Source of the DNA: Chloroflexota bacterium
Lineage (GTDB): Bacteria; Chloroflexota; Anaerolineae; Aggregatilineales; Phototrophicaceae
Direction: 5' to 3'
Assembly (NCBI GenBank): GCA_026706395.1
Contig: JAPOYU010000085.1
Span: forward strand, 1-47,939
Length of the DNA stretch: 47,939 bases
Shown: positions 1 through 47,939 of the stretch, one piece after another
How the letters are laid out: each line of letters starts with the position of its first letter
How positions within the stretch are numbered: the first letter of the stretch is position 1
The notes under the pieces: generated by a model
Told to the model about the DNA's origin: nothing
The model's input: only the letters and a program-made list of their open reading frames with translations
Databases searched by the model: none
Made by a program: the position numbers and the translations under genes

Positions 1-2995
1 TTGGACCAATGCGCGTCGCCTTCAGTTCCAGAGTTAGCGTCGGCGCTGTTGTAGGCTCCGGGCTAAGCGCAACCTCGGTTTCGCGCGGAGCAGGCAGGTC
101 TGTAGCAGGGATGAGGGGCGATACGACAGGCGCTTCGGTTTCGGTCGCGGTTGGACTCGCAGGCTTCGGCAGCGGTGTTTGGGTCGGCGCAATCGTCGCG
201 GTCGCTGTCGCACGTGTAACGAAAGGTGATGGGGACGGTACAACCGTGTCGGGCGTCGGCGTAGCAGTAAGCACAGGTGTCGGGGTCAGCGTGACGACTT
301 CGACAATAGGCGATCCCACCGGCGGAACTACGGCCGTTTCGATTCTGTCTACTGTGGGATGTGGGCTCGAAATAGCTGTGACCGCGGGCGCCGTCACAGC
401 AGGCATTTCGGTCGCTGTCGCAGTCAAGTCGGCCGCGACAGATTCAAGCGTCGCCGTCGCAGTGGGCGAATCTGCTGCGGTGGGTGCAGCGGTTACAGCC
501 CTGTCTTCCGGTGTATTCGTGGCCGTCGGCTCCATCGTTTGTGTGACAGCTGGAATCGTGCTGGTCGCGTCTACAGGCGTAGCGGTGGGCGGCAAACTCG
601 TCTCTGTAGCTTGAAGTTTTGGCGGAGTAACCGGCTGAGTCGATGGAAGCGGAATGCGGCGAACTGTTCGCTCATTCCGGTCTACCTCGAAGCGATCGTC
701 TGATGTGGCCGGTAGGACCACGACGTTGATTGCAACTGACGGCGTTGTCGGCAGATCAGTGAATGTTGGTGACGCTGGTTGGCTGGGCGTCGCCGGCAGA
801 GTCGCTACAGGCGTCGGCGTTGCTGTTGCTTTGGTTGCCGATGGGCCAGTGCGCGTCGCTGTCAGCTCCAGAGTGAATGTCGGCGCTGTTGTAACTTCTG
901 GACTTGGCGTCAGCTCAGTTTCGCGCGGAGCGGGCAGGTCTGTCGCAGGAATGAGGGGCGGTTCGGCAGGCGCTTCGGTTTCGGTCGCGGTTGGTCTCGC
1001 AGGCTTCGTCAGCAATGTTTGGGTTGGCGAAATCGTCGAGGTCGTCGTTGGGCTAATGCGCGTCGCTGTCAGCTCCAGAGTTGACGTCGGCGCTGTTGTA
1101 GGTTCCGGGCTAAGCGCAACCTCGGTTTCGCGCCGAACAGGCAAGTCTGTCTCAGGAATGAGGGTCGGTAGGACAGGCGCTTCGGTTTCGGTCGCGGTTG
1201 GTCTCGCAGGCTTCGTCAGCAATGTTTGGGTTGGCGAAATCGTCGAGGTCGTCGTTGGGCTAATGCGCGTCGCTGTCAGCTCCAGAGTTGACGTCGGCGC
1301 TGTTGTAGGTTCCGGGCTAAGCGCAACCTCGGTTTCGCGCCGAACAGGCAAGTCTGTCTCAGGAATGAGGGTCGGTAGGACAGGCGCTTCGGTTTCGGTC
1401 GCGGTTGGACTCGCCGGTTTCGGCAGCGGTGTTTGGGTCGGCACAATCGTTACGAGGACTGTCGCGCGTATAGCGAATGGTGATGGAGATGGGACAACCG
1501 TGACCGCCAAAGCAGTCGCCGCCAATTGAGTCGCGCGTGTTGTTTCGACGGCCGTGACCGCATCGTCGGGCGTCGGCGTGGCGGTACGCACAGGTGTCGG
1601 AGTCAGCGTAAGGACTTCGACCGTAGGTGAATCCGCCACAGCAGGCATTTCGGTCGCTGTCGCAGTCAAGTCGGCCGCGACAGTTTCAAGCGTCCCCGTC
1701 GCCGTGGGCGAATCTGCTGCGGTGGGTACAGCGGTTACAGCCCTGTCTTCCGGTGTATTCGTGGCCGTCGGCTCCATCGTTTGCGTGACAGTCGGTATCG
1801 CGCCGGTCGCGTCTACATGTGTCGCGGTGGGCGGCAAACTCGTCTCTGTAGCTTGAAGTTTCGGCGGAGTAAACGGCTGAGTCGATGGAAGCGGAATGCG
1901 GCGAACTGTTCGCTCATTCCGATCTACCTCGAAGCGATCGTCTGATGTGGCCGGTAGGACCACGACGTTGATTGCAACTGAAGGCGGTGCCGGCGTGTCA
2001 GTGTACGTTGGCGACACAGGCTGGCTGGGCGTCGCCGTAACGAGATCATCTGTGGTGACGGGATAGGGCGTAGCTGTTAGCGCTGCTGCCGTAACTTGAG
2101 TGGAGAGCGCTGTCGTGGCGATTTCAGTCGGCGTCGCGGTCGCGCGTTCAGGAGATATTGTAATCTTGCCAGCAGGCGTCAATGTGAGAACGGGCGTAAC
2201 GGTATCGACCGCAAGCGGGGTCGATGTCGCGTCCAAGACCGCGTCGGTAGCCGCCAAAGCAATCGTGGCTGTCGGCGATTCGAAGGGCCTTACAGTCGGC
2301 TGCACGGTGGGCGAGACTGCGCCGACCGTGGGTATGGAGGTCGCTGTCGCCAAGGTGAGGGCTGAGTCAGTTGCCGGTATTACGGGCGACGCAAGCGCCG
2401 GCGTGTCAAGAACCGTCGCTGCCAATTCAATTGTTGCTGTAATTGAAGGCGCTGTCAGGGTGGAAGGAGCAGTTGCGGCGACGGCGCGGTCAGTTGCGCT
2501 GGGAGTCCTTGTTTCAACCGCAGTGGTTGACGGCGGGACAGTAAACGTGGCGGCCGCAGTGGCCGTCCCTGTATCCGTCGTGGCCCTTACCGGGATCGTC
2601 AAGCCGATAGCAGCAGTTGCCGAGGATGTCGGGCGGTCGGTCGCCGTGGCTTCGGGCCTGTCGGATGCGTCTGCTGTGGCAATCGGAGTCGATGTGTCGA
2701 CCACTTGAGTTGTTTCTGTTTCCTCAGGCGTTTCTTGACGCGGCGCAAGAGCAGTCGCAAGCGCGGTGGGAGAAGGCGACAGCTCGACCGATGTAAGCTG
2801 AGGACTTGGCGTCTGCGTTATTGTCTCGGTTGCCGTAGCGTCCTCGGTCGGCGCGATTGGACTGGCGGATGGGCTCAACGGTAAGGGTGGGTCCTGTGTC
2901 GAAGAGGCCAGTAGAACGGCAAATAGGGCGGCAAAAAGCAGCGATACAGCCGCAAGCAGAGCTACGACCAGCTCGTTGCCGATGTTTCGCCGCAT
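1..2995 (-). CDS. Membrane-anchored Thr/Pro/Ala-rich repeat protein (partial, C-terminus outside window)
   Basis: Checking the minus strand codon by codon from the ATG at 2995 to the left edge finds no stop in 998 codons, so the gene continues outside the window. The N-terminus reads MRRNIGNEL followed by a hydrophobic helix (residues about 9-31) with no lipobox Cys, so it is probably a signal anchor. The rest is almost entirely Thr, Pro, Ala, Ser, Glu and Val in motifs such as SPTATETEAPV and LSPEPTTAPTSTLELTATR. A less simple motif (DRFEVDRNERTVRRIPLPS) occurs twice. Nested DNA repeats underlie the protein repeats. It starts 3 bases after the stop of the kinase-like gene, so the two are probably co-transcribed. 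Plus-strand open frames here are Val/Gly/Ala-rich shadows. Such tracts are typical of extracellular linkers or stalks. No catalytic domain is visible and the function is unknown. Confidence 0.8.
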   Translation of the reverse strand, partial: MRRNIGNELVVALLAAVSLLFAALFAVLLASSTQDPPLPLSPSASPIAPTEDATATETITQTPSPQLTSVELSPSPTALATALAPRQETPEETETTQVVDTSTPIATADASDRPEATATDRPTSSATAAIGLTIPVRATTDTGTATAAATFTVPPSTTAVETRTPSATDRAVAATAPSTLTAPSITATIELAATVLDTPALASPVIPATDSALTLATATSIPTVGAVSPTVQPTVRPFESPTATIALAATDAVLDATSTPLAVDTVTPVLTLTPAGKITISPERATATPTEIATTALSTQVTAAALTATPYPVTTDDLVTATPSQPVSPTYTDTPAPPSVAINVVVLPATSDDRFEVDRNERTVRRIPLPSTQPFTPPKLQATETSLPPTATHVDATGAIPTVTQTMEPTATNTPEDRAVTAVPTAADSPTATGTLETVAADLTATATEMPAVADSPTVEVLTLTPTPVRTATPTPDDAVTAVETTRATQLAATALAVTVVPSPSPFAIRATVLVTIVPTQTPLPKPASPTATETEAPVLPTLIPETDLPVRRETEVALSPEPTTAPTSTLELTATRISPTTTSTISPTQTLLTKPARPTATETEAPVLPTLIPETDLPVRRETEVALSPEPTTAPTSTLELTATRISPTTTSTISPTQTLLTKPARPTATETEAPAEPPLIPATDLPAPRETELTPSPEVTTAPTFTLELTATRTGPSATKATATPTPVATLPATPSQPASPTFTDLPTTPSVAINVVVLPATSDDRFEVDRNERTVRRIPLPSTQPVTPPKLQATETSLPPTATPVDATSTIPAVTQTMEPTATNTPEDRAVTAAPTAADSPTATATLESVAADLTATATEMPAVTAPAVTAISSPHPTVDRIETAVVPPVGSPIVEVVTLTPTPVLTATPTPDTVVPSPSPFVTRATATATIAPTQTPLPKPASPTATETEAPVVSPLIPATDLPAPRETEVALSPEPTTAPTLTLELKATRIGP
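396..741. repeat. Long dispersed direct repeat, copy A (partner at 1638-1983)
   Basis: About 346 bases match 1638-1983 at a constant offset of 1,242 bases with few substitutions. 1,242 is six times 207 and a multiple of three. The block encodes the only non-simple motif of the repeat protein (DRFEVDRNERTVRRIPLPS) plus flanking Thr/Pro-rich sequence. Confidence 0.8.
968..1407. repeat. 207-bp tandem repeat, about 2.1 copies
   Basis: Sequence at 1051 recurs at 1258, exactly 207 bases (69 codons) later. Identity at this offset is essentially perfect from about 968 to about 1407 and then decays. An older copy of the same unit begins near 851, also 207 bases upstream. The period is a multiple of three, so the repeat-protein frame is kept. 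The near-perfect identity indicates a recent duplication by slippage or unequal crossing-over. Confidence 0.85.
1638..1983. repeat. Long dispersed direct repeat, copy B (partner at 396-741)
   Basis: Second copy of the block at 396-741, with about 95% identity by eye. Sequence to the left of each copy also aligns (11 onward with 1265 onward), but at an offset of 1,254, a difference of four codons. This points to an ancient block duplication of roughly 1.25 kb followed by small in-frame indels. Confidence 0.78.
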
Positions 2996-2998
2996 AGG

Positions 2999-5900
2999 TT
3001 AATCCTCAATTGATGCGGCCAATTGCAAGGGTAAAGCGAGATGAAAGACCGAGCCGGCGTTCAGGTCGCTGGTGACCCAAAGGTCGCCGTCCAAGGCGCG
3101 CACGTAGGCCCTGGCGATGCTCATGCCGACGCCGGTGTCGCTCAAGCCGTCGATGCTCGGGTAGGCGCTGCGATACTTGCGGGCGAAGACCCGGGGCAAG
3201 TCCGCCGGCGCAATACCACCGCCTCGGTCGGTCACTGATATTATCAAGACGTCGGCAGGTTCAGCGGCGTCGGGAAGATGCAGTCGGTCGGCTTTTGCGC
3301 TGATATTGATTTGCGAGCCGAGTGGCGATACGTCACTGGCGTTATTGACGAGGCGCGTAAGGATCTGAATCAAGCCGTTGGCGTCGGCGCTGATCGGCGG
3401 CAGATGATCAGCGAGCGACAACTCGATTTGGAGTTCCTTTTCGCCCAAGCGCCCAGAAGTTGCGCGTATTACCTCATCGATCACGCTCATGACATCAATA
3501 TCGCCGTGAGGAAATCGCGACGCCGGCGAATCAAGATCGACCGCCTTTTGCAATTCATCGATGACTCGATCGAGTTTGCCTAGATGATCCGACATGAGCC
3601 GTAATACCTGTTGCTGCGCCGAGCCAAGTATCCCGAGCGATTCAGCCAAGAGCAGATCAGTGTAGTCGGACAAGGACGTCAAGGGCCTATGCAAGTCCTC
3701 GATGACGCTCGACAAGGTGTCTTGTTGCCATGGCCTGTATTCTATGGTTGTTTCGGCGGAGTCGGGCTGCAGCTGCGGATAAGTTTCACGGGCGGACTCT
3801 AATTCCCTGCGCGCGTCGCTCAAATCCAGCGCCAGCTCTTCGCGCTGCTCGGCGAGGCGCTCGATAGTCGCGCGGAGTTCTTCAAGCTCGCCTTGAGCAT
3901 CAGTGTCGGTAGACCTGTCCGCGCCTTCGGCCACTGCAGCGTTGACTTTCGCCGTCAGTTGGTCACGCAGCTTCAATAAGTTGTCGCGCTCCTCGGTCAA
4001 CTCCTGAATACGCTGATTGATGACTTCATGGCCCTCCGCGCTCGCGGAGAGCTGCTCATTCAATTGGACGTTCTGCGCCTGTAACTCGGCCTGTTCCGCT
4101 TCCGCTTCATGCAACTTGGCCTGCAACTGCTGCTGCTCCCGACGCATGTCTTCCCGCGCATTGAGAAGTTGGTCGTGATCGGCGCTGAGGTGTCGGAGCT
4201 GCTGTTGCAACTCTTCAAGGTCGCCGCCGCCGGGCGCCATGCGTTTGCGCCGCTCCTTGACCAATGCGGCGCGGTCTTCGTTGACGTCATTTAGCTGCTG
4301 CCCAAGCGTTTCCCTTTCAGCGGAAAGCTGAATCAACAACTGAGTCATGCTGCTGTATCGCCCGCTGATGCCCAGAGATTCGAGCTTCGCGGCGATCGAA
4401 TCCAATCTTCTCTGCTGCTGGTCGCGTTCTAATTCCAGTTGCGCTGTTTCATCCGCCAAGCTCTGAAGAATCGCCGTGACGCCGTCGGTTGCAGCGGTCT
4501 TGCCCATCACCAAGACAGCGTTGATTTGGCGGCGCAGGCGGTCGCGCGCGCTTTCAATCAGATTGTATTCCTTGTGCAGGTACTCTCGAATGACCTGCGC
4601 AAGGGACTCCCCGCTGCCGGGGTTGCGAACCCGCAAGACCGTCTCCGCATCCAGGAGATCCCGCGCCGAAAGTTCGCAGACGTCCCGCAAGTGCGCTTGT
4701 TCATCGAAGATGGCGGTCAAACGCCTTACGGCGCCAGAATCGCCTTTGGCCGCGAGGTTGTCCAGCATACGCACCTGTTGCTGCTGCAACTGCTGCTTCA
4801 ACTCCGCCATTTGGGATATCAGACGGCCGCTGCGCCCGACGACCGGGTCGAGACTCCCTTCCAGTTCCTTCCGATTTGTATCAAGCGCGGATGGATCTAC
4901 TGTAGTGGCCCCGGGCTTGTCAGCGATCATGTCGATGAACTGCTCTTCAGCCTGGGAACTGGACTCCGTCCTTATCGATGACCAGGCGAGAATATGTGCC
5001 GCGACGATGCCGATATCGCGCAAGGCTTCGATTTCTTGCACGGAGAGATCTGTCTGACGATATGGCAAGGTGACGAGCAATACCGCAATCAGGTCGCCTC
5101 CCAGCGAAAGGGGTTGAACATATACGTTGCTCAATGGAGAAAGGTTTAGACGCCGGAACAGATCTTGCAATTCATCGGCATGATATTCGGGAAATAAGAT
5201 CGTTTGCTCGCCTCTTTTTGACGCTTCCAGGAGCGTCGGCTGTTCGCTCAGGTTTAGCGAAATCCCCCGCAGGGTTTGATCCGCTACCCGGTCGTATCCA
5301 GCGGTGACATCGGCGTAATGGTTCTCTTGCAGGTGGATCAGCACACAGACATCGGCGCCGATGGACTCCAAGGTGGATTTAACGATTTGCTCCGGTACAA
5401 GTCTTCCGTCAGGCTTATCGAGCATTATACCGATTGCGTTCAGCAGTTTCTGCGAGTCGCCATGTACCGGCGCGGCAGCGAAGTTCCACGATGAGGCCGA
5501 GGCCGAAAGCGACTCTTGCACAGGAGCAACTTCATCGGATGGCGTCAGTCCAAGCGCTGATGACGGCTGTGATGCGGCTAGCACGACCTCCACCAAGCTG
5601 TTCTCGAGCAAGGCAACAGCAAGACGATAGATAATCATCGGCAAAAGTATGAGCCCGGCAACGTAAGCCAATCGAGAGCCGCCAAGATAACTGCCGCTCG
5701 CATCGCCCTGCGAGAGCCGATACAAATCAAAACCGTTGCCAACGATCAGCAAAAGGAAGAAGAGTATTTTGAGGGGCGCATCCAAGATGCTTCGGGCATT
5801 CAGCAATGTGAGAAGCGCGCCGAAAATGGCGATCGTGACCGGCGCCGCCGACCAGATCAGCGCGAAAGCGCTCCGGTTAAATGCCGAGGTCCTGGCGGAC

Positions 5901-6319
5901 TCCGCAAGCCAGTTGCCTGCGGTGTTTAGGTAGAGCAACGTCAACACCAAAGTCAGACCAATAATGAAGAGGTTTGACCGGTTGCGCCAATCAACAAAGT
6001 CAGCGCTGAGGAATGCCCAGGCAAGTACGGTCAAAGTGACGGCGAATGCCAAGCGTTCTAATGGAGGCATAAAGCGGTTGGCGTCCAGCGTGGCGGATTG
6101 TGCCAGTACCGCGGCGCCCAGCATCACCAGCCAGACGACTACCAAAGCGGCGGAAGCAATGAGATAGCGACGGGTTGAATGCTCGTATGGAAAGCGAGAA
6201 CGGTGGCCAAATGCTAGGAACAAGGCGCCAAGGCTCAGCGCTATCACCAGTAGAAAGAAGAGAAGATCACCCGGGAATACGACAAAGAGATTGAGGATGT
6301 CTAGCGGTGTTCTGGACAA
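2999..6319 (-). CDS. Seven-helix GAF/coiled-coil histidine-kinase-like protein with degenerate H-box
   Basis: 1,106 residues from a TTG start (GGATGG lies upstream). About seven hydrophobic helices occupy residues 13-240. A GAF-like domain follows at about 290-450. A very long Gln/Glu/Arg-rich coiled coil spans about 500-860, and an HATPase_c domain lies at the C-terminus. The ATP-binding boxes look intact: N-box around 982-997 (LVNNASD), G1 DRGGGI near 1031, G2 DTGVGMS near 1061. In the dimerization helix the usual H-E-L-R-T-P reads E874-D-L-H-R-P, so the phospho-accepting His position is Glu and the only nearby His is three residues later. It may be a pseudokinase or scaffold, or use His877 abnormally. 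No response regulator is adjacent. The repeat-protein gene follows 3 bases downstream, which suggests a shared envelope-sensing role (inference). Confidence 0.85.
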   Translation of the reverse strand: MSRTPLDILNLFVVFPGDLLFFLLVIALSLGALFLAFGHRSRFPYEHSTRRYLIASAALVVVWLVMLGAAVLAQSATLDANRFMPPLERLAFAVTLTVLAWAFLSADFVDWRNRSNLFIIGLTLVLTLLYLNTAGNWLAESARTSAFNRSAFALIWSAAPVTIAIFGALLTLLNARSILDAPLKILFFLLLIVGNGFDLYRLSQGDASGSYLGGSRLAYVAGLILLPMIIYRLAVALLENSLVEVVLAASQPSSALGLTPSDEVAPVQESLSASASSWNFAAAPVHGDSQKLLNAIGIMLDKPDGRLVPEQIVKSTLESIGADVCVLIHLQENHYADVTAGYDRVADQTLRGISLNLSEQPTLLEASKRGEQTILFPEYHADELQDLFRRLNLSPLSNVYVQPLSLGGDLIAVLLVTLPYRQTDLSVQEIEALRDIGIVAAHILAWSSIRTESSSQAEEQFIDMIADKPGATTVDPSALDTNRKELEGSLDPVVGRSGRLISQMAELKQQLQQQQVRMLDNLAAKGDSGAVRRLTAIFDEQAHLRDVCELSARDLLDAETVLRVRNPGSGESLAQVIREYLHKEYNLIESARDRLRRQINAVLVMGKTAATDGVTAILQSLADETAQLELERDQQQRRLDSIAAKLESLGISGRYSSMTQLLIQLSAERETLGQQLNDVNEDRAALVKERRKRMAPGGGDLEELQQQLRHLSADHDQLLNAREDMRREQQQLQAKLHEAEAEQAELQAQNVQLNEQLSASAEGHEVINQRIQELTEERDNLLKLRDQLTAKVNAAVAEGADRSTDTDAQGELEELRATIERLAEQREELALDLSDARRELESARETYPQLQPDSAETTIEYRPWQQDTLSSVIEDLHRPLTSLSDYTDLLLAESLGILGSAQQQVLRLMSDHLGKLDRVIDELQKAVDLDSPASRFPHGDIDVMSVIDEVIRATSGRLGEKELQIELSLADHLPPISADANGLIQILTRLVNNASDVSPLGSQINISAKADRLHLPDAAEPADVLIISVTDRGGGIAPADLPRVFARKYRSAYPSIDGLSDTGVGMSIARAYVRALDGDLWVTSDLNAGSVFHLALPLQLAASIED

Positions 6320-6518
6320 TTCACACCATCCGTATTGGCCTGACAGCCGGCCCTATCAATAACCGGCTTATCAAACGGCGCGGCTTGCCATAGCGACAAG
6401 CGCATACCGCTTGCAAGCCAGTCTGGTTACCGAGTCAGTATAGCATAAGCATGAATAGCGTACTGACGGAACAGCATGGACCTGTTGAGGACGCGGACGG
6501 GCGCAACCTGGATTGCCG

Positions 6519-6547
6519 TTGACGCTGGAAATGCAACATTCTACACT
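6519..6547 (+). promoter_or_regulatory. Predicted promoter of the Nudix gene
   Basis: TTGACG at 6519-6524, a 17-base spacer and TACACT at 6542-6547. Transcription would begin near 6554, which leaves a leader of about 22 bases before the ATG at 6577 and argues against the TTG at 6559 as start. The rest of the 257-base divergent interval (6320-6576) shows no gene. No convincing promoter for the kinase-like gene was identified there. Confidence 0.6.
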
Positions 6548-6576
6548 CGGTAAGGCGCTTGGTTTATCTGACGAAA

Positions 6577-7062
6577 ATGATGACGAGACAGATTGCTGCC
6601 CTGCTGCGCAGGTTTCCCTTTCTATTGCGCTTCCCATACATGATCTACAGTCGAGCGCAAGCCCGCTATACCCTCGGCGTCGCCGCGGTGGTTTTCGACG
6701 ACAGCGGTCAGGTTCTGCTGGTTGAACACGCCTATCATCCGCGCTATCCTTGGGGATTGCCCGGCGGCTGGGTAGACGGGGATGAAGATCCGTCAAACAG
6801 TGTCCTGCGCGAGCTAAAAGAAGAACTGCAGCTCGAAGCGGAGGCTTTGCTTGTTGTACACGCGAGCAAGACCGCGCCTAATCATTTAGATCTTGCTTTC
6901 CTTTGCGAAGCTAGAGGCCCGATCGGCGCATTGAGTCATGAGTTGCTCGGCTTTCGGTGGGTCGACGCGGAGCGCCTGCCGAGCCTGAAGCCCTTTCATC
7001 GCCGTTCGATTGAGGCGGCCCGCGCCCTGCATGGAAGGAGCATGACATGGGAGCGAGCCTGA
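6577..7062 (+). CDS. Nudix hydrolase
   Basis: 161 residues from the ATG at 6577. An in-frame TTG at 6559 is a less likely start because the predicted promoter ends just before it. The Nudix box is nearly perfect, G-x5-E-x7-R-E-L-x-E-E, within GGWVDGDEDP...RELKEEL (about residues 64-86); only the late Gly of the signature is Gln. The family hydrolyses nucleoside diphosphates linked to another moiety, with Mg2+ bound by the box Glu residues. The substrate cannot be told from sequence. A basic, hydrophobic N-terminus (LLRRFPFLLRFPYMIY) precedes the domain and might touch the membrane. The gene overlaps the next one by 16 bases, so they are translationally coupled. Confidence 0.9.
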   Translation: MMTRQIAALLRRFPFLLRFPYMIYSRAQARYTLGVAAVVFDDSGQVLLVEHAYHPRYPWGLPGGWVDGDEDPSNSVLRELKEELQLEAEALLVVHASKTAPNHLDLAFLCEARGPIGALSHELLGFRWVDAERLPSLKPFHRRSIEAARALHGRSMTWERA

Positions 7063-8678
7063 GTTCTCGCCGCCGCCGATCGGGTTTCCCCTTTTTGCTC
7101 ACCCTGTCAGCTCTTTTTGTCGCTGCCGCGAGCGGATTGCTCGTCTACAACCTGGTGGTCTTCAGCCGGCTGGAGCAGCAGTTGCCCGCCGGTGTGACCG
7201 TCGCTGGCATCAGCGTCGGGCGCTTGAGCGAGCGCGATGCTGTCGCCCGCTGGGAGCGAGCATACGCTGAGCCGGTCCTCTTGCTCTTTACCGATAGCGA
7301 TGGCGAACACCCGATCCAACTGCATCCTGACCAGGTTGGCTGGCGCATCAGCAGTGAACCAATGCTTGCGCGGGCCTTGGCTTCGGCTGCTGAGGGAGGC
7401 GGATTCTGGCGGCGTTTCCTCGATTATATGCTTGGCATTGAGCAGACGGTCGCGCAAGATATTCCGCTTGTCGCCGACTATCAGGATAACGCCTTGGAAG
7501 CCTACTTGCGCGATATCGCCGCGCGCTATGATGACCCGCCCGGCCGGGCGACCTTTGATCTGGACACGCTGCGAGTATATCCGGGCGCGAGCGGTTACGC
7601 CCTGGACATCCCCTCCTCCATGACGGCTGTGGATGCCGCGCTGCGTTCGGCAAACCAGCGGATCGTTCGGCTGCCCGTCAGTGGACTGGGCAACGGCCAG
7701 TTAGACATCGGATCCTTGCAAGCGCTAATTATCAACTATTTGGACAGCAAGGGCTTCATCTACGACGGGCTGAGTACAGTGGCGTCGATATACATACTGG
7801 ATTTGAAGACCGGCGACGAGATCAACATCCTGGGCGACGTGGCTTACTCGGCGGCGAGCACGATCAAAGTTCCGATAATCATCGAGTATTTTCGCCGGCT
7901 TGATCGCGAGCCGACGGCCGGAGAAGCCTGGCTGATCGCAAATTCACTGCTTTGCAGCAACAACAGTTCCTCCAACTTGCTGATGGAAATCGTTGGCGGG
8001 GGCGATATTTTCACCGGTTTGCGCAGCGTATCCAATACGACTCAAGCGATCGGGGCTAGAAATACGTACATCACGGCGCCTTTCTTTCTTGGCGTGGAAG
8101 GCCAGGAGCTTGGCTCAATCGCGGCGCCGGCGACCACCCCGAATGAAACCTTCGATACGCAGCCGGATCCTTTCAATCAGACGACGGCGGAAGACTTGGG
8201 CGCGATATTCAGCTTGGTATACGACTGCGCTACCTACGATTCCGGCTTGGCTTTGTCGCTGCCGTCAGGCCAGATCACGCAGCAGGAATGCCGCCGCATC
8301 CTGGAGGTCATGAGCGCCAACGATTTGGAACGATTGCTGCAGGGCGGAATCCCGCGGGGTACGCGCATCGCGCACAAGAACGGCTGGATATTCGATACCG
8401 TTGGCGACGCCGGCGTTGTGTATTCGCCAAATGGGCGACATTATGTGATATCGGTGTTTCTCTGGGAAGAGACCGAGTTTCAGGACTACGAAAAGCTGTG
8501 GCCGCTGGTGGAAGCGATATCGCGCGCGGCATGGAACTTTTTCAATCCTGAGCATGCATTGCTGCAGCCGCGCAATGATCTGCCGCCAACGGCGATCGAG
8601 TGCGAGGGGAACTATCTGCCACCCAGCGCAGACGCGGTCAATCTCGATGACATCAACAGTTGGAAGCGGAACCAGTAA
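7047..8678 (+). CDS. Membrane-anchored serine beta-lactamase-fold protein with N-terminal YoaR/VanW-like region
   Basis: 543 residues, with a GGAAGGA Shine-Dalgarno inside the end of the Nudix gene. A basic N-terminus and one helix (about 13-38) anchor it outside the cell. Residues about 48-215 contain the PAGVTVAGISVGRLS pattern of YoaR-type putative peptidoglycan-binding domains. The C-terminal half is a class A beta-lactamase/PBP-like fold: S271-T-I-K274 (SxxK), S304-N-N306 (in place of SDN) and HKNG near residue 445 (in place of KTG). The class A omega-loop Glu is not obvious, so true beta-lactamase activity is unproven. A cell-wall hydrolase or peptidase-like role is as likely. Its overlap with the Nudix gene suggests joint expression. 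Confidence 0.82.
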   Translation: MGASLSSRRRRSGFPFLLTLSALFVAAASGLLVYNLVVFSRLEQQLPAGVTVAGISVGRLSERDAVARWERAYAEPVLLLFTDSDGEHPIQLHPDQVGWRISSEPMLARALASAAEGGGFWRRFLDYMLGIEQTVAQDIPLVADYQDNALEAYLRDIAARYDDPPGRATFDLDTLRVYPGASGYALDIPSSMTAVDAALRSANQRIVRLPVSGLGNGQLDIGSLQALIINYLDSKGFIYDGLSTVASIYILDLKTGDEINILGDVAYSAASTIKVPIIIEYFRRLDREPTAGEAWLIANSLLCSNNSSSNLLMEIVGGGDIFTGLRSVSNTTQAIGARNTYITAPFFLGVEGQELGSIAAPATTPNETFDTQPDPFNQTTAEDLGAIFSLVYDCATYDSGLALSLPSGQITQQECRRILEVMSANDLERLLQGGIPRGTRIAHKNGWIFDTVGDAGVVYSPNGRHYVISVFLWEETEFQDYEKLWPLVEAISRAAWNFFNPEHALLQPRNDLPPTAIECEGNYLPPSADAVNLDDINSWKRNQ

Positions 8679-8708
8679 AAACGGAAAGATATAGAACCGC
8701 AGCGGGCG

Positions 8709-9041
8709 CTAGAAGCTGGCCACGGCGTCGGCCTGGGATTCGAATATACGAAAAATCTGATCCAGCCCTGATATTTCGAGCGCATCACGAACGCGGTCGG
8801 AGGGCTGGGCGAGTCGAAGATCCCCCTGGGCGCGTCTGACACGTTTTAGCGCTGTGACCATCTCCCAGAGCCCGTCTTGCCCCATGTTGGTGACACTTTG
8901 CAAATCAAGCACAAGGAATCGCTTACCGGCTTCGATTTCGTATTGCAAAAAGGAACCCAATTGCTCGGCGCTGATCCGGTCGATGTTTCCGCCGGCTTCA
9001 ATGACCAGGATATTGCCCTGTCTGGAACGCTCGATCCTCAT
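8709..9041 (-). CDS. STAS-domain protein, anti-anti-sigma-like, lacking the phospho-Ser
   Basis: 110 residues from the ATG at 9041, chosen because GGGAG lies 9 bases upstream; an ATG 24 bases earlier has no such site. The whole protein is one STAS domain (core VLDLQSVTNMGQDGLWEM). SpoIIAA-type antagonists carry D-S-S-G here, with the second Ser phosphorylated by an anti-sigma kinase. This protein has G-Q-D56-G, so the phosphosite is Asp, a possible built-in phosphomimic. No anti-sigma kinase or sigma factor gene is adjacent. It converges with the beta-lactamase-fold gene (30-base gap) and diverges from the small membrane protein gene. Partner unknown. Confidence 0.82.
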   Translation of the reverse strand: MRIERSRQGNILVIEAGGNIDRISAEQLGSFLQYEIEAGKRFLVLDLQSVTNMGQDGLWEMVTALKRVRRAQGDLRLAQPSDRVRDALEISGLDQIFRIFESQADAVASF

Positions 9042-9109
9042 TGTCAGTATCTCCCTGCGGGGCATACGTGCTAGAATGCACTAAACGAACAAAGAATGCA
9101 GAAACGTTC

Positions 9110-9391
9110 ATGGACTGGAATTATGTAGCGCTGATCGCGGTGACAGTCACCTTGCTGTTGCTGATGATACAACGCACGGAGCCGAAGCGCCGACGGCTGG
9201 CCATATTTGTTGTGGTGCTGTGTTCGCTCGTAATACGGCATAATGCCTTCCTCAAAGGCGATCTGCATGACGAGACGCTCGTGGCATTTCTAATTGCGCT
9301 AGTGTTGAGCTTGCTTTTCTGGCTGCTCATCGGCCGCTACAACCCAGTGAAGAGCGAAGACAACGTCCGTGTCCTCGGCATGGATGATTGA
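9110..9391 (+). CDS. Small three-helix membrane protein, unknown function
   Basis: 93 residues from the ATG at 9110 (MDWNYVALIA). Hydrophobic segments at about 5-21, 28-44 and 55-77 are separated by a basic loop (RTEPKRRR) and an acidic loop (KGDLHDET). The tail is short and charged (NPVKSEDNVRVLGMDD). No family is recognised. It diverges from the STAS gene across a 68-base interval and converges with mrp (16-base gap). An upstream in-frame start overlapping the STAS start was rejected because it would add a non-hydrophobic extension with no ribosome-binding site. Confidence 0.6.
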   Translation: MDWNYVALIAVTVTLLLLMIQRTEPKRRRLAIFVVVLCSLVIRHNAFLKGDLHDETLVAFLIALVLSLLFWLLIGRYNPVKSEDNVRVLGMDD

Positions 9392-9407
9392 CTTTATTGC
9401 AGGGCCG

Positions 9408-10460
9408 TCAGCCTACAATGTTGATTGGGATGACATCGGCCGCCCCCAGCATGGCGACGCTAATGCCCGCCGCCGCGACTTCGGAAAACCGCCTGAAAGC
9501 GCGGCCTGCCGGCGAGTCGGGACTATGAATCGAGACTGGCCTGCCGTAGTCGCCGCCCTCGCGGACGTTTGCCGCCAGGGGCAGCCGACCCAGGAACGGG
9601 AGATCACGGCTTTCAGCGAAGGCTTCGCCGCCACCGCTGCCGAAGAAGTCGCCGGCCATGTTCTCGACCACGCCCAGGACGGGTACTTTCAGTTGATCGA
9701 ACATAGCGGTTGCCCGGATGGCGTCGGCGACGGCGACCGCTTGCGGCTGCGTGACGATGATGCCGCCGGTCAGCGGAAATGATTGCGCCAGAGAGAGCGG
9801 CGCATCTCCGGTGCCCGGCGGGAGGTCGACGATCATGTAATCCAGCCGGCCCCATGCGACATCGGTGAAGAATTGGCGGATGGCGCTATGCAACATCGGG
9901 CCGCGCATGATCATGGGCTTGTCCGGCGTCGTTAGGAAGCCGGTGCTGATCAGCTTGACGCCATAGACCTCGAGCGGCTGCATTTTATCGTTGGCCACCT
10001 TGGGGCGTCCGCTGCCCAAGCCAAACATCTGCGGGATATTGGGATTGAGAATATCGGCGTCGATCAAGCCGACGCTGGCGCCGGCATCGGCCAGGCAGAC
10101 GGCGAGATTGGTCGCGACCGTGCTTTTGCCCACACCGCCCTTGCCGCTGGCGATGGCGACGATGCTGTTCATCGGCACATCAAGTCGGCCGTGGAGGCGC
10201 CGGTCGGTCGGGACTTGCGCGTCCCAGTTGATTCGAACCTGGTCGATGCCTTCGACCGGCCCAAGCAGCGCCGCATTGCAGCGTTCGATGAAGACGTCTT
10301 TCAGTGGGCAGGCGGGCGTGGTCAAGACAATGGTGAATTCCGCCGTGCCGTTTTCGACCGAGAGATCGCGCACCATCTGTAGGGAAACGATGTCGCGGTT
10401 GAGCTCCGGCTCGATCACGGTTGAAAGCGCCTGCATCACACGTTCGTTAATGCTGCTCAT
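9408..10460 (-). CDS. mrp: Mrp/ApbC-family P-loop ATPase (Fe-S carrier type), CxxC absent
   Basis: 350 residues from an ATG preceded by GAGGCGG. The N-terminal MIP18/DUF59 domain (about 5-85) has the conserved Cys in TTPACP (C51). The ParA/MinD-type ATPase carries the deviant Walker A GKGGVGKST at 106-114, the switch DADILNPNIPQMFG and DLPPGTGD. The family binds and transfers Fe-S clusters. In well-studied members a CxxC follows the E-N-M motif and bridges the cluster across the dimer. Here E-N-M is followed by AGDFFGSGGGEAF (about 269-281) with no cysteine, so cluster binding must differ or be lost. Expression may be tied to the palindromes upstream. Confidence 0.9.
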   Translation of the reverse strand: MSSINERVMQALSTVIEPELNRDIVSLQMVRDLSVENGTAEFTIVLTTPACPLKDVFIERCNAALLGPVEGIDQVRINWDAQVPTDRRLHGRLDVPMNSIVAIASGKGGVGKSTVATNLAVCLADAGASVGLIDADILNPNIPQMFGLGSGRPKVANDKMQPLEVYGVKLISTGFLTTPDKPMIMRGPMLHSAIRQFFTDVAWGRLDYMIVDLPPGTGDAPLSLAQSFPLTGGIIVTQPQAVAVADAIRATAMFDQLKVPVLGVVENMAGDFFGSGGGEAFAESRDLPFLGRLPLAANVREGGDYGRPVSIHSPDSPAGRAFRRFSEVAAAGISVAMLGAADVIPINIVG

Positions 10461-10670
10461 CGCCCGCCTCTGACTACTGGAACGAACATGGCTTCAATAT
10501 ACCACCGATTGGGATAGAGAGAACGACAGAAGGCAGGAATTCGACAATTGCCTTGTCGACTAGCCCCGGCAGTTTCAGTACGCATCCGCAAGTTTCCGGA
10601 CGTTTTACCGTAAAGGCAAATATTTTTTGTCCGAGAAGAGTTACGGAAAGCGAGTTATGTCGACTCCTTT

Positions 10671-10850
10671 TGATAATTATCATAAATTCGCGCCGAGTCC
10701 AGTTTGCCACAGAGTCGATGCGAAGCGAGGGGATATGGCTGAATCGCAGCAATGGCGGGGGATAGAGCGCGCACTGAGCCAAGCGAGCACATTATTGATA
10801 AATGATTATCGATAGAGGGCAAACTTTTTCTCTCATAAAATGATAATTCC
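10671..10850. promoter_or_regulatory. Cluster of TGATAA/TTATCA palindromes resembling Fur-type boxes
   Basis: Three related sites: TGATAATTATCA, a perfect 12-base palindrome, at 10671-10682; TGATAA-ATGA-TTATCG at 10796-10811; and the half-site TGATAAT at 10841-10847. They resemble the GATAAT/ATTATC hexamers of Fur boxes. They lie 211-390 bases upstream of mrp on the minus strand and downstream of nuoI. An iron- or Fe-S-responsive operator for mrp fits the gene's role but is inference. Confidence 0.4.
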
Positions 10851-10919
10851 TTGATGCCCTTGGGCACTACGACTGCTATCTGCCATATGACTAGAGTAAC
10901 AGAATTTGAGGTGCTATAG

Positions 10920-10935
10920 GCGACCATATGGTCGC
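10920..10935. promoter_or_regulatory. Perfect 16-base palindrome
   Basis: GCGACCATATGGTCGC is perfectly self-complementary and sits about 55 bases past the nuoI stop. It has no U-tract, so it is not an intrinsic terminator. It may be a DNA-binding site; the binder is unknown. Confidence 0.35.
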
Positions 10936-10988
10936 GTATGGAGAATTTCGCCACAATCGCTCGGCTGGAGCAAATCGAGTGTGACTTA

Positions 10989-11822
10989 CTAGCCTTTTTT
11001 GGCGGCGCGGCGGGCTTTGCGCTCCAGCGCTTTGCGGCGGCGCTCTTCGCGTTTGGCGTCGTCCTCGGACCAGGGCGTGGCGCCTTCCGCAGCAGGAGCG
11101 GCTGTTGCGGGCGCGCTCGCCTCGGAGACTGCTTCACTTGCCGGCGCGGTCGCCGCAGCCGTTGCGGCGGCGGGTTGGGCGGAACTGCTACGCGCACTTG
11201 ATGCGCCACGGCGCGCTTCTTTGGCCGCGTCTTTGTGTTCCCAGGTTCCGCGCACGAGCATCTCTTCGTAAGCGCGGGTCGGGGCGATGCCGCGCCAGTA
11301 TGAGTTGGGCTTGGACAGGCGCTCTTTGTCGTGGATATGGTGAGTAGTGCGGTCGTAGCTGGCCAACTCATAATCGTGATCCATCTTGATCGCGTCAAAG
11401 GGGCAGTACTCGGCGCAGTAGCCACAGTTCATACAGATATCGATGTCGATGAAGAAGGCTTCCGGCTCGGGAACGGGACGCCCGGTTACGGGATCATTGC
11501 CGCGGACGATCCAAATGCACTGGGGCGGGCAGACTTTGGCGCAGATGCCGCAACTGGTGCACCAGTCCTTGCCGGCGCGCGTGGGATGATCCTCATCCTC
11601 GAGGATCAGAAATGGCACGAAACGGAATCGTTCCGGGACGGCGATCTTCTCGTCGGGGTATTGTACGGTGATAACGCCTTTGGTTTGTGTGCCCTGGCGG
11701 ATGCCGAAGTTGTCAGTCGAATGATGATACTTGCGGAAGCCGTAACGCACATCGTCTACGTATGATTCGACGAAGTGCCGCAGCGTCAGCAACAGTCCCT
11801 TTGCCAATCCAGTCCCGTACAT
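10989..11822 (-). CDS. nuoI: NADH-quinone oxidoreductase subunit I with C-terminal extension
   Basis: 277 residues; GAGGAGG lies 4 bases before the ATG. It carries the two 4Fe-4S clusters of the complex I peripheral arm: Cys 88/91/94/98 (CTSCGICAKVCPP) and Cys 130/133/136/140 (CMNCGYCAEYCPF). Typical NuoI proteins are about 150-220 residues. The extra length is an Ala-rich linker (about 200-245) ending in a basic tail, TPWSEDDAKREERRRK onward (249-277). The same kind of tail ends NuoB. It is the last gene of iscX-nuoB-nuoCD-nuoI, 38 bases after nuoCD. The remaining complex I genes are not in the window. Confidence 0.95.
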   Translation of the reverse strand: MYGTGLAKGLLLTLRHFVESYVDDVRYGFRKYHHSTDNFGIRQGTQTKGVITVQYPDEKIAVPERFRFVPFLILEDEDHPTRAGKDWCTSCGICAKVCPPQCIWIVRGNDPVTGRPVPEPEAFFIDIDICMNCGYCAEYCPFDAIKMDHDYELASYDRTTHHIHDKERLSKPNSYWRGIAPTRAYEEMLVRGTWEHKDAAKEARRGASSARSSSAQPAAATAAATAPASEAVSEASAPATAAPAAEGATPWSEDDAKREERRRKALERKARRAAKKG

Positions 11823-11860
11823 GCGCCCTCCTCAAATCTTTGCGTGCTCCGCAGAACCGG

Positions 11861-13741
11861 CTAGCGGTCGGTTTCGCCGAGCACAATATCGATGCTGCCC
11901 AGAATGCCGACGATGTCCGCCACTTTATGGCCTTCGCTCATGCGCCCGAGCGGCGTCAAGTTGATGAAGCTGGGCGCGCGAACGTGATAGCGCCAAGGAT
12001 TCGACGAGCCGCCTCGGCCGCCGGCCGAAACGACGTAATAACCGAGCTCGCCTTTGCCGTTCTCAACGCGGCCGTAAGCCTCGCCATGAGGCACGCGCGG
12101 GGCATAGGCGCCGGGCTTTCCATCGGCCCAGATGGACTCGCCTTTGGTCGCTTCCAGACGTGGCAGAATCTGCCTCAATATGCGGACACTCTCACGGAGT
12201 TCGGCGACACGGACACGATAGCGGGCGTACATATCGCCCTCTTCTTCGACGGCGATATCAAAATCCAATTCCGGATAGATGCTGTAGGGATCGGCGCGGC
12301 GGATATCGTAGGCGACGCCACTCCCGCGCAACAGCGGTCCGGCGGCGCTGTAGTTGATAGCGTCCTCGGCGCTCAGTATGCCGACATCCACCGAGCGTTC
12401 CAGCACGATTTCGTTTTGCGTCAGCAGCAATTCCAATTCATCAATGGTGCGCGGTATGCGCTCGTTGATCATCTCGGTGAGGAACTGCATCGTGTTGTAG
12501 TCGCGCACGCGATCGTTGGTCAGGTTCGCAACGCTCTTGATCCGCTCGGGCAAGTCGCCGAAGAGGCCGCCAAAACGCATGTAGTTACACATCATACGGC
12601 TGCCGGCGACCGCCTCGAAGAAATCGAGGATGCGTTCGCGCTCCTGGATGAAATAGAGCACCGGCGTGAAGAAGGCGCCGATGTCGTTCAGCCAGAAGCC
12701 AATCGCCCACAGGTGATTAACGATGCGGCTGAGTTCAACCATCATCACGCGCAATGCCTCGCAACGATAAGTCGGCGGGTTGTATTTGCGGCCCAGGCTC
12801 ATCAGCTGCTCGACCGCCAGCACATAGCCGTGGTTATTACCCATGCTGGAGATGTAATCGAGGCGGTCGGTGAAGGGGATGTTGTGCAAGTAGGTATTGC
12901 GCTCGCCGATTTTCTCGTGATTGCGATGCAGGTAGCCCATGACCGGTTCAAGCGATGTGACGGTTTCGCCGTCGACCGTCAAGACCATGCGGAAGACGCC
13001 GTGGGTGCTGGGATGATGAGGGCCCATATTGACGACGAGTTCGTTGGTCTCGAAGCCGTCCTTGTCCATGATGCGCTCGATATCAACGCCGAGTCCGAGC
13101 GATTCATAAACGGCCGTTTCCGAGCTGTCCATCAGCCGGTTGAGGTCGATATCCGGCGGATAAGCCACGTTCTTGCCGAAGACATTCTTCTCTTCTGAGC
13201 GATGGACATGACCGCCGGGCCAGCGGTTATCGAAGGGTTTATTTTCTTCTTCGTAGTAGGCTTCGCGCCAGTCCTTGCGCATGGGGTGGCCATGGAAGCC
13301 TTCCCACATCAGGATGCGCTTGAGGTTGGGATGGCCGGGAAAACGAATCCCGTAGAGGTCCCAGGCCTCGCGCTCCTGGAAATCGGCGCCACGCCAGACC
13401 GACACGAGCGACGGGATCGAAGGATTCTCACGATCTGTCTGCGCTTTGAAGACCAGGGCGCCGCCGCCGCTGGTTCTATAGGCGTGGTAGACCATTTCCA
13501 TGTGGTCGCCTTCGCCCAGATAATCGACGGCCGTCGCGCTGGACAGATAGTCGAAGCCCAGATCGTCGCGGATGATCCGGGCGACCTTCAGCAGTTGATC
13601 CGAGTCGACAATCACGCCCTCATAGCCGTCGCGGTCGTCCAGCTTTATCGCATGGGGCTGGCTGGACTTCAGCCAGGCGATGGCATCGTCGATGGACGCG
13701 GATTCGATTGGCTGCTCGGGCGCCGTTAAGACGTTCTCCAT
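11861..13741 (-). CDS. nuoCD: NADH-quinone oxidoreductase subunit C/D fusion
   Basis: 626 residues from an ATG 6 bases after the nuoB stop. The N-terminal part (to about 200) is NuoC (30 kDa subunit), with EREAWDLYGIRFPGHPNLKRIL. A short linker joins it to NuoD (49 kDa subunit), which begins near MGPHHPSTHG and contains the YLHRNHEKI and SSMGNNHGY stretches that help line the quinone site. The end matches full-length NuoD (DIVGILGSIDIVLGETDR). Fused NuoCD is well known in several bacterial groups. Here it sits between nuoB and nuoI in a reduced nuo operon. Confidence 0.95.
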   Translation of the reverse strand: MENVLTAPEQPIESASIDDAIAWLKSSQPHAIKLDDRDGYEGVIVDSDQLLKVARIIRDDLGFDYLSSATAVDYLGEGDHMEMVYHAYRTSGGGALVFKAQTDRENPSIPSLVSVWRGADFQEREAWDLYGIRFPGHPNLKRILMWEGFHGHPMRKDWREAYYEEENKPFDNRWPGGHVHRSEEKNVFGKNVAYPPDIDLNRLMDSSETAVYESLGLGVDIERIMDKDGFETNELVVNMGPHHPSTHGVFRMVLTVDGETVTSLEPVMGYLHRNHEKIGERNTYLHNIPFTDRLDYISSMGNNHGYVLAVEQLMSLGRKYNPPTYRCEALRVMMVELSRIVNHLWAIGFWLNDIGAFFTPVLYFIQERERILDFFEAVAGSRMMCNYMRFGGLFGDLPERIKSVANLTNDRVRDYNTMQFLTEMINERIPRTIDELELLLTQNEIVLERSVDVGILSAEDAINYSAAGPLLRGSGVAYDIRRADPYSIYPELDFDIAVEEEGDMYARYRVRVAELRESVRILRQILPRLEATKGESIWADGKPGAYAPRVPHGEAYGRVENGKGELGYYVVSAGGRGGSSNPWRYHVRAPSFINLTPLGRMSEGHKVADIVGILGSIDIVLGETDR

Positions 13742-13747
13742 TAGGGA

Positions 13748-14629
13748 CTATTCCCCTTCCGCTTGCGCTGCCCGGCGGGAGGCACGCAGAGCCTTACGCG
13801 CCAAAGCACGCAGGCGCCGTTTCTCACGAATATCTTCCGCTTCCGCCCAGGGTGTGCCACCGGTTGGCAAGATGACGTTAAGCGCGTCCGCGTCGGCCGG
13901 GGCGGCCTCGGCGACTGCTTCCGCGGTATCCACTTTCGCAGCGACCAATTGGGTGACGGCCGGGAGTTCGCGGCTGCCCAGGAGCGCCATGTCGCGGGCG
14001 GCGGATTCCGCTTGGCGGCGAATCATGTCCATCTGGCGCGGGTCGATAATGTCGGGTCCAAGCACGGGCACGGGCGTCGCCTCGGCCGGCCCCACGCCGT
14101 ACCAGGGCACATCGTCGCCGTTGGCGATGCTTTGGCCGTCGATTTTGCGCTGCAAGGCGATCATGCCATAGAGCAGCGCCTGGGGCGTCGGCGGGCAGCC
14201 GGGCACGTAAACATCGACAGGCAAGTACTTATCCATGCCTGATACAACGTTATATCCCTCTTTGAAGGGACCGCCGCCGCTGGCGCAAGCGCCCATAGCC
14301 AGCACGTACTTCGGCTCGGGCATCTGGTTATACAGGCGGACGATAGGGACGACCATCTTCTTCGTTACGGTGCCGGAGACGATCATAAGATCGGCTTGAC
14401 GCGGCGTAGCGCGCATGACTTCGAAGCCGAAGCGAGAGAAATCAAAGCGGGATGAGGCGGTGGCGATCATCTCGATGGCGCAGCAGGCCAAGCCAAATAG
14501 CATGGGCCACATGGAATTCCGCCGGCCCCAGTTGTAGAGTTGGCTCAAGCTGGTGATGGCGATATTGTTTTCAAGCTCGACCGGAACGGGAAACTCGGTT
14601 GCGTTGAGTTCTTGCAAGTTCAGTTCCAT
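13748..14629 (-). CDS. nuoB: NADH-quinone oxidoreductase subunit B with C-terminal extension
   Basis: 293 residues; the ATG directly follows the iscX stop (TAGATG). NuoB binds cluster N2, the last Fe-S centre before quinone. The four expected Cys are present: C49-C50, C115 (GACASGGG) and C145 (GCPPTPQ). The core ends near residue 165, and most NuoB proteins are about 160-220 residues. About 120 extra residues follow: an Ala-rich linker and a charged tail ([16 protein letters not shown] onward, from about 260) that closely parallels the NuoI tail. Confidence 0.95.
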
Positions 14630-14842
14630 CTAGTCACCGATCTCCTCATACCAGTCGCGAAGGATCGCTCTAAGTATAGCATCATTCGCCAATGACGGAT
14701 CGTCGGCGAAACCGGGGAGGCGCATGACGCGGCGGTTCAAGTCGTCCAGGGTCATGTCCTCCAGATTGATATCCGGGTAAGTCTCTATCAATGCGAGAAC
14801 AATCTCGTACGATGAATCCCAATACAATTCGGATGAAGACAT
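14630..14842 (-). CDS. iscX: Fe-S cluster assembly protein IscX
   Basis: 70 residues. It matches the IscX/YfhJ pattern along its length: W-D-S-x-E-I near the N-terminus, YPDINLEDMTLDDL, LPGFADDPSLAND, and AILRDWYEE at the end. IscX is a small acidic winged-helix protein that binds IscS and modulates cluster assembly and iron supply. It normally lies in isc operons. Here it is the first gene of a nuo operon and its stop codon abuts the nuoB start. This suggests that Fe-S assembly is coupled to synthesis of cluster-rich complex I subunits (inference). No other isc/suf gene is in the window. Confidence 0.88.
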   Translation of the reverse strand: MSSSELYWDSSYEIVLALIETYPDINLEDMTLDDLNRRVMRLPGFADDPSLANDAILRAILRDWYEEIGD

Positions 14843-14868
14843 GATCCGCAGTCTGACATGATCTCGGG

Positions 14869-14886
14869 GGCTTTCAGTTGAAAGCC
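14869..14886 (-). promoter_or_regulatory. Hairpin in the iscX-nuo 5' leader
   Basis: A perfect 8-base inverted repeat, GGCTTTCA-AC-TGAAAGCC, lies 26 bases upstream of the iscX ATG, inside the predicted transcript. There is no U-tract, so it may affect mRNA stability or translation rather than termination. Confidence 0.4.
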
Positions 14887-14920
14887 GTTCGGCCGCGCGC
14901 AGCCCCAGAGTTTCGAGCTA

Positions 14921-14949
14921 AGTATAGAGACGCGCTCATAGATTGTCAA
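14921..14949 (-). promoter_or_regulatory. Predicted promoter of iscX-nuoB-nuoCD-nuoI
   Basis: On the minus strand, TTGACA (14944-14949, perfect), a 17-base spacer and TATACT (14921-14926, five of six). It implies a leader of about 72 bases. This is one of the strongest housekeeping-type promoters in the window. Confidence 0.8.
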
Positions 14950-14968
14950 GAATTTCACAAACGGAATG

Positions 14969-15910
14969 CTAGCTTGCATCAAGCACGATTGCGCCCAGTC
15001 GATCGACCCCGACAGATTTGGCGTCACAAGGCATGCCGGCTTCGCTGTAGACCGACTTCATCGCTGAAACCGTCGCTTCGGCGATAGTCCGGCAATCGCA
15101 GACGGCGCAGAGAGTCGGACCTGCGCCGCCAATGAAGACGGCGGTGGCGCCCGCCTGTTTCGCCGCCGCGCGAACCTCAGCCAGCATGGGCATTAGAAAG
15201 GCGCGAGCTGGTTCAACGACTTGGTCTTTTTCGATCGCCGCGCCCAAGGCTTTTAAGTCGCCGCGGTGCAAAGCATCCACCAGTTGCGCTACCGCGCCGG
15301 TCTGATGGATCATCGATTTGAGCGAGATGCTTTTTGGCAAGATCTCACGCGCGCCGTTCGTCGGCACTTGAACGTCCGGCGTGACCAGCGCGAGATGGAG
15401 ATGGTCCGGGATGGGCAATGGCTGGATCGCGTCGACAGTGATACCGGCGACTAAAATGATGCCGCCCAGCAATGAAGGCGCGGCATTATCGGCGTGGTAG
15501 CCGCTGACGAGCGCCTCCCCTTCAAGGCAGAAGGGCAGCAAGTCACGGCGCGCAAAGGGCTCGCCCAGCAGTTTGTTGAGAGCGACAACCGCCACAACGG
15601 CGCTGGCGGCGCTGCTGCCCAATCCACTTGAAAGCGGCAGGCCCTTGATCAGTCGCATCTTAAGGCCGCGTTTTTCCCGTACTCGGTCGAGGAGCGCGCG
15701 GGCGGAAACTGACGCGACGTTGAGGCGGGAATCACGCGGGAGCATGCCGCCGTCGCCCTGGATATCAGTGATGACGATTTCGGGTGAATCCTGGAATTCG
15801 ACGATAGCGCGGTCACCCATACCTTCCAGCGCCATGCCAAGAATATCAAAGCCGACGCCCAAGTTGGCGACCGACGCCGGGGCGTAGGCTTCCGCTCTGG
15901 AAAATGACAT
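14969..15910 (-). CDS. thrB: Homoserine kinase
   Basis: 313 residues. GHMP kinase: N-terminal APASVANLGVGFD, the ATP-binding loop GLPLSSGLGSSAASAVVA (about 98-115), and a C-terminal GGAGPTLCAVCD motif. It phosphorylates homoserine to O-phosphohomoserine. It is transcribed divergently from thrC with only 48 bases between them, so both promoters must fit in or overlap that gap. The product is the substrate of ThrC and possibly of the plant-like cystathionine gamma-synthase nearby. Confidence 0.95.
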   Translation of the reverse strand: MSFSRAEAYAPASVANLGVGFDILGMALEGMGDRAIVEFQDSPEIVITDIQGDGGMLPRDSRLNVASVSARALLDRVREKRGLKMRLIKGLPLSSGLGSSAASAVVAVVALNKLLGEPFARRDLLPFCLEGEALVSGYHADNAAPSLLGGIILVAGITVDAIQPLPIPDHLHLALVTPDVQVPTNGAREILPKSISLKSMIHQTGAVAQLVDALHRGDLKALGAAIEKDQVVEPARAFLMPMLAEVRAAAKQAGATAVFIGGAGPTLCAVCDCRTIAEATVSAMKSVYSEAGMPCDAKSVGVDRLGAIVLDAS

Positions 15911-15958
15911 GGAAGGTCGTTATCCTTGCCGCGTTTTATGCTGAGCGAGGTCACACAA

Positions 15959-17236
15959 ATGCCAAGCATACTACAATGTATGGATTGCGCCCAACAATAC
16001 CCAATTCAGTGCGTGATCTACACCTGCGAGGCATGCGGCGGCTTGCTCGATGTCAGGCATGATTTCGACGCCATCGGCAAGAGTATCACGCCGGGACTTT
16101 TTGACGGGCGGCTTGGCACCTTTGGCGCGCCATACGATAGCGGCGTATGGCGTTACAAGGAGTTGGTTTATCCCGGCGTGGAAGACCGGTCGGTCGTCAG
16201 CGGGATGGAGGGCAATACCAATCTCTACGAATTGCCTCGGGTAGCGGCCTACGCTGGCATCGATACGATTTTCCTGAAGCACGAGGGCGAAAACCCGACC
16301 GGCTCGTTCAAAGATCGCGGGATGACCACGGGGGTGACACAGGCAAAAGCGCTGGGTATGGACCGCGTGGCCTGCGCTTCGACTGGCAATACATCCGCCT
16401 CAATGGCCTCTTATGCCGCTCGCGCCGAAATGCAGGGCATTATATTCCTGCAGAATCAGCAAATTGCCTTGGGCAAGCTGGCGCAAGGCATTGCCTTTGG
16501 GGCGACCTGCCTCCAGATCAATGCCGACTTTGATCGCAACATGGAATTGGTTCAACGAGTATCGGACAGGCTGGGAATCTATGTCCTGAATTCGGTGAAT
16601 CCATTCCGGCTGGAAGGGCAGAAGTCCATCATGTTTGAGGCGCTGCAGCAGTTGCGCTGGCGGGCGCCGGATTGGATTGTGGCACCGGGCGGCAACCTGG
16701 GCAACAGTTCGGCTTTCGGAAAGGGTCTGCGTGAGATGTTTGAGGTCGGCCTGATCGACCGAATGCCGCGGCTGGCGATTGTGCAGGCGGAAGGCGCCAA
16801 TCCACTGTATCGCCACTATCACGCCGGCTTCAAAGACTTCGAGCCGGTCAAAGCGGAGACTATCGCGACAGCCATCAAAATCGGCAATCCGGTCAACCTG
16901 CAGAAGGCGATCCGCACGTTAGAATGGACAAGCGGCGTTGTCGAAGAAGTCAGTGACCAGCAGATCATGGATGCCAAGGCGATAATTGATGGCGTCGGCA
17001 TCGGCTGTGAGCCGGCTTCCGCTTGTTCGGTGGCGGGCACGAAGAAACTGGTAGAGCGCGGCATCATCAAACGCGGCGATACGGTTTTGGGCGTGCTTAC
17101 GGGACATGTACTGAAAGACCCCGAAGCTACTATTGGCTATCACGCTGATACGCTTGAAGATATCACGCCGAGCTTTCGCAACCGGATGCTGCAAGCGGAC
17201 GACGATTTCGAGGCGATCGTCCGGCTGTTGAGCTAA
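15959..17236 (+). CDS. thrC: Threonine synthase
   Basis: 425 residues from the ATG at 15959 (GAGCGAGG lies 8 bases before it). Earlier in-frame starts at 15926 (TTG) and 15938 lack such a site. It begins with a zinc-ribbon-like Cys pattern (CMDCAQQYP...YTCEACGG), seen in one class of ThrC proteins. The PLP lysine lies in NPTGSFKDRGM, and the phosphate loop is in ASTGNTSASMASYAAR. It converts O-phosphohomoserine to threonine. It diverges from thrB and converges with the cystathionine gamma-synthase gene (34-base gap). Confidence 0.95.
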   Translation: MPSILQCMDCAQQYPIQCVIYTCEACGGLLDVRHDFDAIGKSITPGLFDGRLGTFGAPYDSGVWRYKELVYPGVEDRSVVSGMEGNTNLYELPRVAAYAGIDTIFLKHEGENPTGSFKDRGMTTGVTQAKALGMDRVACASTGNTSASMASYAARAEMQGIIFLQNQQIALGKLAQGIAFGATCLQINADFDRNMELVQRVSDRLGIYVLNSVNPFRLEGQKSIMFEALQQLRWRAPDWIVAPGGNLGNSSAFGKGLREMFEVGLIDRMPRLAIVQAEGANPLYRHYHAGFKDFEPVKAETIATAIKIGNPVNLQKAIRTLEWTSGVVEEVSDQQIMDAKAIIDGVGIGCEPASACSVAGTKKLVERGIIKRGDTVLGVLTGHVLKDPEATIGYHADTLEDITPSFRNRMLQADDDFEAIVRLLS

Positions 17237-17270
17237 CTGCCCGCCCCACCACCTACTCTACTTGACTGGT

Positions 17271-18503
17271 TCATGCCGAAGAGGGGACTTTGTCAAGCGA
17301 CGTATCCAGGTCGGCGATGATGTCCTCGGGATCTTCGATGCCAAGAGCAAAGCGCACAAGATTATCCTTGATGCCGATCGCCAGGCGCTCCTCGCTGCTG
17401 AGATCATAGTAGCTGAAGTAGGCCGGCTGCTCGATGAGACTCTCGGTCCCGCCGAGGCTGGGCGCGATATACGGAATGCGCAAGCGGTCGATGAAGTCGC
17501 TGGTGGTCTTGATGTCTCCGGCGACCTCGAAACTGACCACGCCGCCGAAGCCCGGCATCTGCGCGGCCGCGATTTTATGATCTGGATGCGATGGCAACCC
17601 AGGATAATAGACGTGCTCGATCTTGCGATGCCCTTCGAGAAACTGCGCGACTCTCAAGGCAGATTCATTTTGATGGCGCACACGCAGCGCCAGCGTCTTG
17701 AGGCCACGCTCCAGCAGAAAAGCCTGGTGCGGGTCGATAACATTGCCGAATATGCCGCGCGCGTCCTTCAGCGCTTTGATGCGTCCGGCGTCGCCGGCGA
17801 TCACCCCGCCGAGGACATCGTTATGACCGCCGAAGTATTTGGTGGCGCTGTGCATGACGAAGTCGACGCCATACTCCAGCGGTTTCAAGTTGACCGGCGT
17901 GGCAAATGTCGTATCCAGCAGGGTCATCACGCGGTACTGTTTGGCCAACTCCACCAGGCGGCGCAGATCGGCCACGCGCAAATATGGATTTGTGGGCGTC
18001 TCGGTAAAGATGAAACGCGTCTTGCGCGGCATGGTCGCCGCTTCAAGCGCGTCATAATCTCCCATCGCGACGATGGTCGTCTCGACGCCAAACTTGTTCA
18101 GCGTCGTCTCGCAGAACTGGCGAGTGCGGCGGTAGCAGTCATCCGTCATGATGATGTGCGTACCGGGACGCAGGACAGTCAGAAACAGCGATGTGACAGC
18201 CGACATTCCCGACGGGTAAAAGACGGCGTCGTCCGCGCCTTCCAGTTGGGCGATGCGCGATTCCAGGGACCAGGTTGATGGATTGCCGTAGCGGGCATAT
18301 TCTTCGCGGTCCAACTCGCCGCCGTAGACCTTGCCGTCCAAGAATTCTATGAGCTTGGCTGTATCAGCAAAGGTATATGTCGCCGACTGAACAATCGGCG
18401 TAGTCATGGCATGAAAGCCCTTTTCACGATCGGCGCCGCCATGCACCGCATTGGTGCTGTCGCCTATGAATCTACAATCTGCACGCGCGCTAGTCTTGTT
18501 CAT
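17271..18503 (-). CDS. metB: Cystathionine gamma-synthase (plant-like), SAM-riboswitch controlled
   Basis: 410 residues from the ATG at 18503, chosen because AAGGA lies 8 bases upstream and the terminator ends just before it. Fold-type I Cys/Met metabolism PLP enzyme: PLP Lys222 in HSATKYFGGHNDVLGG, the Tyr/Arg site RYGNPSTWSLE, and DCYRRTRQF. From memory, these stretches and the C-terminal IPYIAPSLGGTESLIEQPA resemble plant cystathionine gamma-synthases more than E. coli MetB. Plant enzymes use O-phosphohomoserine, which the adjacent thrB makes. The SAM-I riboswitch places it in methionine synthesis, not methionine breakdown. O-acyl-homoserine sulfhydrylase activity is a possible alternative. 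Confidence 0.85.
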   Translation of the reverse strand: MNKTSARADCRFIGDSTNAVHGGADREKGFHAMTTPIVQSATYTFADTAKLIEFLDGKVYGGELDREEYARYGNPSTWSLESRIAQLEGADDAVFYPSGMSAVTSLFLTVLRPGTHIIMTDDCYRRTRQFCETTLNKFGVETTIVAMGDYDALEAATMPRKTRFIFTETPTNPYLRVADLRRLVELAKQYRVMTLLDTTFATPVNLKPLEYGVDFVMHSATKYFGGHNDVLGGVIAGDAGRIKALKDARGIFGNVIDPHQAFLLERGLKTLALRVRHQNESALRVAQFLEGHRKIEHVYYPGLPSHPDHKIAAAQMPGFGGVVSFEVAGDIKTTSDFIDRLRIPYIAPSLGGTESLIEQPAYFSYYDLSSEERLAIGIKDNLVRFALGIEDPEDIIADLDTSLDKVPSSA

Positions 18504-18521
18504 TTTCTGATCCTTCCCAAC

Positions 18522-18561
18522 AAAAAAGCCCAAACTTTAGGCGATACGCCGGTTTGGGCTT
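18522..18561 (-). terminator. Riboswitch-controlled intrinsic terminator before metB
   Basis: On the minus strand AAGCCCAAAC and GTTTGGGCTT form a perfect 10-base-pair stem, followed at once by a run of T (GGGCTTTTTTG). It ends about 18 bases before the metB start, just upstream of its Shine-Dalgarno. This is the expression platform of the SAM-I element, and terminates when SAM is bound. Confidence 0.92.
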
Positions 18562-18640
18562 CCGCGATTTTCAAGAAAAAGTGACTGTGGCGCAGTCTAC
18601 GGAATGACCTGGGGTTCAGCGCGCCGGCGCGATCCTCCAG

Positions 18641-18757
18641 GCGTTTACCCTCATCTTCCAGAATTATCTGCCGAAATTAGCACCTTCCCATTGCCTGTTG
18701 GGGGTTGCTGTGGCTTCGCCGAGTCGGTCTCTCCACCACCTCTGGATAAGCGCAAAC
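18641..18757 (-). promoter_or_regulatory. SAM-I (S-box) riboswitch aptamer
   Basis: Minus-strand sequence has the SAM-I core in order: CTTATCCAGAGG (P1 and start of the kink-turn), GGTGGAGAGAC, GCCACAGCAACC, AAGGTGCTAATTTC, a CAGA-TAAT-TCTG P4 hairpin, and the closing GATGAG strand. The P1 arms pair (CTTATC with GATGAG, plus GTTT with AAAC further out). It lies between a predicted promoter and an intrinsic terminator directly before metB. Binding of S-adenosylmethionine should favour termination and shut off metB. Confidence 0.95.
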
Positions 18758-18784
18758 TAAGTATGTGTTTGTTAATCAGGCCAA

Positions 18785-18813
18785 ACTATAACACATCGCT
18801 TGGCCGTCTGCAA
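18785..18813 (-). promoter_or_regulatory. Predicted promoter of the SAM riboswitch-metB transcript
   Basis: On the minus strand TTGCAG (18808-18813), a 17-base spacer and TATAGT (18785-18790). It would start transcription about 20 bases before the aptamer. It lies back to back with the start region of murA on the other strand. Confidence 0.6.
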
Positions 18814-18899
18814 ATCGTAGGCCAGCTTATGCGCGTCTTCAGATTTCTGTGATATTCTAGGAGTTGGTTGCTGACCGTCATTGAAAGATCTTTTGAAAC

Positions 18900-20210
18900 A
18901 TGAGCGAAGAGGCTTTGCGCGTTCGGGGCGGGAGCGTCCTTCAAGGACATATTCAGGTGCAGCGCGCCAAGAATGCGATATTGGCGATGATCGCCGCCTC
19001 GATCGTGGTCGAAGATGGTGAAACCGTCTTGCGCGAAGTGCCGGAAATCGAAGATGTGGAGCGAGCCTGCGAGTTGCTGCGGGCGGTCGGCGCTCGCGTA
19101 CAACACGACAGACTGAGCAAGATCCTACGCATTGACGCATCCGAAGTAAACAATGGGCGTTTGCCGGCCGATATCGCTTCGCAATTCCGCGGTTCGGTGC
19201 TATTTTTGGCGCCGCTGCAGATTCGCCTGGGATATGTCGAATTACCGAGCAGTGGCGGCTGCGACATCGGTATGCGGAAGATAGACTTTCATCATCGAGG
19301 TTTTGCCCGTTTGGGCGCGGATGTGCAGTACTTTGAGGATGGACGCACTGTCATCAACTTAGAAAAGGGGCGTTTTCGCGGAACGCTTCTTTATTTGGAT
19401 TTGCCCAGCCACACGGGTACAGAAAACCTGATGTTGGCTGCCGCGCTCGCCGAGGGGCAAACCATATTGGAGAACGCTTCGGTAGAGCCCGAGGTAGTAG
19501 ACTTTGGCAACTTTCTAAATGCAATGGGCGCGGAAATCCGTGGATTGGGAACATCGACATTAATCATCGATGGCGTGAGCCGGCTCAACGCCGTTTCTTA
19601 TACGCCTATGCCCGACAGGCTAGTCACCGGAACGATGATGGCGGCGGCAGCGATCACCGGCGGCGACATTACGATTCATGATGTCGAGCCATCGCACTTG
19701 CGCATTGTAATCGCGAAACTTGAGCAAATGGGCGTTGAAATCACAACGAGTGGCAAATCTATCCGTGTTCGCCGTCTCCACTATCAGCGTTTGAACCCCA
19801 TCAATATCCAGACGCACCCCTACCCCGGTTTTCCGACGGACCTGCAGCCCTGTATTGCGGCCCTGTCCTGTCTGGCTGATGGGACAAGCTACATTCGTGA
19901 GCGGATATTCGAGAATCGTTATGATTATGTGGATGATCTGTTGGAAATGGGCGCCGATATCCTGATCAGTCAGCATGATGTCTGCATTATCAAGGGTGTT
20001 GATCGGCTGCGGGCGGCGCGGATTAGCGCATCGAATATCCGGTCGGGGGCGACCGTGTTGTTGGCGGCCTTGGCGGCGGACGAGGAAAGTATCATCGAGA
20101 ATGTGTATCAACTCGATCGCGGATATGAGAAGATCGACGATCTGCTGAGACAGCTCGGCGCCGATATCTCACGGATCGAGACAAGGCCAATGCCTCAGCC
20201 GGTCTGGTAG
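18900..20210 (+). CDS. murA: UDP-N-acetylglucosamine 1-carboxyvinyltransferase
   Basis: 436 residues. It catalyses the first committed step of peptidoglycan synthesis, transferring enolpyruvate from PEP to UDP-GlcNAc in the cytoplasm. The K-N pair of the substrate site is in RAKNAIL (usually GAKNA). The catalytic cysteine that fosfomycin attacks is kept, in SSGGCDIGMRKIDFH. The EPT double-domain repeats run to the usual C-terminus. The Arg in place of Gly before AKNA is unusual. The start has only a weak Shine-Dalgarno. It stands alone, divergent from metB and convergent with leuB. Confidence 0.92.
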   Translation: MSEEALRVRGGSVLQGHIQVQRAKNAILAMIAASIVVEDGETVLREVPEIEDVERACELLRAVGARVQHDRLSKILRIDASEVNNGRLPADIASQFRGSVLFLAPLQIRLGYVELPSSGGCDIGMRKIDFHHRGFARLGADVQYFEDGRTVINLEKGRFRGTLLYLDLPSHTGTENLMLAAALAEGQTILENASVEPEVVDFGNFLNAMGAEIRGLGTSTLIIDGVSRLNAVSYTPMPDRLVTGTMMAAAAITGGDITIHDVEPSHLRIVIAKLEQMGVEITTSGKSIRVRRLHYQRLNPINIQTHPYPGFPTDLQPCIAALSCLADGTSYIRERIFENRYDYVDDLLEMGADILISQHDVCIIKGVDRLRAARISASNIRSGATVLLAALAADEESIIENVYQLDRGYEKIDDLLRQLGADISRIETRPMPQPVW

Positions 20211-20252
20211 CCCAAAGCGGCAGCAAGTATAGACCCGATTCTCGGCAAGAGT

Positions 20253-21314
20253 TCAAAGCCTGCTTATAATTGTCGCGGCAAATTCCTGCGTGGAAACCGG
20301 CGTTTCGTCAGAGCCGGCGATATCGGCTGTCCGCAAGCCGTCGGCCAAGGCAGCGTCAACGGCTGATTCGACCGCGGCGGCTTCGGCTTCCAGTTGCAGG
20401 CTGTAGCGCAGGAGCATGGCAGCGCTGAGAAACATGCCAATCGGATTGGCGATGCCTTTGCCGGCGATGTCGGGCGCTGAGCCGTGAACGGGTTCATAGA
20501 GCCCGAACCGGTCGGCGCGCAGTGATGCCGACGGCAGCATACCCAAGCTGCCGGCCAGTACCGACGCCTCATCGCTGAGAATGTCACCGAACATGTTGCC
20601 GGCGACGATCACGTCGAAGCTGCTGGGACGCGTCAGCAGGTGCATGGTGGCGGCATCGACCAGCAAGTGTTCCAACTCGACATCGTCGTATTCTTCATGG
20701 ACCTCAACCACGGTGCGACGCCACAAGCGCATGGAAGCGAGGACATTCGCTTTGTCCACGGAGCAGAGTTTCTTGCGTCTGCCTTGCGCCGCGCGAAAGG
20801 CCACGTTAGTGACCTGTTCCACCTCGTCGCGACGGTAGCTCATCGTGTCATAGGACGCGTCGCCATCGCCTTGCTCTTGCTGCTCGCCGAAGTAGATGCC
20901 GCTGACGAGCTCGCGCACAAAGAGGATATCGACATCTCGCAGCAGTTCGGCGCGCAGCGGAGCGTGCTCGACCAAGGCGGGATAGGTCTTGACCGGGCGC
21001 AGATTCGCAAAGAGCCCAAAATGCTGGCGGAGACCGAGCAGCCCGCGCTCTGGCTGGACGCTGGCGGTCGGGTCCGACCATTTGGGTCCGCCGACAGCGC
21101 CCAGTAATATGGCATCGGCCTCTTCACAGATTCGGACCGTTTCGGCGGGCAATGGGTCGCCAGTCTCGTCGATGGCGATGCCACCGATCATGCCTTCGAC
21201 GAATGTGAATTCGTGGCCGTACTTATCCGCCACAGCGGACAAAAGCTCGGTAGCTTTTCCGACCACCTCCGGTCCAATGCCGTCGCCGGGCAATACCGCT
21301 ATCGTCGCTTTCAT
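20253..21314 (-). CDS. leuB: 3-isopropylmalate dehydrogenase
   Basis: 353 residues from the ATG at 21314 (GGAG lies 10 bases upstream). An earlier in-frame start would add 17 atypical residues. NAD-binding and isopropylmalate-site motifs are present: GDGIGPEV, RPVKTYPAL, the VRELVSGIYFGE segment, NMFGDILSDEAS, and GLYEPVHGSAPDIAG. It oxidises 3-isopropylmalate in leucine synthesis, and very likely the 3-methylmalate produced from the citramalate made by cimA just upstream. It is the last gene of the BCAA operon, 67 bases after cimA. Confidence 0.96.
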   Translation of the reverse strand: MKATIAVLPGDGIGPEVVGKATELLSAVADKYGHEFTFVEGMIGGIAIDETGDPLPAETVRICEEADAILLGAVGGPKWSDPTASVQPERGLLGLRQHFGLFANLRPVKTYPALVEHAPLRAELLRDVDILFVRELVSGIYFGEQQEQGDGDASYDTMSYRRDEVEQVTNVAFRAAQGRRKKLCSVDKANVLASMRLWRRTVVEVHEEYDDVELEHLLVDAATMHLLTRPSSFDVIVAGNMFGDILSDEASVLAGSLGMLPSASLRADRFGLYEPVHGSAPDIAGKGIANPIGMFLSAAMLLRYSLQLEAEAAAVESAVDAALADGLRTADIAGSDETPVSTQEFAATIISRL

Positions 21315-21381
21315 TGATGATTTTCTCCAAACCGATAAGGACGGCATGGCAGCGCATGCTGTCAAGTCAGTAAAGCTATCG

Positions 21382-22986
21382 CTAGTCGTTAAGCACCAGG
21401 GATTCTACATCAGCGCTGACAGGATCGGCGACCGTCAGGCCGTATTCGACACTGTCAACTAGGGCCAGCCAACTCGCGCAGATGATATCGGTGCCGGCGC
21501 CTACCGTGCTCCAGCGCTCGCGCCCGTTGTACGAATCGATCAATACGCGCGTCATGGCGCCGGTGGCGTTTTCACTGTCCAGGATGCGGACTTTATAGTC
21601 TACCAGTTGGATATCGCGCAGGGCGGGATATTGCGGCAGGAGCGCCTTTCGCAGCGCAAGGTCGAGGGCGTTGACCGGGCCGTTTCCTTCAGCGGCGGTA
21701 TGTACGATGTCGCCGTCGACATCCAGCTTGACCATCGCCTCCGCCAGTTGCCCGCGCCCGTGCCGATCTTCGACAATGACGGTGAAATCGAGCAGATTGA
21801 AAAGCGGCTGATAATCGGGCGCGGCACGACGCAGGCGGACGGCAACCGAAGCTTCCGCGCCTTCAAAAACGAATCCCGAGTTTTCCAGTTGTTTGATTTC
21901 GTTGAGTACACTGACGGCTTCGTTAGTGGAGACGTCCAGGCCGAGCTCTTCCGCTTTGCTCAGCAAATTGCCGCGACCCGACAAGTCTGAAACCAGGACG
22001 CGCGTTTCGTTGCCGACCAACTCGGGTTCGATGTGCTGATAACTATCGACATTGCGGCGCATAGCGGCTACGTGAATCCCGCCTTTATGCGCAAACGCGC
22101 TCTGGCCAACGTAGGGCAAGTGCGTATCCGGCGCCAGGTTGGCGATTTCCGCCACTGCGCGGGAGAGATGCGTCAGCGCAGCCAAGTCGCCATCCTTTGC
22201 CAGACAGGGGACATCCATCTTGATGATGAGATCCGGGATGATGCTGCAGAGGTTGGCATTGCCACAGCGCTCGCCATAGCCGTTAATCGTGCCCTGTACA
22301 TGGGAGGCGCCGGCGCGAACAGCGGCGAGGGAATTCGCGACGGCGAGCTCGCTATCATTGTGTGTGTGGATGCCGAATTGCATATCTGGGAAGAGCTCAT
22401 GCGCCCGGTAGACAAACTCAGCCACTTCCCAGGGCATCGAGCCGCCATTGGTATCACAGAGAACGACGACATCGGCGCCGCCTTCCGCCGCGGCCGCCAG
22501 TGTATCAAAGCCGTATTCCATATCCAGCTTGGCGCCGTCAAAGAAGTGTTCGGCATCGTAGATCACTTCTTTTCCCTGCGCCTTGAGGTAGACGAGGCTA
22601 TCCCGAATCATGTTCAGGTTTTCTTCCGCGGTCGTCTGCAGGACATCGGTGACGTGCAACATGGATGTTTTGCCGACGACCGTCACTACAGGCGTATTTG
22701 CGTCTACCAGCGCGCGGATATTGGGATCGTCCGCGGGCTTGATATTCTTGCGGCGGGTTGAGCCAAAGGCGGCAATCCTTGAATGTTTCAGGTCCAGATG
22801 TCGAACCTGGTCAAAATAACCCACATCCTTTGGGTTGGACCCTGGCCAGCCGCCTTCGATGTAATCGACGCCGAGTTCATCCAGCAATTGGGTAATGCGC
22901 AGTTTGTCGGCGAGCGAGAAGGCGATGCCCTCTCTTTGGCTGCCATCGCGCAGAGTGGTATCGTAGATCGCGACTTTCGGCTTCAA
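21382..22986 (-). CDS. cimA: (R)-citramalate synthase
   Basis: 534 residues from a TTG start with AGGAGG 5 bases before it. HMGL-like TIM barrel (IYDTTLRDGSQREGIAFS, metal ligands in GIHTHNDSE), then a C-terminal LeuA-type allosteric domain (from about 380). The long insert and the GGWPGSNPKD segment are typical of the CimA-type branch (TIGR00977 style) rather than LeuA. It condenses pyruvate and acetyl-CoA into citramalate, giving 2-oxobutyrate for isoleucine via LeuCDB without threonine deaminase. A separate leuA in the same operon supports this split. The C-terminal domain suggests feedback by isoleucine (family knowledge). Confidence 0.92.
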   Translation of the reverse strand: MKPKVAIYDTTLRDGSQREGIAFSLADKLRITQLLDELGVDYIEGGWPGSNPKDVGYFDQVRHLDLKHSRIAAFGSTRRKNIKPADDPNIRALVDANTPVVTVVGKTSMLHVTDVLQTTAEENLNMIRDSLVYLKAQGKEVIYDAEHFFDGAKLDMEYGFDTLAAAAEGGADVVVLCDTNGGSMPWEVAEFVYRAHELFPDMQFGIHTHNDSELAVANSLAAVRAGASHVQGTINGYGERCGNANLCSIIPDLIIKMDVPCLAKDGDLAALTHLSRAVAEIANLAPDTHLPYVGQSAFAHKGGIHVAAMRRNVDSYQHIEPELVGNETRVLVSDLSGRGNLLSKAEELGLDVSTNEAVSVLNEIKQLENSGFVFEGAEASVAVRLRRAAPDYQPLFNLLDFTVIVEDRHGRGQLAEAMVKLDVDGDIVHTAAEGNGPVNALDLALRKALLPQYPALRDIQLVDYKVRILDSENATGAMTRVLIDSYNGRERWSTVGAGTDIICASWLALVDSVEYGLTVADPVSADVESLVLND

Positions 22987-23018
22987 TGCGACCTCCTATC
23001 TGGTTTCATCAGGCGGGT

Positions 23019-23630
23019 TCATGCCGTTGTCATCACGCGCTGCGGATTATTCACCTCGAAATTTTGAACCTCGTCATCCAGCGCCAGCAAGTAGCCCAGC
23101 TGATCGACGCCGTTGAGCAAGCAATACTTGGAGAAGCCATCGAGCGGGAAACGGACTTCACGTCCGTCCGGCAAAGTCAGCGACTGCGCTTCCACATCGA
23201 CAGTGAGGGCGGTACTCGGATCTTCTTCCGCAAGGCTGAAGAGCTGCTGCTGAGTGTCGGCGTCGACGACGATCGGAAGCAAGCCGTTCTTGAGCGCGTT
23301 GTTGCGGAAAATATCGGCGAAATCTGTGCTTATGACAGCCTTGAATCCAGCGCCCAAGAGCGCCCAGGGGGCATGCTCCCGTGAACTGCCGCAGCCAAAA
23401 TTGTCCCCAGCGATCAAGACCGATGCGCCTCGGTATTCCGGCTTGTTTAAGATGAAGTCGGGATTGGGTGTTTCTCCATCTTCGAGATAGCGCCAATCGC
23501 AAAAGGCCGCATTGCCCAGGCCTGCCTTGTCAGTCACTTTCAAGAAACGCGCGGGAATGATCTGGTCAGTATCAATGTCGTTTACGGGAATGGAGACGAT
23601 CGTCCCCTGTATATGTGAAAGTTTCTCCAC
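23019..23630 (-). CDS. leuD: 3-isopropylmalate dehydratase small subunit
   Basis: 203 residues from the GTG at 23630, which has GAGGGGG 6 bases upstream. A TTG at 23645, overlapping the leuC stop, is an alternative that adds five residues. Swivel-domain motifs: NDIDTDQIIPARFLK, GDNFGCGSSREHAPWAL, and STDFADIFRNNALKNGLLP. It pairs with LeuC to isomerise 2- to 3-isopropylmalate, and citramalate to 3-methylmalate. It lies immediately after leuC. Confidence 0.95.
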   Translation of the reverse strand: MEKLSHIQGTIVSIPVNDIDTDQIIPARFLKVTDKAGLGNAAFCDWRYLEDGETPNPDFILNKPEYRGASVLIAGDNFGCGSSREHAPWALLGAGFKAVISTDFADIFRNNALKNGLLPIVVDADTQQQLFSLAEEDPSTALTVDVEAQSLTLPDGREVRFPLDGFSKYCLLNGVDQLGYLLALDDEVQNFEVNNPQRVMTTA

Positions 23631-23641
23631 AGCTGTCCCCC

Positions 23642-25084
23642 TCAATTCAGTCCGGTTAGCATCGTACGCGGATCGGTCACTGCGCCGTTGACGGCGGAGG
23701 CGGCCGCTGTCAACGGACTGGCCAGGAACGTACGTCCGCCTTTGCCCTGGCGTCCCTCAAAGTTGCGGTTGCTGGTCGAGACGGCGTATTGACCGGGCTG
23801 CAATTGATCGCCGTTCATGGCGATACACATTGAGCAGCCGGCTTCCCGCCATTCCGCGCCTGCTTCCCGGAAGATACGGTCGAGGCCTTCGCTTTCGGCT
23901 TGCTTTTTGACCTGCTGCGAGCCCGGCACAACCATCATGCGAACGCTATCGGCCACTTTGCGGCCCTCGATAAATTGCGCTGCCTGCCGCAAGTCAGTGA
24001 TTCTTGAATTGGTGCAACTGCCGATGAAGACGACGTCGATGGATTTGCCCAGCAGCTGTTGGCCCGGCTGCAAATCCATGTAGGTCAGCGCTTTGTCGAG
24101 CGCGGTCTTCTTGTTGAAATCCGGCTCATCTTCAGGCGTCGGCACAGCCGCATCAATGGGCATGCCCATGCCGGGATTGGTGCCGTATGTGATCATCGGG
24201 ATCAGCTCGTCGGCGCGCAAAGTGATTTCCTTATCGAAGACAGCGCCATCGTCCGTCGGCAAGCCGCGCCAGTTGGCGATTGCCGCGTTCCAGTCCGCGC
24301 CGCCGGGCGCATGCGGGCGTCCATGGATGTATTCGAAGGTGGTATCGTCCGGCGCGACCATGCCAGCGCGGGCCCCGCCTTCAATGGACATGTTGCAGAC
24401 TGTCATCCGCCCTTCCATGCCCAGGCTGCGGATGGCCTCGCCGCGATATTCAAAGACGTGGCCGGTGCCGCCGCCGATGCCTATACGCGAAATGACAGCC
24501 AGGATAATGTCTTTCGCGGTCACGCCGTCCTCGAGACGTCCTTCTATGTTGACCGCCATCGTGCGCGGTTTGTTCTGGAGCAGCGTCTGCGTCGCCAAAA
24601 CGTGGCCGACTTCACTCGTGCCGATGCCAAAAGCCAGCGCGCCAAAAGCGCCGTGCGTGCTGGTATGGCTGTCCCCGCAGACTATCGTCATGCCCGGCTG
24701 CGTAAGACCCTTCTCCGGTCCAATGACGTGCACGATGCCTTGATGTTCATCGCCAAGAGCGTACATCGGAATGCCAAAATCGCCGCAGTTCTTGGCGAAG
24801 GTATCGAGCTGTTTCGCCGCCATCGCATCCGCCACCGGGATGATGCCCAATTCGTTGCGCGGCGTGGTCGGCGTGCTGTGATCCATGGTGCCGATCGTTT
24901 GGCCGGGACGCCGCACCGGCAAGCCGCGTTCGCGCAGCATCGAGAAGGCCTGTGGAGACGTTACTTCGTGCACGAGATGTAAGTCGATGTAAATCACGGC
25001 GGGCGTGTCGTCGCTCTGCTCCCGCACAATATGGGCGTTCCACACTTTCTCGAACAGCGTGCGCGGTTTTCCGTTAATTGTCAT
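23642..25084 (-). CDS. leuC: 3-isopropylmalate dehydratase large subunit
   Basis: 480 residues, with AAGGA 7 bases before the ATG. Aconitase-fold 4Fe-4S hydro-lyase: cluster Cys in [13 protein letters not shown] and in the C-terminal [12 protein letters not shown]; substrate motifs [22 protein letters not shown]. It works with LeuD. It lies 45 bases after leuA in the operon. Confidence 0.96.
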
Positions 25085-25129
25085 TTGTGCATCCTTAACA
25101 CCCTATGATTCTGAATTCGAAAACTCGTC

Positions 25130-26740
25130 TCAGGACGAAGCGAGCCCAACAGTCGCCACATCACGAGTGGTTTCCGCTTCTCCGTAGCTTGTCGCAGATA
25201 TCATGCGATTCAAGGCTGCGACATAGGCTTTGACGCTGGAAACAACGATGTCGCTATCCGCGCCGTAACCGCCGAAGGTCCGGTTACTGTTCCCGGGCGA
25301 AATACGCACTGTTACCTCGCCCAAGGCATCAATCCCTTCTGTGACTGCGTGCATATTGAACTCAAGCAATTCATTGGGCGCCTGGACGATTTCGTCAATC
25401 GCGCGGTAGGAGGCGTCGACCGGTCCGGTCCCAACTGCCGAAACGATGGATTCCTCACCGTCCTGATTCGCCAATTTGACAGTAGCGGTCGGCATGCCCA
25501 TCGTGCCGCAGACAACTTGAATATCGATCAGGCGGAAGTGGTCCTCGGGCTTGTGCGCTGCCTCATCGGCGACCAAGGCTTCCAGGTCTGCGTCGGTCAC
25601 CGTCTTTTTCATGTCAGCCAGTTCCTTGAAGCGCCGGAAGACATCCATCAACTCGTCGCCGTCAACTTCGTAGCCAAGTTCCCGCAACCGGACGCGCAGC
25701 GCGTGGCGGCCGCTGAGCTTGCCCAGAACCAGCTTGCTTTGTGTCAAGCCGACGTCTTCCGGCATCATGATCTCGAAAGTCTCGGCATTCTTCAGCACGC
25801 CGTCCTGGTGAATGCCGGATTCATGGGCGAAGGCGTTGGCGCCGACAATGGCTTTGTTGGGCTGCACTGGCAAACCCATATAGTTCCGCACCATGCGGCT
25901 GGTTTTCATGATCTGCGTCGTATCGACATTTGTACGCAGGTTGTAGAAGCTCTTGCGAGTGTGGATCGCCATGACAACTTCTTCTAGGCTGGTATTGCCG
26001 GCGCGCTCGCCTATGCCGTTGATCGTGACTTCGACCTGGCGCACGCCGCGCGTCAAACCAGCCAGCGTATTGGCCGTGGCCAGTCCCAGATCATTGTGGC
26101 AATGCACGGACCAGATCACGCCACTTCCGGGGCCGGCGCCGGGCGTTTCATTTATGAGCATTTCCAATGTGTCCGCCCATTCCGCCGGCATGACGTAACC
26201 GACCGTGTCGGGAATGTTCAACGTCGTGGCGCCGCATTCTACGGCGACGGCGCAGGCGCGAATCAAGTACTCGGTATCCGTTCGTCCGGCGTCCATCGGG
26301 CTGAATTCCACATCGTCGCAAAGGCTTCTCGCCAAGGTTACGGCGCTGCGAATGCGTTCCAAACCTTCAGCTTTGTTGATTCGCAGCATGGCCAAATGAC
26401 TAGGCGAGGTGCCGAGGAAAGTGTGAATGCGTGGCTTGGCGGCATCCTTGACACCCTCCCAGGCCGTACGGATATCGCTTTCGACGGCTCGGGACAAACC
26501 GGCGACTGAGGGTCCGTCAATCGTGCCGACTTCGCGAGCGATACGTTGCACCGCCCGCAGGTCATCCGGTGACGCAGCCGGGAAACCGGCTTCGATGACG
26601 TCAACACCGAGGCGGGCAAGCTGACGCGCGATCTCGAGCTTTTCAGCGCTGGACAAGGTCGCGCCCGGGCTTTGCTCGCCATCGCGCAAGGTGGTATCGA
26701 AGATGATGACGGTATTATCGTCGTAGGTTCGTTTTACCAT
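25130..26740 (-). CDS. leuA: 2-isopropylmalate synthase
   Basis: 536 residues, with AAGGAG 9 bases before the ATG. TIM barrel with [19 protein letters not shown], metal-binding [14 protein letters not shown], and [21 protein letters not shown]-terminal allosteric leucine-binding domain (from about 395) contains [14 protein letters not shown] and AYVAALNRM. It commits 2-oxoisovalerate to leucine. A small overlapping frame with a strong ribosome-binding site lies at its 5' end and may couple its translation to something upstream. Confidence 0.96.
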
Positions 26741-26816
26741 TGGGAGATGCTCCTTTGCTCAATAGAATCCGGTCGAACTTAGGCTTGTTCAAGCCGCTAA
26801 GACCATCTTCTGACAT
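26715..26816 (-). CDS. Possible 33-codon upstream ORF overlapping the leuA start
   Basis: ATG at 26816 is preceded 7 bases upstream by a near-ideal AGGAGG. The frame ([20 protein letters not shown] onward) ends in TAA at 26715, inside leuA in another frame. It has five Leu in 33 residues, including a Leu-Leu pair. It could be a leader or a coupling ORF, or only an mRNA-stability site. The strong ribosome-binding site is the main evidence. No homology is recognised. Confidence 0.35.
26778..26801 (-). promoter_or_regulatory. Hairpin in the ilvC-leuA intergenic region
   Basis: CTTA-GC-GGCTTG-AA-CAAGCC-TAAG forms a 6+4 base-pair stem with a two-base bulge, inside the possible upstream ORF of leuA. 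No U-tract follows. It may be a processing or translational control element within the operon mRNA. Confidence 0.4.
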
Positions 26817-26872
26817 TCAGGCACCTCCTCTCTCGGTTCCATCGCTGGCAGTTTTGGCATTCTCGTCCCGTG

Positions 26873-27883
26873 TCAATCACTCTGCTTGATGTTCTTAGCA
26901 TCAAGGAAGGGCATCATCTGGCGCAATTCGGCGCCGACCTTCTCGATAAGCAAATCATGTTCACGCTGCCGCCTGGCGTTGAAATTGGGACGACCTTGCT
27001 TGTTTTCATCAATCCACTGCTTGGCGAACTCGCCATTTTGAATGCGCTGCAGCACACCGGCCATCTCTTCCTTGACTGTGTCTTCGAACTGGTCGCCGGT
27101 TACGTAGCCGCCCTGCTCCGCGGTGTTGCTGACGCTGTACCACATATAACTCAGGCCGCCTTCGTAGAGCAGATCAACAATCAGTTTTAGTTCGTGCAGA
27201 CACTCGAAATAAGCGACCTCTGGTTGGTAACCCGCCTTGACGAGTGTTTCAAAGCTGGCGCGGATCAGCGCGGTGACGCCACCACAGAGTACGACTTGTT
27301 CGCCAAAGAGGTCCGTTTCCGTTTCTTCTTTGAAGGTGGTCTCGATGACGCCGGCGCGCGTACAACCGATGGCTTTGGCATAGGCAAGCGCAACGGCTGT
27401 GGCCTTACCGCTGGCATCCTGTTCGATGGCGATCAAGCCCGGCGTCCCGGCCCCTTCGGTGAAAACTTCGCGAACTCGGTGACCGGGCGCTTTTGGCGCG
27501 ACCATGGCGACATCGACGGTATCTGGCGGAATGATCTCTTTGAAATGAATGTTGAAACCATGAGCGAACATGAGCATCGCACCCGCCTTCAGGTTTGGCG
27601 CGATATGTTCATTGTAGACGGCGCCTTGACGAGTGTCAGGAATTAGAATTATGACGATGTCGGCTTGCTTGGTCGCCTCGGCCACGGTGAATACGCTCAG
27701 CCCATCAGCTTCGGCTTTGGCTTTGCTCTTGCTGCCTGCGTGCAAGCCAATGATGACATTTTGGCCGTTGTCACGCGCATTCAAGGCATGGGCATGTCCT
27801 TGGCTGCCATAGCCAATCACCGCGATTGTCTTGCCATCCAGCAGTGACAGATCAGCATCTTGGTCGTAATAGAGTGTCGCCAT
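26873..27883 (-). CDS. ilvC: Ketol-acid reductoisomerase
   Basis: 336 residues, class I length. Rossmann motif [13 protein letters not shown] near the N-terminus. The cofactor loop [13 protein letters not shown] has Ser residues that suggest NADPH use (inference). The KARI C-terminal domain has the metal and substrate residues in [12 protein letters not shown] and the [12 protein letters not shown] helix. It converts acetolactate or acetohydroxybutyrate to the dihydroxy acid. The next enzyme, IlvD, is not encoded nearby. It lies 63 bases after ilvN. Confidence 0.96.
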
Positions 27884-27946
27884 TTAGGTAATCTCTCCCG
27901 GGATACATTGTGAATACATTGACGCTTCTAGCAGTATTCTTCAGTC

Positions 27947-28534
27947 CTAGACGATACGACCGTTGCCGCTGCGCGCTTTTGCAGCAGCCTCGGCCAGAGC
28001 CCGGCGATTGATGAAATTTGTATCATGGATTCGCGTTCCACGGCCCATGGACACTACGCCAGTTCGGATCATCTCGACGATGCCAGTCGGGCGGACTTCT
28101 TCGATGAATTCCTCGAGGATCGTTTCCGTGCCGACCATCTCAATGATGGCAACTTCCGGTCCAACATCAATGATTCGAGCGGGATAGCGGTCGCAAATCT
28201 CGGTGATTGTATTGCGCGATTCGGCATCGTGGTTGCGTACCTTGATGAGCGCCAGGTCACGCTCCACGTGGGGTTCGTTATCGAGCACGCGAACATCAAT
28301 GACATTAACCAACTTCTGCAAATTGGAAGCGATTTTCCTGGCGTACTCGGGACCGGCCACGACACGTATGGTCATGCGAGAGATATGCGGTCTGTGTGTC
28401 CGCCCCACCGTGAGACTGTCAATATTGAAGGCGCGCCGGCGAAAAAGACTCGCAATTCGATTTAAGACGCCGGGTTCATTCTCGACGAGCGCTACCACGG
28501 TCATCTTGTTTTCAGTCGTCATTTCAGCCATCAT
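27947..28534 (-). CDS. ilvN: Acetolactate synthase regulatory subunit
   Basis: 195 residues; ATGA overlap of 4 bases with the ilvB stop, so translation is coupled. An alternative start is the next codon (ATG at 28531), with better spacing from GGAG. An N-terminal ACT domain (VVALVENEPGVLNRIASLFRRRAFNIDSL) binds valine and gives feedback inhibition. The C-terminal half matches ALS_ss_C. It partners IlvB. Confidence 0.95.
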   Translation of the reverse strand: MMAEMTTENKMTVVALVENEPGVLNRIASLFRRRAFNIDSLTVGRTHRPHISRMTIRVVAGPEYARKIASNLQKLVNVIDVRVLDNEPHVERDLALIKVRNHDAESRNTITEICDRYPARIIDVGPEVAIIEMVGTETILEEFIEEVRPTGIVEMIRTGVVSMGRGTRIHDTNFINRRALAEAAAKARSGNGRIV

Positions 28535-30231
28535 GCTTCTCCTGGCTTCGGCCGGCGCTTCATATCGTGCAGGTCGGCGCCAGCGGGGACCATCGGGTAG
28601 ACCATTTCTTCTTTCTCGACCACAAATTCGATCAGCGTCGGACCGTCTATACTGCGGGCATATCGCACGGCATCCTCGATTTCGTCTCTTTGCGTCACCA
28701 AGCGATTAGGGATGCCGTAGGCGTCCGCCAGTTTGCAGAAGTCCGGATTCACCATCGGCGTCGCCTGATAGCGTTTTTCAAAGAAGAGCTCCTGCCATTG
28801 GCGCACCATGCCCAGGAAATTGTTGTTGATGATGGCGATATTCACATTGACCTTTTCTTGAACGGCGGTTGCCATTTCGCAGAGGGTCATTTGGAAGCCA
28901 CCGTCGCCGACGATGGCCCAGATTTCTTCGTCGGGTTTGCCGAATTTGGCGCCGATGGCGGCAGGAAAGCCGAAACCCATAGTGCCCAAGCCGCCGCTTG
29001 TTAGCAAGGTAGCGGGTCGCTGATGCGGGTAGTATTGCGCTTCCAGCATTTGATGCTGCCCGACATCGGTAACAGTAATGGCATCGCCGCCGGTCAAGCG
29101 CCAGATGTCATTGATCACCTGTGCAGTAAGCAGCTTGCCCGGGGTCTCATAATTCAAGATATCGCGTTCGCTGGAATCTTCTTGCCAGTCGCGGATCCGC
29201 CTTATCCAGTCGGGATGGGCTTTTCGCGGCAATTTAGGCAGCAGTTGCGTCAATACGGTCTTGAGATCGCCGGCGATTCCGACGTCCGCTCTCACGTTTT
29301 TGTTGATTTCTGAGCGGTCGATATCAACGTGAATTTTCCGAGCGTTGACGGCGTAGGTCTTCAAATTGCCAGTGACGCGGTCGTCAAAGCGCATGCCGAG
29401 GGCAATCAGCAGGTCGGCCTCTTGGATCGCCAAGTTAGAGCAGGCTTCGCCGTGCATGCCCATCATGCCGAGGACCAGCGGGTGGTCTTCCGGCAGGGCG
29501 CCCTTTCCGAGCAGCGTCAACGTGACAGGAATCTGCGCTCGTTCAGCCAACTCGCGCACTTCGTTCATCGCGCCGGACATCATGATGCCGTGCCCGGCGA
29601 GGATGATAGGGCGCTCAGCTTCGGCAATCAACCTCAGCGCCGCATCAATCTCATGCTCTTCGGCGGCGGACGGAGGGTGATAGCCCGGCAAGACTATGTC
29701 AGCTTCCGGGTAAATAAACTCGGTCTCAGCGATCTGAACATCTTTTGGCACATCAACCAAGACGGGGCCCGGACGCCCGGTTCGCGCGATATGAAAGGCT
29801 TCTTTCATGGTATAGGCCAACTCGCGTACATCCGTGACCAGGTAATTGTGCTTTGTGATCGGCAGCGTGACACCAGTTACATCGGTCTCCTGGAAGGCGT
29901 CGGATCCGATTGCGGGAATAGGCACCTGCCCGGTAATGGCCACAATTGGCGAAGAATCCATCATCGCGGTTGCCAAACCCGTCACCAGATTAGTCGCGCC
30001 CGGACCGCTAGTGGCGATGCAGACGCCGACCTCGCCGGTTGCGCGAGCATATCCGTCCGCCATATGTGAGGCCCCTTGCTCGTGGCGGACGAGGACATGA
30101 TGAAGACGGTCGTCGTATTTCGCCATCGCATCGTAGGTGGGGAGGATCGCCCCACCAGGATAGCCAAACATGACATGTACGCCTTCGGCTAAAAGGCATT
30201 CCATGATGATTTCCGAACCTTTGAGTCTCAT
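28531..30231 (-). CDS. ilvB: Acetolactate synthase catalytic subunit
   Basis: 566 residues from the second of two adjacent ATG codons, which has AGGAGG at the better spacing. Three-domain ThDP enzyme: catalytic Glu region VMFGYPGGAILPTYD and RHEQGASHMADGYARATG, central FAD-binding domain, and the C-terminal ThDP/Mg motif GDGGFQMTLCEMATAVQEKVNVN. It condenses two pyruvates, or pyruvate with 2-oxobutyrate, feeding valine/leucine and isoleucine. It lies 42 bases after ilvE. Confidence 0.96.
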   Translation of the reverse strand: MRLKGSEIIMECLLAEGVHVMFGYPGGAILPTYDAMAKYDDRLHHVLVRHEQGASHMADGYARATGEVGVCIATSGPGATNLVTGLATAMMDSSPIVAITGQVPIPAIGSDAFQETDVTGVTLPITKHNYLVTDVRELAYTMKEAFHIARTGRPGPVLVDVPKDVQIAETEFIYPEADIVLPGYHPPSAAEEHEIDAALRLIAEAERPIILAGHGIMMSGAMNEVRELAERAQIPVTLTLLGKGALPEDHPLVLGMMGMHGEACSNLAIQEADLLIALGMRFDDRVTGNLKTYAVNARKIHVDIDRSEINKNVRADVGIAGDLKTVLTQLLPKLPRKAHPDWIRRIRDWQEDSSERDILNYETPGKLLTAQVINDIWRLTGGDAITVTDVGQHQMLEAQYYPHQRPATLLTSGGLGTMGFGFPAAIGAKFGKPDEEIWAIVGDGGFQMTLCEMATAVQEKVNVNIAIINNNFLGMVRQWQELFFEKRYQATPMVNPDFCKLADAYGIPNRLVTQRDEIEDAVRYARSIDGPTLIEFVVEKEEMVYPMVPAGADLHDMKRRPKPGEA

Positions 30232-30273
30232 CATCGCCTCCTGGAAACCTCGCTTACATCCGGATCCAACGCA

Positions 30274-31194
30274 TTAGGCATTCACGAAAGTCAGCCAACC
30301 GTATTTGTCAGGCGCCTCACCGGCGGTGATGGCGAAGAATTCGCGCTGCACCGCTTCCGTGACCGGTCCGCGCTTGCCGCAGCCGATAGATATCCGATCC
30401 ACAGACTTGACCGGCGTTACTTCGGCAGCGGTGCCGGTGAAGAAGATTTCGTCCGCCATGTACAGCATCTCCCTTGCGACAGGCTGGAAGCGAACTTCGA
30501 CGCCCAGATCGGCAAGGATCGTCAATGCGCTGTCACGGGTGATCCCCATCAGAATTGATGACCAAGCGCCAGGCGTATAGACCACGTCATCGAGAATGAC
30601 AAAGATGTTTTCGCCGGCGCCTTCGCTTACGTAGCCGTTGACATCCAGCGCGATACCTTCCTCAAAACCATTGTCATGCGCTTCCATGCTGACAAACTGG
30701 CTGTTGACGTAATTGCCGCCTGCCTTGACCAAAGCCATGTGCGTGTCGGGCGCCATCCGACGGAAGGAGCTGATCTGCACATCGACGCCCTGCTCAATCG
30801 CTTCCGCGCCTAGATAGCGACCCCACTCCATGGTGAGTATGACGGTCTCGGTCGTCGTCCGGCCGCGCCCCTCCAAGCCCAAGGCGCCTGAACCGCGGAA
30901 GATGATCGGGCGGATGTAGCAGGAGGCGTGTCCATTGCGGCGGATCGTTTCAATGATTGTGGCGTCCAGCAACTCAGGACTGTTGTCGTGCTCGATCCGC
31001 ATGATGCGCGCGCCGTGCATCAGCCGTTCGCTATGCTCGCGCAGCCGGAAGACCGCGGGACCGTCCGGCGTGTCGTAGGCGCGTATTCCCTCAAAGACAC
31101 TCGAACCATAATGCAAGGCGTGTGCGCTGACGTGCACTGTAGCGTCGTCCCACTTCACAAACTCGCCGTTCCGCCATATCCATTCAGCCGTCAT
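30274..31194 (-). CDS. ilvE: Branched-chain amino acid aminotransferase
   Basis: 306 residues from the ATG at 31194, with GGGGA 7 bases upstream. Fold-type IV PLP enzyme: ALHYGSSVFEGIRAY near the N-terminus, the PLP Lys region MALVKAGGNYVNSQF, EGAGENIFVI, and the phosphate-binding GTAAEVTPV. It transaminates Val, Leu and Ile with 2-oxoglutarate. It is the first enzyme gene of the BCAA operon and follows the attenuator and a structured 5' leader. Confidence 0.95.
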   Translation of the reverse strand: MTAEWIWRNGEFVKWDDATVHVSAHALHYGSSVFEGIRAYDTPDGPAVFRLREHSERLMHGARIMRIEHDNSPELLDATIIETIRRNGHASCYIRPIIFRGSGALGLEGRGRTTTETVILTMEWGRYLGAEAIEQGVDVQISSFRRMAPDTHMALVKAGGNYVNSQFVSMEAHDNGFEEGIALDVNGYVSEGAGENIFVILDDVVYTPGAWSSILMGITRDSALTILADLGVEVRFQPVAREMLYMADEIFFTGTAAEVTPVKSVDRISIGCGKRGPVTEAVQREFFAITAGEAPDKYGWLTFVNA

Positions 31195-31404
31195 GTACAA
31201 GTCCCCGATTCCAATACCTAATCAAACAGAAGACGCTCGCTTGCTCCTAAGTTAGGAACGAAGCAAGCGCCCATCTGGGATCCAGACTCAATCCAGGGAT
31301 GAGTCTGGTCATTCTGCATACCGCTGCCCTGCCCGCGATCCATTTCGTGCATCTTGTAAAATTGTTCCTCGGTCTTCCGCCGATACCGTTTCGCTGCCAC
31401 TCAA
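31195..31404 (-). promoter_or_regulatory. Structured mRNA leader between BCAA attenuator and ilvE
   Basis: About 210 bases separate the attenuator terminator from ilvE. Two strong inverted repeats lie inside: CCAGACTCA/TGAGTCTGG (31282-31308, 9 pairs) and CGCTTGC...TCCTAA/TTAGGA...GCAAGCG (31238-31269). Neither has a U-tract. A 60-codon GTG-initiated frame spans most of it but has no ribosome-binding site or known domain. No T-box sequence was found. The function is unknown, possibly a second layer of control. Confidence 0.45.
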
Positions 31405-31433
31405 CTAAAAAGCCCCCCGTGGCTTGGGAGGCT
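31405..31433 (-). terminator. Attenuator terminator of the BCAA operon (segments 3:4)
   Basis: On the minus strand AGCCTCCC (31433-31426) pairs with GGGGGGCT (31418-31411) through eight base pairs including one G-U. The loop is short and is followed by TTTT (31410-31407). The 5' arm shares bases with the antiterminator segment, so the two structures exclude each other. Confidence 0.9.
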
Positions 31434-31473
31434 CCTGTCTTCAGTCCGTTCGGAATGTCGTCCGCCCAAGCCC
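31421..31473 (-). promoter_or_regulatory. Antiterminator pairing of the BCAA attenuator (segments 2:3)
   Basis: GGCTTGGG (31472-31465), which starts one base after the leader-peptide stop codon, is perfectly complementary to CCCAAGCC (31428-31421). That second segment overlaps the terminator arm and loop. A ribosome stalled in the Ile/Leu/Val run leaves the first segment free and prevents termination. A ribosome at the stop codon covers it and allows termination. Confidence 0.88.
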
Positions 31474-31551
31474 TTAAAGTCCACCGATAATCACGAGGAC
31501 GATGACAAGGACAAGAATGAGGCTGCTTATGATACCGGGTTGGTTGCGCAT
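31474..31551 (-). CDS. ilvL: BCAA attenuation leader peptide
   Basis: ATG at 31551 with GAGG 6 bases upstream; TAA at 31474-31476. The 25-residue peptide is MRNQPGIISS, then twelve consecutive branched-chain residues (LILVLVIVLVII), then GGL. In total 15 of 25 residues are Ile, Leu or Val. It is followed directly by overlapping antiterminator and terminator hairpins and then the ilvE-leuB operon, the arrangement of classical ilv leader peptides. A small hydrophobic membrane peptide is the alternative, but the RNA context strongly favours attenuation. The symbol is by analogy. Confidence 0.9.
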   Translation of the reverse strand: MRNQPGIISSLILVLVIVLVIIGGL

Positions 31552-31584
31552 TCCGCGCCTCGTTAAACATTGGCAAGCGTGGAG

Positions 31585-31613
31585 AGCCTAACGGGTTTTC
31601 TTACTTCTGTCAA
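31585..31613 (-). promoter_or_regulatory. Promoter of the BCAA operon
   Basis: On the minus strand a perfect TTGACA (31608-31613), a 17-base spacer and TAGGCT (31585-31590). Transcription would start near 31578, about 27 bases before the leader-peptide ATG. It lies in the gap after argH. Confidence 0.8.
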
Positions 31614-31692
31614 GTGAACTCACCTGCTGAGGCGAATCAGGCTGGAACTTTCATATAGACTGCCGCCGATTCCCTGTACAATATGCACAATG

Positions 31693-33060
31693 TTATGAAA
31701 TTCGCGCATTTGCCAGCGCAATTTGATCGCGTAGCGCGGAAGGGGCGGCGCCACCTGTGGTCTTGCGCTGCGACACTGATCGTCTGAAGTCGAAGACCTC
31801 GGCGACATCGCTTTCAAAGGCGCTGCTGACGGATTGCAGCGTGGAAAGTTCAAGCTGAGGCAGCTCGATATTTCGCTCAGCAGCCAAACGAACCAGGGCG
31901 CCCACTAAATGATGCGCCTGGCGGAACGGCATGCCTTTGCGCGCCAAGTAATCCGCCAGATCGGTCGCGAGTAAATCGTTGCTCAAAGCCGCCGCCATCG
32001 CATCGTGGTTGATTTGCAAGCTACCAATTGTCGCTGCCAGCACCGGCAGGAGACGATACAAGGTTTCGAGCGAATCGAACAAGGCTTCCTTGTCTTCTTG
32101 CAGGTCTTTGTTGTAGCCGCTGGGCAAGCCTTTGAGCGTCGTCAGGAAGCCAACCAGATTACCGATCAGTCGACCGGACTTGCCGCGCATCAATTCCATC
32201 GGGTCGGCATTGCGTTTCTGCGGCATCAAGCTTGAGCCGGTGCTGTAACGATCGTCGAGCGTGATAAAGCCAAAGACTGGATTGGAGTACATCAAGATGT
32301 CCTCTGCCAGCCGGCTCAAATGAATCGCGCAAAGCGCAATGCAGTAGAGCATATCGGCCACGAAGTCTCGATCGCTAACGGCATCAAGGCTGTTCGCGCT
32401 GGGCCGATCAAAGCCCAGGTCCTCAGCCAACTGCTGACGGTCGATCGGGAATGGATTGCCGGCCAGCGCGCCCGATCCCAGTGGGCATTCAGCCATACGC
32501 GCCCTGGCGGCAAGCAGGCGATCATGATCCCGTTCGAGCATCCAGAAGAAGCTCATCAGCCAGTGAGCAGCGGTGATCGGCTGTGCTGGTTGGAGGTGGG
32601 TATAGCCGGGCATAAGCGTATCAATATGCTCCTCGGCGATGCTGATGAGCGCGGCTTGCAGCAGTCTGATCTCGCCGGCGAGGTTGTCGGCGGCCCGCAT
32701 CGACCAGAGCCGGAAATCGGTCGCGACTTGATCGTTGCGGCTGCGGCCGGTATGCAGCTTGCCACCGACTTCGCCGACTATTTCCGTCAGGCGTCTCTCC
32801 ACCGCCGTGTGAATATCTTCGTCGCTCTCTTGAAGCTCAAAGGCGTCGGCGTCGAATTCTTGCATGACTTGCTGCAAGCCCGCGATTATGCTCTCGGCTT
32901 CGTCCTGCTGGATCACAGCGGCATCAGCCAAAGCGCGCGCGTACACGATGCTGCCTTCGATGTCTTCGGCGTATAGCACGTGATCGAAGTCGATACTATC
33001 GTTCAAAGCGCGCAGATCTTCGTCGCTGGGTTCGCTGAAGCGTCCGCCCCAAAGGCTCAT
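31693..33060 (-). CDS. argH: Argininosuccinate lyase
   Basis: 455 residues. Fumarase/aspartase superfamily. The signature loop is GSSLMPQKRNADPMELMRGK (catalytic Ser in SSLMPQK), with TGRSRNDQVATDFRLW and MPGYTHLQPAQPI upstream. It splits argininosuccinate to arginine and fumarate. It lies 23 bases after argG, so the two form an operon. Its end is about 80 bases before the BCAA promoter, and no clear terminator was seen between them. Confidence 0.96.
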   Translation of the reverse strand: MSLWGGRFSEPSDEDLRALNDSIDFDHVLYAEDIEGSIVYARALADAAVIQQDEAESIIAGLQQVMQEFDADAFELQESDEDIHTAVERRLTEIVGEVGGKLHTGRSRNDQVATDFRLWSMRAADNLAGEIRLLQAALISIAEEHIDTLMPGYTHLQPAQPITAAHWLMSFFWMLERDHDRLLAARARMAECPLGSGALAGNPFPIDRQQLAEDLGFDRPSANSLDAVSDRDFVADMLYCIALCAIHLSRLAEDILMYSNPVFGFITLDDRYSTGSSLMPQKRNADPMELMRGKSGRLIGNLVGFLTTLKGLPSGYNKDLQEDKEALFDSLETLYRLLPVLAATIGSLQINHDAMAAALSNDLLATDLADYLARKGMPFRQAHHLVGALVRLAAERNIELPQLELSTLQSVSSAFESDVAEVFDFRRSVSQRKTTGGAAPSALRDQIALANARIS

Positions 33061-33083
33061 ATTAGCGTCTTTCCGCGCCTGGC

Positions 33084-34346
33084 TCAGTCACGCTTGAAGC
33101 GACTGTAATCGGGATGCCGGTAATCGGTTGATTCGCCGCCCTCTATTTCCAACATAGCTTCGACTTTGATGGGCAAGCCGAACAGTTGAATGAAGCCGTG
33201 GGCATCTTGCTGGTTGTAAACGTCTTCCTCGCCGAAGGAGGCGTAATCCTCACGGTACAAGCTGTATGGACTCTTGCGCCCGGCGACTATAATGTTGCCT
33301 TTGTAGAGCTTGAGCCGCACGGTGCCGGTCACAGTCTCCTGGGTCACCGTAACGAAGCCATCAAGCGCCTCGCGCAGCTTGCTGTACCACATGCCGTTGT
33401 ATACGAGTTCGGCATACTTTGGCGCGACCATGTCTTTGTACTGCATCGTATGCTTGTCCAGGCAGATGCTTTCCAATAATTGGTGAGCGCGATGCACGAT
33501 AGTTCCGGCCGGTGTCTCGTAAACGCCACGGCTCTTCATACCCACCAGGCGATTTTCGACTATATCCGTTCGGCCAATGCCATGCCGGCCGCCCAACTGG
33601 TTGAGCGCGACGAATAAGTCTACCGCGCTCATCTCTTCCCCGTTAAGGCTGACTGGATTGCCCTGCCGAAAGCCGATTTCGATGTACTCAGCCTGGTCGG
33701 GAGCATCCTCCGGATCGCGGGTCATTTGGAACATCAGGCTTTCCGGTTCATTCCACGGATTCTCCAAGAGGCCGCCTTCGTGCGAAAGATGGAAGATATT
33801 TCTGTCCCGGCTGTAGATGTCCTTCTCGGTCTGTGAGACGGGGACGCGGAATTCTTCTGCGTATGCCAGCGCGTCCTCGCGCCCACGGATATCCCATTCA
33901 CGCCAGGGAGCAATGGTCCGTAGTTTGGGATTAAGCGCCATCGTGGATACTTCGAAGCGGACTTGGTCATTGCCTTTGCCGGTGCAACCGTGCGCCACGG
34001 CATCAGCTTTTTCCAGCTCGGCTATTTCGACCATGTGCCTGGCAATCAGCGGGCGCGCAAATGACGTGCCAAGCAGGTATTCGCGCTCATAGACAGCGCC
34101 GGCGCGCATTGTCGGGAAGACGAAGTCTGTCAGGAATTCCTCGCGCAGGTCACGAATGTAGAGCTTCGACGCTCCAGATGCCAGAGCCTTTCCTTCCAAG
34201 CCGTCCAGTTCATCCTCTTGACCCAGATCGGCGCAAAAGCAAACCACCTCGCAGCCATAATTGTGTTTGAGCCAAGGCACTATAACCGAGGTATCAAGCC
34301 CGCCGCTGTATGCCAGAACCACCTTTTTTACGTCAGATGCCACCAT
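33084..34346 (-). CDS. argG: Argininosuccinate synthase
   Basis: 420 residues, with GGAG 8 bases before the ATG. N-type ATP pyrophosphatase P-loop [14 protein letters not shown] near the N-terminus, [13 protein letters not shown], and the C-terminal [18 protein letters not shown]. It joins citrulline and aspartate. It is the first gene of argG-argH and is divergent from the small unknown gene at 34537. No ArgR-type box was recognised upstream. Confidence 0.96.
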
Positions 34347-34467
34347 CGAAACGCTCCATTGCCATGTCCGTCTAAACGCGCCTAGTTTAATGCAAGTTAC
34401 AGGATTTGGAAGTGGATGCTGGCTCCATGTCGCTTGAACTGTCCGGTGCCCATGCGCTGAAAGCGAC

Positions 34468-34496
34468 TTGTCTTATGTGCCGCTCGAAGCTAGAAT
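34468..34496 (+). promoter_or_regulatory. Predicted promoter of the 102-residue unknown gene
   Basis: TTGTCT (34468-34473), a 17-base spacer and TAGAAT (34491-34496), giving a leader of about 34 bases before the ATG at 34537. The rest of the 190-base interval up to argG shows no gene. Confidence 0.55.
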
Positions 34497-34536
34497 GTCC
34501 CCGACTTGAGCGGCGGGATCAGTATACGGGGAAAAG

Positions 34537-34845
34537 ATGACGACTGTAGATCAACTGAAAGACCTGCGCGATCAGAAGTCGCGTCCCCATTTGGAACAGT
34601 ATGCTCCTGTGTGGATCTTGCGCGAGGATATTTTGGCCGAGGACGAATCGATCCAGTTTCATGTGCTGTTCCAGCACAACCTCCATGGCTGGGTGAATCG
34701 CCGCTATCGGTATGACGGCTTCAATAACACGCTTTATCACATGGGGCAGACCCAGGTATCGGAAGCGGACGCGCTGGACTATATGCTGGAGCCGCCATAT
34801 ATCGAAGCCAAAGTCAACGATATACCAAACTCTTACGGCGGCTAG
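34537..34845 (+). CDS. Small soluble protein, unknown function
   Basis: 102 residues, with GGGGA 5 bases before the ATG. Acidic and aromatic-rich, with no membrane segment: YAPVWILREDILAEDESIQF, HNLHGWVNRRYRYDGFNNTLYHMG. It ends in a Pro/Tyr-rich stretch (YIEAKVNDIPNSYGG). Its predicted promoter and ribosome-binding site support a real gene. No family is recognised. It overlaps the convergent glycosyltransferase gene tail to tail by 4 bases. Confidence 0.7.
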   Translation: MTTVDQLKDLRDQKSRPHLEQYAPVWILREDILAEDESIQFHVLFQHNLHGWVNRRYRYDGFNNTLYHMGQTQVSEADALDYMLEPPYIEAKVNDIPNSYGG

Positions 34846-36098
34846 GTTTTCCTCAGCTTTTCGCAGGCGACTTCTTCAAATACGCGCAGCAATCTATCCG
34901 CAATTTCTGACCAGGCGTAGGCTTTCGCAGCGCGGGCGGCGCTGAGGCCCATCATCGCTGTCTTGGTTGGATCGGTCAGTAATTCGATGATGCAGTCGGC
35001 CAGTGATATCGGTTCACGAGCCGGGATGTGGTATCCGGTCTCCTGATCGCGCACGAGGAACTGCAGTCCACCGACCTGCGACGCGATCACGGGTGTACCG
35101 GTCGACATCGCCTCCAGCGCAACCATGCCGAATGATTCGTAATCTGAGGGCATGATCACCGCGGTAGCGGCGGCATAAAAGCGTGGCAGCTCCGATTGCT
35201 CTTTGGCGCCAACGAAACTCACGAGGGAGTCAATGCCCAGCTTCGCACTTAGGCTCTGCAGGCGCTTCAGTTCTCGGTCACCCTTGCTTTGCCCGTCGCC
35301 ACCGACGATCATGAAATGCAGTTGTTGCAGAAGCTGCGGCGCCCGATCTCGCAGCACGTGAAGCGCCTCGAGAATCGTGTCAACGGCTTTTAGCGGCTCG
35401 ATCCGCCCGACAAAGAGCAGCATGCTGCTTTCTGGCTTGATGCCCAAGGATTCGCGAGCCGCGCCAGAGGACATGGAATAGTTAAAGCGCCCGGTGTTTA
35501 CGCCCGGTGGAATGACCGTGATCTGACGGCGTGACGCACGATACAGCCAGCGCAGTTGCGCCTGTTCCGCCGGGGTGGCTGCGATGATGCGGTCCGCCCA
35601 TTTCAGGATATTCATTTCAGTCAGAATGCGGCGGTCAGGTTGATAATGAGAATTTACTTCGATGCGCTTTTTCATATGCCCCAGCGTGTGGTACATGTGA
35701 ACAAAGCGTATGCTCCAGGCTTCTTTGAGTTTGGCCGCCACGCAGCCACTCAGCCAGTAATGACTGTACACGATGTCATAACACAGGCTGTGCAGCGTTG
35801 AAAATGCCATCAGTTGCGCGGTGAATTCCGACAGAAACTCGTAATGGTCCTCAGGAGTCAAGGGCAAGGGGGGGCCAGCATCAAGATAGACCACGCGAAC
35901 ATTTTCGCCGATGCTTATGTCGCTAACCGGCTCCGATTTATGAGAGCGTCGTGTGAAGATATCAATCTGATAGCCTCGGCTGCCGAGTTCACGCGACAAT
36001 TCGCGAATGTAGACGTTCATCCCGCCCGTCTTCGCCGCGCCCATGGGAGCCAGCGGGCTTATGTGAACGCTGATCAACGCTATTCTTTCGATGGACAT
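34842..36098 (-). CDS. GT4-family glycosyltransferase
   Basis: 418 residues from the ATG at 36098, with GGAG 5 bases upstream. A GTG two codons earlier overlaps that site and is less likely. GT-B fold: N-terminal GGMNVYIRELSRELGSRGYQ (acceptor side); C-terminal LLFVGRIEPLKAVDTILEAL; and the nucleotide-sugar E-x7-E motif in PSDYESFGMVALEAMSTGTPVIAS. It resembles MshA, sucrose-phosphate synthase and related GT4 enzymes. Donor and acceptor are unknown, and no mycothiol gene is nearby. It lies 19 bases after the acyltransferase gene and is probably co-transcribed with it. Confidence 0.88.
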   Translation of the reverse strand: MSIERIALISVHISPLAPMGAAKTGGMNVYIRELSRELGSRGYQIDIFTRRSHKSEPVSDISIGENVRVVYLDAGPPLPLTPEDHYEFLSEFTAQLMAFSTLHSLCYDIVYSHYWLSGCVAAKLKEAWSIRFVHMYHTLGHMKKRIEVNSHYQPDRRILTEMNILKWADRIIAATPAEQAQLRWLYRASRRQITVIPPGVNTGRFNYSMSSGAARESLGIKPESSMLLFVGRIEPLKAVDTILEALHVLRDRAPQLLQQLHFMIVGGDGQSKGDRELKRLQSLSAKLGIDSLVSFVGAKEQSELPRFYAAATAVIMPSDYESFGMVALEAMSTGTPVIASQVGGLQFLVRDQETGYHIPAREPISLADCIIELLTDPTKTAMMGLSAARAAKAYAWSEIADRLLRVFEEVACEKLRKT

Positions 36099-36117
36099 GG
36101 CCACTCCATCGACGGGG

Positions 36118-37131
36118 CTAGTGAGAATAAGTCGCTTGTATGTTCAATACAGACGTGTCGCGGCCACCCATGCGGTACTTGTAAGCTTCGCCGCCGCGCA
36201 AGAAATCATAAATCTGAAAGCCCTGCTCAATCGCATGCCTTATGTTGTAGGCGAGAAGTACGATTCCTGGGCTCAAGTCGCCGTAGTCCTGATGATCGAG
36301 TCCTGAATTGTAGACCATGACACGGTCACCGTAGACGAAGTTGATGTAGGCAGCAGCGCGTACTTCGTCGACGGTAAGAAAGTTCATTTGCAACCAGCCG
36401 CGGTCTTGCAGCAAGGGAACGATTTCCCTGAAGAAGCGCAAGTTTTTGCTGTTGCGCAAGAACTCTTCCTTTTCCTTGTCACTGGCCGCCATGAGACGTA
36501 CAAACTGGGATACTTCCTCCTCCAGATTGTGGCATCCGTTTACGATGTACCAGTCGATTGCTTTCTCATTACCTTGCGCGCGGCGGATTTTGCGTCTGAT
36601 TTCGTGACGCTGTTTCTTGTCAAGCAGGCTCAGGTAGCCACTCCAATTGCCAGGCAGTTCAATGACTGGGCAAACCTCCTGCTGCTCAACTGCAGTTTTG
36701 AATCCGCGCGCTTGCAGCATGTCCGGCAGCAACTGCCTTGTGGGAGAGTTAAAGGGAATGTTACACAGATCGAGCAAGTCGAATTCGTGGTGATTGGCGG
36801 CAAGAAAGTCAGAAAACACGGCATATACGGGCTTCAAATGTGTCGCGTCCGCTATGACATCCAGATAATCAGTTACGTCGACGCAGCCGATGATTTGCAC
36901 TCGGCGTTCGCCCTGCGGCCCAGTCACGAAGAGCGGCGCGATGCCGACGAGGGAATCGCCCGCGCGACAAGTCAGAAGCAGCAATTCGCCGGGTTGATAG
37001 GCTTCCCACCAAGTCTTCTGCCATTCCCAAGTATAGAATATGCGATCAATTGGCGCGCGCTGCACTACTGTATTCCACTCGGGCGCCAAAAGCTCAAAGG
37101 CATTTGCGTCTCTATATACGCTAAGTTCCAC
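36118..37131 (-). CDS. CelD/BcsL-type GNAT acyltransferase (FemAB-like)
   Basis: 337 residues from a GTG start with AGGG upstream. The N-terminal region (FYTWEWQKTWWEAY, LLTCRAGDSLVGIAPLF) and the C-terminal GNAT half (KKQRHEIRRKIRRAQ, then VYNSGLDHQDYGDLSPGIVLLAYNIRHAIEQGFQIYDFLRG) match the acetyltransf_6/CelD family. These proteins transfer acyl or aminoacyl groups in polysaccharide or cell-wall pathways. Its position directly upstream of a GT4 glycosyltransferase suggests joint work on an exopolysaccharide or glycolipid (inference). Confidence 0.85.
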   Translation of the reverse strand: MELSVYRDANAFELLAPEWNTVVQRAPIDRIFYTWEWQKTWWEAYQPGELLLLTCRAGDSLVGIAPLFVTGPQGERRVQIIGCVDVTDYLDVIADATHLKPVYAVFSDFLAANHHEFDLLDLCNIPFNSPTRQLLPDMLQARGFKTAVEQQEVCPVIELPGNWSGYLSLLDKKQRHEIRRKIRRAQGNEKAIDWYIVNGCHNLEEEVSQFVRLMAASDKEKEEFLRNSKNLRFFREIVPLLQDRGWLQMNFLTVDEVRAAAYINFVYGDRVMVYNSGLDHQDYGDLSPGIVLLAYNIRHAIEQGFQIYDFLRGGEAYKYRMGGRDTSVLNIQATYSH

Positions 37132-37240
37132 TATCGGCCCTATCTATCTTCGGTCGACATTGCGATCGCTTCTGAGACTAATCCACTTTAGAATTCCTTA
37201 CCAACACGCAAAGCAGCGGACGACATTTGCAGCGACAGTT

Positions 37241-38089
37241 CTAGATCGCTTTTGGTGTTGAGTCTTCGTTGCCCCATTCTTTCCAGGAGCCGTCGTAAAT
37301 CCGCAGATTCTCGGCGCCGGCCACTTCCATAGCCAGCATGCCAACCGTCGCTGATACGCCAGAATTGCAATAGAGCACGGTGTCTGGCGAGTTAAAGTCA
37401 ATGCCTTTCTCGTGCAGGAGCAGGCGCAGTTCGGCGGCCGGTTTCAGTGTCATGTCGTCCGCGACCATAGTCTTGCGCGGCAGGTTGACCGCAGTAGGAA
37501 TACGACCGCCATGCCGCGCCCGTGACGCTACCCCCGCGTATTCCGCTGGCGAGCGCACATCCACCAACTGAAGAGATTCGGCTTCAAGTCCGCGCAAGAT
37601 ATCTTGGGTAGTCGCCTTCAGACTTAGATTCACTTTTGGCACGAACCTCCTAGGTTCAAAATGCGGGATCTCCGAACTGACTGGGCGACCTTCGGCCAGC
37701 CATTTGCTCCAGCCGCCGTCGAGCACATAAACCTTCTCGTGACCATAGTAGCGCAAAGCCCAGCGCAAGCGGCAGGCAAACATGCTCGCCGCGTCATCAC
37801 TCACCACGACGCAGGAGTCGTTGCTTATGCCAAGACCTTCCATGAGTTCTGAGAATCGCTGCGGAGAAGCAACATCGTTCGACGGCGATCCCGGTTCGAC
37901 TATATCGACCTGCCAATCGACGAAGACGGCGTTCGGAATGTGCGCCGCTTCGTAGCCCGCGCGGTCAGTAAAATAATGTGGGGGCGGATCGGTCGGTGGC
38001 AGCACTTTGCCGCGGATCTCGATAATCCGGATGTCCCGGTCCTTCAGATGTTCTTCCAGCCATGCGGTAGTCACAAGGGGCGATGACAT
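37241..38089 (-). CDS. sseA: Two-domain sulfurtransferase (rhodanese / 3-mercaptopyruvate type)
   Basis: 282 residues from the ATG at 38089, with GAGGAG 6 bases upstream; a longer in-frame start has no such site. Two rhodanese domains: an inactive N-terminal one (to about 145) and a C-terminal one whose active loop is YCNSGVSA. Mercaptopyruvate sulfurtransferases have CG[ST]GVT, and thiosulfate enzymes have a more basic loop. CNSGVS is closer to the former, but the substrate is uncertain. The gene stands alone between the acyltransferase gene and a divergent fusion gene. Confidence 0.88.
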   Translation of the reverse strand: MSSPLVTTAWLEEHLKDRDIRIIEIRGKVLPPTDPPPHYFTDRAGYEAAHIPNAVFVDWQVDIVEPGSPSNDVASPQRFSELMEGLGISNDSCVVVSDDAASMFACRLRWALRYYGHEKVYVLDGGWSKWLAEGRPVSSEIPHFEPRRFVPKVNLSLKATTQDILRGLEAESLQLVDVRSPAEYAGVASRARHGGRIPTAVNLPRKTMVADDMTLKPAAELRLLLHEKGIDFNSPDTVLYCNSGVSATVGMLAMEVAGAENLRIYDGSWKEWGNEDSTPKAI

Positions 38090-38169
38090 GCTGAACTCCT
38101 CTTGCTCGGCCAGCGGCAATGATCCTCATTTTACTCACTAATGCCTCCGCAAGCGAGTACGGCGTCGTT

Positions 38170-38197
38170 TTGGGATGCGCCGGGATTCGGATATAAT
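38170..38197 (+). promoter_or_regulatory. Predicted promoter of the hydrolase-ligase fusion
   Basis: TTGGGA (38170-38175), a 16-base spacer and a perfect TATAAT (38192-38197). The implied leader of about 105 bases before the ATG at 38310 has no obvious structure. Confidence 0.55.
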
Positions 38198-38309
38198 GCC
38201 TGCAAACTGGCCCAAATGTAGATAGCGGTCGAATCGACCGGCGACGCAACAGCATAGTTCGTCACGAATTGACCTAGAAAACGGACATGCGACCTGCCAA
38301 AACTGACTT

Positions 38310-40823
38310 ATGAAACGACGAATCCGCGGCCACAAGCTCTCCGTCACCCATTTGGACTTCAATCTATATCGTGTTCGGGTTCCTATACGGGGATATCCGG
38401 GTGATCACTTGAGTGTTATCGACCTGCATCCGCAAGGGGTCGAGACAAGCTTGTTCTTTCAACACGGTTTTGCGGGTGTCGCCGAGTCTTGGGAGTATCA
38501 GCTTGCCCATTTCGCGAATCAATATCGAGTAGTCGCGCCTGATTTACGCGGGCATGGGCAAAGCGATGCGCCGCACAGTTCCTATTCCATGCCGGAACTT
38601 GTACAGGATATGCACGATGTTGTCGAGGAGTTGAATCTTCCGGAAAAGTTCATATTGGCCGGGCATTCGTTTGGCGGCGCAGTCTGTATAGAGTTCGCAA
38701 ATGCCTTTCCAGAGCGCATAGAGAAGTTGATTCTTGTGGCATGCGCCGGGGAATACCCCTTACCTAAAATCGCCGCGCTCCTGTTCCATATTCCGGTGCA
38801 CGTTGCCCTGCCCTTCTGGCGCTACCGGCGCAAGTGGGACGCCGAATATCACGTCCTAAAGAACATGTTTCTCAACAATATGCATGGCTGGCAGGCATGG
38901 TCGCAGCTGCGAAACATCAGCAATGAAACACTGGTCATCACCGGCGAACGCGACAATTACTTCCCCCGCTACGTCTATGACGATGTCGGCAAACTTATCC
39001 CAGGTGCCGATGTGCAAGATGTAGGCTCGGCCAAGCACAAAGTGCAACTGGAGCGGCATGATGCGGTAAATCGCGCCATTGAGCGCTTTATTGTGTCCGG
39101 CAAGCGCAGCACCTGGCGCTCGATTTCGGCGCTTGACGAATTGGCAAGAGGACGTCCGTGGCTTGGCCACTATGAAAAGGACACCGCGCACACGATTCCG
39201 ATCCCTCAGCAACCGCTTTTCCGGTTCCTGGAAAGCGCCGCTGATTGGGCGCCGAGGCGAATCGCAACGGTTTTCTACGGCAAAACCTGGACCTATCGCG
39301 AGCTGGAAACGCGAGTCAATCGGTTCGCACGCGGGCTTGGCCACATGGGGATTGGCCAGGGAGATCGGGTGCAGATCGTCTTGCCAAATACACCGCAATT
39401 CATCGTCGCCTACTACGCTATCTTGAAGTTAGGGGCGGTTGTCGTTCTGTCGAATCCGGATGCTAATGCCGAGCTGATCGTTAGCCACGCCCGGGAAACA
39501 GAGGCGAAGGCCTTGGTCACCTTAAGCGCCTTCAGCGAGCTTGCACAGTTGATACAACAGACCACCGATACGCAACTCGTCATATTCACCGGCATCGGCA
39601 AGCATGTTACAACCAGCAGCGAATCGGCATTTGGCCGGCACAAACACCCTAGCGATCAAGATGAAGTGCTGGCGCAGCAAATTGGTCTTTTTATGTCAGA
39701 AGTAATGGACAAGCAGGACAGCAGCCCTCCCAACCTGGAAGTAAAGCCGGATGATCTCGCGGTTATCTCATACACCAGCGGCACAACCGGTGAACCGCGC
39801 GGCGTCTGCTTGACGCACGTCAATCTCGTGGCGAATGCACTGCAAACGCGCCACTGGATGAAAGACATCGACTACGGCAAAGAAGTTATTATGGCGGTTG
39901 TGCCCTTTGAACACAGTTATGGCATGACGGCGGCCATGAACTTACCGATCCTTATTGCGGCGAAGATTGTCATAATCTCGGTATTCGAATTGAAGCAGGT
40001 CTTGGAGCATATTCGTCGTTACAAACCGACGCTCTTTCCGGGCGTGCCTTCCATGTTCACATTGATTAACCAGGCGAAGAACGTCCGCAGCTATGGGCTG
40101 TCATCGATCAAAGCATGTATCAGTGGGGCAGCGCCCTTGCCGGTTGAAGTACAGGAGGCATTCGAAAAGCTCACGCGCGGCCGATTAGTCGAAGGCTACG
40201 GTCTGACAGAAGCCGGCCCCGTCACGCATTCCAATCCTCTTTACGGTCTGCGCAAGGTCGGTTCGATCGGCGTTCCCTTGCCGAATACGGACGCAAAAAT
40301 AGTCGACCTGATTAGCGGAACGGAGCTTCAAACCGGACAGATCGGGGAGTTGGTCGTGCGAGGTCCTCAAGTCATGCGTGGCTATTGGCGGCAGACAGCG
40401 GATGAGGAATCCGTAATTCAGGACGGCTGGCTGCATACGGGTGATGTGGCCGTGATGGATGATGACGGCTACTTCAAGATTATCAGCCGCAAGCGCGATA
40501 CGATATTCACCGGCGACTTCAGTGTATATCCGCGCGATGTCGAAGAAGTCCTTTATGAACATAACAAGGTATTGGAAGCGGCCGTTGTCGGCGTCGGTCA
40601 TGAAGCGGGCAAGCAAAAGATCAAAGCGTTTGTTGTACCAAGACCGAATAGCGCCCTATCAAAAGAGGAATTGCTTGAGCTATGCCGTAAACGCCTTGAG
40701 TCCTACGCCGTACCCTGGGAGATTGAGTTTCGACAGGCGCTGCCTCGTTCATTCATCGGCAAGGTTCTGCGCCGCGTCCTGTTTGAAGAGGAGATTGAAC
40801 GGCATAGCGGGCCGAAACTGTAA
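38310..40823 (+). CDS. Fused alpha/beta-hydrolase and acyl-CoA ligase (ANL superfamily)
   Basis: 837 residues in one uninterrupted frame. Residues about 45-265 are an alpha/beta-hydrolase with an intact triad: nucleophile S120 in AGHSFGG, acid D215 in TGERD, base H243. Residues about 300-837 are an AMP-forming adenylate ligase: YTSGTTGEPRGV (488-499, Arg for the usual Lys), GYGLTEAGPVT, the hinge region TGDVAVMDDDGYFKIISRKRD, and catalytic K818 in PRSFIGKVLRR. Both halves look active. A plausible role is to release a fatty or aromatic acid from an ester and activate it to an acyl-CoA or acyl-adenylate in one protein. The substrate is unknown. It is transcribed alone from its own predicted promoter and has no obvious Shine-Dalgarno. 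Confidence 0.9.
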   Translation: MKRRIRGHKLSVTHLDFNLYRVRVPIRGYPGDHLSVIDLHPQGVETSLFFQHGFAGVAESWEYQLAHFANQYRVVAPDLRGHGQSDAPHSSYSMPELVQDMHDVVEELNLPEKFILAGHSFGGAVCIEFANAFPERIEKLILVACAGEYPLPKIAALLFHIPVHVALPFWRYRRKWDAEYHVLKNMFLNNMHGWQAWSQLRNISNETLVITGERDNYFPRYVYDDVGKLIPGADVQDVGSAKHKVQLERHDAVNRAIERFIVSGKRSTWRSISALDELARGRPWLGHYEKDTAHTIPIPQQPLFRFLESAADWAPRRIATVFYGKTWTYRELETRVNRFARGLGHMGIGQGDRVQIVLPNTPQFIVAYYAILKLGAVVVLSNPDANAELIVSHARETEAKALVTLSAFSELAQLIQQTTDTQLVIFTGIGKHVTTSSESAFGRHKHPSDQDEVLAQQIGLFMSEVMDKQDSSPPNLEVKPDDLAVISYTSGTTGEPRGVCLTHVNLVANALQTRHWMKDIDYGKEVIMAVVPFEHSYGMTAAMNLPILIAAKIVIISVFELKQVLEHIRRYKPTLFPGVPSMFTLINQAKNVRSYGLSSIKACISGAAPLPVEVQEAFEKLTRGRLVEGYGLTEAGPVTHSNPLYGLRKVGSIGVPLPNTDAKIVDLISGTELQTGQIGELVVRGPQVMRGYWRQTADEESVIQDGWLHTGDVAVMDDDGYFKIISRKRDTIFTGDFSVYPRDVEEVLYEHNKVLEAAVVGVGHEAGKQKIKAFVVPRPNSALSKEELLELCRKRLESYAVPWEIEFRQALPRSFIGKVLRRVLFEEEIERHSGPKL

Positions 40824-40950
40824 CAGGTCGCCGGTTGGCGGCTGGTCCCTTTGGGTCTCCAGCTTCCGGCGGTGATGTGTCTCGAAACGCCAGTCTAGGT
40901 TATAATTGTTGCATCCAAGGTTAGAATTCTGTGACCTGAGTTGCCCGGCG

Positions 40951-41607
40951 ATGGCTGATCTTCCGCTCTTCCCATTAAATACAGTGCTTTTCCCCGGAAT
41001 GCAGTTGAAACTGCATATATTTGAAGATCGCTATAAGTCCATGATCAACTGGTGCATCGACGCGGATGAGCCATTTGGTGTTGTGCTGATACGACATGGA
41101 GCCGAATCCCACGGACCGACAGCCGCGCCATATGAAGTCGGCTGTACTGCGGACATCAGCCAAGTCCAGAGGTTGCCGCTTGGACGCATGAATATCGTTA
41201 CAACTGGTAAAAGGCGCTTTCGAATCAAAGCGCTGGACCGTAGCAATCCTTACCTCGTTGGCGATGTGGAGTACTTTGCACCGGCCGAAGATCGGCCCAG
41301 TGTTGTACAGGTCTACGGCAAAGTATTGCGCCCGTTGCTGTTGCGCTACGTCGATATATTGGCCTCATCGTCGGGGTCTCGCTTTGACCCGAGCAAGCTG
41401 CCCCAGCAGCCACGAGCAATTGCGCAGATCGCCTCAATTCTTCTGCAGACAGATAACCCGCAGAAACAACAACTACTGGCGATGGATAGTCTTTCGGATC
41501 TGTTGATCACTTTGGTCGACATCTACCGACTCGAGACGATGCTTTTGAAGATTCGACTTTCGCCGCCTGGTGATGAATTCAATATTGGTTTCTTTTCCTG
41601 CAATTGA
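40951..41607 (+). CDS. LON substrate-binding-domain protein
   Basis: 218 residues from the ATG at 40951 (MADLPLFPLNTVLFPGMQLKLHIFE). An upstream in-frame TTG would add 15 atypical residues. It is a stand-alone LON N-domain (PUA-like beta fold plus helices) without the AAA+ and protease parts. Such proteins are common; their role is unclear, and substrate recognition or protein quality control is proposed. A TATAAT at 40901-40906 could be its -10 element. Nothing in the neighbours explains it further. Confidence 0.88.
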   Translation: MADLPLFPLNTVLFPGMQLKLHIFEDRYKSMINWCIDADEPFGVVLIRHGAESHGPTAAPYEVGCTADISQVQRLPLGRMNIVTTGKRRFRIKALDRSNPYLVGDVEYFAPAEDRPSVVQVYGKVLRPLLLRYVDILASSSGSRFDPSKLPQQPRAIAQIASILLQTDNPQKQQLLAMDSLSDLLITLVDIYRLETMLLKIRLSPPGDEFNIGFFSCN

Positions 41608-41682
41608 GCCGGCCTGAGCAAGTGGGGCGTAGCGTGCTATGATGACCTGCGCCATTACGACGCGCTCGCTACAGTTCGGTCG

Positions 41683-42912
41683 GTGAATACGATTAGCGCT
41701 AAACTCCGTCTAGGCCTCCTAAGGAAACGTGTCCAGCGGCTTGGAATGGTCGCTTTATTCACCTTGGCGGCTCTGGAAGGCCTGCTCCAGCTCGTCTTTC
41801 CACATCTGCCGCAGGCACTAATTGAGCAGATGCCGCAATACCTTGAACGCAGCGGATTCCGGCTCGAAACCGAGCACGGCGCGCGCGAGTACCCGGCGGG
41901 CCAGATCGTCGATTATGAGATAACTCGCGCCAGTGGCGACTTGTATAAACTGACCTGTTTGTCACCAAACGATGCACCCCCATTTGAATCCTATCGCGTC
42001 AGTTTCGTGCGTGATTCGCATGGATTCCGCAACGCGGAACCTTGGCTAGCGCTCACAGACCTGGTGATCATCGGTGATTCCTTCGTCGCCGCCGAAGCCA
42101 TAGTGGATCCATTTTGGGAGGGTATTGTGGAGTCTAAGCTGGTTTTGGGGCTGCCCGGCAGCGGCGCTATCGAACAGCAGCGTGTCTTTGAAACCTTCGC
42201 CGCGCCTCGTGAGCCGAAAACAGTTGTGCTTGCTTATTTTGCCGGCAATGATCTGAAAGACAATTCAATGTTTACGGACTTGCTGGCGAAAGGCGAATCG
42301 TATACCGACAGAACCCATCAAGGCAAGCAAGCGTTCGAATACTCTGTGCTCTTCAATCTGATTCTGTATCTGCGTCAGGCGTTCGATACCGACTCGACGC
42401 CGTGCCATTACCCACAGGCAGCCCAAACCTCGCCACCACAGCCAGTTGCCTTCTATGACGAGTTTCTCGCGGTATTGCGGCTGGACGCTGAGACCCTGCG
42501 CGACAGTGAGACGTTTCGCCTGACGAGTGTAAGTATTGCTGAAATGGCAGCAGTCCAGCATGCGCGCGGGGACCGCTTTGTGCTTATGTACATCCCACAG
42601 AAGGCGGAGCTCTATTGGGCGTTGCTGGGCGAAGAGAGCAAGGCGACGGTAGTCTCGCGCCTGAATAGGCAATTCGAGATCTCGGGCGGCAGCGTCATCG
42701 ACGCAAACCTTTCCGCACAGCGAGATCTATTAGCGAAACTGGCGGAGGAACTGGGTATAGAGTTTCTTGACTTAACACCGCCGCTAGCAGACGCCATCGC
42801 AGACGGGCTGCAACCCTACTTTTTCGCCGATACGCACTGGAATCAAGTCGGTCACAATATTGCGCGAATCGCCTTGCTTGATCAGTTGAATCAGTCTAAC
42901 CTTGATAGATGA
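41683..42912 (+). CDS. SGNH/AlgX-like membrane-anchored hydrolase or acyltransferase
   Basis: 409 residues from a GTG start without a clear Shine-Dalgarno. One N-terminal hydrophobic helix (about 18-40) anchors an extracytoplasmic domain. SGNH features: block I VIIGDSFVAAEA with the nucleophilic Ser, a likely GND block (YFAGNDLKD), and the C-terminal FFADTHWNQVGH with Asp and His. The D-T-H-W-N-x-x-G-H motif is typical of AlgJ/AlgX-like polysaccharide O-acetylation proteins and relatives next to carbamoyltransferases. It opens the carbamoyltransferase cassette, so it may modify the same glycan or small molecule (inference). Confidence 0.82.
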   Translation: MNTISAKLRLGLLRKRVQRLGMVALFTLAALEGLLQLVFPHLPQALIEQMPQYLERSGFRLETEHGAREYPAGQIVDYEITRASGDLYKLTCLSPNDAPPFESYRVSFVRDSHGFRNAEPWLALTDLVIIGDSFVAAEAIVDPFWEGIVESKLVLGLPGSGAIEQQRVFETFAAPREPKTVVLAYFAGNDLKDNSMFTDLLAKGESYTDRTHQGKQAFEYSVLFNLILYLRQAFDTDSTPCHYPQAAQTSPPQPVAFYDEFLAVLRLDAETLRDSETFRLTSVSIAEMAAVQHARGDRFVLMYIPQKAELYWALLGEESKATVVSRLNRQFEISGGSVIDANLSAQRDLLAKLAEELGIEFLDLTPPLADAIADGLQPYFFADTHWNQVGHNIARIALLDQLNQSNLDR

Positions 42913-42969
42913 TATTATCACTCCAAACTGGGACAATCGCACAAGTTGTCCTTGCGGCAAGGTGACAGA

Positions 42970-43203
42970 ATGACGAAGCGAATCAAAGACATCGCGTGGG
43001 AGCGCTTCAGCATAAATTCGGCCATAGTCGCCGATCTCAACGGACGATTTGTCGCGACCGCGTTTTACTACACTATCATGGTTCCATTTGGACTGCTCTC
43101 CACGGTTTTCATGGATCCGCTTCGCCGGAAGAAGGCCGACAATACTTGGTTGGAACGCACTCCGGTGCCTTCCGATATTTCCTCCGCCAAGGAACAAGGC
43201 TGA
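42970..43203 (+). CDS. Small single-helix membrane protein of the carbamoyltransferase cassette
   Basis: 77 residues from the ATG at 42970 (AAGGTGA immediately upstream). A basic N-terminus (MTKRIKDIAWERF), one hydrophobic helix (about 28-46), then a charged tail with DPLRRKKADNTWLERTPVPSD and AKEQG. It ends 2 bases before the carbamoyltransferase ATG, so the two are coupled. It may correspond to the small membrane proteins (SxtJ-like) found beside such carbamoyltransferases; this is from memory and not secure. Confidence 0.65.
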   Translation: MTKRIKDIAWERFSINSAIVADLNGRFVATAFYYTIMVPFGLLSTVFMDPLRRKKADNTWLERTPVPSDISSAKEQG

Positions 43204-43205
43204 CA

Positions 43206-44996
43206 ATGTACATTCTGGGCGTATCAGCGTTCTATCATGACTCTGCAGCGGCTTTGATTAAGGACGGCGAGCTGGTCGCGGCGGCGATGGAAGAGCGTTT
43301 CTCACGCCTGAAACACGACAACGGCTTTCCCGCATTGGCGGCACGCTTCTGCCTGGAGCAAGCGGGCATCGAGGCGCAGGACCTCGAATACGTCGTCTTC
43401 TATGAAAAGCCCTTGCTGAAGTTTGAGCGCATCTTGCAGACTGCCTTAAATACATTCCCGCGCTCGGCTGGTTTCTGGCGCGAATCAATGTTGACCTGGT
43501 TGAGCGACAAGCTGTGGGTGCGCAGCCATGTGGCCCGTGGAATCGGCGTGCCTTACGACAAGGTTCTATTCTGCGATCATCACATGAGCCATGCTGCCAG
43601 CGCTTTCTACGCCAGCCCGTTCAAGGACGCCGCGATCCTGACCGTCGATGGGGTCGGCGAATGGACAACCACGACGCTCGGCATGGGCAAAAGTACTTTG
43701 GGCGAGCCGGTAGCCGGGGAACCGTCTATCGAGCTATTTGAAGAACAGCGATTCCCTCACTCGTTAGGGCTGCTTTACTCGACATTCACGGCTTGGCTTG
43801 GCTTCCGCGTCAACAACGGCGAATACAAGGTCATGGGCATGAGTCCTTACGGCAGGCCCCGGTACATGGATAAGATCCGCAAGATCGTTTCACTCGACGA
43901 AGCGAGCGGCGCCTTTCAGTTGAACATGGAATACTTTGACTTCCACCGTTCGACGACACAGAGTTATAGTGGCAAGTTCCTCGATCTCTTCGGTCAACGC
44001 CGCAATGCAGAGGCCGAATTCTTCACGCTTAACACCCATCCGGAACGTTCAGCCGAGAAGTCCGCCATCGAAAGCAATCAGTACTACGCCGATGTCGCGG
44101 CGAGCATTCAGCAGTTTACTGAAGACGCTCTTGTGAAAATCGCTACGTATTTGCACCGACGCACCGGCCTTAACAAATTAGTCATGGCGGGGGGTGTGGC
44201 GCTGAATACCAAGGCAAACTGGCGCATCTTGAACGAGTCGCCTTTTGAAGAACTTTGGATTCAGCCAGCTGCCGGCGACGACGGTGGCGCTTTAGGCGCG
44301 GCGCTATGGGTCTGGCACTCCGTCCTAGGCAAGCCGAGGAATTGGGTACAAAAACACGCCTATTATGGGAGACGATATAGCGACGAAGAATGTCGCGCCT
44401 TCCTCGATGACGCGCAACTCAAGTATGAGAGCTACGATGACGACTCCAAGCTGACCGAGACGATTGTCGATGCGCTGACTCGTCAGAGCGTGATTGGCTT
44501 CCACCAAGGACGATTCGAATGGGGACCGCGCGCCTTGGGCAATCGAAGCATTCTGGCTGACCCCCGCGGCGCCGACATGAAGGAGATCGTCAATACCAAG
44601 ATCAAGTTTCGCGAACCTTTTCGGCCCTTCGCGCCGGTCATCCTCCGCGAGCGCGCGCCGGAGTATTTCGATTATCCGCAGGTCGCCGAGCACGATACGC
44701 CGCGCTACATGCTTGTGGTGGCGCCAATCAAAGAAGACAAGCAGCAGGAGATTCACGCGGTCAACCACGAAGGTACCGGGCGGCTGCAATCCATCGACCG
44801 CCATACCAACCCGCGTTACTACGACATTGTCAAGACTTTCGGCGAGGCAACCGGCGTACCGGTTGTATTGAATACCTCTTTCAATCTGCGTGGCGAACCG
44901 ATTGTCAATACGCCTCGCGAAGCCTACAATACATTCCGCAACAGCGATATCGACATGCTTGTGCTTGGTTCGCACATCGTTCGTAAATCGAGCTGA
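43206..44996 (+). CDS. NodU/CmcH-family carbamoyltransferase
   Basis: 596 residues from the ATG at 43206 (MYILGVSAFYHDSAAALIKDG). A longer in-frame start overlaps the preceding gene and is rejected. N-terminal ASKHA fold with H11-D12 and the metal-site motif DHHMSHAASAFYAS (H125, H126, H129). C-terminal YrdC-like part contains GGVALNTKANWRIL, GDDGGALGAAL, WGPRALGNRSILADPR and VVLNTSFNLRGEPIVNTP. The family carbamoylates hydroxyls of sugars or metabolites using carbamoyl phosphate and ATP (nodulation factors, cephamycin, saxitoxin-type compounds). The acceptor is not predictable. The companion membrane proteins hint at an envelope-associated product. Confidence 0.92.
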   Translation: MYILGVSAFYHDSAAALIKDGELVAAAMEERFSRLKHDNGFPALAARFCLEQAGIEAQDLEYVVFYEKPLLKFERILQTALNTFPRSAGFWRESMLTWLSDKLWVRSHVARGIGVPYDKVLFCDHHMSHAASAFYASPFKDAAILTVDGVGEWTTTTLGMGKSTLGEPVAGEPSIELFEEQRFPHSLGLLYSTFTAWLGFRVNNGEYKVMGMSPYGRPRYMDKIRKIVSLDEASGAFQLNMEYFDFHRSTTQSYSGKFLDLFGQRRNAEAEFFTLNTHPERSAEKSAIESNQYYADVAASIQQFTEDALVKIATYLHRRTGLNKLVMAGGVALNTKANWRILNESPFEELWIQPAAGDDGGALGAALWVWHSVLGKPRNWVQKHAYYGRRYSDEECRAFLDDAQLKYESYDDDSKLTETIVDALTRQSVIGFHQGRFEWGPRALGNRSILADPRGADMKEIVNTKIKFREPFRPFAPVILRERAPEYFDYPQVAEHDTPRYMLVVAPIKEDKQQEIHAVNHEGTGRLQSIDRHTNPRYYDIVKTFGEATGVPVVLNTSFNLRGEPIVNTPREAYNTFRNSDIDMLVLGSHIVRKSS

Positions 44997-45023
44997 TTGT
45001 GGCTGATGAGGCAGCACATAACC

Positions 45024-45236
45024 ATGACTACAAAGCCAAAGAACGACATTGATGCCCCAAGCGCTCTACAGGATTTTTTCATGCGGCTGGGCGTGCTTGG
45101 TGAATTGCTGGCATTCTTGTGGAAGCGAAAGCTTTACTGGATGCTGCCTATGGTCATCACGCTTCTGGTCTTCGCGCTGCTGATTGTGGTAGGCGGCTCA
45201 AGCCCCGCCGGCGTCTTTATCTATACCTTGTTCTAG
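45024..45236 (+). CDS. DUF5989 / SxtK-like small membrane protein
   Basis: 70 residues from the ATG at 45024; an ATG at 45006 would add six. One strong helix after a basic-aromatic motif (LGELLAFLWKRKLYWMLPMVITLLVFALLIVV), ending in FIYTLF. This short architecture with W-x-R-K-x-x-W-x-x-P before the helix and a terminal F-I-Y-T-L-F matches DUF5989, which accompanies carbamoyltransferases. It lies 27 bases after the carbamoyltransferase. Likely a membrane partner or scaffold; the function is not established. Confidence 0.8.
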   Translation: MTTKPKNDIDAPSALQDFFMRLGVLGELLAFLWKRKLYWMLPMVITLLVFALLIVVGGSSPAGVFIYTLF

Positions 45237-45269
45237 GCGCAACCAGGTCGGAGTTCTTAGAAGGGAAGC

Positions 45270-45668
45270 ATGGAACCCTCCCTCGTAGATGTCATAGGCA
45301 GCGGAGCGCTGATCGCGATCGCAATTCGTTTGGGCTGGATCGTGCACAAGCGGTCGAGCGCCCGACAGCCAGTTTATGGCGGGACAATCTCATCATTGTT
45401 TAACTATCTTTCAGCCGCTTGCTTCGCCGCGATTCTTCCTACCGTGCTGATGATGGTCCTAGTATTGCACCCGGAAAACGTGCAATTGGGCGGCATTGTA
45501 TGGCACCCATTAATCCTCGCGGTGTTGGCGCTTGTCATAGGCAGCTTCGGCTCTGCGCTGCTGCATGCCGTGTGCGAGCGCGGACCAATGGCGCGCGCGC
45601 TTCAAGAAGAAACGAAGCGCGAAAGGCGCGGCTGGACGAAGGAAGACGCGAGGTCTTCCGGGCTTTAG
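45270..45668 (+). CDS. Three-helix membrane protein, unknown function
   Basis: 132 residues, with GAAGGG 4 bases before the ATG. Hydrophobic segments at about 8-24, 45-67 and 76-99, then a long basic/acidic C-terminal tail (RALQEETKRERRGWTKEDARSSG). It follows the DUF5989 gene by 33 bases in the same direction, so it may be the last member of the cassette. It converges with gyrB (16-base gap). No family is recognised. Confidence 0.65.
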   Translation: MEPSLVDVIGSGALIAIAIRLGWIVHKRSSARQPVYGGTISSLFNYLSAACFAAILPTVLMMVLVLHPENVQLGGIVWHPLILAVLALVIGSFGSALLHAVCERGPMARALQEETKRERRGWTKEDARSSGL

Positions 45669-45684
45669 TTGACAAGCCCTCTAA

Positions 45685-47670
45685 TTAGATGTCGAGGTTT
45701 CGCACCTGCTTGGCGTGCATTTGAATGAATTTCTTCCGGGGGGGCACACTGGCGCCCATGAGCATATCGAAAACCCGGTCGGCATCAGCAGCATCTTCGA
45801 TGGTCACCTGCAGCAGAGTGCGCGTTTCGGGATCCATCGTGGTCTCCCACAGTTGCTCCGGATTCATTTCTCCCAAACCCTTGTAGCGCTGAACGGTGAC
45901 CTTGTCGGGATTCTTGAATCTCTTAATCTCGCGCTTCAGCAGCTGTTCATCGGTATAGCCGGCCTCCGGGTGTACGTAGCGCATCTGCTTGCCGTTTTTC
46001 AATAAGAAGATCGGCGGCTGCGCGATGTACAGATGGCCCTGCTGAATGACCTGCGGCATATGGCGGAAGAAGAACGTGAGCAATAGCGTACGAATATGAC
46101 TGCCATCGACGTCTGCGTCAGTCATGATGATGACCCGTCCATAACGCAAGCGCTCCATGGTCATCTCATCATGGATGCCCGTTCCAAGCGCGGAGATAAG
46201 CGCTTTGATTTCATTGTTGTCGAGGATCTTGTCGATGCGCGCCCGTTCCGTATTTAGTATCTTCCCGCGCAGAGGCAGAATCGCTTGGAAGTGCCGATCA
46301 CGACCTTGTTTGGCGCTGCCGCCAGCCGAATCGCCCTCGACAATGTAAATCTCCGCCCCTTCACCACGCTCCGAACAATCGGCCAATTTGCCAGGCAAGG
46401 TGCTGCTCTCGAGCAGACTCGGACCGCTGCGCACAAGGTCGCGGGCTTTTTTCGCTGCCTCGCGCGCACGCTTGCTGGTCATACACTTTTCGACAATGCG
46501 CCGAGCTTCGCGTGAATTCGTATCCAGGAATTCGTTGAAGGCCTCGGTGACAACTTGAGAAACAGCGCCCTGAACTTCCGGATTGAGGAGTTTGACCTTG
46601 GTCTGGCTTTCGAATTGAGGGTCTGGATGTTTGACGCTTACGATCGCTGTCAAACCCTCCAAAGTATCGTTGCCGGAGAAGTTGCCCTCCTTCTCCTTTA
46701 GCAAGCCGGCTTTTCTGGCGTACCGGTTAATGACGCCCGTGATTGCCGAGCGGAGCCCGGTAATGTGCGTGCCGCCATCAGGCGTGTTGATCGTATTTGT
46801 GAAAGCTAGCTCGACATTTGTACTAACATCGGCATATTGAAAGGCGACTTCGACGCCGATCATATAAGGATTGTCCTTGCGGTCGACGTATTCCATTTCA
46901 CGTTCTACATGAATGATGCGATGGATTTCCCGCCGGTTGCGATTCAGATAACGGACGAAGGAGCGCAATCCCCCGTCAAAATAGAACGTGGCCTCGTGCG
47001 CGATCGGCTCAACTCGCTCATCACGCAAGGCAATGGTGACGCGGCGCGTCACAAAGGCCATCTCCCGAAATCGAGTCATCAGCGTACTAAAGCTGAATTC
47101 GTTCTGGTCCATCACGGTAAAGTCCGGAGTAAAGGTAATGACCGTGCCGGTCTCTTCACTGTCTTTTAACGCTCGCAGCTTATCAACTTCACTTGTGGCG
47201 ATTCCTTCGCGATAGGTCTGCCGCCACACATGGCCGTCACGGTAAATGGTCGCGGTCAAATTCGCTGACAGCGCGTTAACCGCCGATACGCCAACGCCAT
47301 GCAATCCACCACTAACTTTGTAAGCCTCGTTATCAAACTTTCCTCCAGCTCCGAATTCGGTCATTACGACTTCCAGCGCCAACTTGCCAGATTCATGCCG
47401 ATCTACCGGGATGCCAACACCGTTGTCCCTTATTGTCGCCGACCCGTCTTTATGCAGCGTCACTTCCACGCGGTCGCAACGACCAGCGAGGGCCTCGTCG
47501 ATCGAATTGTCGACCACTTCGTAAATGAGATGATGTAGCGCATGGGCGTCGGTACCGCCTACGTACATACCGGGACGCCGCCGCACATGTTCGCGCGGAG
47601 GAAGCTTCTGAATATTGCTCGCGTTGTAGCTGCTTTCCTGACGGGCGACAAGCTCTCTATCTTTCGCCAT
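45685..47670 (-). CDS. gyrB: DNA gyrase subunit B
   Basis: 661 residues, with AGGAG 6 bases before the ATG. GHKL ATPase: EVVDNSIDEALAG, DNGVGIPVD and GGLHGVGVSAVNALS. TOPRIM: EGDSAGGSAKQGRDR with the catalytic Glu, and DADVDGSHI. C-terminal VQRYKGLGEMNPEQLWETTMDP is typical. It lacks the extra domain of proteobacterial GyrB, so it is the short type common outside that group. ParE is the alternative, and gyrA is not in the window. It stands alone, divergent from tRNA-Arg. Confidence 0.93.
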   Translation of the reverse strand: MAKDRELVARQESSYNASNIQKLPPREHVRRRPGMYVGGTDAHALHHLIYEVVDNSIDEALAGRCDRVEVTLHKDGSATIRDNGVGIPVDRHESGKLALEVVMTEFGAGGKFDNEAYKVSGGLHGVGVSAVNALSANLTATIYRDGHVWRQTYREGIATSEVDKLRALKDSEETGTVITFTPDFTVMDQNEFSFSTLMTRFREMAFVTRRVTIALRDERVEPIAHEATFYFDGGLRSFVRYLNRNRREIHRIIHVEREMEYVDRKDNPYMIGVEVAFQYADVSTNVELAFTNTINTPDGGTHITGLRSAITGVINRYARKAGLLKEKEGNFSGNDTLEGLTAIVSVKHPDPQFESQTKVKLLNPEVQGAVSQVVTEAFNEFLDTNSREARRIVEKCMTSKRAREAAKKARDLVRSGPSLLESSTLPGKLADCSERGEGAEIYIVEGDSAGGSAKQGRDRHFQAILPLRGKILNTERARIDKILDNNEIKALISALGTGIHDEMTMERLRYGRVIIMTDADVDGSHIRTLLLTFFFRHMPQVIQQGHLYIAQPPIFLLKNGKQMRYVHPEAGYTDEQLLKREIKRFKNPDKVTVQRYKGLGEMNPEQLWETTMDPETRTLLQVTIEDAADADRVFDMLMGASVPPRKKFIQMHAKQVRNLDI

Positions 47671-47786
47671 TGTGTCTCCTGACAGTTACGCTTTAGCGAA
47701 TCCTACAGGGCGCTTCGTAATATCAACCGTTCACAAGAAAATTGCAGCGCCATTTCTGCACAAGAGCAGTCGGAAATCTTGTCTAT

Positions 47787-47815
47787 ATTTTACTATAAGC
47801 TTTGGCAATGGACAA
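47787..47815 (-). promoter_or_regulatory. Predicted promoter of gyrB
   Basis: On the minus strand TTGTCC (47810-47815), a 17-base spacer and TAAAAT (47787-47792), giving a leader of about 110 bases. It sits within 60 bases of the tRNA promoter on the other strand. Confidence 0.6.
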
Positions 47816-47847
47816 TCCAAAGAGGCGACAAAACGCACCGTGAACCA

Positions 47848-47876
47848 TTGACAGTGCACAGGCTGGATTCTACAAT
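47848..47876 (+). promoter_or_regulatory. Promoter of tRNA-Arg
   Basis: A perfect TTGACA (47848-47853), a 17-base spacer and TACAAT (47871-47876), ending 10 bases before the tRNA. It is the best match to the housekeeping consensus in the window, as expected for a stable RNA gene. Confidence 0.85.
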
Positions 47877-47886
47877 TTTGTACACT

Positions 47887-47939
47887 GCCTCTGTAGCTCA
47901 GTGGACAGAGCACCGGTCTTCTAAACCGTTGGTCGCAGG
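47887..47939 (+). tRNA. tRNA-Arg(UCU), 3' end outside window
   Basis: The first 53 bases are present: acceptor 5' strand GCCTCTG, TA, D-arm GCTC-AGTGGAC-AGAGC, anticodon arm with loop CTTCTAA (47918-47924) and anticodon TCT at 47920-47922, then the start of the variable loop and T-arm. The first anticodon-stem pair looks like a C-U mismatch. The last third of the gene lies beyond the edge. Confidence 0.9.

What the first reader, a model, noticed from the sequence alone, without database searches (positions are those of the whole stretch)
31405..31613. Classical Ile/Leu/Val attenuator with a leader peptide
A perfect -35, a 25-residue peptide with 12 consecutive branched-chain residues, an antiterminator arm beginning one base past its stop, and a mutually exclusive terminator with a T-run are all in place. 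Leader-peptide attenuation is best known in proteobacteria and actinobacteria. If the host is Chloroflexota, this would extend the mechanism to one nine-gene operon covering three amino acids.
Basis: partly seen in the sequence, partly recalled or inferred. Interest (0 to 1): 0.75.

Follow-up and report, generated by a model that had tools for sequence, protein, structure and literature searches.

The report
Leader-peptide switch for branched-chain amino acids
A short stretch of DNA in front of a nine-gene operon in an uncultured Chloroflexota bacterium looks like a ribosome-driven on/off switch that turns on isoleucine, leucine and valine synthesis when these amino acids run short, and the same switch is kept in dozens of related genomes.

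Summary
On the minus strand, 31613-31405, there are TTGACA-17-TAGGCT, a 25-codon ORF with 12 consecutive Ile/Leu/Val codons, an arm (GGCTTGGGCGG) starting one base after the stop, and a terminator with T5 whose 5' strand is also the arm's partner. Downstream: ilvE-ilvB-ilvN-ilvC-leuA-leuC-leuD-cimA-leuB. The host is Chloroflexota (nearest loci titled Chloroflexi/Anaerolineae; ilvE 94-95% identical). Of 80 ilvE loci, 67 have an Ile/Leu/Val-rich leader before ilvE and two more before ilvD-ilvE: 69 of 69 with ilvE next to ilvB and enough upstream sequence. With the window, 68 of 68 leaders fold a terminator hairpin, 65 of 68 have TTGACA-17-TANNNT, and in 58 of 68 the arm starts one base after the stop. 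Antiterminator pairs are kept in 92% of cells, with a few compensatory changes. Diverged leaders precede ilvB or ilvD in other Chloroflexota. Not found: an upstream protector hairpin. Not shown: termination, stalling, response to starvation. Most likely this is ordinary ribosome-mediated attenuation, in a phylum for which my paper searches listed no report of it; one likely earlier survey could not be read.

The parts
31608..31613 (-). -35 TTGACA
   Evidence: sequence; TTGACA-17-TANNNT within 130 nt upstream of 65 of 68 leaders, 8 of 13,600 shuffles
31585..31590 (-). -10 TAGGCT, TANNNT type
31558..31561 (-). Shine-Dalgarno-like GAGG, 6 nt before ATG
   Evidence: an SD-like motif was found for only 21 of 68 leaders
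31474..31551 (-). leader peptide ORF, MRNQPGIISSLILVLVIVLVIIGGL, stop TAA
   Evidence: counterparts directly before ilvE in 67 of 80 ilvE loci
31462..31472 (-). antiterminator 5' arm GGCTTGGGCGG, one base after the stop
   Evidence: +1 spacing in 58 of 68
31421..31431 (-). antiterminator 3' arm CCTCCCAAGCC, overlapping the terminator 5' strand and loop
31411..31433 (-). terminator hairpin AGCCTCCC-AAGCCAC-GGGGGGCT
   Evidence: local 47-nt fold, -17.3 kcal/mol
31407..31411 (-). T-run of the terminator (TTTTT)
30274..31200 (-). ilvE, first structural gene
   Evidence: NCBIfam TIGR01122; the ORF as listed starts at TTG, an ATG lies two codons in
28531..30234 (-). ilvB
   Evidence: TIGR00118
27947..28534 (-). 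ilvN
   Evidence: TIGR00119
26873..27883 (-). ilvC
   Evidence: TIGR00465
25130..26740 (-). leuA
   Evidence: TIGR00973
23642..25084 (-). leuC
   Evidence: TIGR00170
23019..23645 (-). leuD
   Evidence: TIGR00171
21382..22986 (-). cimA (citramalate synthase)
   Evidence: TIGR00977
20253..21365 (-). leuB
   Evidence: TIGR00169

Best explanation
A ribosome-mediated transcription attenuator controls the ilvE-to-leuB operon. Transcription starts a few bases past the -10, about 31578 (inferred), and a ribosome translates the 25-codon leader behind RNA polymerase. If charged Ile-, Leu- or Val-tRNA is scarce, the ribosome stalls in the 12-codon run; the arm at 31472-31462 stays free, pairs with 31431-31421, blocks the terminator, and the nine genes are transcribed. 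If charged tRNA is ample, the ribosome reaches the stop codon and covers the arm one base downstream; the terminator 31433-31411 forms and transcription ends near 31407. Shown by sequence and comparison: the peptide, the two mutually exclusive pairings and their joint conservation, the fixed spacing, the promoter motif, the gene order. Inferred: translation, coupling, stalling, termination, the sensed amino acids, and that one transcript covers all nine genes.
For: Nine genes on one strand with gaps of at most 132 nt. 67 of 80 ilvE loci have the leader before ilvE and 2 more before ilvD-ilvE; 68 of 68 ilvE leaders contain Ile, Leu and Val. Terminator hairpin in 68 of 68. Antiterminator: 92.0% of 641 cells paired (shuffled 90.2%, 0 of 500 as high; slid partners 31-70%), 9 double-change cells against 2.4 in shuffles (0 of 500). 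Own-arm pairing beats swapped partners in the ilvE set, which was not chosen for pairing: -20.03 against -18.91, 0 of 10,000 permutations. The arm starts +1 from the stop in 58 of 68 and 13 or 16 nt after the last Ile/Leu/Val run in 56 of 68, about the spacing needed for a stalled ribosome to leave the arm free. Promoter motif in 65 of 68, 8 of 13,600 shuffles. One match of the covariance model in each of six relatives' genomes. The leader stays in L035, L037, L066 and L067, where argH was not found upstream.
Against: No RNA, reporter or proteomic data. No protector hairpin. Whole-leader fold not unusual. An SD-like motif for only 21 of 68 leaders, and 12 of 68 best-scoring starts are TTG or GTG. 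The arm is nearly invariant, so covariation rests on few sequences: shuffles already pair 90.2% of cells, 3 pairs with double changes (74 of 500 shuffles reach that), further pair types reached by 235 of 500, and the covariation score 0.069 is exceeded by slides of -1 and +1 (0.070, 0.085). The loop-side pairs fail often (18 and 11 of 65), the outermost in 10 of 59. L049 pairs its arm poorly. No test removes relatedness. In Streptomyces coelicolor, changing ilvB leader codons had no effect (PMC1262725, passages), so this anatomy does not guarantee the mechanism.
Confidence: 0.88

Rival explanations
1. The leader ORF and terminator are real and regulatory, but the signal is not codon-specific stalling: general translation rate, a bound protein, or another RNA contact decides between the hairpins.
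For: Regulatory-codon substitutions had no effect for S. coelicolor ilvB (PMC1262725, passages). The arm GGCTTGGG is very strongly conserved in sequence, not only in pairing.
Against: 68 of 68 leaders keep Ile, Leu and Val codons. Of 9 other ILV-rich mini-ORFs in the scanned loci only 2 passed the attenuator test, and both precede ilvD-ilvE. High arm conservation also fits its partner's double pairing duty.
Confidence: 0.08
2. The hairpin is simply the terminator of the upstream argG-argH operon, and the ORF is a small hydrophobic protein or chance.
For: argH precedes on the same strand in the window and in most of the 67 loci.
Against: A conserved promoter motif lies between argH and the hairpin; leader and hairpin persist where argH was not found upstream (L035, L037, L066, L067) and 2.7 kb from it in L062; the same design precedes ilvB and ilvD elsewhere.
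Confidence: 0.02
3. The peptide itself acts, as an arrest peptide or in trans, and the amino-acid run serves its chemistry rather than supply sensing.
For: A C-terminal Ser/Gly-Gly-Leu-stop is common in the ilvE set.
Against: The N-terminal part varies freely and Ile, Leu and Val interchange; distant leaders lack this tail. The tail also works as the spacer that sets ribosome position.
Confidence: 0.02

Closest known systems
Corynebacterium ilvBNC attenuator / ilvB-II motif (PMC11857589, passages; PMC10272879, passages and section 14)
   Same: BCAA-rich uORF, terminator and antiterminator before acetohydroxy acid synthase genes; reporter and mutational data exist there
   Different: There the motif lies before ilvB and a third, anti-antiterminator hairpin is modelled; here it lies before ilvE, the arm sits 1 nt past the stop, and no upstream hairpin is supported. 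Rfam finds no match here even at E up to 5.
Escherichia coli ilv operon attenuators (structure recalled; mentioned in PMC10272879, passages)
   Same: Ile/Leu/Val codons in a leader, terminator against antiterminator, multi-gene BCAA operon
   Different: Multi-segment leader with a protector hairpin (recalled); no evidence of one here. No sequence kinship was tested.
Staphylococcus aureus BCAA attenuator peptide (PMC5794164, search listing and start of abstract only)
   Same: leucine-rich attenuator peptide repressing BCAA synthesis outside Proteobacteria
   Different: Firmicutes, acting beside CodY; this window's leader is rich in all three amino acids
ilvB-OMG and Leptospira ilvB motifs (PMC10272879, section 14)
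   Same: BCAA-rich uORFs before ilvB proposed as attenuators
   Different: also rich in threonine codons; no Rfam match of this window

Membership tests
ribosome-mediated (leader-peptide) transcription attenuator | short translated ORF with codons for the amino acids the operon makes | tested here: met
   15 of 25 residues Ile/Leu/Val in the window; 68 of 68 leaders hold all three. Translation itself not tested; SD-like motif in 21 of 68.
ribosome-mediated (leader-peptide) transcription attenuator | intrinsic terminator between leader and first gene | tested here: met
   68 of 68 fold a hairpin with a T-rich tail, interrupted in L058 and L059; termination itself not tested
ribosome-mediated (leader-peptide) transcription attenuator | mutually exclusive antiterminator | tested here: met
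   92.0% of 641 cells paired; shuffled 90.2%, slid 31-70%; swap test of the ilvE set 0 of 10,000
ribosome-mediated (leader-peptide) transcription attenuator | spacing that lets ribosome position choose the hairpin | tested here: met
   +1 nt stop-to-arm in 58 of 68; 13 or 16 nt from last run codon to arm in 56 of 68; footprint size recalled
ribosome-mediated (leader-peptide) transcription attenuator | read-through rises when the amino acids are scarce | not testable with these tools
   needs reporter or RNA data
four-segment trp/his-type attenuator | conserved 1:2 protector/pause hairpin | tested here: not met
   arm against the 106 nt upstream: mean -11.53 observed, -11.36 shuffled. Not filed as this subtype.
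leader, T-box and other RNA families held in Rfam 15 | covariance-model match | tested here: not met
   no match at E up to 5 over 31390-31640

The most novel reading that the evidence does not exclude
Chloroflexota carry their own old family of Ile/Leu/Val attenuators, found before ilvE, ilvB or ilvD and once apparently in tandem (L068), which senses mainly the tRNAs that read NTY codons: leader leucine codons are 82% CTT/CTC against 26% in comparison genes. It would be a widespread amino-acid sensing system of the phylum, separate from T-boxes.
Probability: 0.45. Interest if true: 0.55.

Novelty: new member of a known kind. Interest (0 to 1): 0.45.

Why it matters
It puts most of a BCAA pathway in a large, mostly uncultured phylum under a single predicted sensor, with enough natural variants to test by reporter. 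It also widens the known range of ribosome-mediated attenuation: in 2010 one group knew of leader-peptide systems only in Proteobacteria and Actinobacteria before adding a Firmicutes case (PMC2965389, passage). It does not change how attenuation is understood.

Tried and rejected
Whole-leader MFE fold was uninformative: z -0.07. My first terminator finder reported truncated and some wrong stems; it was replaced by local folds. One search stopped on a script error and was redone. In one search the arm anchor for L063 was wrong; I corrected its reference by hand for the alignment but not in the swap test or geometry counts. Terminator column counts on A1 are out of register for the short-loop group (87.9% paired; slid +1 83.3%) and are not used as evidence.

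Rows dropped: I excluded L072, L077 and L079 by hand although each has a mini-ORF with 9 of 12 Ile/Leu/Val. They are distant ilvE loci with no ilvB found alongside, which scanned every locus with a stricter pairing cut, listed passes only in L068 and L069. L045 has only 366 nt upstream. In one search non-leader ORFs in frames longer than 80 codons were skipped; this filter was not applied to the leaders. In some searches I dropped five rows by judgement (two in L099, one each in L132, L170, L174); L174 is doubtful rather than plainly chance, since its mini-ORF does lie before ilvD though its hairpin is weak. Searches also left out L098 and L099 as already in the ilvE set. One search had no shuffled control, and its set was chosen partly by pairing (duplex at most -9 kcal/mol), so its swap tests lean towards own pairing.

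Model R1 hits L091 and L092 (before an AMP-ligase, no Ile/Leu/Val-rich leader) look like plain terminators; L093 is unconvincing; L090, L094, L095 and L097 were not printed by my script and stay unresolved. ilvD-family genes in six relatives (18 loci) show no convincing leader. No second R1 match in any of the six positive genomes, where 150 first-look candidates per genome were scored.

Papers: eight searches, some listing only part of their hits. The likeliest earlier survey, Lopatovskaya et al. 2010, was seen only in a reference list (PMC4833913, passages) and is not held, so a prior Chloroflexota prediction cannot be excluded.

Full report
WHAT IS THERE. Downstream in the same direction lie ilvE, ilvB, ilvN, ilvC, leuA, leuC, leuD, cimA and leuB, with gaps of at most 132 nt. 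Inside the operon the pattern scan finds five minus-strand terminator-like sites, each inside a gene and with a weaker tail; over both strands it finds 15 sites besides the leader's three, against 11.0 (sd 3.2) in shuffles. Upstream is argG-argH.

HOST. The window's own genome is not held. The nearest ilvE loci, 94-95% identical, are titled Chloroflexi or Anaerolineae bacterium MAGs, and IlvB is 98% identical in one of them. The host is Chloroflexota; I do not name it more closely.

RELATIVES. The ilvE scan gave 149 stretches, 130 relatives and 80 kept loci. 67 of 80 have an Ile/Leu/Val-rich mini-ORF upstream of ilvE with the same downstream block. L068 and L069 have it before ilvD-ilvE. L068 appears to have two leaders in tandem: the second one's best pairing near its stop is weak (-10.4 kcal/mol), but in the sequence GGGTTGGG 419-426 matches CCCAACCC 494-501, about 54 nt before that stop. 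L045 is cut 366 nt before ilvE. L071-L080, where ilvB was not found beside ilvE, have none that passed. So 69 of 69 loci with ilvE beside ilvB and enough sequence carry it. Control: the same scan over these loci and the window (1.96 million positions, both strands) found 9 other Ile/Leu/Val-rich mini-ORFs, 2 of which passed the attenuator test, and those are the L068 and L069 leaders; of the 68 leaders 67 passed.

STRUCTURE. With the window, 68 leaders were compared. All 68 fold a hairpin ahead of a T-rich tail, interrupted in L058 and L059. Its arms change together: AGCCTCCC/GGGGGGCT here, AACCTCC/GGAGGTT (L033), CAGCCCCC/GGGGGCTG (L048), CAAGACCTCCC/GGGGGGTCTTG (L054). On the alignment (65 distinct rows) the antiterminator pairs are kept in 92.0% of 641 cells; slid partners give 31-70%, but shuffles within columns give 90.2%, because the arm hardly varies (0 of 500 reach 92.0). 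Nine cells carry changes on both sides against 2.4 in shuffles (0 of 500), for example GTTTGGG/CCCAAAC in L039, L042 and L052. Weaker measures are not significant: pairs with a double change 3 against 1.7 (74 of 500), further pair types 10 against 9.5 (235 of 500); and the covariation score 0.069 is matched or exceeded by slides of -1 (0.070) and +1 (0.085). Swapping partners between genomes: ilvE set, not chosen for pairing, -20.03 own against -18.91 cross, 0 of 10,000 permutations as good, own partner in the best quarter for 33 of 68. The ilvB/ilvD set gives -19.87 against -14.66, 0 of 10,000 (24 leaders; 21 after removing near-copies, also 0 of 10,000), but that set was chosen partly by pairing. 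None of these tests removes relatedness.

GEOMETRY. The arm begins exactly one base after the stop in 58 of 68, and 13 or 16 nt after the last codon of the final Ile/Leu/Val run in 56 of 68. A ribosome covers roughly ten bases beyond its A-site (recalled). So one stalled at the end of the run would leave the arm free, and one at the stop would cover it. In L032 and L065 the arm lies inside the ORF's last codons, still close to a terminating ribosome. TTGACA-17-TANNNT occurs within 130 nt upstream of 65 of 68 leaders, against 8 of 13,600 shuffled sequences. Start sites are less certain: 56 of 68 chosen starts are ATG, and 21 of 68 have an SD-like motif.

CODONS. Leucine codons are CTT or CTC in 82% of 354 leader codons and 26% of 1463 comparison codons (about 300 codons from ilvE in each locus, all nine genes for the window); NTY codons are 750 of 902 in leaders and 3100 of 5166 in the comparison. 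In the window all 5 leader leucines are CTY. This fits sensing through GAN-anticodon tRNAs, but tRNA genes were not surveyed.

WHAT WAS NOT FOUND. No upstream segment pairs with the arm better than shuffled sequence (-11.53 against -11.36 kcal/mol), so a protector hairpin is not supported. The whole leader's fold is no more stable than shuffles. Rfam has no match in the leader.

SPREAD. A covariance model of the block gave one match in each of six relatives and none in a seventh genome, that of a Caldilineaceae locus. In 400 Chloroflexota genomes, with strict filters and 12 candidates scored per genome, it matched 12. Two of these are ilvE-type genomes already in the set (G001; G241, whose match is the L033 leader); resolvable diverged matches lie before ilvB (L088, L096) and ilvD (L089), each with its own Ile/Leu/Val-rich peptide; others look like plain terminators or were not resolved. 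IlvB was found in 328 of the 400, with a capped list of places. Upstream sequence of 110 was read: the 30 best-matching loci (about 1.5 kb upstream where the contig allowed) and 80 regions that I picked from the listed places (up to 3.3 kb; some cut by contig ends). So the sample leans to closer relatives. 24 of 110 had at least one hit; setting L174 aside leaves 23. Of these, 2 are ilvE-type (L098, L099), 15 lie directly before ilvB and 6 before ilvD-ilvB (in L129 and L130 the gene is known, as the fetched fragment is too short to match). L123 and L131 are the same places as L088 and L096, and L157, L162, L170 and L173 are near-copies. In many the arm lies inside the ORF (GTTTAGG/CCTAAAC, GTTTGGG/CCCAAAC).

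LITERATURE. A 2010 study knew of no leader-peptide system outside Proteobacteria and Actinobacteria, ermC apart, and adds one in Firmicutes (PMC2965389, passages). PMC3766115 (passages) includes five Chloroflexi genomes, suggests that Rfam attenuator motifs may have originated in gamma-proteobacteria, and lists T-boxes for Chloroflexi. Judged by titles and abstract starts, none of the papers listed (0 found; 1; 15 of 147 listed; 9; 5) concerns a Chloroflexota amino-acid attenuator. Lopatovskaya 2010 could not be read.

VERDICT. It is a new member of a known kind; the comparison makes it solid, the kind makes it only moderately surprising.

Noticed in passing
L033, L035, L036, L040, L047, L048, L055, L061, L065, between leader and ilvE: A 60-70 aa ORF with 'SPWTEaYQ' and 'PTHDALsDIYN'-like motifs sits between the attenuator and ilvE. 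Two members have no Pfam match; one finds four relatives besides itself at E up to 0.01 among 5.8 billion proteins. The window's ORF there, 31218-31400, lacks clear motifs by eye.
   Followed up: partly
L068 129-254 and 346-480: Two Ile/Leu/Val-rich leaders, each followed by a terminator-like hairpin, in tandem before ilvD-ilvE-ilvB; a natural double attenuator candidate, the second with its arm far inside the ORF.
   Followed up: partly
window 18648-18752 (-): SAM riboswitch, 78.2 bits, upstream of a Cys/Met-metabolism PLP enzyme at 17271-18533.
   Followed up: no
68 leaders, codon usage: Leader leucine codons are 82% CTT/CTC against 26% in comparison genes; isoleucine prefers ATT.
   Followed up: partly
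L091, L092: Terminators with the same GCTTGGGCGG/CCTCCCAAGC layout just before an AMP-ligase-like gene, with no Ile/Leu/Val-rich leader (gene named by eye); role unknown.
   Followed up: no
L079: A record titled Methanobacteriaceae archaeon encodes an ilvE 57% identical to this one; mis-binning or transfer not examined.
   Followed up: no
window 47887-47939 (+): A tRNA cut off by the window end.
   Followed up: no
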